Below, one piece after another: positions 1 to 64,000 of a stretch of 64,000 nucleotides of DNA. The position numbers and the translations under genes are program-made. Numbering within the stretch: position 1 is the first letter of the stretch; every line of letters begins with the position of its first letter. Under the pieces are notes generated by a model. It was not told the DNA's origin and made no database searches. It saw nothing but the letters and a program-made list of their open reading frames with translations. This stretch comes from Xanthostigma xanthostigma (lineage: Eukaryota > Arthropoda > Insecta > Raphidioptera > Raphidiidae), in NCBI GenBank assembly GCA_963575645.1, contig OY754467.1:7812001-7876000 (forward strand). Reading direction: 5' to 3'.

Positions 1-1341
1 TTTTGCAAAACTGCAACTTTTTAAGACACTAAACGCCTTTTGGACCGTTCTATACTAACCGTACTTATAGAAAATTTCAAGCTGAATCGATTCCGACCAT
101 CCGCAACCCCGTATCACTTTTAGTTTTGGAGATATGAGCGTTTATTCATATTATTAGAAAAAAACTTAAAAACGCTGTAACTTCTAAACGACTAAAGATA
201 CGGAGGTGGGAGTGGGCGGAATCTATTCAGCGGGATTTTTTATATAAGAATAACCTCAGTTGTAAGTCGTTTGCAAACAATATGACAGTGATTTTTGGTT
301 TTTTTTTAAATTGGAAAAAGTAAGAAGGGGGGACCCTTCTTACAAAATTGGAAAATTTTCGAAAAATAAATTCGTCTGATATCGTGCATACTTATAGAAA
401 AAGTCATTCTGAATCGATTCCGACCACCCGCAACCTTGTATCTCTTTTGGTTTCGGAGATATGGCCAATTTTAACTGTTTAATTTTTTTTACATTTTAAA
501 CCGTCATAGCGTCTAAACTAAGAGAGATACGAATGTGCGCTTGGTCCCATTCGATTCAGCGTACTTTTTTCTATAAGACACGTTACTATTAAGCATATTT
601 GAAAAAATTATATATTTTGCCAAATATCGCAAAACTTTCATGTTTTCATATGCGTTTTGCAAAACTGCAACTTTTTAAGACACTAAACGCCTTTTGGACC
701 GTTCTATACTAACTGTACTTATAGAAAATTTCAAGCTGAATCGATTCCGACCATCCGCAACCCCGTATCACTTTTAGTTTCGGAGATATGAGCGTTTATT
801 CATATTATTAGAAAAAAACTTAAAAACGCTGTAACTTCTAAACGACTAAAGATACGTAGGTGGGAGTGGGCGGAATCGATTCAGCGCGATTTTTTCTATA
901 AGAATAACCTCAGTTGTAAGTCGTTTGCAAACAATATGACAGTGATTTTTGGATTTTTTTAAAATTGGAAAAAGTAAGAAGGGGGGACCCTTCTTACAAA
1001 ATTGGAAAATTTTCGAAAAATAAATTCGTTTGATATCGTGCATACTTATAGAAAAAGTCATTCTGAATCGATTCCGACCACCCGCAACCTTGTATCTCTT
1101 TTGGTTTCGGAGATATGGCCAATTTTAGCTGTTTAATTTTTTTTACATTTTAAACCGTCATAGCGTCTAAACTAAGAGAGATACGAATGTGCGCTTGGTC
1201 CCATTCGATTCAGCGTACTTTTTTCTATAAGACACGTTACTATTAAGCATATTTGAAAAAATTATATATTTTGCCAAATATCGCAAAACTTTCATGTTTT
1301 CATATGCGTTTTGCAAAACTGCAACTTTTTAAGACACTAAA

Positions 1342-2550
1342 TATTCAAAGCAATGGCACGTCAGTCCGGTGTCGGAGAGGCAACCGGATGGCGAGTGGTA
1401 ATCTGGGCCTATGAGTGGTACAGAACCCCCTGGTAGCGGCCAAAGTGACCCCAAATGGACGGGGGCGGCGATATGGGGGTGGGGCAAAATCGAAAAATGT
1501 TTGAAAAGGCAACCGGATAAAAATGCGGTTGCATTGAAGGAAATACCCTAATTATATAATAAATTTTTTTTGCCATCCGAACCACACGGGCCATTTTTGC
1601 ACTAGCGAATAAAAAAAAAATTAAAAAAAAACTGAAAAGGCAACCGCTTCAAAATTAGTGAGCATACTTATTGACACCACCAAACGTTGGAAAAAAATTG
1701 CCATCCGATCCTGATGGGCAGTTTCGGAGAAACAACCCCTCAAAGTCACAGAAAAACCCTTTTTTTCGATTTTTTCAACAATAAGTAAAAAAAACACACT
1801 AAACATTGTTCAAATCGGATGGCATTCGAAATTTATACTGTCCTAAGTACATATAATAGTGTGTATCAATGCCATCCGATTTAGATTAAATTTACCCCTA
1901 TTTAGCCAACCCCCAAAACTCAATAACAATAAAAATAATGCCATACGCTGCATAAAATTGTTATTTTCATGAGTTTTGGGAGATGGCTAAATAGGGGTAA
2001 ATTTAATCTAAATCGGATGGCATTGATACACACTATTATTTGTACTTAGGACAGTATAAATTTCGAATGCCATCCGATTTGAACAATGTTTAGTGTGTTT
2101 TTTTTACTTATTGTTGAAAAAATCGAAAAAAAGGGTTTTTCTGTGACTTTGAGGGGTTGTTTCTCCGAAACTGCCCATCAGGATCGGATGGCAATTTTTT
2201 TCCAACGTTTGGTGGTGTCAATAAGTATGCTCACTAATTTTGAAGCGGTTGCCTTTTCAGTTTTTTTTTAATTTTTTTTTTATTCGCTAGTGCAAAAATG
2301 GCCCGCGTGGTTCGGATGGCAAAAAAAATTTATTATATAATTAGGGTATTTCCTTCAATGCAACCGCATTTTTATCCGGTTGCCTTTTCAAACATTTTTC
2401 GATTTTGCCCCACCCCCATATAGCCGCCCCCGTCCATTTGGGGTCACTTTGGCCGCTACCAGGGGGTTCTGTACCACTCATAGGCCCAGATTACCACTCG
2501 CCATCCGGTTGCCTCTCCGACACCGGACTGACGTGCCATTGCTTTGAATA
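1342..2550. mobile_element. 1209-bp near-perfect palindromic (foldback) element inserted in the satellite
   Basis: The element begins TATTCAAAGCAATGGCAC and ends with its reverse complement. The two arms are about 580 bp each and run to a small loop near 1935-1965. By eye they differ at only a few sites, for example near 1469, 1588 and 1853. It interrupts one 654-bp monomer; removing 1209 bp plus a 3-bp AAA duplication (1339-1341 and 2551-2553) restores a monomer of exactly 654 bp. No transposase is encoded: the only frames are short mirror-image ones of 61 codons. Both arms are studded with GCCATCCG and GGCAACCGG motifs in both orientations. It is a non-autonomous foldback or MITE-like element of unassigned superfamily. 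Confidence 0.93.
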
Positions 2551-5500
2551 AAACGCCTTTTGGATCGTTCTATACTAACCGTACTTATAGAAAATTTCAA
2601 GCTGAATCGATTCCGACCATCCGCAACCCCGTATCACTTTTAGTTTCGGAGATATGAGCGTTTATTCATATTATTAGAAAAAAACTTAAAAACGCTGTAA
2701 CTTCTAAACGACTAAAGATACGGAGGTGGGAGTGGGCGGAATCGATTCAGCGCGATTTTTTATATAAGAATAACCTCAGTTGTAAGTCGTTTGCAAACAA
2801 TATGACAGTGATTTTTGGATTTTTTTAAAAATGGAAAAAGTAAGAAGGGGGGACCCTTATTACAAAATTGGAAAATTTTCGAAAAATAAATTCGTTTGAT
2901 ATCGTGCATACTTATAGAAAAAGTCATTCTGAATCGATTCCGACCACCCGCAACCTTGTATCTCTTTTGGTTTCGGAGATATGGCCAATTTTAACTGTTT
3001 AATTTTTTTTACATTTTAAACCGTCATAGCGTCTAAACTAAGAGAGATACGAATGTGCGCTTGGTCCCATTCGATTCAGCGTACTTTTTTCTATAAGACA
3101 CGTTACTATTAAGCATATTTGAAAAAATTATATATTTTGCCAAATATCGCAAAACTTTCATGTTTTCATATGCGTTTTGCAAAACTGCAACTTTTTAAGA
3201 CACTAAACGCCTTTTAGACCGTTCTATACTAACCGTACTTATAGAAAATTTCAAGCTGAATCGATTCCGACCATCCGCAACCCCGTATCACTTTTAGTTT
3301 CGGAGATATGAGCGTTTATTCATATTATTAGAAAAAAACTTAAAAACGCTGTAACTTCTAAACGACTAAAGATACGGAGGTGGGAGTGGGCGGAATCGAT
3401 TCAGCGCGATTTTTTATATAAGAATAACCTCAGTTGTAAGTCGTTTGCAAACAATATGACAGTGATTTTTGTTTTTTTTTTTAATTGAAAAAGTAAGAAG
3501 GGGGGACCCTTCTTAAAAAATTGGAAAATTTTCGAAAAATAAATTCGTCTGATATCGTGCATACTTATAGAAAAAGTCATTCTGAATCGATTCCGACCAC
3601 CCGCAACCTTGTATCTCTTTTGGTTTCGGAGATATGGCCAATTTTAACTGTTTAATTTTTTTTACATTTTAAACCGTCATAGCGTCTAAACTAAGAGAGA
3701 TACGAATGTGCGCTTGGTCCCATTCGATTCAGCGTACTTTTTTCTATAAGACACGTTACTATTAAGCATATTTGAAAAAATTATATATTTTGCCAAATAT
3801 CGCAAAACTTTCATGTTTTCATATGCGTTTTGCAAAACTGCAACTTTTTAAGACACTAAACGCCTTTTGGATCGTTCTATACTAACCGTACTTATAGAAA
3901 ATTTCAAGCTGAATCGATTCCGACCATCCGCAACCCCGTATCACTTTTAGTTTCGGAGATATGAGCGTTTATTCATATTATTAGAAAAAAACTTAAAAAC
4001 GCTGTAACTTCTAAACGACTAAAGATACGGAGGTGGGAGTGGGCGGAATCGATTCAGCGCGATTTTTTATATAAGAATAACCTCAGTTGTAAGTCGTTTG
4101 CAAACAATATGACAGTGATTTTTGGATTTTTTTAAAAATGGAAAAAGTAAGAAGGGGGGACCCTTATTACAAAATTGGAAAATTTTCGAAAAATAAATTC
4201 GTTTGATATCGTGCATACTTATAGAAAAAGTCATTCTGAATCGATTCCGACCACCCGCAACCTTGTATCTCTTTTGGTTTCGGAGATATGGCCAATTTTA
4301 ACTGTTTAATTTTTTTTACATTTTAAACCGTCATAGCGTCTAAACTAAGAGAGATACGAATGTGCGCTTGGTCCCATTCGATTCAGCGTACTTTTTTCTA
4401 TAAGACACGTTACTATTAAGCATATTTGAAAAAATTATATATTTTGCCAAATATCGCAAAACTTTCATGTTTTCATATGCGTTTTGCAAAACTGCAACTT
4501 TTTAAGACACTAAACGCCTTTTAGACCGTTCTATACTAACCGTACTTATAGAAAATTTCAAGCTGAATCGATTCCGACCATCCGCAACCCCGTATCACTT
4601 TTAGTTTCGGAGATATGAGCGTTTATTCATATTATTAGAAAAAAACTTAAAAACGCTGTAACTTCTAAACGACTAAAGATACGGAGGTGGGAGTGGGCGG
4701 AATCGATTCAGCGCGATTTTTTATATAAGAATAACCTCAGTTGTAAGTCGTTTGCAAACAATATGACAGTGATTTTTGTTTTTTTTTTTAATTGAAAAAG
4801 TAAGAAGGGGGGACCCTTCTTAAAAAATTGGAAAATTTTCGAAAAATAAATTCGTCTGATATCGTGCATACTTATAGAAAAAGTCATTCTGAATCGATTC
4901 CGACCACCCGCAACCTTGTATCTCTTTTGGTTTCGGAGATATGGCCAATTTTAACTGTTTAATTTTTTTTACATTTTAAACCGTCATAGCGTCTAAACTA
5001 AGAGAGATACGAATGTGCGCTTGGTCCCATTCGATTCAGCGTACTTTTTTCTATAAGACACGTTACTATTAAGCATATTTGAAAAAATTATATATTTTGC
5101 CAAATATCGCAAAACTTTCATGTTTTCATATGCGTTTTGCAAAACTGCAACTTTTTAAGACACTAAACGCCTTTTGGACCGTTCTATACTAACCGTACTT
5201 ATAGAAAATTTCAAGCTGAATCGATTCCGACCATCCGCAACCCCGTATCACTTTTAGTTTCGGAGATATGAGCGTTTATTCATATTATTAGAAAAAGACT
5301 TAAAAACGCTGTAACTTCTAAACGACTAAAGATACGGAGGTGGGAGTGGGCGGAATCGATTCAGCGCGATTTTTTCTATAAAAATAACCTCAGTTGTAAG
5401 TCGTATGCAAACAATATGACAGTGATTTTTGGATTTTTTTAAAATTGGAAAAAGTAAGAAGGGGGGACCCTTCTTACAAAATTGGAAAATTTTCGAAAAA

Positions 5501-8500
5501 TAAATTCGTTTGATATCGTGCATACTTATAGAAAAAGTCATTCTGAATCGATTCCGACCACCCGCAACCTTGTATCTCTTTTGGTTTCGGAGATATGGCC
5601 AATTTTAACTGTTTAATTTTTTTTACATTTTAAACCGTCATAGCGTCTAAACTAAGAGAGATACGAATGTGCGCTTGGTCCCATTCGATTCAGCGTACTT
5701 TTTTCTATAAGACACGTTACTATTAAGCATATTTGAAAAAATTATATATTTTGCCAAATATCGCAAAACTTTCATGTTTTCATATGCGTTTTGCAAAACT
5801 GCAACTTTTTAAGACACTAAACGCCTTTTGGACCGTTCTATACTAACCGTACTTATAGAAAATTTCAAGCTGAATCGATTCCGACCATCCGCAACCCCGT
5901 ATCACTTTTAGTTTCGGAGATATGAGCGTTTATTCATATTATTAGAAAAAAACTTAAAAACGCTGTAACTTCTAAACGACTAAAGATACGGAGGTGGGAG
6001 TGGGCGGAATCGATTCAGCGCGATTTTTTATATAAGAATAACCTCAGTTGTAAGTCGTTTGCAAACAATATGACAGTGATTTTTGTTTTTTTTTTTAATT
6101 GAAAAAGTAAGAAGGGGGGACCCTTCTTAAAAAATTGGAAAATTTTCGAAAAATAAATTCGTCTGATATCGTGCATACTTATAGAAAAAGTCATTCTGAA
6201 TCGATTCCGACCACCCGCAACCTTGTATCTCTTTTGGTTTCGGAGATATGGCCAATTTTAACTGTTTAATTTTTTTTACATTTTAAACCGTCATAGCGTC
6301 TAAACTAAGAGAGATACGAATGTGCGCTTGGTCCCATTCGATTCAGCGTACTTTTTTCTATAAGACACGTTACTATTAAGCATATTTGAAAAAATTATAT
6401 ATTTTGCCAAATATCGCAAAACTTTCATGTTTTCATATGCGTTTTGCAAAACTGCAACTTTTTAAGACACTAAACGCCTTTTGGACCGTTCTATACTAAC
6501 CGTACTTATAGAAAATTTCAAGCTGAATCGATTCCGACCATCCGCAACCCCGTATCACTTTTAGTTTCGGAGATATGAGCGTTTATTCATATTATTAGAA
6601 AAAGACTTAAAAACGCTGTAACTTCTAAACGACTAAAGATACGGAGGTGGGAGTGGGCGGAATCGATTCAGCGCGATTTTTTCTATAAAAATAACCTCAG
6701 TTGTAAGTCGTATGCAAACAATATGACAGTGATTTTTGGATTTTTTTAAAATTGGAAAAAGTAAGAAGGGGGGACCCTTCTTACAAAATTGGAAAATTTT
6801 CGAAAAATAAATTCGTTTGATATCGTGCATACTTATAGAAAAAGTCATTCTGAATCGATTCCGACCACCCGCAACCTTGTATCTCTTTTGGTTTCGGAGA
6901 TATGGCCAATTTTAACTGTTTAATTTTTTTTACATTTTAAACCGTCATAGCGTCTAAACTAAGAGAGATACGAATGTGCGCTTGGTCCCATTCGATTCAG
7001 CGTACTTTTTTCTATAAGACACGTTACTATTAAGCATATTTGAAAAAATTATATATTTTGCCAAATATCGCAAAACTTTCATGTTTTCATATGCGTTTTG
7101 CAAAACTGCAACTTTTTAAGACACTAAACGCCTTTTGGATCGTTCTATACTAACCGTACTTATAGAAAATTTCAAGCTGAATCGATTCCGACCATCCGCA
7201 ACCCCGTATCACTTTTAGTTTCGGAGATATGAGCGTTTATTCATATTATTAGAAAAAAACTTAAAAACGCTGTAACTTCTAAACGACTAAAGATACGGAG
7301 GTGGGAGTGGGCGGAATCGATTCAGCGCGATTTTTTATATAAGAATAACCTCAGTTGTAAGTCGTTTGCAAACAATATGACAGTGATTTTTGGATTTTTT
7401 TAAAAATGGAAAAAGTAAGAAGGGGGGACCCTTATTACAAAATTGGAAAATTTTCGAAAAATAAATTCGTTTGATATCGTGCATACTTATAGAAAAAGTC
7501 ATTCTGAATCGATTCCGACCACCCGCAACCTTGTATCTCTTTTGGTTTCGGAGATATGGCCAATTTTAACTGTTTAATTTTTTTTACATTTTAAACCGTC
7601 ATAGCGTCTAAACTAAGAGAGATACGAATGTGCGCTTGGTCCCATTCGATTCAGCGTACTTTTTTCTATAAGACACGTTACTATTAAGCATATTTGAAAA
7701 AATTATATATTTTGCCAAATATCGCAAAACTTTCATGTTTTCATATGCGTTTTGCAAAACTGCAACTTTTTAAGACACTAAACGCCTTTTGGACCGTTCT
7801 ATACTAACCGTACTTATAGAAAATTTCAAGCTGAATCGATTCCGACCATCCGCAACCCCGTATCACTTTTAGTTTCGGAGATATGAGCGTTTATTCATAT
7901 TATTAGAAAAAAACTTAAAAACGCTGTAACTTCTAAACGACTAAAGATACGGAGGTGGGAGTGGGCGGAATCTATTCAGCGGGATTTTTTATATAAGAAT
8001 AACCTCAGTTGTAAGTCGTTTGCAAACAATATGACAGTGATTTTTGGTTTTTTTTTAAATTGGAAAAAGTAAGAAGGGGGGACCCTTCTTACAAAATTGG
8101 AAAATTTTCGAAAAATAAATTCGTCTGATATCGTGCATACTTATAGAAAAAGTCATTCTGAATCGATTCCGACCACCCGCAACCTTGTATCTCTTTTGGT
8201 TTCGGAGATATGGCCAATTTTAACTGTTTAATTTTTTTTACATTTTAAACCGTCATAGCGTCTAAACTAAGAGAGATACGAATGTGCGCTTGGTCCCATT
8301 CGATTCAGCGTACTTTTTTCTATAAGACACGTTACTATTAAGCATATTTGAAAAAATTATATATTTTGCCAAATATCGCAAAACTTTCATGTTTTCATAT
8401 GCGTTTTGCAAAACTGCAACTTTTTAAGACACTAAACGCCTTTTGGACCGTTCTATACTAACTGTACTTATAGAAAATTTCAAGCTGAATCGATTCCGAC

Positions 8501-9057
8501 CATCCGCAACCCCGTATCACTTTTAGTTTCGGAGATATGAGCGTTTATTCATATTATTAGAAAAAAACTTAAAAACGCTGTAACTTCTAAACGACTAAAG
8601 ATACGTAGGTGGGAGTGGGCGGAATCGATTCAGCGCGATTTTTTCTATAAGAATAACCTCAGTTGTAAGTCGTTTGCAAACAATATGACAGTGATTTTTG
8701 GATTTTTTTAAAATTAGAAAAAGTAAGAAGGGGGGACCCTTCTTACAAAATTGGAAAATTTTCGAAAAATAAATTCGTTTGATATCGTGCATACTTATAG
8801 AAAAAGTCATTCTGAATCGATTCCGACCACCCGCAACCTTGTATCTCTTTTGGTTTCGGAGATATGGCCAATTTTAGCTGTTTAATTTTTTTTACACTTT
8901 AAACCGCCATAGCGTCTAAACTAAGAGAGATACGAATGTGCGCTTGGTCCCATTCGATTCAGCGTACTTTTTTCTATAAGACACGTTACTATTAAGCATA
9001 TTTGAAAAAATTATATATTTTGCCAAATATCGCAAAACTTTCATGTTTTCATATGCG

Positions 9058-9711
9058 TTTTGCAAAACTGCAACTTTTTAAGACACTAAACGCCTTTTGG
9101 ATCGTTCTATACTAACCGTACTTATAGAAAATTTCAAGCTGAATCGATTCCGACCATCCGCAACCCCGTATCACTTTTAGTTTCGGAGATATGAGCGTTT
9201 ATTCATATTATTAGAAAAAAACTTAAAAACGCTGTAACTTCTAAACGACTAAAGATACGGAGGTGGGAGTGGGCGGAATCGATTCAGCGCGATTTTTTAT
9301 ATAAGAATAACCTCAGTTGTAAGTCGTTTGCAAACAATATGACAGTGATTTTTGGATTTTTTTAAAAATGGAAAAAGTAAGAAGGGGGGACCCTTATTAC
9401 AAAATTGGAAAATTTTCGAAAAATAAATTCGTTTGATATCGTGCATACTTATAGAAAAAGTCATTCTGAATCGATTCCGACCACCCGCAACCTTGTATCT
9501 CTTTTGGTTTCGGAGATATGGCCAATTTTAACTGTTTAATTTTTTTTACATTTTAAACCGTCATAGCGTCTAAACTAAGAGAGATACGAATGTGCGCTTG
9601 GTCCCATTCGATTCAGCGTACTTTTTTCTATAAGACACGTTACTATTAAGCATATTTGAAAAAATTATATATTTTGCCAAATATCGCAAAACTTTCATGT
9701 TTTCATATGCG
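9058..9711. repeat. Satellite monomer with the paralogous empty site of the palindrome
   Basis: This monomer is the same variant type as the interrupted one at 1309-3174: it has GGATCG after the junction, an AAAAATGG tract and CCCTTATTAC. It is preceded by the same neighbour types. Its junction at 9085-9094 reads ACTAAACGCC without any insertion. It therefore shows the pre-insertion sequence and supports the AAA target duplication. Confidence 0.85.
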
Positions 9712-12700
9712 TTTTGCAAAACTGCAACTTTTTAAGACACTAAACGCCTTTTGGACCGTTCTATACTAACCGTACTTATAGAAAATTTCAAGCTGAATCG
9801 ATTCCGACCATCCGCAACCCCGTATCACTTTTAGTTTCGGAGATATGAGCGTTTATTCATATTATTAGAAAAAAACTTAAAAACGCTGTAACTTCTAAAC
9901 GACTAAAGATACGGAGGTGGGAGTGGGCGGAATCGATTCAGCGCGATTTTTTATATAAGAATAACCTCAGTTGTAAGTCGTTTGCAAACAATATGACAGT
10001 GATTTTTGTTTTTTTTTTTAATTGAAAAAGTAAGAAGGGGGGACCCTTCTTAAAAAATTGGAAAATTTTCGAAAAATAAATTCGTCTGATATCGTGCATA
10101 CTTATAGAAAAAGTCATTCTGAATCGATTCCGACCACCCGCAACCTTGTATCTCTTTTGGTTTCGGAGATATGGCCAATTTTAACCGTTTAATTTTTTTT
10201 ACATTTTAAACCGTCATAGCGTCTAAACTAAGAGAGATACGAATGTGCGCTTGGTCCCATTCGATTCAGCGTACTTTTTTCTATAAGACACGTTACTATT
10301 AAGCATATTTGAAAAAATTATATATTTTGCCAAATATCGCAAAACTTTCATGTTTTCATATGCGTTTTGCAAAACTGCAACTTTTTAAGACACTAAACGC
10401 CTTTTGGACCGTTCTATACTAACCGTACTTATAGAAAATTTCAAGCTGAATCGATTCCGACCATCCGCAACCCCGTATCACTTTTAGTTTCGGAGATATG
10501 AGCGTTTATTCATATTATTAGAAAAAAACTTAAAAACGCTGTAACTTCTAAACGACTAAAGATACGGAGGTGGGAGTGGGCGGAATCGATTCAGCGCGAT
10601 TTTTTCTATAAGAATAACCTCAGTTGTAAGTCGTTTGCAAACAATATGACAGTGATTTTTGTTTTTTTTTTTAATTGAAAAAGTAAGAAGGGGGGACCCT
10701 TCTTAAAAAATTGGAAAATTTTCGAAAAATAAATTCGTCTGATATCGTGCATACTTATAGAAAAAGTCATTCTGAATCGATTCCGACCACCCGCAACCTT
10801 GTATCTCTTTTGGTTTCGGAGATATGGCCAATTTTAACTGTTTAATTTTTTTTACACTTTAAACCGTCATAGCGTCTAAACTAAGAGAGATACGAATGTG
10901 CGCTTGGTCCCATTCGATTCAGCGTACTTTTTTCTATAAGACACGTTACTTTTAAGCATATTTGAAAAAATTATATATTTTGCCAAATATCGCAAAACTT
11001 TCGTGTTTTCATATGCGATTTGCAAAACTGCAACTTTTTAAGACACTAAACGCCTTTTGGACCGTTCTATACTAACCGTACTTATACAAAATTTCAAGCT
11101 GATTCGATTCCGACCATCCGCAACCCCGTATCACTTTTAGTTTCGGAGATATGAGCGTTTATTCATATTATTAGAAAAAAACTTAAAAACGCTGTAACTT
11201 CTAAACGACTAAAGATACGGAGGTGGGAGTGGGCGGAATCGATTCAGCGCGATTTTTTATATAAGAATAACCTCAGTTGTAAGTCGTTTGCAAACAATAT
11301 GACAGTGATTTTTGGATTTTTTTAAAATTGGAAAAAGTAAGAAGGGGGGACCCTTCTTACAAAATTGGAAAATTTTCGAAAAATAAATTCGTTTGATATC
11401 GTGCATACTTATAGAAAAAGTCATTCTGAATCGATTCCGACCACCCGCAACCTTGTATCTCTTTTGGTTTCGGAGATATGGCCAATTTTAACTGTTTAAT
11501 TTTTTTTACATTTTAAACCGCCATAGCGTCTAAACTAAGAGAGATACGAATGTGCGCTTGGTCCCATTCGATTCAGCGTACTTTTTTCTATAAGACACGT
11601 TACTATTAAGCATATTTGAAAAAATTATATATTTTGCCAAATATCGCAAAACTTTCGTGTTTTCATATGCGATTTGCAAAACTGCAACTTTTTAAGACAC
11701 TAAACGCCTTTTGGATCGTTCTATACTAACCGTACTTATAGAAAATTTCAAGCTGAATCGATTCCGACCATCCGCAACCCCGTATCACTTTTAGTTTCGG
11801 AGATATGAGCGTTTATTCATATTATTAGAAAAAAACTTAAAAACGCTGTAACTTCTAAACGACTAAAGATACGGAGGTGGGAGTGGGCGGAATCGATTCA
11901 GCGCGATTTTTTCTATAAGAATAACCTCAGTTGTAAGTCGTTTGCAAACAATATGACAGTGATTTTTGGATTTTTTTAAAATTGGAAAAAGTAAGAAGGG
12001 GGTACCCTTCTTACAAAATTGGAAAATTTTCGAAAAATAAATTCGTTTGATATCGTGCATACTTATAGAAAAAGTCATTCTGAATCGATTCCGACCACCC
12101 GCAACCTTGTATCTCTTTTGGTTTCGGAGATATGGCCAATTTTAACTGTTTAATTTTTTTTACACTTTAAACCGTCATAGCGTCTAAACTAAGAGAGATA
12201 CGAATGTGCGCTTGGTCCCATTCGATTCAGCGTACTTTTTTCTATAAGACACGTTACTTTTAAGCATATTTGAAAAAATTATATATTTTGCCAAATATCG
12301 CAAAACTTTCGTGTTTTCATATGCGATTTGCAAAACTGCAACTTTTTAAGACACTAAACGCCTTTTGGACCGTTCTATACTAACCGTACTTATACAAAAT
12401 TTCAAGCTGATTCGATTCCGACCATCCGCAACCCCGTATCACTTTTAGTTTCGGAGATATGAGCGTTTATTCATATTATTAGAAAAAAACTTAAAAACGC
12501 TGTAACTTCTAAACGACTAAAGATACGGAGGTGGGAGTGGGCGGAATCGATTCAGCGCGATTTTTTCTATAAGAATAACCTCAGTTGTAAGTCGTTTGCA
12601 AACAATATGACAGTGATTTTTGGATTTTTTTAAAATTGGAAAAAGTAAGAAGGGGGTACCCTTCTTACAAAATTGGAAAATTTTCGAAAAATAAATTCGT

Positions 12701-14287
12701 TTGATATCGTGCATACTTATAGAAAAAGTCATTCTGAATCGATTCCGACCACCCGCAACCTTGTATCTCTTTTGGTTTCGGAGATATGGCCAATTTTAAC
12801 TGTTTAATTTTTTTTACATTTTAAACCGCCATAGCGTCTAAACTAAGAGAGATACGAATGTGCGCTTGGTCCCATTCGATTCAGCGTACTTTTTTCTATA
12901 AGACACGTTACTATTAAGCATATTTGAAAAAATTATATATTTTGCCAAATATCGCAAAACTTTCGTGTTTTCATATGCGATTTGCAAAACTGCAACTTTT
13001 TAAGACACTAAACGCCTTTTGGACCGTTCTATACTAACCGTACTTATAGAAAATTTCAAGCTGAATCGATTCCGACCATCCGCAACCCCGTATCACTTTT
13101 AGTTTCGGAGATATGAGCGTTTATTCATATTATTAGAAAAAAACTTAAAAACGCTGTAACTTCTAAACGACTAAAGATACGGAGGTGGGAGTGGGCGGAA
13201 TCGATTCAGCGCGATTTTTTCTATAAGAATAACCTCAGTTGTAAGTCGTTTGCAAACAATATGACAGTGATTTTTGGATTTTTTTAAAATTGGAAAAAGT
13301 AAGAAGGGGGTACCCTTCTTACAAAATTGGAAAATTTTCGAAAAATAAATTCGTTTGATATCGTGCATACTTATAGAAAAAGTCATTCTGAATCGATTCC
13401 GACCACCCGCAACCTTGTATCTCTTTTGGTTACATAGATATGGCCATTTTTAACTGTTTCATTTTTTTTACACTTTAAACCGTCATAGCGTCTAAACTAA
13501 GAGAGATACGAATGTGCGCTTGGTCCCATTCGATTCAGCGTACTTTTTTCTATAAGACACGTTACTATTAAGCATATTTGAAAAAATTATATATTTTGCC
13601 AAATATCGCAAAACTTTCATGTTTTCATATGCGTTTTGCAAAACTGCAACTTTTTAAGACACTAAACGCCTTTTGGACCGTTCTATACTAACCGTACTTA
13701 TAGAAAATTTCAAGCTGAATCGATTCCGACCATCCGCAACCCCGTATCACTTTTAGTTTCGGAGATATGAGCGTTTATTCATATTATTAGAAAAAAACTT
13801 AAAAACGCTGTAACTTCTAAACGACTAAAGATACGGAGGTGGGAGTGGGCGGAATCGATTCAGCGCGATTTTTTCTATAAGAATAACCTCAGTTGTAAGT
13901 CGTTTGCAAACAATATGACAGTGATTTTTGGATTTTTTTAAAATTGGAAAAAGTAAGAAGGGGGTACCCTTCTTACAAAATTGGAAAATTTTCGAAAAAT
14001 AAATTCGTTTGATATCGTGCATACTTATAGAAAAAGTCATTCTGAATCGATTCCGACCACCCGCAACCTTGTATCTCTTTTGGTTACATAGATATGGCCA
14101 TTTTTAACTGTTTAATTTTTTTTACACTTTAAACCGTTATAGCGTCTAAACTAAGAGAGATACGAATGTGCGCTTGGTCCCATTCGATTCAGCGTACTTT
14201 TTTCTATAAGACACGTTACTTTTAAGCATATTTGAAAAAATTATATATTTTGCCAAATATCGCAAAACTTTCGTGTTTTCATATGCG

Positions 14288-14866
14288 ATTTGCAAAACTG
14301 CAACTTTTTAAGACACTAAACGCCTTTTGGACCGTTCTATACTAACCGTACTTATACAAAATTTCAAGCTGATTCGATTCCGACCATCCGCAACCCCGTA
14401 TCACTTTTAGTTTCGGAGATATGAGCGTTTATTCATATTATTAGAAAAAATCTTAAAAACGCTGTAACTTCTAAACGACTAAAGATACGGAGGTGGGAGT
14501 GGGCGGAATCGATTCAGCGCGATTTTTTATATAAGAATAACCTCAGTTGTAAGTCGTTTGCAAACAATATGACAGTGATTTTTGGATTTTTTTAAAATTG
14601 GAAAAAGTAAGAAGGGGGTACCCTTCTTACAAAATTGGAAAATTTTCGAAAAATAAATTCGTTTGATATCGTGCATACTTATAGAAAAAGTCATTCTGAA
14701 TCGATTCCGACCACCCGCAACCTTGTATCTCTTTTGGTTTCGGAGATATTATTAGAAAAAAACTTAAAAACGCTGTAACTTCTAAACGACTAAAGATACG
14801 GAGGTGGGAAAGGTCGGAATCGATTTAGCGCGATTTTTTCTATAAGAATAACCTCAGTTGTAAGTA
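14288..14866. repeat. Terminal, rearranged satellite monomer at the right array edge
   Basis: The last copy follows the monomer up to the GAGATAT of its second half (about 14749). It then jumps into the first half of the repeat at TATTAGAAAAA, skipping about 16 bp of the expected first-half sequence. It continues for about 115 bp with extra substitutions (for example GGGAAAGGTCGG instead of GGGAGTGGGCGG) and stops at about 14866, where unrelated sequence begins. This looks like recombination between the two related half-units at the array boundary. Confidence 0.8.
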
Positions 14867-15270
14867 GAGAATACAATCCCGAGAATGTTTTTCAATCCCG
14901 GGATTAAAATATAAATCTAAATTTTTGTCCACAATCTTGCGATTTTTCTTATTAATTATGACGTTATGTTTAGTAATTTGTGGTTGGTCAGTTTTTCTTA
15001 AATTTTTGTTTTACGAGCTCGTCTGTGCGGTGTATAAAAACGGTTTTTAATGCGTAACTGGTTCGGGAAATAATTTTTGACGTAAAAAAGTCTTACATGA
15101 CATGTCGATAGGCAGCTGATGATGATGATTGTGATTTAGCAGATATTTATCCGCGGCCATTGATTATGGTTTAGGTAGATACATGTCACACGTATGACAC
15201 GTCATAAATTACCGTTATTGGCTGCTTCATTATATACAGGCTGTCCGATGATACAGTGACGGTCTCCTCT
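14867..15270. other. Array flank, no gene seen
   Basis: This is unique-looking AT-rich sequence. It contains two CAATCCCG words around 14874-14900, one inside an ATCCCGGGAT palindrome, and a GATGATGATGAT run near 15117. I see no coding frame of note. Confidence 0.5.
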
Positions 15271-15274
15271 CACC

Positions 15275-15560
15275 ATTCGTGTCAGGGTGGCCACAGGCTT
15301 GGAAAACCTGGAATTATCAGGAAATCCAATGCAATATGGAAATATCAGGGAATTTTACAAAGTATCAGAGAAAAATAGCATTTTGGGGTTTAAAATTTCT
15401 AGTTTTGAAAATTTGTTGTTGTTTTTTAAAGTGCCTAAATACTCAAAAAAAGTTTTTCCTAACTTTATGAATACCTGGTCATTGAGCCTGGTGTTCAATC
15501 TTCAATTTGGTGTTTTTTCGTTTGCTATGCGACTATTTATCGCTGATATATCGGCGATTA
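15275..15560 (+). repeat. Interspersed repeat copy 1, the TATCAGGGAATTTTAC family
   Basis: The tract reads through TGGAAAACCTGGAATTATCA, GGAAATATCAGGGAATTTTA and AAAATAGCATTTTGGGGTTT. The same words recur in the same order at 20935-21170. Two overlapping short reading frames cross it but do not resemble a known protein. It is a degenerate interspersed repeat of unknown class. Confidence 0.7.
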
Positions 15561-15693
15561 TTTAAAAAATAACTTAGCCTTGCAATTATATTTTTTATCA
15601 GTCTTTATTTTAACATTAAGTAATAAGTAAAATTGTCGACCAATTTTTCAGACAAATATATTAACAAAAAATAATAATTAATACATTTAATAC

Positions 15694-15733
15694 ATTAATA
15701 CGTTTCGGTCCGGATTTGGACCTTCTTCAGAAC
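15694..15733 (-). ncRNA. Hammerhead-ribozyme-like motif (candidate, one extra core base)
   Basis: Read on the minus strand, CTGAAGA (15730-15724) matches the CUGANGA core. It is followed by a 5-bp stem, GGTCC pairing with GGACC around a 6-nt loop (15722-15707), and then GAAA (15706-15703) followed by CG. This is the order of conserved elements in a type I hammerhead, and such motifs are known from Penelope-like retroelements. Against activity: there is one extra A (15723) between the core and stem II, and stems I and III are not clearly formed. It may be a decayed or non-functional copy. Confidence 0.3.
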
Positions 15734-15957
15734 TGATCTAAAAAATATAAAAATAATTAATAATATAGTTTCTAATTCGTATTTGAAAAAATTCGCTATC
15801 AATTATTTATTGAAGAATTCTAATTAGACGTTAATCAAAGATTTGATATAATAACAAGCTTTAGACTTAATATTATTATTAATCAACCTAGTACCCAGAA
15901 CCACTATGTAAGTGTGTGCGTGCGACTCGCAAATGTCTAAAAATTGACATGCGTTAC

Positions 15958-16457
15958 GTCATTATTAGTGATGCCACGAATAGTGATTTTGCCGAATACC
16001 GAATACCGAATATTCGGCCATGTTCTCGGCCGAAGCGCCGAATATTCGGCGGCCGAATGTTCGGCTAATTATTTGTACATTTCGCGGCTGACAGGTTACG
16101 ACTTGTCCCATTATGGAGCGTGCGGTAGCAACGCTGCGGACGTATTTGTTTCATTTGCGCAACTAGACCGTGTCACGACACGCATTATTTGTTCATTGTT
16201 ACATCAAATTGTGTTATTAATAGTCATTATTACTAAAAAATATCACTGTTTGGTCACTAAAAGCTTTACAAAATAATACTATTTAAGAAAAAAATCGCAT
16301 ATTTTTGAGTAATATGTGCGTTTTTCCCCATCATTTGATATTCGGTATTCGGCCGAATAGTACGCAACATTCGGCCGAATACCGAATATTAAAAAGGTAG
16401 CCGAATAGGCCGAATACCGAATAGTAGCCGAATATTCGTGGCATCTCTAGTCATTAT
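15958..16457. mobile_element. Non-autonomous hAT element with 8-bp target duplication
   Basis: The termini at 15966 and 16449 are inverted copies of TAG(T/A)GATGCCACGAATA, matching the YARNG-type hAT end. They are flanked by GTCATTAT at 15958-15965 and again at 16450-16457. The 484-bp element is packed with CCGAATATTCGG-like palindromes near both ends. Its middle carries no transposase. One frame of 110 codons crosses the left part but is composed of the palindromic repeats. Confidence 0.9.
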
Positions 16458-16680
16458 TACCTGGGTTTATTTTTCTGAAATTCGAACCCTTCGTTGCAAA
16501 GAAGCGTCCCTGTTGAGGTATAATAATAATAATGCGTTTAACGTCCGTTTCTCGACTTTATGTCATAACAGACGCCATTCGCATCATTACTGTACCATAC
16601 TTCCAGTTATTTTCTACATTAATTTTAACTTCCACATAATTAATAGCAATAAGCGAATAAAGGAATTTTAGGACATTAGA
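16458..16680. other. Spacer, no gene seen
   Basis: AT-rich sequence between the hAT element and the SINE. The left part contains a TAATAATAATAAT run near 16520. No supported feature. Confidence 0.4.
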
Positions 16681-16918
16681 ATAAGGTAGGCAAATGTTGA
16701 CCATGGCCTTGAATAAGGAACCATCTCGATATTTATCTGGAATTAATGAGAGAAACCATGGAAAACCTCAACAAGATGGCCGGTACAAGAGTTACCGTTT
16801 CTTGGCGAGAGGCAGCAGGAAAAAGTCCCCAGCCTTATGTGCCCCCGCCGGGATTCGAACCCAGTACTTCCCGAATGCGAGTCCAGTGGTCTCACCAGTA
16901 CACCACCTCGCTCGGTAG
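16680..16918 (-). mobile_element. tRNA-derived SINE
   Basis: On the minus strand, about 16916-16839 is a tRNA-like head. It has an A-box-like GGTGGTGTACTGG, an anticodon-like arm GGACTCGCATTCGGG (CGC, as in tRNA-Ala) and a perfect B box GGTTCGAATCC. The tRNA-unrelated body follows, with the words TTTCCATGGTTTCTC and GATGGTTCCTTATTCAAGGC, which resemble the conserved tail of widespread insect SINEs. The outer limits are approximate. Short frames on both strands cover it but are shadows of the SINE. Confidence 0.75.
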
Positions 16919-16968
16919 AAGCGTCACTATGTTCAGGTATAATATTGAGATGGCGTCGTTTCAAGACA

Positions 16969-17545
16969 TACACTATGTAAACACGTAAGGTGCACATAGG
17001 GAAATTAGCATTGGGAAAAACACTTTGATCAGAGTTAGCCATGACTGCATTAATTGTTATTTCGATATTGAATTATCGTGGTAATCTTGAGGATTTCTAT
17101 TTTATTTTGATTTATTTTTATTTTAGTTGGCTTTCTTAATAATAAAAAGCTCTTATAAATCATTATTTTAATTTTTTTGTACAAAAATAAAACAAGAAAA
17201 CAACTCCATCTGTTTGAAAACATTTCATTCAAAAATTGTCTGACTGGTATGACGTATGCGCGTTGGTAAATCAGTGACCCAATGTCTTTAGGTTCAACAC
17301 GAATAGGCGGAGATATTTGATCTCGCACCATATTTAAGTATTTTTGGGAATTTAATGTTCCATTAATAAAAAAGTCCGATTATGTTGTAATCATTTGAAT
17401 ATTTTCTTCGGTAGTATACACCTTCATTTTGCAAAAGAATATTATCTGTGAAATTGAAAAACAAGATTTCAAGGCTCACTGTGATCCAGTCATTTTTTCC
17501 CAATGTTAATTTCCCTATGTGCACCTTACGTGTTTACATGCTGTA
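16969..17545 (-). mobile_element. Internally deleted Tc1/mariner-type element
   Basis: Inverted repeats of about 45 bp occupy 16971-17015 and 17495-17543. They begin CACTATGTAAACACGTAAGG on the left and CAGCATGTAAACACGTAAGG on the right when read inward, and are flanked by TA at 16969-16970 and 17544-17545. The CAGT-like terminus, TA target and transposase remnant inside (minus strand, 17200-17410) place it in the Tc1/mariner group. At 573 bp it is far shorter than an autonomous element. A solo end of the same family lies at 46869-46983. Confidence 0.88.
17200..17410 (-). pseudogene. DDE transposase fragment (Tc1/mariner type)
   Basis: The minus-strand translation carries INGTLNSQKYLNMVRDQI followed, after about 20 residues, by IPVRQFLNEMFSNRW. 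These match in order the 'F.nGt.n...YL.mL.dqI.P' and 'pVR.fLne.FpnRW' blocks of Tc1/mariner transposases of the WPPRSPDLTPLDFFLWG type. The catalytic block that should lie between them (QDGAPPHYA) is degraded, and the C-terminal DPPD-like block is gone. It is a relic inside the deleted element, not a working gene. Confidence 0.75.
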
Positions 17546-17880
17546 TATACAACTAACATGTAATCATCGGTTGATCACATTTGCATACCATTCACATGTG
17601 ATGATTAGATTACCTACAATATCGTGTGTTTGTGACCAGTAAACAGGTAATTTTTTTATTTATTGTTTTGTCTGTTAGTCAGTCACGCGTAGATCACCGA
17701 ACTCGATAATTAATGTACTATGAAAACAACACAAAATGTAGTAAATTCTAAACAACATTAAAAAGACATCAACCGACGGGTGTGGTTTATTTGTAATGCT
17801 AGGTTTGAAAGAGGCAGAGAGATATTGTAGATTATAGACGCTCGTAAACTTAGGCAATTAGCGTCATTTTAAATTCTTAC
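17546..17880. other. Spacer, no gene seen
   Basis: AT-rich sequence with CACATGTGATGATTAGATTACC near 17592 and its approximate inverse near 17560. No supported gene. A 60-codon minus-strand frame has no recognisable domain. Confidence 0.4.
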
Positions 17881-17883
17881 GAT

Positions 17884-17950
17884 CGCTGCACACGAGGCTG
17901 ATTTTGCCGCTGGACTTGTGCTGGGTAGCGCGCTGGCTGCTGAGATGGAA
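17884..17950 (-). mobile_element. Fragment of the GCTGCACACGAGGC terminal-repeat family
   Basis: GCTGCACACGAGGCTGATTT, then TTGCCGCTGGACTTGTGCTG, is the same sequence (about 60 bp) as the reverse complement of the right arm of the element at 57203-57606. Only one end is seen here. Confidence 0.6.
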
Positions 17951-18413
17951 AACCAATCAGAAAACAGTGTATACAAAGTGAGATAGTAATACAGTAACAG
18001 AGACCCCCCAGCAGGCGAAGACAAAGAATTTCGTGAGACAACAATCTGTTCGTCATTCTAACAATGACACACGGATTGTTGCGGGACAACAATCGGGTCG
18101 ATTGTTCAAATAATAATAATATTCGTAGGTAAAAAAGGCATTGTTGCCAAATTCCAGATAACAATGAAGGCAAGAAAAATAAAGAACTATCCAGCGCATA
18201 TATATACCACCGCGATAGCTCAGTGAATAGACAGTCATAAATTGTGTTTCATCGAGTGAACAATCGACATAAATTGACAGTCAGTACCGTGAATAGTACT
18301 GAAGTAACTGCTGTGATAAATAAATGAACTGTGTAAATAAATATTTTTTATTACTCATGCGGGAAAAGTGGTATGTTTACGTACGCTGTTACGGTTGAAA
18401 AGTAGCTATTTTC

Positions 18414-18470
18414 ATTTGCGTGCGGAAACTTTATTTGTCGCACTGAAATTATTGTTTTCCGCACGCAAAT
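18414..18470. repeat. Short perfect hairpin
   Basis: ATTTGCGTGCGGAAA at 18414-18428 is the inverse of TTTCCGCACGCAAAT at 18456-18470, with a 27-bp loop. A second small hairpin, GTGCG..CGCAC, lies near 18625-18642. This may be the remains of a foldback element. Confidence 0.6.
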
Positions 18471-18950
18471 TCAGAGTTATCATAGTTACCAATACAATAA
18501 CAATTTTAACTGAATTGTCAACTTTTTAATGATTTAATTTTTATTACTTCTAATTTCTTTTTTTAATTCGTAATAAAATTTTAATTAAATTTAATTCGTA
18601 ATAAAAAATAGTATGTGCAACTCGTGCGGCATTGTCGCACTAGTTGCTCAATATACTATTCCACCATGGACTAGAACAGTTTTGTTACAATACTGTAATT
18701 CTACACCAGTTACTATGACGTGTATAAGGTGTATGTGATATCCGATTGGTTAGATTCAAAAAATGACAGTGAAAGACGAGAAGTTTTTACGTATTTTCGA
18801 GGAAATCCGCAGTCAAAATTTAGCGTTTTCTATGACTTAAAAAAAAGTTAAAATTTTGGCACACTAGTTATTGAATTGGACTCTGAATAAATAATTATTG
18901 TTAAAGCCAAAAAAAAAAAATTTGAAAAGAAGTTTGACCCTGCAGGCCAT
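18471..18950. other. Spacer, no gene seen
   Basis: AT-rich sequence with a duplicated TTAATTCGTAATAAAA word near 18565-18608. No supported feature. Confidence 0.4.
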
Positions 18951-19927
18951 CCCTGTAACTTCCCGCTATTTTCGAGTTAAAAAAAAAAACACTTTGTTAC
19001 GAAATTTTCGTTCACTATATCTCATGAACAAATGAACCGATTTTGATGCGATTTGCGGCAGTCCACTCAATTTTTTATCCTAAAAAAGTAATTTATTACA
19101 GAAAAATCGATCTCATAGGAATTTTACGAGCAATTTAAAAAAAAACACTTTTTTACAAATTTTTCGTTCATGATATCTCGTGAACAAATGAGCCGATTTT
19201 GATGCGATTTGCGTCGATCGACGCAGTTTTTTTAACCTAAGAAAGTAAATTATTACAAAAAAATCGATTTGATAAGAATTTTACGAGAAATTATAAAAAA
19301 TTATTTTTTTCCTAATTTTTCGTTCACGTTATCTCATGAACAAATGAACCAATTTTGATCTGGTTTGCGGCGATCGACGCAGTTTTTTTAACCTAAGAAA
19401 ATAAATTATTACAAAAAAATCGATTTGATAAGAATTTTACGAGTAATTATAAAAAATTACTTTTCTCCTAATTTTTCGTTTACGTTATCTCATGAACAAA
19501 TGAACCAATTTTGATCTGGTTTGCGGCGATCGACGCAGTTTTTTTAGCCTAAGAAAGTAATTTATTACAAAAAAATCGATCTGATAACAATTTTAAGAAT
19601 CATTTTAAAAAAACACTTTTTTACGATTTTTTCGTTCACGGTATCTCGTGAACAAATGAACCGATTTTGATGCGGTTTGCGGAAATCGACGCAGTTTGTT
19701 AAGGAGAAGAGCTGATTAGATTTTGGAATTATTCGGTTTAGTAGTTTAGAAAATATTTTACAAAAACAAATTTTAAAAAATTTTTGAAACTTGTTTTTTA
19801 AAGATTTCTCAAAATTTTTTGGGCCGAACCGTTTCAAATTTTCAGGAAGTCTAATTTCACCAAGATCACGTCAGATGCCGCAAACCGCGTTTCAGTCGGA
19901 TACTCCGTTCAAAAGATATAAAGGGTT

Positions 19928-19961
<34 letters not shown>

Positions 19962-20134
19962 TACATATAGCCCTACGGACATCATCGCCAAAATAGTTTT
20001 AATAGCTTCCTAGGACCTCAAAACGTCGAGATCTGGCGAAAACTCGATTTTCGAAAATCGGGGTGAAACCAATAACTTCCCGATTTTTGAAAAAAAAAAA
20101 ATTTTTTTTTTTTTTTTTAAAGCGGGAAGTTAAA
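18951..20134. mobile_element. Inverted-repeat element with internal 156-bp tandem repeats
   Basis: It is bounded by TAACTTCCCGCT (about 18957) and AGCGGGAAGTTA (about 20134). The left two thirds hold five diverged tandem copies of a unit of about 156 bp. The right third has an ATAC/AC microsatellite (19929-19968) and a second AACTTCCCG word near 20075, followed by a long A/T-rich hairpin. It carries no transposase. The superfamily is not assigned; end sequences of this kind are common in insect non-autonomous elements. Confidence 0.7.
18985..19735 (+). repeat. Tandem repeat, about 5 copies of 156 bp
   Basis: The word TCATGAACAAATGAACC or a close variant, preceded by TTTTTCGTTCA, recurs at about 19009, 19165, 19321, 19478 and 19633. 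Spacing is 155-157 bp. Each unit also carries GCGATTTGCGG-like and AAATTATTACAAAAAAATCG-like words. The copies are diverged, so the array is old. Confidence 0.9.
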
Positions 20135-20930
20135 AAATTATTGGTCACCATGGAACTTTACTATCTCTTGACAACGTCTGGAAGCGAATCCTTTTTGAAT
20201 ATTCAGTTATCGCTTCGGTGAATTGAATCGAAACGCAAATTGAATACAAATTGACACAGATATTTTATTATGTTATTATCAACCAAGCGTTACGCGGTTT
20301 CTGTTAACAACAATATCATAAACAATTCAATAATAAGTACGTATAATATGAAATTGTATACAATTTCTGTAGCCATATTGCACAACTGCTTATGCCAAAT
20401 ATTTTGACTTCCAAAAAAATTGATGATTTTTAACATTTTTGATGTAAAACATTTAGTGGCGCGCCTTGGCAGTAAAACCATGCCAAACGGCATGACGCTC
20501 TCTTATGCCGTCATGCCTCCTCTACGCCACCGCTCTCGACTCCTCTGTACGAAGTGGTAATAAAACGCCTGCTTTGAAAGGGCGAATCACCGAAAGAGCA
20601 GATTTTGAAATTATTTTAACTATAGGTTTGGCATACGCGATTTTGCCTTTTGGCCACATATTTTTATATTATTTGTTCAAAATAACATACTGATGCAACT
20701 TGCAGAGCTATCTGTCGTCTGTGCAATGCAATTAACTATCGAATGTCTGAATGATCATTAATTTAACTGTATATTCAACGGCGCATAGCTTTATTATTAG
20801 TGGAAATATTCTAAAATCGCGATTCTATTAACCCTTTGCTCGCGGCGCTCTCTAAATTGTTAGCTGACTTTTAGAATATAACAGTTTTTATATAGAAACT
20901 TTTGAAATATGTTGTCGAGCGTGTATAATT
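20135..20930. other. Spacer, no gene seen
   Basis: Mixed sequence. GGCATGACGC / GCCGTCATGCC around 20489-20518 forms a short imperfect inverted repeat. Two short frames (about 60 codons) on opposite strands have no recognisable domain. Confidence 0.4.
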
Positions 20931-20934
20931 AACC

Positions 20935-21175
20935 AGGTTAGTAAAACTTGGACTTATCAGGGAATTCGATGTAGCCTGGAAATATCAGGGAATTTTACAA
21001 AGTATCAGGGAAAAATAGCATTTTGGAGTTTAAAATGTCTAGTTTTGAAAATTTTTTGTCGTTTTAAAACTGCCTTCAGACTCGAATAAAGTTTTTCCTA
21101 GCTTTATGAATACCTGATCATTGAGCCTTTGCTAGTCGACTATTTATCGCTAAGATATCGGCGGTTAAGTAAGAA
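20935..21175 (+). repeat. Interspersed repeat copy 2, the TATCAGGGAATTTTAC family
   Basis: Collinear with 15275-15560: TATCAGGGAATTCGATGTAG, GGAAATATCAGGGAATTTTA, AAAATAGCATTTTGGAGTTT and GAATACCTGATCATTGAGCC all recur. A related short piece, CCTGGAAACCTAGAATTATC, lies at 21411-21430. Confidence 0.75.
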
Positions 21176-21865
21176 GTAGGTAGCCTTTGGTTTTTTACCA
21201 TCGATATCTCTAATGATCGCACAGTGAAAAGAAGGCTTACTGTGCCATCATTAGCTTAAGAGATAAAGTTTTGTATGCGTAAAAAAATTAGAAAAAAATA
21301 TTTTTTAAATTTCGGTTTGAAAACGTACAAAAAAAAATGACTTTAATCAAAACTTATATCTCGATCATATACAAACTAAATTTTCGAATAATGGAAAAGT
21401 ATAATAAATTTCCTGGAAACCTAGAATTATCAAGGAAATTTGAAATCATTTTTCTGTGGTCAAAAATGGTGAAAATCATGTGAAAACCAGCTATTTTATA
21501 GGAGATACGTGTAAAAAATACTATTTTTATCTCGTGCGTGATGATATTATGATTATGTTATGTCATCGCGTACTAAAAACATAACGTACTACTCTATATG
21601 TGCGTTATTTTACTTGAAATTTTAAAGCAAAAAAAAATCGCGCATAAAAACTGAATATAAGCAGTTTGTCTTCAGTTTTCCGTGTAACTTTTAATATCGC
21701 AAAATATGCGGCACAGATAAGTTAAGTCTCTTATATAATATGAAAATGGAGTGCATTCTTTGTACTTCAAAAAAAAGGACAGAGATAAACTTCAAGGTTT
21801 GTACAAATTTCACAAGAATTTTGGCTATGCATATTCTCATTTTGACGTGGAAACGTTTATTTTTT
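21176..21865. other. Spacer, no gene seen
   Basis: AT-rich sequence that includes the TGGAAACC repeat piece at 21411. No gene supported. Confidence 0.4.
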
Positions 21866-21868
21866 TTC

Positions 21869-22423
21869 AGAGCGGAGCGAGTCGCTCTTTTTTTGTGAAT
21901 AACTCACTCCGAGCGGCCATTGCTCTGTGCTGAGCTATTCTGTACTGTTGCATTCGCACATTTGAAGCGCGCACACAGCACAGGGCACAGAGACACTAGT
22001 GAACTTTGCACGTACGGAGTTATCTTTTGCTGAGTCGTTTAATGTCGAATGACACACTGTTTACAGTGACTTAAACCATTCACATTGACGTCGTTGACAA
22101 AGATATAATATTGTAACAATAAATATTATTATTGTTAAGCTTTTATTATACTTTATAGTTTATCCGAAATGCGAATAATATAAGATCAGAATCATATTAA
22201 AATGAACTCAGAGCTGAGTGTGTGTATTGTGCTGTGCAATGCTAAGTGACTCCTGAGCATGCATGATGACAGTTCACACATCTGCAGTCTGCACTCTTGT
22301 GTAGTGCGTACTGTCTAGTGTCGCTCCTTTATACGACTCCCTGTGAGCGACTCTTTTTAGTGAGCGGAGCGCACGGAGCCAGCTCCCAATAAAGAGTCAT
22401 GTAGACACATTACTAGTCTATTC
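21869..22423 (-). mobile_element. hAT element copy, one end truncated
   Basis: This is the reverse complement of most of 41831-42438. Shared blocks include AGCGGAGCGAGTCG, AACTCAGAGCTGAGTGTGTG-like and CCATTCACATTGACGTCGTT. The intact end, ...ACACATTACTA, lies at 22415 and is followed by GTCTATTC. The other end breaks off near 21869, so no target duplication can be checked. Confidence 0.8.
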
Positions 22424-22610
22424 GCTTGTTATGTACAGCGGTAACCCCGATCGATTCTTTCTCGTGTTTCAAAATACCGTCAGATTTGAATCGCTAATAA
22501 CTACGAGACTAATTATGCATCAACAACGGTCGAGCTCGCACGAGTAGTGCATGTCTGTACGAGTTCGTCGCGCAGGTTTTGTTTTGCCAGTGACGTCATC
22601 GCACGGGTGT
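22424..22610. other. Spacer
   Basis: Unassigned sequence between repeats, with GCTCGCACGAG near 22524. No gene seen. Confidence 0.3.
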
Positions 22611-22613
22611 GGG

Positions 22614-22735
22614 CTAGGGATTGCAGAACCGGTACTGAAACCGAATTTTATTTCCCGGTACTAGAGGAGATCTAGTACCGAGAAATACAGGGAAATTCGA
22701 TACTTTCGGTACTAGAGAAAAAATGTGTTAAATGC
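22614..22735 (+). mobile_element. Possible hAT end fragment (TAGGG.TTG..GTACCGG)
   Basis: TAGGGATTGCAGAACCGGTA at 22616 is followed by several GGTACTAG and CTAGTACC words. TAGGGTTGGCAGTACCGGAA occurs again at 22844 in the same orientation. The start fits a hAT-type terminus, but I find no matching inverse end or duplication, so the call is weak. Confidence 0.35.
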
Positions 22736-22972
22736 TTGTTGTGCGTGAAATAAAATGTTGGAAATAGTTTTGAAGAAGTTTAATCACAATACAAATCACT
22801 TAATTACCTTACGTAATTTCAATAAACTTTAAATATTACAATTAGGGTTGGCAGTACCGGAACTTCGTAACTTGTATCAGACGCCAAAATGGTGTCCTCA
22901 TTGTTTGCATCCGAACCTTCCTTGCGTCCGATCTATGTTGCATTTTGGAACGATAATGCATGAATGATTTCC

Positions 22973-23235
22973 ATTCGGAACTCAAAGGAATGGTGAGACC
23001 TCTGGTGAGAAATGCGCCGAACTGGCCCAAAGAGGGTTTTTGACAGTTAAACTATAGAGGCATAAGGTAAACATTGATTTAGAAACGCATGATGGAGGCT
23101 AGACCTAGACCTCCATCATTCGTTTCTAAATGAATGTTTACCTTATGTCTCTATAGTTTACCTGTCAAAAACCCCCCTTATGGCAGTTCGGCGCATTTTT
23201 CACCAGAGGTCTCACCATTCCTTTGGGCTCCGAAT
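22973..23235. repeat. Foldback repeat, about 130-bp arms
   Basis: The arm from TTCGGAACTCAAAGGAATGG (22975) inward matches the inverse of the arm ending CATTCCTTTGGGCTCCGAA (23234). The arms meet at GAGGCTAGACCTAGACCTCC near 23104. They are diverged by substitutions and one-base changes. No coding content. It lies just right of the TAGGGTTGG end fragment at 22844. Confidence 0.85.
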
Positions 23236-24950
23236 AGTTACGATATGAAAAAAAATCTTGTATGTCGCATTTTAAATGAATTTCACTGTACGTGACTAAA
23301 GCCGTGCCGGTTCGAAACGAAAGAATGATAGTGCTTACTTATAAAATATTATATGAAAACAGCAGACGCCATATGGTTAAGATATGCATCGCAACAGTAC
23401 ATACGCGAAACTTACTACCTCTGACGGAAGGTAGATAGCTGGTGGAGGTGATGGTGGTGACTCGACGTTCAACAGTAAATTGATATCTATAATGCGAGCG
23501 TTCCCTGAGGCCAGGAATAATAGGAATACGACGCTACTTCTGTCCGTATAAACATACGGAGTGGCTTTTTAAAATTCGAACACTTTTTTATTTCGTAAAA
23601 GAAGGACTTTCGAACGAAAAAAGTTGCAGGGAATCGAAGGGAAAGGACGTTGGTGTAGTTTTTTTTTTTCATTTGCTGGAACGGCCATCGAGATATCAAT
23701 GTCACCTCTATTTTACCATTCCAACCCACAAGTGGGGAATGTAGTTTAGGTCAAAAATCACTTTTCAAAAATTTTACAATATCTTTCCGTTTTGAGGTCC
23801 CCCGAATCCAAAAAACATATTTGAGAAAAAAAAAACTGTGCGTCTATTAGTCTGTGAACACGATACAGGTCAAACGGTTGAGCGGATTGAAACCAAATTT
23901 TGGTATGCTAATATGAATATCATATTGAATACTAGCCATTATTCGCGTCACCTCACACGGTATCTTTTTTTCTTTTTTATAATCAAATCTCAACATTTTT
24001 GAAGTTGGAAGGGTCCCGTCGCCCAATTGGCTGGATTTTTTTTTAAATAAGAACTCATATTTTTATGCCGGATTAATTATTGTTCTTTGAGTCAAAGGAA
24101 ATATCTTTTATACCAAACATTTATCGATTTGATGCAATCCTGAATCGCTTTTGACTTCTCAATTCATCTCATGTTTCCTATTTTAGTGGATCGTGAGTCG
24201 GAAAAAACCCCGTAAAACCCGACTGTTTGATGCAACTAGCTCTCGAAAATGTTCACATATTATGCACACAAACACACCTCATACGCACAAACAAAATGCG
24301 ACAGCTCAGCCTATGCGAGGCAGACACATGGGATGAATTTTAGAACCAAACAGCGGCTCAAGATTGTCTCAAATCGAGAAATGTTTGGTTCAAAAGTTAT
24401 TTTCTTTAATCCAAAGAACAATAATCTGACGTAAAAAATATAGGTTCCTACTTAAAAAAAATGGTGACCTGGATATCTCGAAAGCGCCTCTAACAAATAA
24501 AAGAAGGTACACCCTTTATCCTTGATTTCCTGCAAATTAAGTCCGAAATTATTTTTTGAAATTCCTTCCTCGACGAAGGATTTTGAAAATTCACCTGTAT
24601 ATATCAACGACGCGGTTAACTCGTTGGCAAAATCAATTCTTGAAACAGTCTTCTGAGAGTATTTTTCTGTTTAAAAAAAATATAATTTGACGAAAAAGAT
24701 TACAGAATACAATGAAACTACCTTGAGAACAGGCAATCAATTCTATAATTTATGTGGTGTTTCCTTGATTCCTCTATTACACGATCCTAGATTCTAATCT
24801 GCGAGATAATAAATAATAGCGCAAGAGAACGAAATATGGACGCAATTAGACTATTCAACATGGTGTAATAAATAAAATTTAATCAGTTCAATATAAACTA
24901 TTACAAAATAGATATAATATTTATCAATCTGTAAGAAACAATCATACCTA
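23236..24950. other. Long spacer, no gene seen
   Basis: About 1.7 kb. Several sentences of low-complexity A/T and generic transposon-like words occur, such as GTCAAACGGTTGAGCGGATT near 23870 and GGATATCTCGAAAGCGC near 24471. An 80-codon minus-strand frame at 23487-23729 has no recognisable domain. I could not define any element ends. Confidence 0.4.
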
Positions 24951-25036
24951 CTAAGTATGAGGCGTGAGTTTGGCCGCTCCTTGGCCACAACAACCCTTGT
25001 GATCAAGGGGTGTCCGGGCTCACGTCTCATAATTAG
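24951..25036. ncRNA. Three-arm structured motif (candidate RNA or hairpin element)
   Basis: CTAAGTATGAGGCGTGAG (24951-24968) pairs with CTCACGTCTCATAATTAG (25019-25036), with one mismatch and one G-T pair. Inside are two further hairpins: GGCC..GGCC (about 24972-24986), and ACCCTTG with CAAGGGGT around TGAT (about 24993-25011). The result is a compact three-way junction in GC-rich sequence surrounded by AT-rich DNA. I do not recognise an RNA family; it could equally be a short hairpin repeat. Confidence 0.4.
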
Positions 25037-26080
25037 GCTTTTGAAAAAAAATAATTATCGATTTTTTTATTGTATTTTAAAACTTTATTATAAATAATAT
25101 TGATAATCGATGCGAAAAACTTTCAAAAAACTTTTTTTAAATTAATTATAAGCAATTTAAAATTGATAAAATATTAATAAAAAACACGTGACTGCAAACG
25201 CACTAAAATTGTTTTTGACAGTTGTGACCTCATAATGTTAAAATGTATATACGCAGTATACTATCAATGGCTTCTACATGTATTATTATAATAATATAAA
25301 TTACGATTATGACGTCACATTATGTTCGGGAAATGTCGGCGCGTTCTCGGAAGTGGGTACAAAAATTTATTTTTAATTTGATATAACTTTTGAATTAAAA
25401 AGAACATAAAAAAAAGAAAAATAGTTTTGTTATAAAACTTATATACGATCTTTCCATTTATGACAAAACAAAATTTCATTCAAAAGCCCAATTGGTGTAA
25501 ACCTTCGTGTTCTTGATATTCATATCATACTTCCATTTATCATACTTACCTTTAATTGATCTTATGTTTACGCATATAGCCCTAGTTGCTGAGCATTTTA
25601 TATTTAAATTAAAAAAAAAAAACATGGTGTAATGTAATCGTTAGGCAAGCGGCTCTCAAAAATTTCGATGTTACGCGTGTGCAGTCGCTCTTCGTTCGCG
25701 GCGAATTGTTTGGGAATCACCGCTTCGAACAACGATTAAATAAAAATCGGGAGAGGGAGCGTGTTTACATAAACGGAACGATTTGCAGCTATCGTTAAAT
25801 CGTATCGACCTAGTCTTGTACTCCGTGAACATAAACTAATGGAACTTATGTTCAAGTGATTACGTGATGCAGAGTCGTTTCTTGAATATACCCTCTCACC
25901 CTATTACTTACATCATTGACACAGCGAATAGATTATACCCATTCTCTGTTATGGCAACCAGTGTTGAAAATGTCCACTAATGTACCATCGAGTTAAATAA
26001 AATAGCTGCTACTAGTGTGACCTGTGCGAATTATTCGCACTAAATAAGTATAATAATTATCCCTTTACAAAATTATGTTT
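25037..26080. other. Spacer, no gene seen
   Basis: AT-rich sequence with no element ends or coding frames that I can support. Confidence 0.4.
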
Positions 26081-26144
26081 TAAATATGATTGCAGGTATT
26101 CAATTCGTTTCTAATTTTGCACACTGCTTATAACGTTCTTCTTT

Positions 26145-26430
26145 TTGTTGTATTACAATATGAAGCTCAGATGACAGATCGAAGAAATATTTTACTAAAA
26201 TTGTCATATAGAGGCGCAAGTAGCAAAAGCGCTGAGCTAAGCCGTCAGATGGCATCATGCAGCATTGCTGTGACGTTGTTCAGCGTTGCTCGCTGTTTCA
26301 AGCCGTCAGACGGCAGTATGCAGTATTGTGTCTGTTGTATTACAATATGAAGGTCAGGTGACAGATCGATGTGTTGACGTTGTTTCAAAATTGTAGCCGT
26401 CAGATGGCAGACGTTGTTCAGCGTTGCTGT
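26145..26430 (+). repeat. Diverged direct repeats, GCCGTCAGATGGCA type
   Basis: TTGTATTACAATATGAAG with a following CAG(A/G)TGACAGATCGA occurs at about 26149 and about 26336. GCCGTCAGA(T/C)GGCA occurs three times (about 26240, 26301, 26396), and GACGTTGTTCAGCGTTGCT occurs twice. The pattern is a decayed tandem duplication with a period of about 186 bp. An 86-codon frame across it has no recognisable domain. Confidence 0.65.
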
Positions 26431-26837
26431 TAATTAATTAATTTACAAAAACAAAAGCAATAATAAATTTTTTAGTTGTCGATGTCAGTAGAGCAAGCAA
26501 TTATCTGTAAAATGATATATAATTTATGTGGAGAAATTGTGTGGTTTTTTCTAAAAAGGGAGGCAAACATCTTTAACCTTAGCGTATTAATATATATGAT
26601 TCTTTGGCATCTTATAAGAACGTTTTGGTTTTTTATTAAGTCGCGTTTCGTGAATGTCGGACGAAACTTTGTAATTGATTTTAAACTAACTTCCTGATGA
26701 GATAGAGACTTGAAAAATTTAACATAACTCAAAATTAGATAACAATACGATAAAATATTAAAATAAAGAAGAAAATAATAATAAACACAATTAATTCATT
26801 CTTACTTATTTATCGTTGTAAGGCATTTAGCAATCGT

Positions 26838-26910
26838 CGTTCATAGCTCAGTTGGTTAGAGCGTCGTGCTAATAACGCGAAGGTCGCGAGTTCGATTCCC
26901 CTATGGGCCA
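26838..26910 (+). tRNA. tRNA-Ile (AAT), degenerate, probably a pseudogene
   Basis: The D arm (GCTC AGTTGGTTA GAGC), the anticodon arm (TCGTG CTAATAA CGCGA, anticodon AAT) and the 3' ATGGGCCA are those of eukaryotic tRNA-Ile. Defects are visible. The 5' acceptor strand is CGTTCAT, giving a C-C mismatch and two G-T pairs. One of the two bases between the acceptor and D stems is missing. The T stem GCGAG/CCCCT has two mismatches. The B box is GAGTTCGATTCC instead of the usual GGTTCGATCCC. It is either a tRNA relic or the head of a tRNA-derived repeat. Confidence 0.65.
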
Positions 26911-26948
26911 TATAATATTTTTATTTTTTTTTACGATGTGTTTTTGTT

Positions 26949-27172
26949 TTTACCACGTTTTGACGTGATAACGTCTTATAAATTGATGAAACACCAGCTG
27001 CACGCACGAAAAAGTGTAACGCCGTAACGTTCCGCCTGACCCTGTGCGTGCAAGCGAGAGCGCAGTATAAGCGATAGAGGGTCGGTAAAAATATAGTTTG
27101 ACAGCTACTAAAATTTAGGTTATGTGTTATTAAATATGATATTCGAGCGGAATACGTTATCACGTAAAACTA
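26949..27172. mobile_element. MITE-like element with ACGTGATAACGT ends
   Basis: GTTTTGACGTGATAACGT near 26955 is inverted as ACGTTATCACGTAAAAC near 27153. The interior includes a GCACGCAC / GTGCGTGC pair. An 80-codon minus-strand frame spans it without a recognisable domain. No target duplication identified. Confidence 0.6.
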
Positions 27173-27820
27173 TCGTCCGTAAACCGACTTTACAGACAAC
27201 CAATTTTTTGTTAACTAAAAAGAAGAAAAATTTTATTATTTCGCATAAATGACCAAGTTGTCAAAAATGCACTTTTAATAAAAAAAAAGTATAAAATATT
27301 TTTTTTAATTCGTAGGATTTGAAACTCAATACGTGGGGCGCATTATTCGTTTCATCTCATAAATAGATTTTTTCATTGATACTCTCTACACTTCTTATAT
27401 AACTGTCGCATGCACCCCTACGCTTTCTGTTTCAAGTGCTACAAGTTAAAAAAAATATTTTATATTTTTTAGTTCGTTTTAAAAACATGGTATATTTAGA
27501 AAAAATCTGATCTGTTGCGTAGACCATTTTCTAAATCAATGATTAACGCAGCTACAAAGTGAAATATCTACAATTACATAACTTCATCAAGACAGCGATT
27601 ATCTGAAACATGTAATCAAGAAAGTTAGCTTCTCGGCATTCCGATTGTCACCCAACTGTTTGCGTAATTCATTAATTACCGAAAGCGGATGGAAGGCAAG
27701 TCGAGGATAGAAATTTCCAGTCGTGTAGCGAAGGATTCAAAGAATGTGTTTAATGGAAGAACGGAAGAGTTGGAACGACATAACAGGAATAGACATTTTT
27801 GAACTGTTACGGGAAGAGCT
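27173..27820. other. Spacer, no gene seen
   Basis: AT-rich sequence. No supported feature. Confidence 0.4.
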
Positions 27821-27824
27821 ATGC

Positions 27825-27985
27825 TGCACGTTAATAACTGTTTTTACGAGAACAGGTTCTTAGAGATCGTGTTTTTGAAAAGCAGATTCTTGGAAAAGCT
27901 TTCTAAAAGAATAGGTTTTTGAAAAACAAGGCTTAGAAACTGGACTGTAGAAAAACAGCATTTTTAACCGACGAAAAACAAAAAC
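27825..27985 (+). repeat. Degenerate GAACAGGTTCTTAGA repeats, left block
   Basis: Words such as GAGAACAGGTTCTTAGAGA, GAAAAGCAGATTCTTGGAAA and AAAGAATAGGTTTTTGAAAA follow one another at roughly 25-30 bp. The same kind of sequence reappears at 28797-28835 and 31065-31320, on the far sides of the foldback and the retrotransposons. An older minisatellite may therefore have been split by insertions. Confidence 0.5.
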
Positions 27986-28011
27986 GGAGGAGGTTCTCAA
28001 TTCGACGCGTA

Positions 28012-28072
28012 TATTTTTTTTTTTTTTATTTTTTTTTTTATTTTTTTTTTTTTTTTTATTTATGTATGACCA
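28012..28072 (+). repeat. Poly-T tract
   Basis: About 55 bases of T interrupted by single A residues. Simple sequence. Confidence 0.9.
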
Positions 28073-28390
28073 CGCATAACTTTTTACAGAGTAGTCCGAT
28101 TTTGATAATTATTTTTTTGTTTGAAAGGGTATACCCCGAAGTTGGTCCCATATAAATTTGGTAAAAAAATTCCAACCCTAAGGGTAGGAAAACAGGGGAT
28201 GATTGATTGTTCACTCACTGATTGTAATGTATGACCACACATAACTTTTTACAGAGTGGTCCAATTTTGATAATTATTTTTTTATTGGATAGGGTATACC
28301 TCGAGGCTCGTCTCATATAAATTTGGAAAAAAAACTCCTACCCTAAGGGTGGGAAAATAGGGGTGATTTATAGTTCACTCACAGATTTTC
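28068..28390 (+). repeat. Two tandem copies of a repeat of about 158 bp
   Basis: ATGTATGACCACGCATAACT at 28072 and ATGTATGACCACACATAACT at 28229 start two collinear copies. Both continue through CTTTTTACAGAGT.GTCC, GGGTATACC and CCCTAAGGGT to GTTCACTCAC.GATT. The copies differ by scattered substitutions. Confidence 0.85.
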
Positions 28391-28442
28391 ATGCTTTGTG
28401 TATTACAATTATAAATTATATAGCCACAAAAAATTATAAAAT

Positions 28443-28797
28443 AAAAACTTTTTAACAAAAAAATTAAACCGCCGAAAAACTGAAAAGCAAAAAATAATAA
28501 ATCTTTTTATTTAACTAAGTAGTTGAACGTACGTGACAGTCTAGTATATCTAAGTAATTTTGAGTCGGCGTCAACAATCCTTCGCCGGAAATCTCTGAGA
28601 GTTCACCAGAGTTCTCTAATTTGATTTGGTTATTTCTTTTAGTGATCTTTGTTCATTGATTGTTTGACGCCGACTCAAAATTACTTAGATATACTAGACT
28701 GTCACGTACGTTCAACTACTTAGTTAAATAAAAAGATTTATTATTTTTTGCTTTTCAGTTTTTCGGCGGTTTAATTTTTTTGTTAAAAAGTTTTTTT
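28443..28797. repeat. Foldback element, about 137-bp arms
   Basis: The arm AAAAACTTTTTAACAAAAAA (28443) to GGCGTCAACAATCC (28579) is almost exactly inverted at 28658-28797, around a loop of about 78 bp. The arms include the CCGCCGAAAAACTG and GTACGTGACAGTCTAG words. It has no coding capacity and interrupts the GAACAGGTTCTT repeats. Confidence 0.9.
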
Positions 28798-28869
28798 AAG
28801 AACACGTTCTTAGAGAACAGGTTCCTAAAAAATCGTTATAGCGTCAAGTAGGTACATTAAAATTACACA

Positions 28870-29099
28870 AAGAACATTTGAATAAAAAAATTTATATTAA
28901 TATTTAAAATCGTTAACTGAGTATAAACAACATGATTGCAATCTTTTCTTTAATTCAGACTTAAATTTAGAATATGGCAGTGCAGTTAAATGTGCCGGTA
29001 GTGTGTTGTGGATTCGTAGCGCCGCACACTCAGGACTATTGAAAAGTAGTGTTAAGTTGCACTTAGGTAAAATGATTTTCATATTGTGACGTGTTTGAT
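28870..29099 (-). pseudogene. 3' part of non-LTR retrotransposon B (reverse transcriptase C-terminus)
   Basis: The minus-strand frame ends at 28897 and reads NMKIILPKCNLTLLFNSP, then LPAHLTALPYSKFKSELKKR and a stop. This is the usual C-terminal end of Jockey-superfamily (Rex1/CR1-like) polyproteins (N.RLPK..LTL....YNsLP..lK.l....FK..Lk..L). Its upstream part lies at 30719-31057; the two were separated by retrotransposon A. A poly-A-like tail of its own is not clear. Confidence 0.75.
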
Positions 29100-29384
29100 T
29101 TTTTTTTTTTTTTTTTTAATTTTAATTTACATTTATTTAATTTAATTTAATTTAATTTACATTTTTTCTACATATTAATATTAATGTTTACTGCCCAACT
29201 TGGCAAAGCCAGTGCTAGGGCAGGACTCAACATATTGTGGCTGTGCAGACCGAGTTACAATTGATATTTATTTTACTTTATAGTTGAGGATGATTATAAT
29301 TTCCAATATGTACGTAGTTCATGTGTTTTTGTGTGCGTATAAGTGCGTGTATGTAGGTATGTGAGTGTGGGGGTGTAATATATG

Positions 29385-29460
29385 CGTATGCTACTGTGTG
29401 CGTGTGTGTGTACATGTGTATGTGTTTGTATGTGGGTGTGTGTGTGTGTGCGCAAACTTA
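29385..29460 (+). repeat. GT/TG-rich simple repeat
   Basis: A run dominated by GTGTGTG with ATGTGTATG interruptions, inside the 3' untranslated part of retrotransposon A. Confidence 0.85.
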
Positions 29461-29483
29461 TATGAGAGTATGTGCGGTGATGT

Positions 29484-30718
29484 CTAACGGTTATGTAATA
29501 TATTTTGGTAAGTTTGTGTATGGTTTTGTAGTAGCCAGTGTATAATATGTTTTTTGAACCTATTGATGCCCGTAATCGATTTTATGTCCAGTGGCAAGTT
29601 GTTGTACATTTTGGGAGCCAGGTAGCTAAAATGATTTTGGCCGAACGTTTTTGCCTTCTTGGGGACTTGGATATCTTGGTGCAGTCTGGATCTGGTTTCA
29701 TAGGAATGTTGAATAGGGATACGTAGAGAGGATTTGCGGTGATAGTGAATAAGAATAGTTTTTAGGTAAAGTTGATATACCTATATTTAACACCTGAAAG
29801 TCATGATACAGTTTTGAAGATGGGTACATGTATGGTTTTTTAAGGATGATTCGGATAAGAATTTTCTGGATGTTTTGGACAGGGGCTAGGATAGTTTTGA
29901 AAGTACCTCCCCACGCGATTATGCCGTATGTCAGTAGTGATTGGCAAAGAGCAAAGTATACTGTCCTTAAGTTGAGTTCAGTCATGTAATGTCTAAGCGT
30001 CGAGAATATATAGATGAGTTTTCGCATTCGATTTGTCAAAGTCTGTATGTGCACATCCCACTTCAGTCTGTAGTCTATTGTAACACCAAGATATTTGATA
30101 TTTTTGACGTTTGTTATTGGCGCACAATTACAGGTAAGGTGGTCATCACATTTGTGCAGTCGTAGTTGTAGGTTCGTCGGTTGTCCTGTTATATTGGCAC
30201 TAAAAGTTATGTATTTCGTCTTTGTTATGTTCAAAGTCAGTAGGTTGTTGTTAAGCCATCTATATATTTTCGTCATTTGTTTTTCTGCTCCAGCCATTGT
30301 CTCGTCCCAGGTAGATCCAGAGAAATACAGTACAGTGTCATCAGCGTATGATAATATCAGTCCATCAGTGTTCATGTTACACAGGCCGTTGACGTATAGT
30401 AAGAATAGAATTGGTCCAAGAACTGTGCCCTGTGGAACACCAAAACTGATGGAGCGTCCCGAACTCTGCACTGTACCAACTCTAGTGGTCTGTGTCCTGT
30501 CAGTCAAGTAGCTTTCAAACCATTTGAAAGGTACGTCACGGATACCAATGTTGGAAAGTTTTTGGAGGAGGATTTTGTGGGAGACTGTATCAAATGCTTT
30601 CGCTAAGTCCAGAAATACTGCCAAACTTTTTTTGTCGTTGTCTATGTCAGTGGTGATAATTTCAGTCAGTCTGGCAAGCGCATCATTGGTCGATCTGTTT
30701 TGTCGAATTATGCTTAGT
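29484..30718 (-). pseudogene. Reverse transcriptase of retrotransposon A (truncated, frameshifted)
   Basis: This is an RNA-dependent DNA polymerase of a non-LTR retrotransposon, Jockey/CR1/Rex1-like. Motifs in order on the minus strand are: RQNRSTNDALARLTEI; palm A, FLDLAKAFDTVSH; motif B, GVPQGTVLGPILFLLYVNG; the catalytic YADDTVLYFSG; LTLNITKTKYITF; and thumb IKYLGVTIDYRLKWDVHI. After LYHDFQVLNI, near 29770, the frame shifts by one base and resumes as LYLKTILIHYHRKSSLR. It continues through FGQNHFSYLAPKMYNNLPLD to a stop at 29484. The endonuclease domain is missing at the 5' end. With the truncation and frameshift it cannot be active. The first residues of the long open frame (30719-30792) belong to element B. 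Confidence 0.9.
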
Positions 30719-31057
30719 ACAAGAAAGAGAAAATCTGTTTTTATGCTTTTGTATATAGCACAGAGAAAAATAAATGTATATTGAAGGAACAATTAAAATG
30801 TGATGTTTCACAAAATACTCCTTACAACTATCTCTAAATCCAAGATTAAATATGGTTCTAATGGCTTTTTTCTGCAGCAAAAAAATTCTATTGATTGCGG
30901 AGGAGCTACAGCCCCAAAACATGATTCCAAATTTGACGTGTTGGAAGAAATATGCATAATAAGTGGTTAGGTCTAAATTAAGATCATAGCAACTATGATG
31001 AATTTTCCGCAGAGCAAATAAAGATCTTGCTAGCTTAGAACTTAAGTTGGAAATGTG
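30719..31057 (-). pseudogene. Upstream part of non-LTR retrotransposon B (reverse transcriptase C-terminal region)
   Basis: The minus-strand frame reads HISNLSSKLARSLFALRKI, then TTYYAYFFQHVKFGIMFWGC, INRIFLLQKKAIRTIFNLG, and finally YIYFSLCYIQKHKNRFSLSC up to the junction with A. These are the post-palm blocks of Jockey-superfamily reverse transcriptases ('LS.kLa.a.faLr', 'YyA.f.shl.YGi..WG', 'if.lQKkaiR.i', 'y...fK...iLtvpslYiy'). The rest of the frame continues at 29099-28897. The palm with YADD is absent, so this copy is 5'-truncated. Confidence 0.82.
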
Positions 31058-31064
31058 TAGAGTC

Positions 31065-31320
31065 CTGTTTAAGAACAGCTTTTAAAAAAGCAGGTTTATG
31101 AAGAACGGACTCTTGAGGAATATGTTCTTAAAGAACATTCTGGAAGAGTGGGTTTTTAATTAAGAACATTTCTTGGGAATAAGGTTAAAAAAAATATTGT
31201 ATTGTTTTACGTTGCGAAGAACAGGAGTTACGAGGATACAAAGAAGAAAGTAAAAAGTATAAAACAATTATTGAAGAACAGATTCTTCTGTTCTATAATC
31301 TGTTTTTTCTTCTTAAAAAT
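31065..31320 (+). repeat. Degenerate GAACAGGTTCTT repeats, right block
   Basis: Words AAGAACAGCTTTTAAAAAAG, GAAGAACGGACTCTTGAGGA, TGTTCTTAAAGAACATTCTG and GAAGAACAGATTCTTCTGTT recur at irregular spacing. They resemble the block at 27825-27985. Confidence 0.5.
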
Positions 31321-32597
31321 ACAAAAAATTCAACATTACCGATAGTCTTATGGTCACGAATAATTAGTAATTAATAAATTTTTATTTTTTAATTAAAACT
31401 TTGACACCCTGTATCTTCGTTGATGTTGATATTTCGAAAAAGCGCCAAAGGAAAAAAAAATCTTACTTGTTGAAGCCCTATTCGCTGGTGAAAAAATAAC
31501 GTCAACTTTGGAATCAGCCTGTATTGTTGGCAGGGTTTGGCACTGCGACCCGAGTTTGTTTTTTTTTTTAATAATGTTAAAGAAAAGTTGAAAGGAGAAT
31601 TACTTTCTTAACTTTTTAAACGAATTGACAATTAAATCTTTCAAAGTTTCGCAAATACGGTAGGAGGCTAATAACCTTAAAGAAACTCGACTCTTTCTAC
31701 ATTCAATATGAATGTCTAGGACCCCTGTTTATCGCTTATCAACATGTTGCCTGCCGCAAGACTATAATATTGTTCCCTCAATGTTTTTCCACCCTAGAAT
31801 CAATATTAAATGGTTGTTGATTTTCAATATATAGCGTACACAATACTATGACGGTATAAACACAACATAAATGTTATGAATTTCATAAAAAAAATCTTCC
31901 GATTCGCTCTCTTCCTATACCCGTCTCACTTTTTCCGTGCTCGCTTTAGGGTTGATAAAATTTAATAGAAATTTTTGAGGCGTGCGTAGCGAAAATGTAT
32001 TCCATTGTAAAAAAAAGTAATTTGCTTTATGAAAACAAATAAATTATTAACTATTGCTCTTTAAAAAACGCATATTTTAGTTGATTTTCATTAAAGGGAT
32101 ACAATGCATGATTTTTTTATGCGCAACGAATTTATAAATTCATAGAAAAGTATAATCTCTAGCGACACCGTGGTTTATATGACGTTTTTATGGCTTGTCA
32201 ATTACAAGCCCCCAGTTCCCGGGTTCTAATCCGAGAAAGTTGTAAAAATAGCAATAGGATTCGTATATAACGGGAACTTTATGCTCAGAGCATATTTTAA
32301 GCAATTTTCAATAGAGAGCTACCTACCCGTAACGTCTTACCCGCACTCACGTATAATAGACAGTCTTGTAACCGCCTGGCACACAAATTTAGACCCGACT
32401 AAAAGGTCTGGCTTATTTTTTTCTAATTTTATTAAATACAAGTTTGAGGGTATTAAACTTTCAAAATGCCTCTAGGATTTTTTTTTTGCAAATAAAATTT
32501 TGCAAAGTTAAAAACTCACAGCTTGAATAGGCCCCACTGCCCTTCAACTAGATCTTTGATTTTGCGCTGCCTCAAAAATGTTTGATAGCTCTCCTAC
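31321..32597. other. Spacer, no gene seen
   Basis: About 1.3 kb of AT-rich sequence. A 64-codon plus-strand frame at 32281-32475 has no recognisable domain. No element ends found. Confidence 0.4.
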
Positions 32598-32940
32598 TAT
32601 AGTAGAATCTCTACAACTCGGACTTCAAGGGAGACGCCAAAAAATCCAAGTTAAAAAATTTTCGACATGAAAAATTTCGATTTTGTAAGGAAATATTCAT
32701 TCTAATCAATTTTAAGTTGCTATGCTCGAGATACAGAGGCCCAATTTATGTTTCCGAGTTATGGAGGGAAAATGTGTAGGTACCTTAATGGCTTGTAGGA
32801 ACTCACTGATTATTTCGATTTATATAGAGGGTTAAGATTTCGAGTGATGGAGGTTTTGGGGCTTGAAGGGACGGGAACTAAACATTTTGTTTTGGAGGTT
32901 TTTGACTTATCGAGGTTCAACTTAAAGAAGTTCTACTGTA
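32598..32940. mobile_element. Pogo/Tigger-like MITE
   Basis: The ends are TAGTAGAATCTCTACAACTC (from 32600) and the inverse of CAGTAGAACTTCTTTAAGTT (to 32938), flanked by TA at 32598-32599 and 32939-32940. The interior repeats 'cga/gag-TT-ATGGAGG' sub-terminal words. The 339-bp element has no transposase. The CAGTAGAA(C/T)CTCT terminus is typical of pogo-like elements. Confidence 0.75.
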
Positions 32941-33030
32941 TTACGAAACCTGCATTAAGGAAGTACCCTCGGTACGCAGTAAGTCAAAGAATTTCACTTT
33001 TCTACTTGAGTGACGTAGTACTATATAATT

Positions 33031-33287
33031 TGGCAACACCGCATTCCTTGCTTTATCATGGCATAGAATAGTCAGCAGGCGGTGTCCGTATATATTAGTC
33101 AAATTCGCATTAATTTATGAAAATAAGCGAAAAAAGATATTATTGGAAGGGAAGAAAAGTTTCTAAAAAGTGTACAAGAGCATTTAGCATTTACTCAATT
33201 TACGTATGTTCTTACGCTATCGAAATTGCTGCAGTTTCGTATACGTTTGAATGGAGCACCATAACCTATAATATTGCGGTGTTGCCA
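33031..33287. mobile_element. MITE-like element with TGGCAACACCGCA ends
   Basis: TGGCAACACCGCAT at 33031 is inverted as TGCGGTGTTGCCA at 33275-33287. The interior (about 230 bp) is AT-rich and non-coding. A target duplication is not clear. Confidence 0.65.
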
Positions 33288-34060
33288 TGTTTATGAATTG
33301 CTAAAAAATATCTGCTTTGTTTTAGTTATTTCTATTAACATAAGCAAGCTTTATACGTTTTGGAAAAAGAAAAATGTTCATAGAATATTCGTTTATATTT
33401 CCTCAAAATTTTATTAAAATCTGTTTGTCAATTCCAACGTAATAAATGATGGAGTGCGTCAAAATCACAGATTCCCATAAGACTCCATGTTAAGTGCAGC
33501 GAAATAAAATTATCAATATCTTTTTTCAAAGTCAACCAAAGATCACAAAAATTTAACTGAGTCATTTTTGAAACGGTTTCGACATATCTGCAAATTTTCG
33601 TAATTTTCTGTTTTTTATTTATCCTTAAAATTAGCTGATTTGTGAAGTATGAGCAGTCTTTTATGAAACATTTTTTATGAAACGAGTAAACGATGTATTA
33701 ACAATACGAACATGTCAATAAATAATCCATGATAACAATTTATCACTGTGGTTTTATTTATACTGACTACTCGACCATTTTCCTGTACAGGAAACAAACA
33801 TAAAAACATTGTTCAGAACACTGAAAAATAATACGCAACCTGCACAACAGACTGAAGATTAAAAACTCATTTTGGGGGATGAAAAATACCAAAAAAAAAG
33901 TAAACACATATCACGATAATGTCGAGTACATGTGTACTGCATTGTAATCATGTTAACAGTGGCGTGCATCACGGAGGGATACACGATTTTATTGTGTGTG
34001 TTGGCTGAACGCTAGATTATTTCAGTTTCACTTACTTTTTTGGCGCTTACTATCAGTATA
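33288..34060. other. Spacer, no gene seen
   Basis: AT-rich sequence. No supported gene or element ends. Confidence 0.4.
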
Positions 34061-34067
34061 TAGGTAC

Positions 34068-34354
34068 CAGGGGTCGGCAACCTGCGGCTCTTTTGATGTA
34101 AAGTTGCAGCTCTCCTGTTCATACGCAAAAAATAATTATTTTATTATATAAACCTTTAAAAATCGTCCAACCGATCCATGATTGAGAACCATGTCCATCT
34201 CTCAGCCATTTCCACTCGGCGTCTCACCCGCACCGCCCCCGTCGCGACGTGTCGTCCTCGGATAAACATATTGTATCTATATAAGCAAATACTATAATAC
34301 TGAAACGAAAATGTTTAGTGGCTCTTTAAAAATTGGGAAATTTTGTAAATTGTA
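34068..34354. mobile_element. hAT element fragment, right end missing
   Basis: It begins CAGGGGTCGGCAACCTGCGG, a classic hAT terminus. It ends in the GTGGCTCTTTAAAAATTGGG region, which in such elements lies just inside the other terminus. The expected inverse of the first end is absent. The break is followed immediately by a 32-bp perfect palindrome. Confidence 0.75.
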
Positions 34355-34356
34355 AC

Positions 34357-34388
34357 TTTAGGATCGTGGTATATACCACGATCCTAAA
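34357..34388. repeat. Perfect 32-bp palindrome
   Basis: TTTAGGATCGTGGTAT is followed directly by its exact inverse with no spacer. It sits at the truncated end of the hAT fragment. Confidence 0.95.
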
Positions 34389-34465
34389 CCCTCCAGACAT
34401 ATTATGTCATTTCAGTACTGTTAAGATTTTATCAGTAAATGCACAATATTTATTTAAAAACGTAT

Positions 34466-34833
34466 GCCAATTTACTAGCTTGAAAGTGGGGCCCTTTTAG
34501 AGATAACAGGTACTAAAGGTACATAAAACATGTGCTTACCTACGTACGCAATGGTAGTATGCATGCATATGAGTGCAAGTGAGAGCATTGGATGATTTTT
34601 TTTGACAGCTTCATGAAATTAGCGTTTTTATTTGTTTACATACACATACAGAGTAGTCCATTAGTTTAAAATAGAGAAAAACTCCATGGAAACAAATAAA
34701 CAACCTATATTTCATGAAGGTATCAAAAAACAAATTATCTAATGCTCTCACTCGTACTCATATGCCGTTGCGTACGTAGGTAAGCACGTTGTTTTATGTA
34801 CCTAACCTGTTATTTCCAAGGCTAATAAATTGG
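34466..34833. repeat. Diverged foldback element, about 150-bp arms
   Basis: GCCAATTTACTAGC / AGGTACATAAAAC / GCTTACCTACGTACG / GAGTGCAAGTGAGAGCAT / TTCATGAAAT on the left recur inverted as ATTTCATGAA / ATGCTCTCACTCGTACTC / CGTACGTAGGTAAGC / GTTTTATGTACCT / AATAAATTGGC on the right. The centre is near 34650. There is no coding content. Confidence 0.85.
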
Positions 34834-34965
34834 CATCTTTTTTAACCAGGTTCTAATCCGAGAACCATATATTTAATAATTTAATCATTGTCTATCTACT
34901 CAATGTACGGTGAGTAAACGCAACAAAGCGTATCGAAAACATATCTTTTTCTATGACGTTAACAT

Positions 34966-35062
34966 GGGCGTACCCAGCTTTTGGCCCAGGAGGGAGCAAA
35001 TTAGAAATTTCTTAAGCCGGGTCCCCCGTGCTTGTTTTGCCCTCCTGGATACGCCAGTACTT
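34966..35062. mobile_element. Short MITE-like element
   Basis: TGGGCGTACCCAGC..CCAGGAGGG on the left is inverted as CCCTCCTGGATACGCCA on the right. It encloses under 100 bp, with GGGTCCCCCGTGCTTGTTTT inside. It resembles the short hAT-like elements with GGGCGTA termini, such as 56891-57175. No duplication found. Confidence 0.55.
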
Positions 35063-35474
35063 ACGGCGTAAAAAAAGACAGAAGTATATGTTTGCACCGT
35101 AATGATTCGATTGCGATTTTATTCCTACGCTCAGTATAGAATATGCCGAGAACTGATTTTCAATGTTTTATTATTAAACAAATAAATTGAATATATTAAT
35201 TGGTACAGCTAAGTCTAAACAGTCGTGCTCTTCGATCGCAACTTTGAGCGTGCAACCAACACATATGAAAACTCCGGTTGATAGAAGTAATATCCGGTGC
35301 TCCGGATATCTAAGAAATGTTTTTGTTTTTAATCACTGCAAACGGAAATGGGGTTTCCTATGCGGTCTTAAAAGTTCATTTAATTTGTATCTACTATTTG
35401 CTTGTCGCAATATTCTAACTTGATGCAACATACATTATAACTAGTACCTATATCTAATTAATTTTGTACCGTAT
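35063..35474. other. Spacer, no gene seen
   Basis: A 78-codon plus-strand frame (35187-35423) has no recognisable domain. No other signal. Confidence 0.35.
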
Positions 35475-35477
35475 GTA

Positions 35478-35765
35478 AGGCAGCCCCGGATCTACTATTT
35501 TTTCGAACCGGGGCCCCAAAACTTGATAATGGCGCCCCTTTCTCTCGTGGCGTTTGAGATAAATTACTTAAAAAAACTCACAAATATATAATAGTTGGCA
35601 TTTTTAGTGAACAGAAAACAAGCAGTAAATCGGAAAAAAAGATGGATTGGGTGTTGTTTACAACAATATTATATTATGATTTGGACGCCCCCTGAAATTG
35701 CCACCCGGGGCGGGTTCCCCGGTTTCACGAAACTTAGTGCCTTGGGCTGTAGATGTAGTTCCCGT
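35478..35765. mobile_element. GC-rich transposon remnant
   Basis: GGCAGCCCCGGATCTACTAT, CGAACCGGGGCCCC, and later GCCACCCGGGGCGGGTTCCC and TTGGGCTGTAGATGTAGTTC stand out as GC-rich sequence in AT-rich surroundings. They are arranged like the two ends of a decayed DNA transposon. The ends could not be paired exactly. Confidence 0.45.
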
Positions 35766-37905
35766 CAAAACAGTCATTAAAGCAGCTTAGAGATGTCCAT
35801 AAAAATCAATCCACTTTATTAAACTAGTACATACGACAATGGCTTTATATTTTCTTGTTTACCTGATTTTAGTTTTTTTGCTATTGAAATGAATACAAAG
35901 TTTAAAAAAATAACTTTTTTCGTAGCGGTTTGTACAAAACATTTTAATATTTTTACATAATATAAGCGATTGTTTTGCGTTGTTTTATTTTCGAAAAGGA
36001 ATTTTTCTCTACAAAAAACAATGAAATGCTGCCAGGTACGGCAGAAGAATACCAAAAAAAAAAACAAGAAACTTGACAGTATAGAAAGTGGTGTGTGAAA
36101 TATTGCTGGTCACAAATCAAAACTGCGTATGCCATTTTAAACAATATATGAAAACCAGTTCAAATTTTTCAATTTTTCTCGGCGACAGCCAAACTTTGTT
36201 GACGCCTTCCGGCAAATAGTGACTAGTCCTGAATCTTCGTTCGGCAAAGTGATTTTGTGTTTACAATTTTACAGTACACACTGTAGAAATGAGATTTGTG
36301 CAAAATCTATATCTACACAAAGTATCTTTGACATGCGATCTTTGCGCCATCTTGTGTTTGCAGATTTTTTAAAATCCGGTTCACTCAAAACTTACAAACC
36401 CATGGAAACCAGCGTTTTTCTTAATAAAAAAAAAATATTTACGCACAATGTCAGTAAAAAAAGTACATAAATGATATACATTTAATACATTTGTTATTTC
36501 AAAATTTTTAAATCTTATTTTTGTTAACAAAATAACAATTATGATATTTTTCATGTATTTAATAATGATTACAGACGTAAAATAAAATTTAACTACCCTT
36601 AACGATGTACTGCTGCAGTTCATTTTTTCCTCTCTAATTCATAAGAAAATCCAGGAAAACGGTGGAATTGTAATTCTGGATGTTTAGTTGGTGTATCTTT
36701 ACAATCAACAACACAGCACTTCTGATTTGATAGCTTTTTACCTATTTTATTCAACAATTAATCCTTATTAAAATGCACGTATAACATAATATGACACTAA
36801 GGTTTTGGCTAGCCAGAATTAAAAAAAAAAAACACGAGAGGGCGCGCTTGTCAAAAGATACTTTCCTAGCGTATAGATTATGAATTGACATTTCCAGAAT
36901 AATGCATGATTAGGTTTTCGTTGCTATGGTTACACTGTTAGCATTACGTATTTAACGCCAACGTTAATCGGCCCGAACTCGCATAGTGTTGACATACGCT
37001 GTTTTACCTTGTTGTCAGAGATATTGAGTTTAACTATACCTACATTGTTTTTATTGTAGGTACACATTTGTAAATTTAATTCATTGCGTTTTTTGCAGTG
37101 TAAACATTGCTTTACTAATGCGAATTTTATTTTGTAACGAAAAAATCTACGCGTAATTTGTTTTATGAAAAACCTGTTTTTTCCGAATAAAAGAGATAAA
37201 AGTGTTTTATTGGTAAGAAAATGTTTATTAAGTTTTTCTCCGAAATGAAAAACGTTTAAAATATATCTAGACGACTAAAAATAACTGTGGTTCTGGAAAT
37301 TATAAAATATAGCTATACTAATATTAATTAATTAATGATCGTATGTATCGTGAAGAGAGAAAGAAAATGTGCGCGCGCACTGCTCTCTCTTGCTCCTACA
37401 GTGTGATACAGACAATTATAGGTCTGCACTGTGTCTTAGATATACGAAACGTAACTGGCTATGATCACACTTTTCGCAAGGCCCTCGTCACGCATTCACC
37501 AGCTTACTCCCCAAGTCAAGCGTGCGTAAAGAAGTTTTACTTCAAAAATGGCAGATGATCTAAGCTAGTAGTAACATATTCTTCTATTGTTTCAGATCAG
37601 CATAGTGGATGAAGATTCAAGGTGACCCATTCCATGGACTCCGCCATTATTTCCACGTGTCAAATTGCAACTACTTTTTGTGGGCCGTTCATTTTCATCT
37701 TCTGCGTCGACTGATCCTACTGTGAGCGCAAAATAAAAAAAAGAAAAAAAAACAACGCAAAAAAAACATTACGTATTTTTATTACCTATTCCTTATTGTT
37801 ATTATTTGCGTTTACGTTTGCGTTGATACCCGTAAGTTTGTTGTTCTTAAAAATTGTACTTAGGCTGGTCTTCACGACACAAATCAGGTGACAACTTCAA
37901 TTGAC
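35766..37905. other. Long spacer, no gene seen
   Basis: About 2.1 kb. Frames of 60-83 codons on both strands have no recognisable domains. Simple sequence includes A-rich stretches near 36050 and 37735. Confidence 0.4.
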
Positions 37906-37908
37906 AAA

Positions 37909-38670
37909 TTATAGCGTCATTTCAGCGCACAAACGAATTTCAGTTCTGACGGATTCATGTTTTTTAACAAGGGATAGTCATTTAGTTGTTCTTTGCTGGT
38001 CGCCATTGACAGTAGATATACCGCCTCTGAAGTTACAAATCACGCCGCTACTGATCGATTTTCCCATTCTTCTTACTGCGTACATTTCCCATCTTGCGAC
38101 TATCTTCTCTAATCGATACTACTCTAAACACTTCAATTGACAAAAGACACGTCGTATTAGATTAGTAACGTTTAGAGAAGATAGTAACAAGTCGGAGAAT
38201 CTGCGTAGTAAGAAGAGTGGGAGAAGCGATCAGCAACGACCTTCTCTAATCAATACTACTCTAACACTTCAATTGATAATTGACACGTCGTATTAGACTA
38301 GTAACGTTTAGAGAAGATAGTAGCAAGTCGGAGAATCTGCGTAGTAAGAAGAGTGGGAGAAGCGATCAGCAACGACCTTCTCTAATCAATACTACTCTAA
38401 CACTTCAACTGACAAAATAATGACACGTCGTGTTAGAGTAGTACCGTTTAGAGAAGTTAGTAGCAAGGCGGAGATCTGCGTAGTAAGAAGAGTGGGAGAA
38501 GCGATCAGCAGCGGCGTGATTTGTAATTTCAAGGACAATCTGTACTGTCAGTGGTGCGTCTCAACCAGCCACAAACATCTAACTGACCGTATTCATAGGA
38601 CTACCCCTTGTTAAGAAAACATAGACCCGTCCGATTCGAAACTCGTTTATGCCCAGAAGTGACGCTATAA
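37909..38670. mobile_element. Long terminal-inverted-repeat element with triplicated inner arm
   Basis: TTATAGCGTCATTTCAGCGC at 37909 is inverted at the right end, ...AGTGACGCTATAA at 38670. The match continues inward through AACAAGGGATAGTC, ACTGACAGTA-like and TTACAAATCACGCCGCT for about 270 bp per arm. The innermost part of the right arm, with the intervening sequence, is present three times in tandem (starting near 38104, 38241 and 38377). No transposase. Confidence 0.8.
38104..38512 (+). repeat. Tandem triplication, 136-137-bp units
   Basis: CTTCTCTAATC(G/A)ATACTACT starts at 38104, 38241 and 38377. Each copy ends near GAGAAGCGATCAGCA. The units are highly similar, so this is a recent local amplification within the older inverted-repeat element. 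Confidence 0.92.
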
Positions 38671-39066
38671 CTATCTCTACCTACGTAGTAGTCTGTTATT
38701 TCTGCAACGGAAGTGAAAAGAACTTCTTTTGATTTTATTTTAATTTTTTTTAAACTATGGGTAGGTACCTACACTGATTTTATATCAAGTTTACACATTT
38801 ATTTTATTTATTTGTTTTTACTTACAGACATAAAAAGTCACATGTTTCTAATTCAATTAAACTCTACAATAATTTTAAGTTTATTTATAAAAAAAATATT
38901 TATATCTTTTAAATTTGTATTAATGGCATCAGTATTTAGTTATCGACATTTTTAAATCGGGTCTCTTTCGTATTTTGAGCCGAGTCGAATACATTTTTCA
39001 ATAATCGACTCGAAAATAACAATTGAGTAATCGAAGACCGTACTTTTCCCACTCGTTAGATATTTT
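38671..39066. other. Spacer, no gene seen
   Basis: AT-rich sequence including GTAGGTACCTAC at 38760. An 80-codon plus-strand frame has no recognisable domain. Confidence 0.4.
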
Positions 39067-39067
39067 A

Positions 39068-39466
39068 TTTTATTCAACTCATGCGCGTTATTCATGTTTT
39101 ATCATGCCTAAAAACCGAACCCTAAATAGCCATTTACCGACTGGTGACAATTACTTGTCATAACTCAATGAAGATTCCTACTAGCTCGGCCATTGTGGAG
39201 TAATGAAAATAAACGTAACTATTTTCTGAGTCGTAACGAAATGGTAGGTAACAACAACTCCGTTGTTACCCATTGAGACTAAAATTGAGAGGCCGAATGT
39301 TTTCGACATGGAGTTTATTCATAACCGGCTAACCTCAAACCAAAACATTGAATCGTGCTGTTTAGTGCGGTTAGTATTGACAGTTTTTTTTATAAAGAAA
39401 TAAATAGATATTTACAACATCTCATTATAATTAAAACATGAATAACGCGCAATTGTTGAATAAAAT
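39068..39466. mobile_element. MITE-like element with TGCGCGTTATTCATGTTTTA ends
   Basis: TATTCAACTCATGCGCGTTA with TTCATGTTTTA (39071-39101) is inverted as TAAAACATGAATAACGCGCA with ATTGTTGAATA (39432-39462). The interior of about 330 bp is non-coding. The ends are clear, but no duplication was found. Confidence 0.7.
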
Positions 39467-39540
39467 TATGGGCGCAACTTGTAGGCTAAGTCATGACCTG
39501 TCAGCGCGATGAATGACTTAGACTACTAGTTACGCCAATA
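39467..39540. repeat. Imperfect 74-bp hairpin
   Basis: TATGGGCGCAACTTGTAGGC with TAAGTCAT pairs with ATGACTTAGACTACTAGTTA with CGCCAATA. It directly abuts the preceding element. Confidence 0.7.
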
Positions 39541-40430
39541 ACTATTTCAAATACCATTCAAAAATGCGATTAGTTCGATTTAGTATTAGTAATTGTTTTT
39601 TCTACGGTATTGAATTTAGACCTATAATGCATTTTTTTAATATTTAATGCCAAAATCGTTTATTCTTTTAAAAAAGAACAAATGGAACGTCCCGCACTTT
39701 TTTATTTTGTGACAAAATGTAAATTAAAGTCGTCAGTAATAATAACACCCGTTAAACGTGACGTAATGTGACGAATAAACGAACACCAAATCGCACTTCG
39801 CTCATTGGTTCGTATTTTACCGTGATGACGTCGTAATATGCTATTGGCTGGACTCATTTAAACGTTACTGTTTGAAATAAACGTTAATTTGAAACTTGCA
39901 TAAAACTTTGATGTTCTTCTGCAGTCTGCCTAATCTTTGTGGTGTATATTAATTAATTAAACTGGTTTTTAATCAAGTTAAAACACCTGAGTTACAAGTT
40001 TTCATTTAGCGGAATGGCACTATTTATTATAGAATTAACGGTTGATAAAAAGTTCAATTTTATTTTTTAATTATTGTAATAAACCGTGTATAGGATGATT
40101 CAGGGTTGTATTTAATTTTAATCTTCGTGTTTTATACATTAATATTATTTATTAGCACATAAATAAGATTTAATTAACGTCGTGTCGGCTTTTTCCCAGC
40201 TTTAGTACAATTTTTATAACCTAATAAATCAGATCATTGTACATATTCTAATAATTAACAATAACTAACAAACGTCGACGTTAAATGCAAAAAAATAGCA
40301 CCAAACTATTCTTCTTAACAATAAACATAGAAATCTATCCGTCACGCAAAAACTTCCCAACGGTCTATTTGAGCTTGCTATGTCATACCCTTCCCAACTT
40401 ATGTAATAGTTAGTTACCCCGAGTGACAAA
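39541..40430. other. Spacer, no gene seen
   Basis: AT-rich sequence. No supported feature. Confidence 0.4.
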
Positions 40431-40435
40431 TACTT

Positions 40436-41030
40436 TAAGGCCCGATTCACACTACAGTGCCGGTCACGGTTCGCTCTCGGTCCAGTCTCGGTTCGGTAAA
40501 CGATTCTTACACAAGAAACAATGAGCGTATTCATACTATCAGCACCGCTCAAGTTCGGATCCAATCACGCTCCGGCACCGATCCGTTTAGAAGACTATTT
40601 TGCTGGAGCGTGATCGGACTTTGCCTGACTTATGAATAGGTTTTTGTTTCAAATGCAGTATTCGTCTATTAAATGACGGTACAGGGTGTAGTATTCGCCT
40701 TCCGTTTTCCTCGCTAATAAGTTTGGATGCACACACATTCTTCTCTTCGTTGTCTTGCGTTTCACTCTTTTCTTATTTGCCGTATCTTCATCAAGAAGAA
40801 TAGCTATAACAGCTTATTCTTCAATTGAAAAATCGAACTACATTGTCAGACAACTAGAAAAATTGTACTTATGAAATAAAGTAAAATGTATTGCAAAGGA
40901 AATACATCAGACTTCTTGCAAATCGAGATTGAACCGTGATCGAACCCAGAATGATAGTGTGAATAGGTACAGTCAGATTTTACCGAACCGAGACTGGACC
41001 GAGAGCACTATAGTGTAAATCGCGCCTAAG
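40436..41030. mobile_element. MITE with about 65-bp terminal inverted repeats
   Basis: The left end reads TTAAGGCCCGATTCACACTA and then GCTCTCGGTCCAGTCTCGG and TTCGGTAAA. The right end, inverted, reads CTTAGGCGCGATTTACACTA and the same inner words. Parts of the arms recur internally (GAGCGTGAT, CCGTGATCG). It has no transposase. Two overlapping short frames on opposite strands are by-products of the inverted repeats. Confidence 0.8.
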
Positions 41031-41820
41031 TTTTAGGACATCGTGTTTAAAAAAAAAGGTTTTAAAATAGAATTTGTCAAATGCCAACAGCGCCGTGCGA
41101 TTGTTTAGTTACTTAACGCTTTTACCAATACTGAGTTGTGACGTTTTAAAAATATTTGAGGTTAGGTGCTATTTTTTCTTTGCATCTACGGCCACGTTTG
41201 TCAAGATGGCGCTGTGTGTATCCACTGAAGCCAATTACCATTCGTACACCATATTTCTCTGTGATATCCTTCTTATAAAACTATATTACAATATATTGTT
41301 TAAACTTTAAACTGATTCGTCGCTTGGCACTTGCTAAAACAAGATTAAATAATATATAATTATTGGGTAAATTCTACAAACGTTTTTATTGGTGTATTTA
41401 TAGGAGTTATTCCGATCGGTTATGAAAAAGTGACGTAAGCAGTGGTGTGGACAGGGAGAAAGATATCGGCCGCGATACTAGTGTAGAGTAATTAGTTATC
41501 TCGCTACCAGATGGCAGTAAAAATTTATTGCAAAAAACGTATCCTCTCTTCCAATAAATTGTCTGGCGCTTACTTAAAAGTTTGTATTTGTTCTTAGTGT
41601 ATGTGAATGAGAGAGGATGTCAGTGAATAAGAGAGTTTGTCTGCCGTGTGATCTTAAGCACGCAATATTTCGTTATTCGATGGATGTTCCGGAAAAGTAT
41701 TCCGTGTTTAGAAGCCACATTGTATGTATACAGATCGGGAAACTATGAGCTGAAGTCCGCTCGAAGTACAGTTTATATCCGCCAGGTGCGTCATGGTCTA
41801 AGTTTCGCGTGAAGCCAAGA
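41031..41820. other. Spacer, no gene seen
   Basis: A 78-codon plus-strand frame (41074-41310) has no recognisable domain. No element ends found. Confidence 0.4.
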
Positions 41821-41822
41821 CT

Positions 41823-42446
41823 GACGATACTAGTGATGTGCCCACATGACTCTTTTATTGGGAGCTGGCTTCGTGCGCTCCACTCACTAAAAAGAGTCGC
41901 TCAGAACGAGTCGTTCAAAGGAGCGACACTAGACAGTACCCACTACACAAGAGTGCAGACTGCAGCAGATGTGTGAACTGTCATCATACGTGCTCAGGAG
42001 ATACGTAGCATTGCACAGCACAATACACACACTCAGCTCTGAGCTCATTTTAATATGATTCTGATCTTATATTATTCACATTTCGGATAAACTATAAAGT
42101 AAAAAAAAGCTTAACAATAATACTGTTTATTGTTACAATATTATATCTTTGTCAACGACGTCAATGTGAATGGTTTAAGTCACTGTAAGCTTAGTACTAT
42201 TACACTTACAGTGTATTATTCAACATTAAAAGATAACTCTGTGCGTGTAAAATTCACTAGTGCCTCTGTGGCCTATGCTGTGTGCGCTCTCTAAATGTGC
42301 GAATGTAACAGTACAGAACAGCTCAGCACAGAGCAATGGCGCTCGGAGTGAGTCATTCACAAAAAAAGATCGACTCGCTCCGCTCCGAGAAAGGAGTCGC
42401 TCACTATGAACGACTCGCTCAGGAGCGACACATCACTAGTCGATAC
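41823..42446. mobile_element. Non-autonomous hAT element, 608 bp, complete
   Basis: The ends are TAGTGATGTGCCCACATGAC (41831) and the inverse of TAGTGATGTGTCGCTCCTGA (to 42438). They are flanked by GACGATAC and GTCGATAC, which match at 7 of 8 positions. The sub-terminal regions are dense in GAGCGACTC words in both orientations. It is the intact counterpart of the truncated copy at 21869-22415. No transposase. Confidence 0.88.
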
Positions 42447-42454
42447 TGTCACCG

Positions 42455-42487
<33 letters not shown>

Positions 42488-42516
42488 TCTTGCTTTCTCT
42501 CTCTCTATCTCTGCTA
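42455..42516 (+). repeat. CT/TC microsatellite
   Basis: Imperfect CTCTCTCT run with TTTCT interruptions, immediately right of the hAT element. It produces two spurious serine/leucine-rich frames. Confidence 0.9.
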
Positions 42517-42559
42517 TTACCGTCAGCGGATCAGTCTATCATATTTGGTTATAGAGAAA

Positions 42560-45500
42560 ATAAATCGTTTGTAGAAATAATCCGAGTATATTGTTTTAAT
42601 TATGTATTATTATATTATTAAAAAAAATCGCCAAATCTGAAACCAAACTGTAAATTGGCTTATGTAGATTTTTTGATAATTTTGTAACAGAAAAGAATTT
42701 GAGCATGTACTCTAAAAAGTTACAACAGCGCTAATATTGTCAACCCCTGTTTTATCAGCTCAATTGATAACATTTACCCCTGTCAGATATGAACCTGAAA
42801 ACTAAGATGCAGCCCTAGTAACACCATAAAATAAATTGTTTCCCATTCCCAACGTTCTCGGCTATTCTGAGGCCGGTGCCGGGTTAATCTTAATTTATCT
42901 AGTTTTACCAAAAAATGTGACATACGCCAGTTTGCTCTGTGACCACAGAAATCACCTACTAAAATGATGTAATCGCCTATTGTAATATTTGAATTGCCTG
43001 TACTCGGTTACTTGCTTATTTTGGCGTTTGAATCACTCGAAGTTGTTAATTGTTTAATTGTTATTATGAAGATTATGTCCTACCGGAAACTGATAAACCC
43101 GTGAATGCAGTACCAAGGTCTGTAAGATCGATAATAATTAATGAGACTTTTCAAAATTAAAACGAAAATAAAGTCTGGTAAAATTATTTTAAATGTTGAG
43201 ATTCTGCATTTTTAGACTCCTGATCTCATATATTGTAGACGCTTGGCAACTTAAGTCAGTGGTGTTTATTTTTGATCATTAGACTAAGGATTGTGAATTT
43301 GTCTAAAATTGTCAAAAGCTCCTCTTTTTTTAGGACCACCAACTGCCCGGATGATTTGGACCTAGTATACCTACTTTTATATTACTAGGTACCTAATAAT
43401 AAATTAATACTTGTGCTTAGATTTTGGGGCTATTCTCAACATAATTTTTCTTAAAGCAAACGCATCTTCGGAATTCCTTAAAACTAGACTTGTTTTGAGT
43501 GTACTTACTTTTCCCCCACCCCAACGCGCCAATAATTTAAAGAAAGGAGTGGGGGAAACAAACTGTTAGCTGGTTGGCTGGCGGGTAGTGTAGGTAACTT
43601 GACCGACACGCCCCTTTCTGTTTAGTGTTTACTTTGTCATTTAAGCCTAGCGACGACTAATATTTTCAGTATGTTATATTTACATAATAATCCAATTTAT
43701 ATGTTTTCCAGTTCTCTAAATTTAAAACCTGGGTGGCTAGAGGAGCCCTAGTTAAACAAGGACGCTCGGCTATTCTCAAACCCTGTTAAACTTTCGAGAA
43801 CAATTTTCACGAAACGAAATAAGCAAGTAACTTTTTATTTTCATTATCCTTTTTTGAAATAAATGTTTCATCATTGTTTTCGAAAGAACCGGTGCATAAG
43901 TGTTATTTATCAATGTCTTATGAATATAAAATAATTAGTATTTTAGAAAATATTAGATACCTACTGTACTTCTTCGTGCTTGCATATTTTAATATAAATT
44001 AGCGACAATGTACATATAAAAAATAGGCACAAAAAGATAATTTTTAATGTGATATTCTTATAATACCTTCTTTTATTTTCTATAAACAAAATAACGTTTA
44101 AATGATCTATTTTTTGTAAAACGTGCATTGAATGTTCATTGTTATATACTTATTTTCGGGATCAAAAGTTGTTTTTTTTCTTCGTGCCGGCGACTTAAAA
44201 TAATCCTTTTTGAGTCGAAAGCGAAAGTGGCACCATCCTACGTGATTCTTGTAAACTGTAGCATATAGTAAATAGTTCGCCTAACCTACAAATTGCAATA
44301 TCCATTTACTCTGTTTTTGCAAATGTTTAAGTTACTTTTTCAATGCACTTCTTACAGAAAGTAGGTACTGTATGTTAGTCGGGCAGAAAGTTGACGTTTG
44401 CGACTTAATGACACACTTCACAACTCGTCAACACCAACTGCCTGCCTTAATAATACCACAAGAATAAATAAGAACCAGAAGCAAAATACGGAGGCGGTGC
44501 CTTTGTTGTGTCCACCGACGGATTCGTGACCTTGGTTCCAAGTAAAAGATGCAATTTTATTGATTTTTCCATAAACGTACCTATTTCATTTTTATATATG
44601 TATTTACGGTTTTGTTTTAAAAAAAATCTGTTTTACTATCATGGCTAGAGCCATGAAAAAAAACAGTATCTAGATAAAATAAGTGAAAAAAATGTCTTAC
44701 AAAACCCGAGTATGGTACAGCACTGGCCATTTCAGGATAACATTCCAAGTTAGCCGAGTTCCGAGGTCATGACAATGACTGAAGCTCGCAATATAGAGTT
44801 ATGCAGTTGCTTCCGGCTATGTATTTATTCTTGTTACTATGTAAGCTTGCCATAGCTATGCGGGGTAGACATGAGTAGTTCCGGATCTGGATAGTTCCAA
44901 GAACTGTTTTATTTGTCTTCGCCGCACATCTATGTTAGGCAAGCCAGATTTTTTTATTAACTTTAATAATTCAAGTTATTTTTTTTTCAAATAAAGTATT
45001 TATGTTATTTATCAAAGTTTCGATTTATGTACTCGAAAGTGAAATATCTAGATTTTTTTTCGAAAGGCGTTATTTAAAAAAATACACTGCCAGAATTGTT
45101 TCATGAAAATAGGCGGGGCTTAATATTATCTTTTTTCTAAAAAAAAAGGTAAAATTAAGTTTTTACTCGCCACTATGTATGTTTTGCACTATTTCCAGAA
45201 TCTTGGGTATTGGTTTTGTATTAAAGAAAATAATAAAGTGCCATAAAAAAGTTTTGAGTTTCGAACTTTTAGAACATGAAATCTTTTTTTTTGTAACAAT
45301 TCTAGGTAAAATACTTTTAGATAAGTACCCGAAAAAATGTATTATGATTTATTTTAAGTATTTTAATGTTTAAATCTGTGATCGCGAAACAAAGTCGCCT
45401 ATGTCAGAATTTTTATAAAATAATATATATTCTGCCCTTTTGAACCGCTCAAACTTAGTTAAGTGAAATTTCCATTAGAGACCCAGTTACAAATTTCGTG

Positions 45501-46860
45501 CGGCATTGGAAAGAGAAAGCACTGCTTTTTACAACTATTAAAGCATCTTTCTCGAGCATCGTGAATCAAATTCAGATACCGGCGCGGACGTCGAATTTAA
45601 AATTAAACTGATCGACGACCCAGTCCATTAATCAAATCTATGTTCGTGTATAAATTTCGTTCAACTTGTCGTCCTCAATGCTCGTGTAATAAGAATGTAC
45701 CACAGGACTTAGTACAACAATTTTATTGTAGCTGTTTTCAACTTTTTTATTTTGTGTTGAACTAAAATGTTTTGAAACATTACAAAAAACTGTTTCTGTT
45801 GTATTGGAATGGAAGAAGAACATCAGAACGTCCGACATCTTGTATGGACCTTTTCCGTTGCAACATTCGACATAAACAACCAGGACTATAGGCTGTGCTG
45901 TGTGCACGAAGCCTACTAGCGCCGCTAGTGGGTAATAGAAAATTATTGAACTCACTTTTTATGGAAATCGCGACATGTTTCTAAGATGATAAGTCAAAAA
46001 CTTTAGTTGGCCATGGTGTGTCAAAAAAAATGTAATAAGAAAAACTGATGTTCATTTATTTACACTGACAGCGTAACGTCAAATTAGGGCGCCAATGGTC
46101 TTTATTTTACTTAAATCGCCATCAGCGCAACAGCCCGGAACACAACAAGCATTTACAGATCGCTTAGTTTTTCTGTTTTCTTTATAATTAAAAAACTTCA
46201 TAAAATTATAACTATTTTCATTTTTAATAAACATTGCTCACTGACATACGGAAAATTTGAGTTTGAAGTTTCCCCTAGTGCTCACCACAAACGCTCGCAT
46301 CGAAAAATTTGTAACTCCGCCTTGCACATAGCCCATGCGTGAAGGGAAAATTGCGTCCTGGGATTAGCATTAATTTGACGCCCTTCTGAAATACGGTATT
46401 AGAGATACTTTTGTTAGAATATATCGCTTCTGGTGCCCCTAGAACCGGTACACAAACTCTCCCAGGCCTTTTTTGCACGGTTCTGTAAGCAACTTTGTCT
46501 CGTGACCACAGAATAAATTTCACAGGTGTGTGATATTAATTTATTAGATTTTTGAATGAATTTTTGGTCAGTATTTTGTTTGTATCTATATTTTTTGTGT
46601 GGAGTAATTTCATGAAAGGTACTGTATTAAATGATTTATGTATGTTATTAGTTTTGTTTTTATCTATTTATATGACAAAAAGTGTATTGTTTTAAGGACA
46701 ACGGCTGGAACCGTAAAAAATTTTTTATGGCATCAGGGCACGACACATTTATTTATTTTAAAATTTTTTACAAAAATAAAAATATCAATTGTGGATTGTA
46801 TACAGGTACAGTTTTCGATTTTCGTGCAGTCATAAAGCATTAATTTAAGGACGTAGTCTG
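42560..46860. other. Long spacer, no gene seen
   Basis: 4.3 kb of AT-rich sequence. Small features only: a CCCCCAC / GTGGGGG inverted pair near 43515-43552, and an ATGGCTAGAGCCAT palindrome near 44641. A 105-codon minus-strand frame at 45638-45955 has no recognisable domain. Confidence 0.4.
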
Positions 46861-46868
46861 GTGTTCGG

Positions 46869-46985
46869 GATTACCACGATAATTCAATAGAAATAACAAT
46901 TAATGCAGTCATGGCTAACTCTGATCCAAGTATTTTTTGCCAATGCTAATTTCCCTATGTGCACCTTACGTGTTTACATACTGTA
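46869..46985 (+). mobile_element. Solo end of the Tc1/mariner-type element
   Basis: About 115 bp collinear with the reverse complement of 16971-17087. It has GATTACCACGATAATTCAAT, then TTAATGCAGTCATGGCTAAC, then ATTTCCCTATGTGCACCTTA, and ends GTTTACATACTG followed by TA (46984-46985). The other end is not present nearby. Confidence 0.85.
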
Positions 46986-47780
46986 TGTATATTCCCAGAA
47001 TTACACACTTTAAACCATCATGGCGATTGGCGGGCAGCGTTACGTACAAACCGATAATTTCTTTTTCTTATACGATAAATTATTATATTCACATAATCTG
47101 ATGATTTTTTAATAGTGTCAAATACCTTATTGCCTGTATTGTTCATTTAAGCTAAAGTATCGAGTATTCCGTTTTGATTTCTTGTAAGTTCTTCAAAAAA
47201 TTGATTAGCAATTAATATATAAATTATTTTTCCAGTTTTGATAAATTGCTCAAAAAAAGTATGAAGTTATTTTTAGGCTTTTTTGTTTTAACCTTTGTTA
47301 AATAACTGACTGTTAGATTTTGATACAACTGCTGTAAGTAATTCCGTGTTAAATAAGAAGTGTCATTTTTACGAAAAAAATGAACATAGATACTTAACTT
47401 TGTCGAAAATTTTCAAAAAAATGTTTTTGAAATTTGTTGTGTTACAATTTTATTTTATTTAATTTTGTCGAGTTTTCCCCCGAAGGATTGCGTATATATT
47501 GAAAAACTTTTTAAAGGAAATTGATAAAATGATACGGATTCAATATCAAATTTGAATAGTTATGATAGTTCAGATAACAATAGATTTTTCACTATTTTGT
47601 ATTAGATAAGGCACATGTATATTTTCTTAAACAAGTCAGAATAGTTTAAAAAATAAATAAATTAGTCATTTTAGAAAATTAAGAAGCACGCTATTTTTTC
47701 ATCGATTCGACCACATCATTCACTCGTGTGCCATACAATTGTTGTAAATATGAGAGCAATCAACAATCGCTAGTATTATT
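46986..47780. other. Spacer, no gene seen
   Basis: AT-rich sequence without coding frames of interest. Confidence 0.4.
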
Positions 47781-47789
47781 ATAAAACAT

Positions 47790-48420
47790 AAAAGTTTGTA
47801 TGTTTGTTTGTTTGTCGCGAGTAATCTCAGGAATCAGTGAACCGATTTGAAAAATTCTTTCACCGTTTAAAAGCCTACTTCCTCCTGAGTGATACAGACT
47901 GTATATTTTTACGTTATTAGGCCGAGGATTCCGCACGCCAATTCCGAGTTAAATTTGTCTACGCTACTTAAACTATAAGAAAGAACAGATTTTTTTAAAT
48001 AGGTTCAGTGGTTTCTGAGATTTGTATGGACAAACTTAATTGAAGCAAAGTGACAATATGGGAGATTTGTTACTGTCAAACTTGCCGAAAAACTGTAAGT
48101 CGACATATTTTTAATTGTCAAAAAATTCACTTACGACATTTCGAGATTTATTACACGACATCGCGGATGCCGCCTTGTAGAATTTTAGCGAAAAACTTCA
48201 TTTGCAATCATATAGGTAGGTACACTTGCAGATCAGTTGCTTCAATAAATCCCCACAACCCTGGTTTTCATATCTTCGGAACCGTTCGAGATAAAACTAA
48301 GACTAAGGACTACAATCTATAACCTGTGTAAATTTCATGCAAATAGCGTCAGTAGTTTTTGAGTTTAATCCGTTCGTACAGACAGACAAACAATTAGATT
48401 TGGTTTAGTAATCGAGAATG
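47790..48420. repeat. Degenerate interspersed repeats with CAGTGGTTTCTGAG-type words
   Basis: TTTGTTTGTTTGTCGCGAGT, TCAGTGAACCGATTTGAAAA, GTTCAGTGGTTTCTGAGATT and TCCGTTCGTACAGACAGACA are the conserved words of a very common insect repeat type (compare the copies at 49530 and 51790). They occur here in a scrambled, decayed arrangement. Element ends cannot be set. Confidence 0.5.
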
Positions 48421-49525
48421 CAAACGAAAAGAGTATTTAAAAGTTGGAAATTCGAAAATCACAGACAGATATCTGTAGGTATTGATATGTAAAACAAACA
48501 GACGCTGGACCCGCTCTACTGGCCAGCAAAGAGCGGAATTTTGACTGTGAATGTGACAAAACAGTAGGTAATAAGTTAAATGGGAACAACACTATAGATT
48601 TTTATCAGATTCTCGCACAAAATCTGATTGCCCACTGCCCAGCAAGTCATTACCCAGAAAACGGCACACGTCTTCATATTTTATGAACAAAATGATTTGT
48701 TTTATGAAGCGTCTATAATTTATAATATCAAAAAAATATTTGAATCGTTAGCACTGATCAGTATACTGGGTTATATTTCGGAACAACCCTATATGAAACG
48801 TTCCAGACAGGATAGTTCACTTAAATGCTGTGTAGATGGCTCATGGAAACGAGTGTTTTTTAACCGTTGGTATCACCGAATAGAACTAGGAAAATATGAG
48901 CATCGAATGCCGGCAGTTTGACGGTTAGTTATTACTATGTAGATACTTGCAATTTTAGTTGTGTTGTTAATTATTGTTTTAACGTTAAAAATTGTTAATT
49001 TTAACAATGTAATTGTTGAATATTGTTTTTGAATGCTTGTTGTTCACGTGTGTGATAATAGTTATGCTGTGTTTTTCGTAGAAATGTGTTTGTTGTGCTA
49101 AAAAAGTTTCGGATTATAAACGCCCACGTACTAATGCTAAGCTGTATGATTGCCGCAGAGTCGATTGTAATGTAAGTGATTTTTTACCAACAATATTTTA
49201 TATCTTACTGATTGTTGAGGGGTACGTTTTTATGCTTTCTCATATTATCAATTATGTGCAATAATTAGATATGAATGAATATATTATTACTTATTCATAA
49301 ATTTTGTCCTCAACAATTGCAACTTCTATTTGTTTGTTGCATTTAACGAAAATCTTTTATTAAAATCGATTCAGTTTTTTTTCGAATGAACTTATTTCTC
49401 CAAACAGACACAAATTCTGGGATCACAAATCACATTATTTTCTCGTCAGTCGTCTTACGTCTACCATATAAATAGGGTAAAGTCGGGACATTATGAAAAG
49501 CATAGAATCCTTTACGAATTTATTG
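48421..49525. other. Spacer, no gene seen
   Basis: A 97-codon plus-strand frame (48628-48921) has no recognisable domain. Otherwise featureless. Confidence 0.35.
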
Positions 49526-49529
49526 GATA

Positions 49530-50139
49530 CTAGCGGTCCCGTCCGGTTTCACCCGGGTGTAAAAGAACGAATGGGGAAGGAAGGAACATGAGTACACACA
49601 TTCATATTAGTTTACCGAGATGAATGTTGTGTCTAAATTTCATGATGATCGGAGTTACCGTTCAAAATTTTTTGTCGATAAAAAGCAGTATTTATACTTT
49701 TTTTAACTAATAATTTTTTTTTAATTAATTAAATAAAATTAAAATAAATTTTAATGTAAGCCTTAGAAGAAAGCAATGTAGAAAATAAAAAAAAAATAAA
49801 AATGCATTCGCTCAAAGTAGGGCTCGAACCCACGACCCTGGTATTGACAGTCTTGTGCTCTACCGATTGCGCTAGCCGGCGTTGTATTCTTACTTCGCTA
49901 ATATGAGTATACTTAGTGCATTTCACCTGAATAGAAGCTTATTTTTTAGATACATTTGGAACATTTTTCATTAATGCTCCGCTCCTAATGGTCATAGCCT
50001 GATTTTATATAGCCTATAGCCTTCCTCGATAAATGAGTTATCCAACAAAAAATTTTTTTTTCAATTTGAACCAGTAGTTCCTGAGATTAGCGCGTTCAAA
50101 CAAACAAACTCTTCAGCTTTATATATTAGTATAGATATA
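49530..50139 (+). mobile_element. Interspersed repeat 'CTAGCGGTCCCG...TTAGTATAGAT', long copy
   Basis: It starts ACTAGCGGTCCCGTCCGGTT and ends CTTTATATATTAGTATAGAT, like the copy at 51793-52146. The shared outer parts (about 150 bp left, 190 bp right) are nearly identical, for example GTTTACCGAGATGAATGTTG and CAGTAGTTCCTGAGATTAGC. This copy carries about 250 bp more in the middle, including a tRNA-like sequence. It is a SINE or non-autonomous element of a type widespread in insects; class uncertain. Confidence 0.75.
49803..49875 (-). tRNA. tRNA-Lys-like pseudogene inside the repeat
   Basis: On the minus strand, GCTAGCGCAATCGGTAGAGC (D arm), GACTGTCAATACCAGGGTCG and TGGGTTCGAGCCCTA (T arm, intact B box) align with tRNA-Lys. 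The anticodon stem CAAGA/TACCA barely pairs, the anticodon position reads GTC rather than CTT or TTT, and the acceptor strands do not pair. It is therefore a relic or a SINE promoter head, not a functional tRNA. Confidence 0.5.
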
Positions 50140-51095
50140 GATGTGATATGCTTTTCGTGTGATACATAAAAAGCTGTACTGTATATTTTGTCAACAACTT
50201 TTTTACAATTGAATAAATCGATAATCATGCAAATAGAAGAAAGCAAGTAAAAACGGCAATAACAATGATTGTTGTTTACGTAGAATCTACAAGTCGTGCA
50301 ATTTTTTTGCGATGACTCCATGCATTTTTTTAATCAATCTAATTTTTTGTTGAAAAAACGTATTGATTGCTCTCATTTGACGTATCGATCACCATACATT
50401 TAATTATTTATGTTTTATAATCGATATGGATGTGTTATTTTCATATGTGTACTACTGTAAATTATATGTACCTATAATGTATAAAATGTATTTACTGTTT
50501 AGTTATTATTTTATAATTATTCAGCTAACACCTAAGTTCCTATTTATATTATGCTGTAAATGCATATAAACAAAATAATGTGGTGTATGGTTTCTAATAA
50601 AACAATAACAAAGTTTTATTGTTTATTTCAATGTTTTATACCCGCGTATAGAAAGTTAGAAACTGGTTTTGGACATTATTAGTGGATTTATGGCAACCAA
50701 ACTTTAGATCTTTAGACGAAAACAAATGCCATTAATTAAATTTAGTATTAAGGCTAAAAGTCGTACCAGAGTCCGGAAGTATTAGTCGAACGTCTATAAT
50801 TTACAATATCGAGTCATGATTATCAGGAAAAATTTATGGCGGACTGGACTAATGGCACAGTAATTGATTTCTTATAACATAACCAAAATGAGCCATCCAC
50901 CATCTTTTTGGCTTCCAGGACTGTTTGATTTTCTTTATTATATAAATAAATATATTTGTAATAGCTATATGAACAATATTCTGCAACAGGAGCAACAGAA
51001 ATGGACAGTGAAGGCAAGCCACGCCGAGTGTGTAGACGCTTGCTTTACCAAATCTCTCGGCGAGACCTCTAAGCAAACATAAAAGTACAATATTT
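50140..51095. other. Spacer, no gene seen
   Basis: AT-rich sequence. Several short overlapping frames on both strands around 50823-51106 have no recognisable domain. Confidence 0.4.
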
Positions 51096-51103
51096 AAAGG
51101 TGA

Positions 51104-51604
51104 CACTTTTCACATGGCAATTTGTCTTCGCTATTGGATGTTTGTTGTATTTGGCAAAATATATGACGTTCAAGACAAACATGCAAATAGAGGCAAATAC
51201 GACCATCCACACTTGGCAGTCAAATAGCAAACACACTAACATTTGGCAGCAGAACGCAAGGTTCAAAATTCCAGGAATTTTAGCACTGTTTCATTGTCCC
51301 AATTCATTTTCAATAGTAATTGTTCCAGTTCTCGCTCACAGCACAGACACAAAAATACTGCACGTCCGTACAGGTTCACGGCGCGTGCGCTTCTGAATAT
51401 AGCCATTGTGTGGACTGTGGACGGTTTATTTGCCTATTTGACTCCTTTGATGTGCCTCGAAAAACCGACAAGCGCACGGTAACGCGTATTTGGTATTGGC
51501 CTTATTTGTCAAATAGGTAAATAAGGTCAACACTTTGTCAAATAGACCGTCCACACTTGGTAATTGTTTGCCAAATACACAAATACAAATAGCCATGTGA
51601 AGTG
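51104..51604. mobile_element. MITE-like element with TCACATGGC ends
   Basis: CACTTTTCACATGGCAATTT at the left is inverted at the right as AAATAGCCATGTGAAGTG. Inside, TTTGGCAAA / TTTGCCAAA and CCATCCACACTTGGCAGTCA / CCGTCCACACTTGG-type words recur in inverted order. The many short frames here are by-products. Confidence 0.65.
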
Positions 51605-51792
51605 CCGGCATAACAAATTATAAATCAAATCAGTTACGTAGTTAATACAATGTCCCGACGACAATATTATATAATTACCTACCTGCTTGTAAAAATGCTT
51701 AATACACTGAATCCAGTACAGACTGGATATCAACTTGTTTTTGTCTCTGCTGGATATCTGAACGTGAAACAGTGCGAATGTGCTTATAGAAA

Positions 51793-52146
51793 ACTAGCGG
51801 TCCCGCCCGGTTTCACCCGAGTGCAAAAGAACGAATGGGGAGAGGGACATGAGTACGCACATTCATCTTAGTTTACCGAGATGAATGTTGTGTTCAAATT
51901 TCATGATGATCGGAGTTACCGTTCAAAAGTTTTTGTCGGACGGACAAATTTTTAGTTACATTTTGCAACATTTTTTATTGGTGCTCCGCTCCTATTGGTC
52001 GTGCTGTGATATTATATAGCCCATAGCCTTCCTCGATAAATGGGCTATCCAACAAAAAACTATTATTTCAATTCGAACCAGTAGTTCCTGAGATTAGCGC
52101 GTTCAACCAAACAAACAAACTCTTCAGCTTTATATATTAGTATAGA
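51793..52146 (+). mobile_element. Interspersed repeat 'CTAGCGGTCCCG...TTAGTATAGAT', short copy
   Basis: It starts CTAGCGGTCCCGCCCGGTTT and ends ATATATTAGTATAGAT. It is nearly identical to both outer parts of 49530-50139 but has only a short GACGGACAAATTTTTAG bridge where that copy holds the tRNA-like segment. No coding capacity. Confidence 0.8.
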
Positions 52147-52490
52147 TTCAATGTGAAGTTTTCTGTGAATGTACTGAATTTGTAAAGTGTTTGTGATAAA
52201 TATCCAAAAAAAAACTTGAAAAGAGTCTGCCTCCGGTAAGTCATACAAAATTCAGTTTCTTTTTTTGTTTTTGATCGACTTTATCTTTAAAACGCTAATA
52301 GATAATATAGATTTGTGGTTACGAACTTTGAATTTAGAATGTCATTTTCTACAAATATAAAAAAAATACTTGGAACGACTCTATTTCCGAAACGGTATAA
52401 TAGATGCAGACGTCTGGGTGTGCTCACTGAATTTAGAATGCCTCTTTCAGTCGGTACACCGAATTTGAAAACAGTAATAGGTACCCAAAG
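52147..52490. other. Spacer, no gene seen
   Basis: Short frames on both strands have no recognisable domain. A pair of CAC(A/T)GAATTTAGAATG-like words (about 52325 and 52425) suggests a diverged duplication. Confidence 0.35.
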
Positions 52491-52493
52491 ATA

Positions 52494-52926
52494 TACAGGG
52501 TGTCCCACGACATGACTGCCATAGCCTGGGACTGTGTTGCTGGGGTGATTTCAAGTTAAAAATGTCTAATGAACATATACCCGGAACGCTATCCTAACTG
52601 AGCTAGAAGCGTTTGAAATTTTAGATAAGTAGTAGTAGGAATTCCCTACTAATTTAAAAACCATTTAAAAGAAATCGCTTTATTGAATTAGTTGCTCAAA
52701 ATGTCCACCCAGTTGCTGTATCACAGCCACCTGGTCTTTTTAATAATAGCAAAACCAACAGCCGAACCTAATACCTGCGTTAGTGGGCTTACTTATTTAA
52801 AATTTCAAATGCTTCTAGCTCAGTTAGGATAGCGTTCCGGGTATATGTTCATTAGACTTTTTTACTTGAAATAACCCCTGCAACACAGTCCCAGGCTATG
52901 GCAGTCATATCGTGGGACACCCTGTA
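52494..52926 (-). mobile_element. Tc1/mariner-type element with CAGGGTGTCCCACGA ends
   Basis: The inverted ends at 52496 and 52924 are flanked by TA. The match continues inward for well over 100 bp, through TGACTGCCATAGCCTGGGAC and GGAACGCTATCCTAACTGAG. On the minus strand the interior (about 52730-52682) reads KDQVAVIQQLGGHFEQLIQ followed by a stop. This is the typical C-terminus of a Tc1/mariner transposase (IQ..GGHFE.L). It is a deleted derivative: 429 bp in total, with no catalytic residues. Confidence 0.85.
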
Positions 52927-54185
52927 TGTAATACCCCGAAGTTACGTAATAGTCCAGACTGACAAAAAAACTGTGTCGATATAAGTACAATAATCTGCCG
53001 AAAACCGCACAAATCGAATTCGCATATATTTTTGATTTAGTAGGACCAAGGAAAAAAATATTTGGGTGCAGTTCCGAATACAGATCATCTTCGATTGAGA
53101 TGGAATTTGTTGACCTTGGTGGGGCAAAAAAAAATAATAAATGGCAAAAACTTTAAATCTCCGTAAAAATGTTATGGGACAATTGCGCCAAAAATCTCTT
53201 GGGGATCCCACCAAGCTCAACAAATGCTTGAAGTTTTATCCCGATCAAAGATGATCTGTATTCTGAACTATATCGAAATGTTTAATAAAAATTGTATTTT
53301 TTCATAAAATCCAAAAAACCTCGTCTAACGGAATAACTACTTCTTCTTTTAGCGCAGAATTTCTTGGTAGAACGCTAACAATTTTTTATTCCTTTTTTTC
53401 AATTGAACTGAGTCATGACTCCCTTTAAGTTCTGATAGTGCGCAACGGAAACAGTGCAACTTTAGGTCAGCAGATGAACCTAGTAGTTTCGATAAAATTC
53501 CGTGGATGTCGCCAGTATAAAGAATTCTTCATTGATTTCGTTTTTCGACTTTTGGGTATTTTGTATTCTATTATGACGCCACCCCTGGCTTAGTGTCTTA
53601 AGGGAGCTAAAAAAAAACTCGAATTTACTTCTTATGTTTTATTGAAGACAAAAAAAATACATTTGTTTTACGGTGAAAACAGAATATTTTAATAAATAGT
53701 AAGGAAAATAAGAATACACTAAAAATAAAGATTTGTTATTGGAAATTAATATAGTAATAAAAAAATAGCACTCACATAAAAATATTTTTTTAAGTTTCTG
53801 AAATGCGAACTAGAAAAATAAAATTAGAAACACATTCTATTTAATTAAGTCATTAATTTGAGGTTAAAAAAATATGACCCAAAAAAAATGAAACTCTTCA
53901 AAGATCGATTATTGAGAAAAAAAATGGCAACCGCTCAAAACGTTCATTTTTTATGTTTTATGTATTGTATTTTGAAAAAATCCATCACAAATTGATCACA
54001 GATGCAAATGCATTAGTTTTGTAAGGTTTTGAAAGGAACTAAGGCCTCTCCAAGCCTTTTTGAAAACTGAAATAATATCAACTTACATTAAGAGGGTACG
54101 CAAGCGCTGACATTAACAACCGACGCTTAAAATTGAACGTCCGACATCTTGTTGGGATCATTTTCGAGACATGCGCTATAGGCAA
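52927..54185. other. Spacer with a 16-bp inverted pair, no gene seen
   Basis: GAATACAGATCATCTT (about 53079) is inverted as AAGATGATCTGTATTC (about 53247), probably the ends of a small decayed element. A 93-codon minus-strand frame covers this pair and has no recognisable domain. The rest is A-rich. Confidence 0.45.
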
Positions 54186-54187
54186 AT

Positions 54188-54729
54188 GTGTATGTGTTAC
54201 GGCTAATACGAGAAACTGGTTTATTCGCGAATTAACCAGCGTCAAGGATAAATGCCGAATATGTCTTAGTTTCTCGCTTTTTCGCCTATTATCAAGTGCA
54301 AGCAGGTTAAAACGCGAATTATCCAAAAGCAACCGTATAAAACGTTTATTGTCTCATACCGGTTATTTAAACAGGGTATTCTTATTTTTATGATAAATCT
54401 ATTTGTTTTTTATCAGTGTTGTTTTATTTTATTTGGAGAACATTTGTTATTTTGTATTATTTTAATAAAAATTACAGCTCACTACTTATACGCACGTCTA
54501 TTAATTTGAGGTTAATTGCTTACTTAACATATTACGGCTAATTCGCGAAAGAGCCAAGAGCTATCGGATATAACCGATCATATTGTCTAATTCGCGTTTT
54601 AACCGAATAATTTGCGAAAATTGTTAAATCATATTTCTTTCCTTGGTAATAACCGGCTGTATTGGTTAATTCGTGTAATTAGCCGATTAATTCGCGAATT
54701 AACTACTTTCTTGTATTAACCGTAACATA
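54188..54729. mobile_element. MITE-like element with TTACGGCTAATAC ends and TTCGCGAA palindromes
   Basis: TATGTGTTACGGCTAATACG and TTATTCGCGAATTAACC at the left are inverted at the right as TTAATTCGCGAATTAACTAC and TTGTATTAACCGTAACATA. The interior repeats TTCGCG(A/T) words. No transposase, and no clear target duplication. Confidence 0.7.
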
Positions 54730-55005
54730 TGCATGCCTAAACGATCGTTTTTACATGGCGCCAAGGAATTCTTTTTGATCGTATGTCTTCGAAAAGGTCC
54801 AAGATGTTTGATGTTCTTCCACCACTCTAGTACCGTAGGCTTTAGCTATTGGCATACGAGGTGTAAGTCTTCTAATAAGCTGTATCCTGACTATGCCGAT
54901 CGGCGACGAATTTGCCTGATAACGAAGCCGACAATCGCGTCCACACTAGTGCAGCTTTGCCGGACGGTATTATCGATCGGCATAGTCAGGACACAGCTTT
55001 AGAGA
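54730..55005. other. Spacer, contains a small inverted pair
   Basis: GTATCCTGACTATGCCGATC (54882) and GATCGGCATAGTCAGGACAC (54975) are inverses about 95 bp apart. This is a short foldback or element remnant. Confidence 0.6.
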
Positions 55006-55009
55006 TTGA

Positions 55010-55807
55010 GTCGTTGGTTCTGTAATAGCTCCTATGTGCATAGTTCGCAGGTTTAACGTTTTTTAGACGAAAAGATTCAGGAAACGAAGAGCTCTATACA
55101 CTAGTAAAACCTGCTATGTGCAAAAACTGAATACATAGGAGGCTTTACTTAGTATATAGAGCTCATAGATATATATATTTAATAGATTGCGGATACACTA
55201 GCGCCTCCTGTACCTTTTAGAAGCCATTTTGTACGTGGAAAACGCCGTAAAAAGCGCGCGAGATTTAAAAATATAAATTATTTTATAATATGATTTTATT
55301 GAGAAAAACGACAAAACTCGCAGTAAACAGTGATATTTCGCTCCAAAACCTATTTTTATATTGAAACGTTTCAAAAATTACAAAACTGAGCATAAATATA
55401 ATATAAAAGCTTAGAACATTTTACATTGTCAGATTGGCATCAATGCTTGTCAACCTTGATGTCAAATTGACAATGTAAAATGTTCTAAGCTTTTACATTA
55501 TATTTATGCTCAATTTTGTAATTTTTGAAACGTTTCAGTATAAAAATAGGTTTTGGAGCGAAATATCACTGTTTACTGCGAGTTTTATTGTTTTTCCATT
55601 AACATCGTATTATTATAGAATATTTAATTTTTTTGAATCCGGCGCGCTTTTTACGGCGTTTTCCACGTATAAAATGGCTTCTTATTGGAACCATTCCGCA
55701 CAATGCTCAAGGATAGGCATCCGCTATCTATTAATATATATATATCTATGATAGAGCTCCGTTTCCTGAATCTTTTCATCTAAAAAACGTATAATCTGAA
55801 CCAACGA
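55010..55807. mobile_element. Large foldback element with about 300-bp arms
   Basis: The outer ends CGTTGGTTCTGTAATAGCTC and CTGAACCAACG are inverted. The arms carry AAAAGATTCAGGAAACG / CGTTTCCTGAATCTTTT, ACGCCGTAAAAAGCGCG / CGCGCTTTTTACGGCGT and a long stretch around AAAATGTTCTAAGCTTTTA, meeting near 55445. The left arm has about 65 bp of extra sequence after 55095. The arms are diverged at many sites. A smaller relative lies at 58372-58752. Confidence 0.85.
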
Positions 55808-56882
55808 CGATATGTTCTTTTTATGTTATCAATTGAAAAATGCCCTCTGGTATCTTTTCAACACCCAATAGATACTTTCTACATGCATATTTATTTCTAT
55901 GAGTTTTAGAAGGAAACCAAAACTGATTTGTTATTTTGTTTTTCATAAAATTAACTGTTCCTTTCAACGGCAAAACAAACATCGAAATAAATATTTGTGC
56001 GATTTTATTTCTATCTTAAAACAGAGTTCACTTTTAAAAAAATATATAATACCTGGGTTTTATTAAATGGCGTAACTACAATAAGCCCTAGGCAGTGCTC
56101 CGAAAACCAAGTAGTTTTTGAAAATACTATTATAGATAGTGCTCTCTTCAATCCCCACCTTGATTATCAGACAAACTTCGTCTGTCTCGCTCTATTTAAT
56201 ATGTTATTGCATAAAAGGGAAAGTAAACATTATTTACAATCGGACTCATCTATTTTCAACTCTTGTGTTTTCAACACCATCTGATTTTATTCACGTATTT
56301 TCAAGTCCCTACTTCAAAGTATCTCCTCTTACGTTGCTCAGTAGCGGAAAAATACGTTTGACAACGTTCAACCTCAAATTAACAATTCTGATTGGTCTAT
56401 GACTGCCACGAAGTGAGGATCAAGTAGAAGTTGAAAATACAATCAGTTCCGACAGGCTGAAAGATCTACTGTAAAGATGCATTTTCTTTACAATTCCACA
56501 AGATGTCACTTATGATGCAGTAGCAGAAGTCGAATAATGGAGATTACGACAGTTAATAGACAACCGAGCGAACATCTACTTTCTCAATAAAAAATAAATG
56601 TTGTGACTTTTTCACGTTCACTAATCCAACACCCACTTAGTTTTCGTGGTGGCGGATAAACGAGATAGCACTGTATTGAAATTACGCCACTTATTTTATT
56701 TAACATGGAAATCAATATACAGAAATAAAACTAATACATGTTTCGGAATGACAAATATAAAATGGAAGTACGAAAGCACTTTACGTTAAAAATAATTAAC
56801 TAAATTACAGTACAACCACAGTTTGTTCTTTAGTGACGTCTTTTTGGCTTCTTTCTTCTCAAAGCTCCTCAATATTTTGTGA
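55808..56882. other. Spacer, no gene seen
   Basis: Two overlapping plus-strand frames of 87-95 codons (55997-56402) have no recognisable domain. Confidence 0.4.
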
Positions 56883-57183
56883 ATCACAAACAAGGGCGTA
56901 GATACGAGGGGTCCAGGAGGTAATTACCCCCCCAGGACTCATCAGGAATACAGGCAACCAGGCACAACAAACGAAAAAAGACCTTTTTGTAGCGAAAATT
57001 AAACGACCTTGTTTTTTTTTTTTTTTTTTGTTTTGCTCCCCAAATGTGCACATGGCAAAATTTCTCAAGTTAGGTTGGTAAAAAAAGGTCGGTCATTCAT
57101 ATTATAATAAAGGTTAAAAAATATTGATTTTTTTGCTTTACCCCCCTCCTCACAAAAAAAATATCTACGCCCTTGATCACAAA
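56883..57183. mobile_element. Non-autonomous hAT element, 285 bp, with perfect 8-bp duplication
   Basis: The ends CAAGGGCGTAGATA (56891) and TATCTACGCCCTTG (to 57175) are exact inverses. They are flanked by ATCACAAA at 56883-56890 and 57176-57183. The interior contains a T-run of about 18 bases. No transposase. Confidence 0.92.
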
Positions 57184-57202
57184 GGAACTCTTAAACGATC
57201 AC

Positions 57203-57606
57203 ATTTGTAAATGCCGCTGCACACGAGGCTGGTTTTGCCGCTAGATTCCTTGCTGTAGCGCTGATTTTGGTGATGGGTTTTATGTGCTCGCTTCACACGA
57301 TGCGTGTATTGAAACTTGTTTCGTAGATGGGTTTGGTGTGCGCGCAGTGACAGTTCGAATGTTACTAAAAGTGGACGTTTATTGTCTCTGAACAGAACAC
57401 ACACTATGACGCCTTGTTTGTTTGTTTCCTGTTTCGTTCTTGATCAAAACAAGCAGACAAACTAGCGCAAAAAACAACCCCGGTTCTAACACATCTTGTG
57501 ACCTCGCACGCTAGCCTGTAGCGACATTTCTATCCTCGTAGCCAGCTCGCCAGCCAGCACAAGTCCCAGCAGTGATATTAGCGGCAAAGCTAGCCTCGTG
57601 TGCAGC
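57203..57606. mobile_element. Terminal-inverted-repeat element, GCTGCACACGAGGCT ends
   Basis: GCTGCACACGAGGCTGGTTT with TGCCGCTAG at the left is inverted at the right as AGCGGCAAAGCTAGCCTCGT with GTGCAGC. It is flanked by TGCC on both sides (57199-57202 and just right of 57606), a possible 4-bp duplication. A fragment of the same family is at 17884-17950. No transposase. Confidence 0.75.
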
Positions 57607-57609
57607 TGC

Positions 57610-58365
57610 CTTAACTCTTGTGATCGATTGAAGGCAATTCCTGTAAGCGATCATCATACCGTTACCCTTGTAAACGATCACAATGTTACTCGTGAGATAT
57701 CGACCATAACGGAATTGTCATGATACGTAACAATTTTCTTAGTTTCTGGATTTTTAAGAAATATTACCTAATAAACCGTGGTAGAACCTACATTGGCCAT
57801 TTGTTGTTTTTTTTTTTCGATGTTAAAATCTTGCCTTCGGCAATTTCACTAAAATATGGCCAGCTTTATAGGTCTTGGCGTAATGCGTTTTGAATTACAA
57901 AATTTGTGACGTAAAGTAAAAATTAAGTAGATATTTTATTTTAGATTAAATCTAAAATTTAGGAAGTTCGGAAATGTATCCAAGATTCTACGATCATCTA
58001 ATTTAATAAGATAAAATTATTATAACAATTAAAAACCATTTTACCCACAATTGATCATTAATTAAATAATTATTATATACATTTGACTGTTATTACTGAG
58101 ATTCAAAAAATTATAAATTGACTATTTCAGTTTAAATTATATTCTTAGAGCCATTTTCTGGTAGCACAGGTATCTGTCCGTTACACGCAATATTGGTTAG
58201 CTGCAAAAAAAATCGTATTTTTTGGGCCATCCCACCGTCCTACTCCAGCTCAACAGTGAAGGGGAGCGGCGGTGCTACGTTTCTGTTACAAGTTCAGCCG
58301 CATGAAAAACTCAGCCACGTGTAAAGAAGTTTCACTTGAAAAACAATTTTGAATAAGATAAAAAA
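57610..58365. other. Spacer, no gene seen
   Basis: AT-rich sequence. No supported feature. Confidence 0.4.
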
Positions 58366-58371
58366 TCCACG

Positions 58372-58752
58372 TTGGTTCTGTAATAGCTCTTATGTGCATA
58401 ATTGGCAGATTTTACGTTTTTTAAATGAAAAGATTCAGGAAATGTAGCTCTATACACTAGTAATACCTCCAAATTAATTTTACAGTAACCAACAAGGGGA
58501 AGTAACTCTTATGTGAAAAGTTGTATGAAATAATTCCTCCCATGTGCCAATAAATCCGAAATTAACGTTAAATATTTTTTAAGAAAATACTTCGTCTTAA
58601 TTAAACACGTATAGTAAAGATAAGTATGAATTAGTAATATACCTCTGAAATTGCTAGTTCTTACCATCCATTGCTGAAATTACCACTTTTTGGCCTTTCC
58701 TGAAAATTTTACTTTTTGCACATTAGAGGTATGTATTACAGAACCAACGACG
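58372..58752. mobile_element. Smaller relative of the 55010-55807 element
   Basis: CGTTGGTTCTGTAATAGCTC and TGAAAAGATTCAGGAAA at the left match the left arm of 55010-55807. The right end ATTACAGAACCAACGACGAT is the inverse of the left end, and even the following ACGATATGT is shared with the right side of the larger copy. Confidence 0.75.
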
Positions 58753-58779
58753 ATATGTAAAATCGATAATTATTTCAGA

Positions 58780-59030
58780 CTAGCGGCCCGGTCTGACTTC
58801 ATTCAAATTCGTAGATTGCCACCTTTATTTTGTCGACTTACATTACAAAATTGATCTCCACGAAAAGCGTTTTTATTTTAACGCGATAATATATTATAGC
58901 CTATGTCCATCCTGAAAGTCCATTCTAAATATTGATGAAAAAAAATTTTGAAATCGGATGAGTAGTTTCGGAAATTACCTTCTACATCCAAATTTACAAA
59001 CTTTACCTCTTTACAATATTAGACTGGCCC
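58780..59030 (+). repeat. Diverged 'CTAGCGG' interspersed repeat
   Basis: ACTAGCGGCCCGGTCTGACT, CGCGATAATATATTATAGCC and AAATCGGATGAGTAGTTTCG follow the word order of the family seen at 49530 and 51793, but with strong divergence. Confidence 0.6.
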
Positions 59031-59077
59031 GTTCTGTCAAAAAGTACTGCAGACAGGTTTGTATTGCAAATGTTGCT

Positions 59078-59235
59078 ATAAAGTTTGTTCCAAACAGCCA
59101 GAAAACGGTAACGAAATCGTCGCAATAGCTAAAACGTGTTTCAAAATCGCCACTAACAGCTTCGTTTTAGCTACTGCGCATGCGGGTGACGGTTTCGTTA
59201 CAGTTTGCTGGCTGCTTGGAACAAACTTATAATGT
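59078..59235. mobile_element. Short Tc1/mariner-like MITE
   Basis: AAGTTTGTTCCAAACAGCCA with CGGTAACGAAATCGTC at the left is inverted at the right as GACGGTTTCGTTACAG and TGGCTGCTTGGAACAAACTT. It is flanked by TA-rich sequence (TATA left, ATAA right). About 155 bp in total. A 69-codon minus-strand frame is a by-product. Confidence 0.75.
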
Positions 59236-60715
59236 AGTACAGGCATCGATGCTACCAAAAAACGGGCATTAGTTGCTAAAGCCAACCTAAATCGTTATAA
59301 AATTTATATAAATTCAATTAACTGAAGATAAGATCGTAAATTAACTAAGCCACCATAAAACGGCAGTTAATTTTAGTATTTTAAACAATTTTTTCTTTCA
59401 TTATAAAACAAATTCTCAGTTTTTATATAAGAATATTACTAATAAAATCAATATAATTGTTATCAATTTCCTAATTAACATAACCTAAACGTTATCTCAC
59501 ATTAATTTTAATAATTATGTTGTTCCCTATCTCTCTCTTATACATACGCTAAATACAGTTATAAATTCTACTATTTCTCTCTGTCATCATACAGCAGTGA
59601 CATCTACACATATTAATTCTTTGGTTAAAACAAAAAAACAATTGAACATACATACATGTAAAATAAATCACTAAGCTTCGCAATCACTTTTTTTCACAGA
59701 TATGCATTTGTATGTTAAAACAATCTCAAGACTGCAACCTGATAAAAATCAAACAGTAGAAAGTTTTCTCTTTTTTCCGAGAAAAACTGTTGACGAAATA
59801 ATTAAATCCAACTCACTATAAATTCAACCCGCGAATTTTAAAACACATTTTTAACAAATGCATGTCTATGAAAAAATCAGTTTCAAATTCGATGATTTTC
59901 TTTAGAATATCCAGAAAAAACAATTTGCAGTTTCACCAGGTTTTTATTTTGCTATATAAAAATAAAAGTGTGTAAATAAAGACAGAAATGCATTGAGGAA
60001 TAAAACATAACAATAACAAAAAAAAAAACTGTTTTCAGTAAAAAAATAACTAGGTAATGTTTCAGTCAAAAAATCAGTCTGCTAAAACTGCGTTCAGTAC
60101 ATTTCTTGTTCGTTTTGCGTTCTGCCTGTCAATATAACGTTTTATAAATATTCTGTCTAGATTTTAAAGAAACATTTATATTTTTTCTTCCGAGACAGTT
60201 TTCAAACCTAATCTACATTCAGTATGATGTAGGCCTTAAATATATCAAAGCCAATTTTTAGACATTAAGGCATGCAAACAGTGAAAATGTATGACCTTTC
60301 AATATACTTATGCAACAATCCAGTTATTGATTGTAGTCGCTTTAGATAACCTCAAAAAGATTAATTCGGATATAGTACAGACAGATGGCCAGTTAAATAT
60401 ACTAGTTGAGGTTATGTAGTATGGTTTTCGTCTGAAAGTCAATTGTTTTGTGACGTGTCGTTCTTCTCTGACTGTAACACGCATTTTGTTTTATATATGA
60501 TTATAATGAAACCATTTTTACACCGAAAACTCTGCGACAAGTACGGATCCACAATCATTTCTTTATGGTCACAGAGGTTAGACAAGGCTTACCACAACAA
60601 AAAACAAACGATTTTGGATCGATAAATTGGACTTAGTTCGTTGCATAAAAATATTAAAAGGTATATTTGGCAGACTATCGAAAATATAATCAGGCATCAC
60701 CTGATAATTGCAACG
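59236..60715. other. Downstream flank and probable 3' untranslated region of the RhoGAP gene
   Basis: There is no coding signal for 1.5 kb beyond the stop codon on the minus strand. A minus-strand AATAAA (TTTATT at 59943-59948) is a possible polyadenylation signal about 770 bp past the stop. The transcript end cannot be fixed from sequence alone. Confidence 0.4.
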
Positions 60716-60886
60716 TTACACGATAAAAATCTGATCTTGGTGCTGTAGGAGAAAGTTGGTGAACATATTGATTGGTCCAATCGCTATTAGTGACATCTGT
60801 TCTGTTTCAGGCCATACTAGATTCGGTCCAAACACAACAGCCAAGTTCGATGATGTCATCTTATTTAAATCACTTCGATCCATAAC
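60716..60886 (-). CDS. RhoGAP68F: RhoGAP68F/ARHGAP1-type protein, last coding exon
   Basis: An acceptor CTGTTAG precedes GTTATGGATC (phase 0), and the frame runs 56 codons to TAA at 60716-60718. It encodes the last helices of the RhoGAP domain: SDLNKMTSSNLAVVFGPNLV, with the invariant Asn in the NKMTSSNLA block and the VFGPNL signature, then INMFTNFLLQHQDQIF. The protein ends a few residues after the domain, as in ARHGAP1 orthologues. The intron to the next exon upstream is only 179 bp. Confidence 0.92.
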   Translation of the reverse strand, partial: VMDRSDLNKMTSSNLAVVFGPNLVWPETEQMSLIAIGPINMFTNFLLQHQDQIFIV

Positions 60887-61065
60887 CTAACAGAATGTTT
60901 ATTTTTAACGATTACTAAATCTGAATAGCGGCCCCATAACCCCTCATTTTAAGTATGCGCTATATTTAAATTACACATCATATCGAAACAATACGCGGCG
61001 TACGAAACAAGGGTTTAAGAACACCGCTAATAATTTTAAGTTTAAATAAAAATTTTCAAACTTAC

Positions 61066-61172
61066 CCGCGATAAAAACTGTACAATATATTTTAAAAGTT
61101 TGTAATTAGGTTCCGGTAACTTTTCAAGAATCAATATCGACACTTGTCTTTGTCGTTCATCTTTCGACCAAC
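61066..61172 (-). CDS. RhoGAP68F: RhoGAP68F/ARHGAP1-type protein, penultimate exon
   Basis: 107 bp between an acceptor (TTTTTTTAG) and a GTAAGT donor. It encodes WSKDERQRQVSILILEKLPE, then NYKLLKYIVQFLSR. This matches the middle of the RhoGAP fold ('..R...l..ll..LP..Ny..L..l..fL..v'). The two leading bases complete a serine codon with the last base of the upstream exon, so the phases agree at both ends. No longer open frame exists here; the exon is found by splice sites and homology. Confidence 0.92.
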
Positions 61173-61466
61173 CTAAAAAAATAAAAGTATTTTCAATGCT
61201 ACGGCCATTTTATTCTTTCTGGCATTCATTTTTGACGGCCATTTTGTTTTCTATCACCCATTTTTGTAATGCCAAATATATTTCGAGGTTATGTAGTTCT
61301 AGAGCTATGAATAACTGATTATTAGTGCTTACGTGCTTAACGCACAGAAATAATTCAATTCATTAGTGAATTGTATAATAAGAGGTTATGCAGTTCTAAA
61401 AACAATAGTTACAAACACACATAACCTTAAATTAATTATTGAAGCAATTAAGTTTGATTTACTTAC

Positions 61467-61664
61467 TACTGAATTGCATAATTTCATCAAATAAATCGAA
61501 CGTCAATAATGGTTCAGTTAATTCTCTCAGGAAAGTTTTGAGCAGCACCGCAGCTTCGTGAGGATCACTAAACTTCATTTGTTCACCGCGATCTGCTCTG
61601 GCTTGTAATTCGGTAACAGCAGATGCTCTCGCTGATCTTCGGAATAGTCCTTCCGTTTCAAGCA
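61467..61664 (-). CDS. RhoGAP68F: RhoGAP68F/ARHGAP1-type protein, RhoGAP catalytic exon
   Basis: 198 bp, acceptor ATCTTTTAG and donor GTAAGT. It encodes LETEGLFRRSARASAVTELQ and then KFSDPHEAAVLLKTFLRELT with EPLLTFDLF. GLFRRS carries the arginine finger, which in this family inserts into the GTPase active site. The LLKTFLRELTEPLLTFDL block is the conserved lysine/arginine helix. Through this domain the protein speeds GTP hydrolysis by Rho-family GTPases at membranes; ARHGAP1 relatives act on Cdc42 and Rho. The upstream intron (857 bp) contains a complete hAT element. Confidence 0.95.
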
Positions 61665-61796
61665 CTAAAAGATATTCCACAAATAAATACTATAATAATA
61701 ATTAATATTTACGTCTTCGTGTAATATTTGTTACTTAAAAAGTATAAGAAGTCACAAAAATCTAAAATAAATTGAAACTTGCGGTTACGAAAAACA

Positions 61797-62420
61797 TTTT
61801 GAAGTAGAGATGTCGACAAAGTAACGATACGATACGAAACTACTCGTTACTCTAGAATACCCGAAGTAACGATTACCGATTTGAAAAGTAAATCGTTACT
61901 TTTACTTGAATGATTACTATTGATTATTGATTACTATTGATTATTTTATTATGCGAGTATAAGGATATTCATTGAGTTCCTGCGAACCTTAAGATTTCGG
62001 AGCACTACAAAGGAGCCGCTGATACGTATAATATAAATATGCCGCCGATATCAATAGCCCTTAGCAAAATTAATTGTGTATTATTGTATTGTTGATATTT
62101 CGCGGTCAGTAATCGTCTTGTGTCGATATTTATTTTATTCAGTACGTTTTTATACGCAATATTATTTGTTGGTTCAGACACTACATACTACATTTTATGT
62201 ATGTAACTTAAGTAATCAAAGTAACCAGTAGTTGAAATGATTACTTAATACCCAAGTACCTATAGTAGTAACGAATACATAAAAGTAACGATAATCGACA
62301 TCACTAGTATGTAACCTAAGTAATCAAAGTAACGACTAGTTGAAATGATTACTTAATACCAAAGTACCGAGTAGTAACGAATACTTAAAAGTAACGATAA
62401 TCGACATCACTATTTTGAAG
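61797..62420. mobile_element. Non-autonomous hAT element in a RhoGAP68F intron
   Basis: The ends TAGAGATGTCGACAAAGTAA (61805) and the inverse of TAGTGATGTCGATTATCGTT (to 62412) are flanked by perfect 8-bp TTTTGAAG copies at 61797-61804 and 62413-62420. The 608-bp element has about 105 bp of its right end duplicated in tandem (about 62200-62307 and 62308-62412). It is entirely intronic and non-coding. Confidence 0.93.
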
Positions 62421-62521
62421 TTATCACAGTAAAAAAATTTTTATTTAAAAAAAAAAAATGATCAAGCAAAATATGTAATCCAGAAATTATTGTAATTATC
62501 CCTAAAAATTCAGTTATTTAC

Positions 62522-62712
62522 CATCCGGATGATCCAAATATTCCACACACTGACGTACTATTGGCGGTATTGGATCTCCTCCATTGTTATCTACGATAAA
62601 TTGTAATGAAACTCCAAACTGTTTTGTCGCCAAAAGCGGTTCAGTCGGAGTTTCGCATTGTGGAGATGATGGGGGCGGTGTCTTTAAGCGTTGCATTAGT
62701 TGATCATCGTAA
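62522..62712 (-). CDS. RhoGAP68F: RhoGAP68F/ARHGAP1-type protein, linker and RhoGAP start exon
   Basis: 191 bp, acceptor TTCATAG and donor GTAAAT. It encodes YDDQLMQRLKTPPPSSPQCE, a proline-rich linker of the kind that binds SH3 domains in ARHGAP1. The start of the RhoGAP domain follows, FGVSLQFIVDNNGGDPIPPI then VRQCVEYLDHPD. The first base completes the codon left open by the upstream exon (two bases). The last G joins TG of the next exon to make valine, giving HPDVLETEGLFRRS across the junction. The frame is consistent throughout. Confidence 0.94.
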
Positions 62713-63180
62713 CTATGAATGAAAAAATATCCAATCAGATTGTTTCAATTTTTAACCGATTATTTGCTAGGTTTGTCATTTTCTAAACCTGAACATCGCT
62801 TTTAGAATTTAATTTGTGTATTTCGAACGGCTCGTTATTATTTTCCGGTGTTCAATTGAATTACTTTCGCGCCCCAAACTGATTTAATTATTTTGTACAA
62901 ACCAGTAGCTAACCAATAATTCATACACAAAAATAAGAGAAGCGTGGAACTAAAGCGATTTAGTTAATAAAATATACCAAACGACCTTCAGCTGTTTTGC
63001 AACATAACCACAAAAATAAAAATAAATTGACGCTAGCGATTATATCGGTATTTAATTGAACTATTATTGTGTTTAACTATTTTGTACGAACCAGTAAGAT
63101 TCTACTAGGGAATATAAGACGACACTAAGAAATAATAGCTTAATATTGATAATTATCAAATGAAGAGGTTCAATTGTTTT
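62713..63180. other. Intron sequence, no further feature
   Basis: AT-rich part of the 956-bp intron between the Sec14-like exon and the linker exon. Confidence 0.6.
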
Positions 63181-63189
63181 GTAACATAA

Positions 63190-63640
63190 GGTAAATATTT
63201 AGAATTGGGGCTCCAGACAAATATCGCTCAAAAAAATTTTTTAATGATTGAAATAGTTTCTAGTACCTTTGAATAGAATATTTAAGAGGGGGGAAGTCAT
63301 ATTTTTTTGAGCGATTTTTGTACGGGTATGCGAATTGTAATTCTGGGGTGAACGATAAACAGATATGTGAATTGTAATTCTGGGGTGAACGATAAAGGGG
63401 TATGCGAATTGTCTCGCAGTGAAACGGGAAGGGGCAAATGTGGAGTTTTTAAAAAACAATTCCGGGGTGAACGATAAACGGGTATGCGAATTGTAATTCT
63501 GGGGTGAACAGTAAAGGGGTATGCTAAATATGACTTCCCCCCTCTTAAATATTCTATTCAAAGGTACTAGAAACTATTTCAATCATTAAAAAAATTTTTT
63601 GAGCGATATTTGTCTGGAGCCCCAATTCTAAATATTTACC
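63190..63640. mobile_element. Foldback element with about 105-bp perfect arms in a RhoGAP68F intron
   Basis: GGTAAATATTTAGAATTGGG at 63190 is inverted at 63640. The match runs inward without obvious change for about 105 bp, to GGGGGGAAGTCATA / TATGACTTCCCCCC. Between the arms lie tandem units of a repeat of about 35 bp. A minus-strand frame of 106 codons spans it but is made of the repeats. The right end is about 28 bp from the splice donor at 63668. Confidence 0.92.
63327..63522 (+). repeat. Minisatellite inside the intronic foldback, about 35-bp unit
   Basis: GGGTATGCGAATTGTAATTC followed by TGGGGTGAACGATAAA recurs, with small changes, near 63325, 63361, 63396 (partial) and 63479. A half copy (AATTCCGGGGTGAACGATAA) is near 63460. 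The middle is interrupted by a GTGAAACGGGAAGGGGC segment. Confidence 0.85.
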
Positions 63641-63668
63641 TAACATAACCTCAAATAATTCAACTTAC

Positions 63669-63986
63669 TTAAGTATCTGCTGCGGTATACTTCTCCTATC
63701 TATGTTCATGTACTGTTGAAGTTCTTTTATGAAATTAATGTAAATAATTTTCCGGCCAAATTTAACACTTATCGCAGGTCTAAATATTTGCAATACGATA
63801 CGAATAAAATTTGTCGGATGGACAAGGTACAACGCTTTGAGATTTTTCTTGTATTTACGATCGAAAGCTCGGTAAGCCTGCCATAGCCAACCGAGCGCCG
63901 GTTTATTTTTTGAGGTTAAGCCGTGATGAAAATATACTAGGCTGTAGTCTTGTTCGACATACTGATCCAGTGTAAATTTTAAGTAT
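63669..63986 (-). CDS. RhoGAP68F: RhoGAP68F/ARHGAP1-type protein, Sec14/BCH-domain exon (first exon in window)
   Basis: 318 bp, acceptor TTTGTTGTAG and donor GTAAGT. It encodes [20 protein letters not shown], then [56 protein letters not shown] and SIPQQIL. This is the C-terminal part of the CRAL-TRIO/Sec14-like BCH domain of the ARHGAP1/ARHGAP8 family, including the HHGL and YLVHPT blocks. In this family the domain binds lipid or isoprenylated Rho. The five exons give about 327 residues; family members are roughly 440-480 long, so about a quarter of the protein, with the start codon and promoter, lies right of the window. Confidence 0.94.
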
Positions 63987-64000
63987 CTACAACAAATAAA

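Follow-up and report, generated by a model that had tools for sequence, protein, structure and literature searches.

A near-perfect palindrome inside a satellite monomer

The window, by which we mean the whole 64,000-nucleotide stretch of Xanthostigma xanthostigma DNA analysed here, opens with a satellite array, one 653/654-bp monomer of which is interrupted by a palindromic element. The features of this locus are listed below in window coordinates, with the strand where one applies.

1..14865: host satellite array; each 653/654-bp period comprises two diverged halves of ~327 bp
1339..1341: target-site duplication (TSD) AAA, left copy
1342..2550: whole palindromic element, 1209 bp; termini and length class as in 48 copies of 1150-1250 bp
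1342..1359, plus strand: terminus TATTCAAAGCAATGGCAC, present in 930 exact copies in the genome
1342..1922, plus strand: left arm (terminal inverted repeat, TIR), 581 nt
1379..1878: left-arm region containing repeated 8-mers, putative protein-binding sites, mirrored in the right arm
1923..1969: asymmetric loop, 47 nt, with 0-3 differences among all subfamilies
1970..2550, minus strand: right arm, an inverted copy of the left arm, 581 nt with 5 mismatches
2551..2553: target-site duplication AAA, right copy

The arms of this copy are 99% complementary over 581 nt and lie 47 nt apart, with their five mismatches at arm positions 129, 245, 511, 568 and 570. As the arms account for 1162 of its 1209 bp, the copy is nearly all inverted repeat, which bears out the near-perfect palindrome of the preliminary description. 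When folded as single-stranded DNA it forms essentially one hairpin, at -749.2 kcal/mol (a value that stands without a shuffled control at such length). At 40.0%, the G+C content of the element exceeds that of the window (34.2%), and its terminus starts TATTC. Elsewhere in the window there are 20 intact GACACTAAACGCC junctions, which serve as empty sites and demonstrate that AAA was duplicated upon insertion, as had been proposed.

No coding capacity was detected among the open reading frames of at least 40 aa that overlap the element, the longest of which is 61 aa, and a Pfam scan of three of the 12 element frames matched no family. Both results agree with the earlier statement that nothing recognisable is encoded. 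Short repeats are present within the arm: GCCATCCG occurs on either strand at arm positions 44, 231, 359, 475 and 530, and GGCAACCG at arm positions 38, 167 and 298. One 8-mer occurring five times in the arm was reached by only 1 of 1000 shuffles, but the repeated 8-mers are not conserved above other columns (as good a result came from 122 of 566 shifted masks). Since they exceed the shuffled sequences yet show no extra conservation, a protein-binding role for them is a guess.

A dispersed family with fixed 3-bp target-site duplications

The genome search for further copies that the preliminary description had suggested proved productive. In the 623-Mb assembly (28 contigs), the 18-nt terminus has 467 exact copies in forward and 463 in reverse orientation, giving the total of 930, while the reversed control pattern has none on either strand. 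An exact 21-nt pattern had no match in viral and prokaryotic contig collections, as expected for a eukaryotic element. Copies were read from twelve contigs and accepted for the duplication count if each end could be placed with no more than three mismatches; nine fetched loci without an acceptable end pair (one end mutated, truncated or out of reach) were set aside. All 52 distinct copies that remained carry an exact 3-bp target duplication between differing flanks, and the fourth base beside the duplication agrees in only one of them. Pooled over strands, the duplications are TAA/TTA in 20 copies, ATA/TAT in 12, AAA/TTT in eight and others in 12, a weak yTWAr preference.

To pair the ends, the first 100 termini listed were used, all of them on contig C1. 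These gave 37 inverted pairs and 26 unpaired ends. Of the pairs, 31 span 1180-1215 bp and two span 1150-1179 bp; three are shorter (686, 821 and 866 bp) and one is longer (4592 bp). Short copies of the family lack parts of one arm. The long copy (L071, C1:44299300-44304500, at 44.30 Mb), the only exact-terminus pair among the first 100 listed to exceed the family length, is a copy of the family into which a non-LTR retrotransposon, with reverse transcriptase and endonuclease domains, has inserted. It was therefore rejected as an autonomous partner, and, being the sole long copy read, it gives no sign that the palindrome belongs to a larger known element, the outcome that would have overturned the preliminary description. 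At another C1 locus (L075, C1:37477000-37479000), a tandem duplication of the left flank and of roughly the first 250 bp of the element precedes a complete copy.

Long-read assembly has a known weakness with palindromes, and read-through of a single arm could be taken for one. Since termini by the hundred are dispersed through the genome, with flanks that are unique and 3-bp duplications that are exact, and since the copies share an asymmetric loop, we regard the chance of such an artefact as negligible.

The family has defined ends, a 3-bp duplication, a dispersed high copy number and no detected coding capacity. Inverted terminal repeats with precise ends and a target duplication of fixed length are hallmarks of a cut-and-paste TIR DNA transposon, and inverted repeats that make up nearly the whole of a non-coding element are those of a foldback or long-TIR transposon. 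The palindrome is thus very probably a non-autonomous foldback-type (long-TIR, MITE-like) cut-and-paste DNA transposon that is moved in trans and whose arms are kept alike by patchy copying. In the mechanism we envisage, a DDE/D-type transposase supplied by another element would bind the ends and move the element by cut-and-paste in trans, making cuts with a 3-bp stagger at yTWAr targets, which are weakly palindromic. The palindrome would then persist through patchwise copying of sequence from arm to arm, either by gene conversion within or between copies or by template switching at a hairpin or cruciform, and subfamilies that spread thereafter would bear the same change in both arms.

Superfamily assignment and the search for a transposase

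The length of the duplication excludes foldback elements with 8-10 bp duplications as well as TA elements. A 3-bp duplication, with the fourth base matching in a single copy, differs from the 8-10 bp of Drosophila FB, Mutator or hAT foldbacks, and the TA duplication of Tc1/mariner elements is absent from the 52 copies. This upholds the earlier assertion that the duplication is neither TA nor 8-9 bp, as it is exactly 3 bp throughout.

Duplications of 3 bp are made by both PIF/Harbinger and CACTA elements. PIF/Harbinger termini usually begin with a G-rich end, and CACTA-type termini begin CACT. A non-autonomous PIF/Harbinger element with a TWA-like target is possible but unlikely: the duplication length and the weak TWA preference (TAA/TTA in 20 of 52 copies) are consistent with this assignment, as are 151 DDE_Tnp_4 (PF13359) matches in the genome, recorded as positions only, but 32 of the 52 duplications are not TAA/TTA and the TATTC start is unlike the usual G-rich end. 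In addition, none of the eight listed DDE_Tnp_4 matches on C1 below 48.6 Mb has a listed exact terminus within 10 kb (judged by eye, in a small part of the genome).

Tc4 of Caenorhabditis elegans consists almost entirely of inverted repeat around a short loop and makes a 3-bp duplication at a strict TNA target; its common form is non-coding and a rare variant is coding. Our family resembles Tc4 in being almost all inverted repeat, in its short loop, in its 3-bp duplication and in being non-coding, and 150 scored DDE_1 (PF03184) matches are present in the genome. It differs in its loose target, with ATA/TAT, AAA/TTT and others among the 52 duplications where strict TNA would be expected, in its terminus, and in that a coding variant was not found. 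Moreover, 30 of the 150 DDE_1 loci were read and gave only short A/T-rich matches to the arm (best E 7e-4 over 25 nt), and none of five DDE_1 matches on C1 below 48.6 Mb lies within 10 kb of a listed terminus (by eye, in this part of the genome). We therefore consider a non-autonomous pogo-related element of Tc4/Tc5 type, for all its architectural similarity, to be improbable.

Membership of Zator, AcademX, a CMC-type group or an undescribed superfamily with 3-bp duplications has a chance somewhat short of even, although for the CMC-type group the CACT start is unlike the terminus seen here. The terminus matched no known one, and in the section of the source cited, TSDs of 3 bp are given for Zator, the length found here, and of 3-4 bp for AcademX (PMC10045372). 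A search with PF07592 (ISAzo13-like, Zator-related) gave no match in the genome but also none in control genomes, and is uninformative.

The preliminary description had looked towards a transposase gene sharing the terminus. In this it was disappointed, as the PF07592, PF03184 and PF13359 searches, which were of limited reach, linked no autonomous partner to the terminus. A pattern designed for termini whose sequence departs from the family's beyond base 15 matched two places, both family members with small changes. A looser terminus pattern matched 15 places without mismatch, most of which were judged from their letters to be family copies, together with a recurrent TATTCAAAGCCATGGCCGATTAC type. 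This type appears to come from the 3' part of a tRNA-derived SINE like the one at window 16690-16930, where the minus strand shows a SINE-like body and a tRNA-like head that includes a B-box-like GGTTCGAATCC; the resemblance of the SINE 3' part to the element terminus is probably due to chance. Contig C10 contains, at ~8.6-16.4 Mb, a megabase domain rich in listed DDE_1 (pogo-type) and DDE_Tnp_4 (Harbinger-type) matches (uncounted). This domain is transposon-dense and perhaps non-recombining.

Arm symmetry across copies

We aligned both arms of 48 full-length copies, of which 39 were mostly best matches to the window copy and nine came from the exact-terminus listing. The two arms of a copy show a mean of 6.0 differences (median 5.5, range 0-21), compared with 10.4-10.7 between arms taken from different copies. 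For the 49 variants present on at least two arms, there are 151 instances in which both arms of a copy carry the variant, against a permuted mean of 56.5 and maximum of 76, although the permutation disregards shared descent and so overstates independence. With A/T runs masked, nine private variants occur on the two arms of the same copy and 81 are confined to a single arm (11 and 93, respectively, before masking); by a hand estimate, independent mutation would give well under one double private variant. At seven sites the haplotype is equal on both arms in 41 of the 48 copies, compared with a shuffled mean of 8.5 and maximum of 18, a test that is illustrative rather than independent because the sites were picked as mostly symmetric in the same data.

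Among 40 variants found in at least two copies, nine are mostly symmetric, 20 are never symmetric and 11 are mixed, suggesting that copying between the arms is incomplete. One-arm variants at arm positions 144, 304, 440 and 511 keep to one side of the loop throughout (7, 12, 10 and 16 copies, respectively), and those at positions 407 and 409 to the opposite side (14 copies each). Crossing-over between the arms would mix the sides, yet these variants stay on one side, and so loop inversion is not visible. A single asymmetric loop is common to all subfamilies, which favours a single origin of the palindrome. Because symmetric and asymmetric sites coexist within the same copies, symmetry seems to be restored in patches; for the same reason, whole-arm resetting, in which one event renders the arms identical, is ruled out as the only mechanism.

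The alternative is that this is a foldback transposon whose arms are alike merely through youth, or through repeated formation from differing single-arm ancestors, without any arm-to-arm copying. Part of the sampled copies are indeed very young: the median difference to the nearest neighbour is 1.5 per ~1134 bp among the 48 copies, most of which were picked as best query matches, and for some the nearest neighbour shows zero differences. The 20 shared variants never found on both arms also fit this explanation. It accounts poorly, however, for subfamilies whose symmetric states differ although their loop and side-specific variants are the same, and for the nine private variants on both arms of one copy, and we consider it improbable. 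The window copy itself is not among the youngest: 13 positions separate it from its closest sampled relative, against five between its own arms. This difference, together with a sharing between arms far above permutation, supports arm-to-arm copying.

The preliminary description had presented youth and hairpin-templated repair as alternatives. Both halves hold in part, as some copies are very young and arm-to-arm copying is supported, but the choice between them does not, and the hairpin-templated route is only one possible form of the copying. The data would be fitted equally well by gene conversion inside one element, by conversion from a different copy and by template switching at a hairpin. 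A more far-reaching proposal is that the terminus TATTCAAAGCAATGGCAC denotes an undescribed transposase group among elements with 3-bp duplications and, at the same time, that arm copying is intrinsic to the element cycle, for example as hairpin-templated synthesis in excision or gap repair. New subfamilies would then be symmetric from birth. We think it unlikely that both parts are true.

Comparison with known elements

Searches of the literature for foldback elements with 3-bp duplications, and for Tc4/Tc5, gave no match, and among the papers listed for the string TATTCAAAGC all were unrelated by title, which does not establish its absence from print. In the P superfamily, to which the foldback-like Galileo of Drosophila belongs, target duplications are 7 bp, longer than the 3 bp seen here. 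The part of the Galileo paper drawn on here describes long TIRs, non-coding TIR-only copies and subfamilies, all of which our family shares; Galileo TIRs are, however, internally repetitive and variable in length, whereas the palindrome family is of near-constant length (PMC3573991). Recombination and conversion of the TIRs were proposed by its authors (PMC3573991, same part). Tetris of Drosophila virilis is likewise a non-autonomous foldback linked to satellite DNA for which, in the part of the source cited, an autonomous copy was not found, but it makes 8-10 bp duplications and is ascribed to Mutator (PMC4079207). Tetris supplies satellite units, whereas the palindrome merely resides within a satellite (PMC4079207, same part). 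The Tm1 Mutator/foldback family of root-knot nematodes is also of the foldback class but, according to the paper's title, is ascribed to Mutator, unlike our family.

Outside transposons, template switching has been proposed to maintain RNA stems (PMC8794818, as given in part of that text). As in the palindrome, both sides of the stem change together, but that case concerns RNA genes with short stems and ours a 581-nt transposon arm (PMC8794818, same part). Copying from arm to arm is therefore not a new idea, having been put forward for both Galileo (PMC3573991) and RNA stems (PMC8794818) in the parts cited. Transposons that are nearly palindromic have been described before, as have 3-bp duplications and conversion between arms, so the palindrome family adds a new member to a general type already known; in other respects it is a selfish element of an ordinary sort. 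Its interesting parts are the concerted arms and a terminus without a superfamily name. The family constitutes a natural data set on how long palindromes stay symmetric: with hundreds of dispersed, near-identical copies and side-specific markers beside a fixed loop, conversion could be separated from crossing-over and its rate measured.

Two further features lie elsewhere in the window. A 364-aa open reading frame on the minus strand (29698-30792) contains a reverse transcriptase domain (PF00078, E 1.5e-27), and a tRNA-Ile with anticodon AAT is predicted on the plus strand at 26837-26911.
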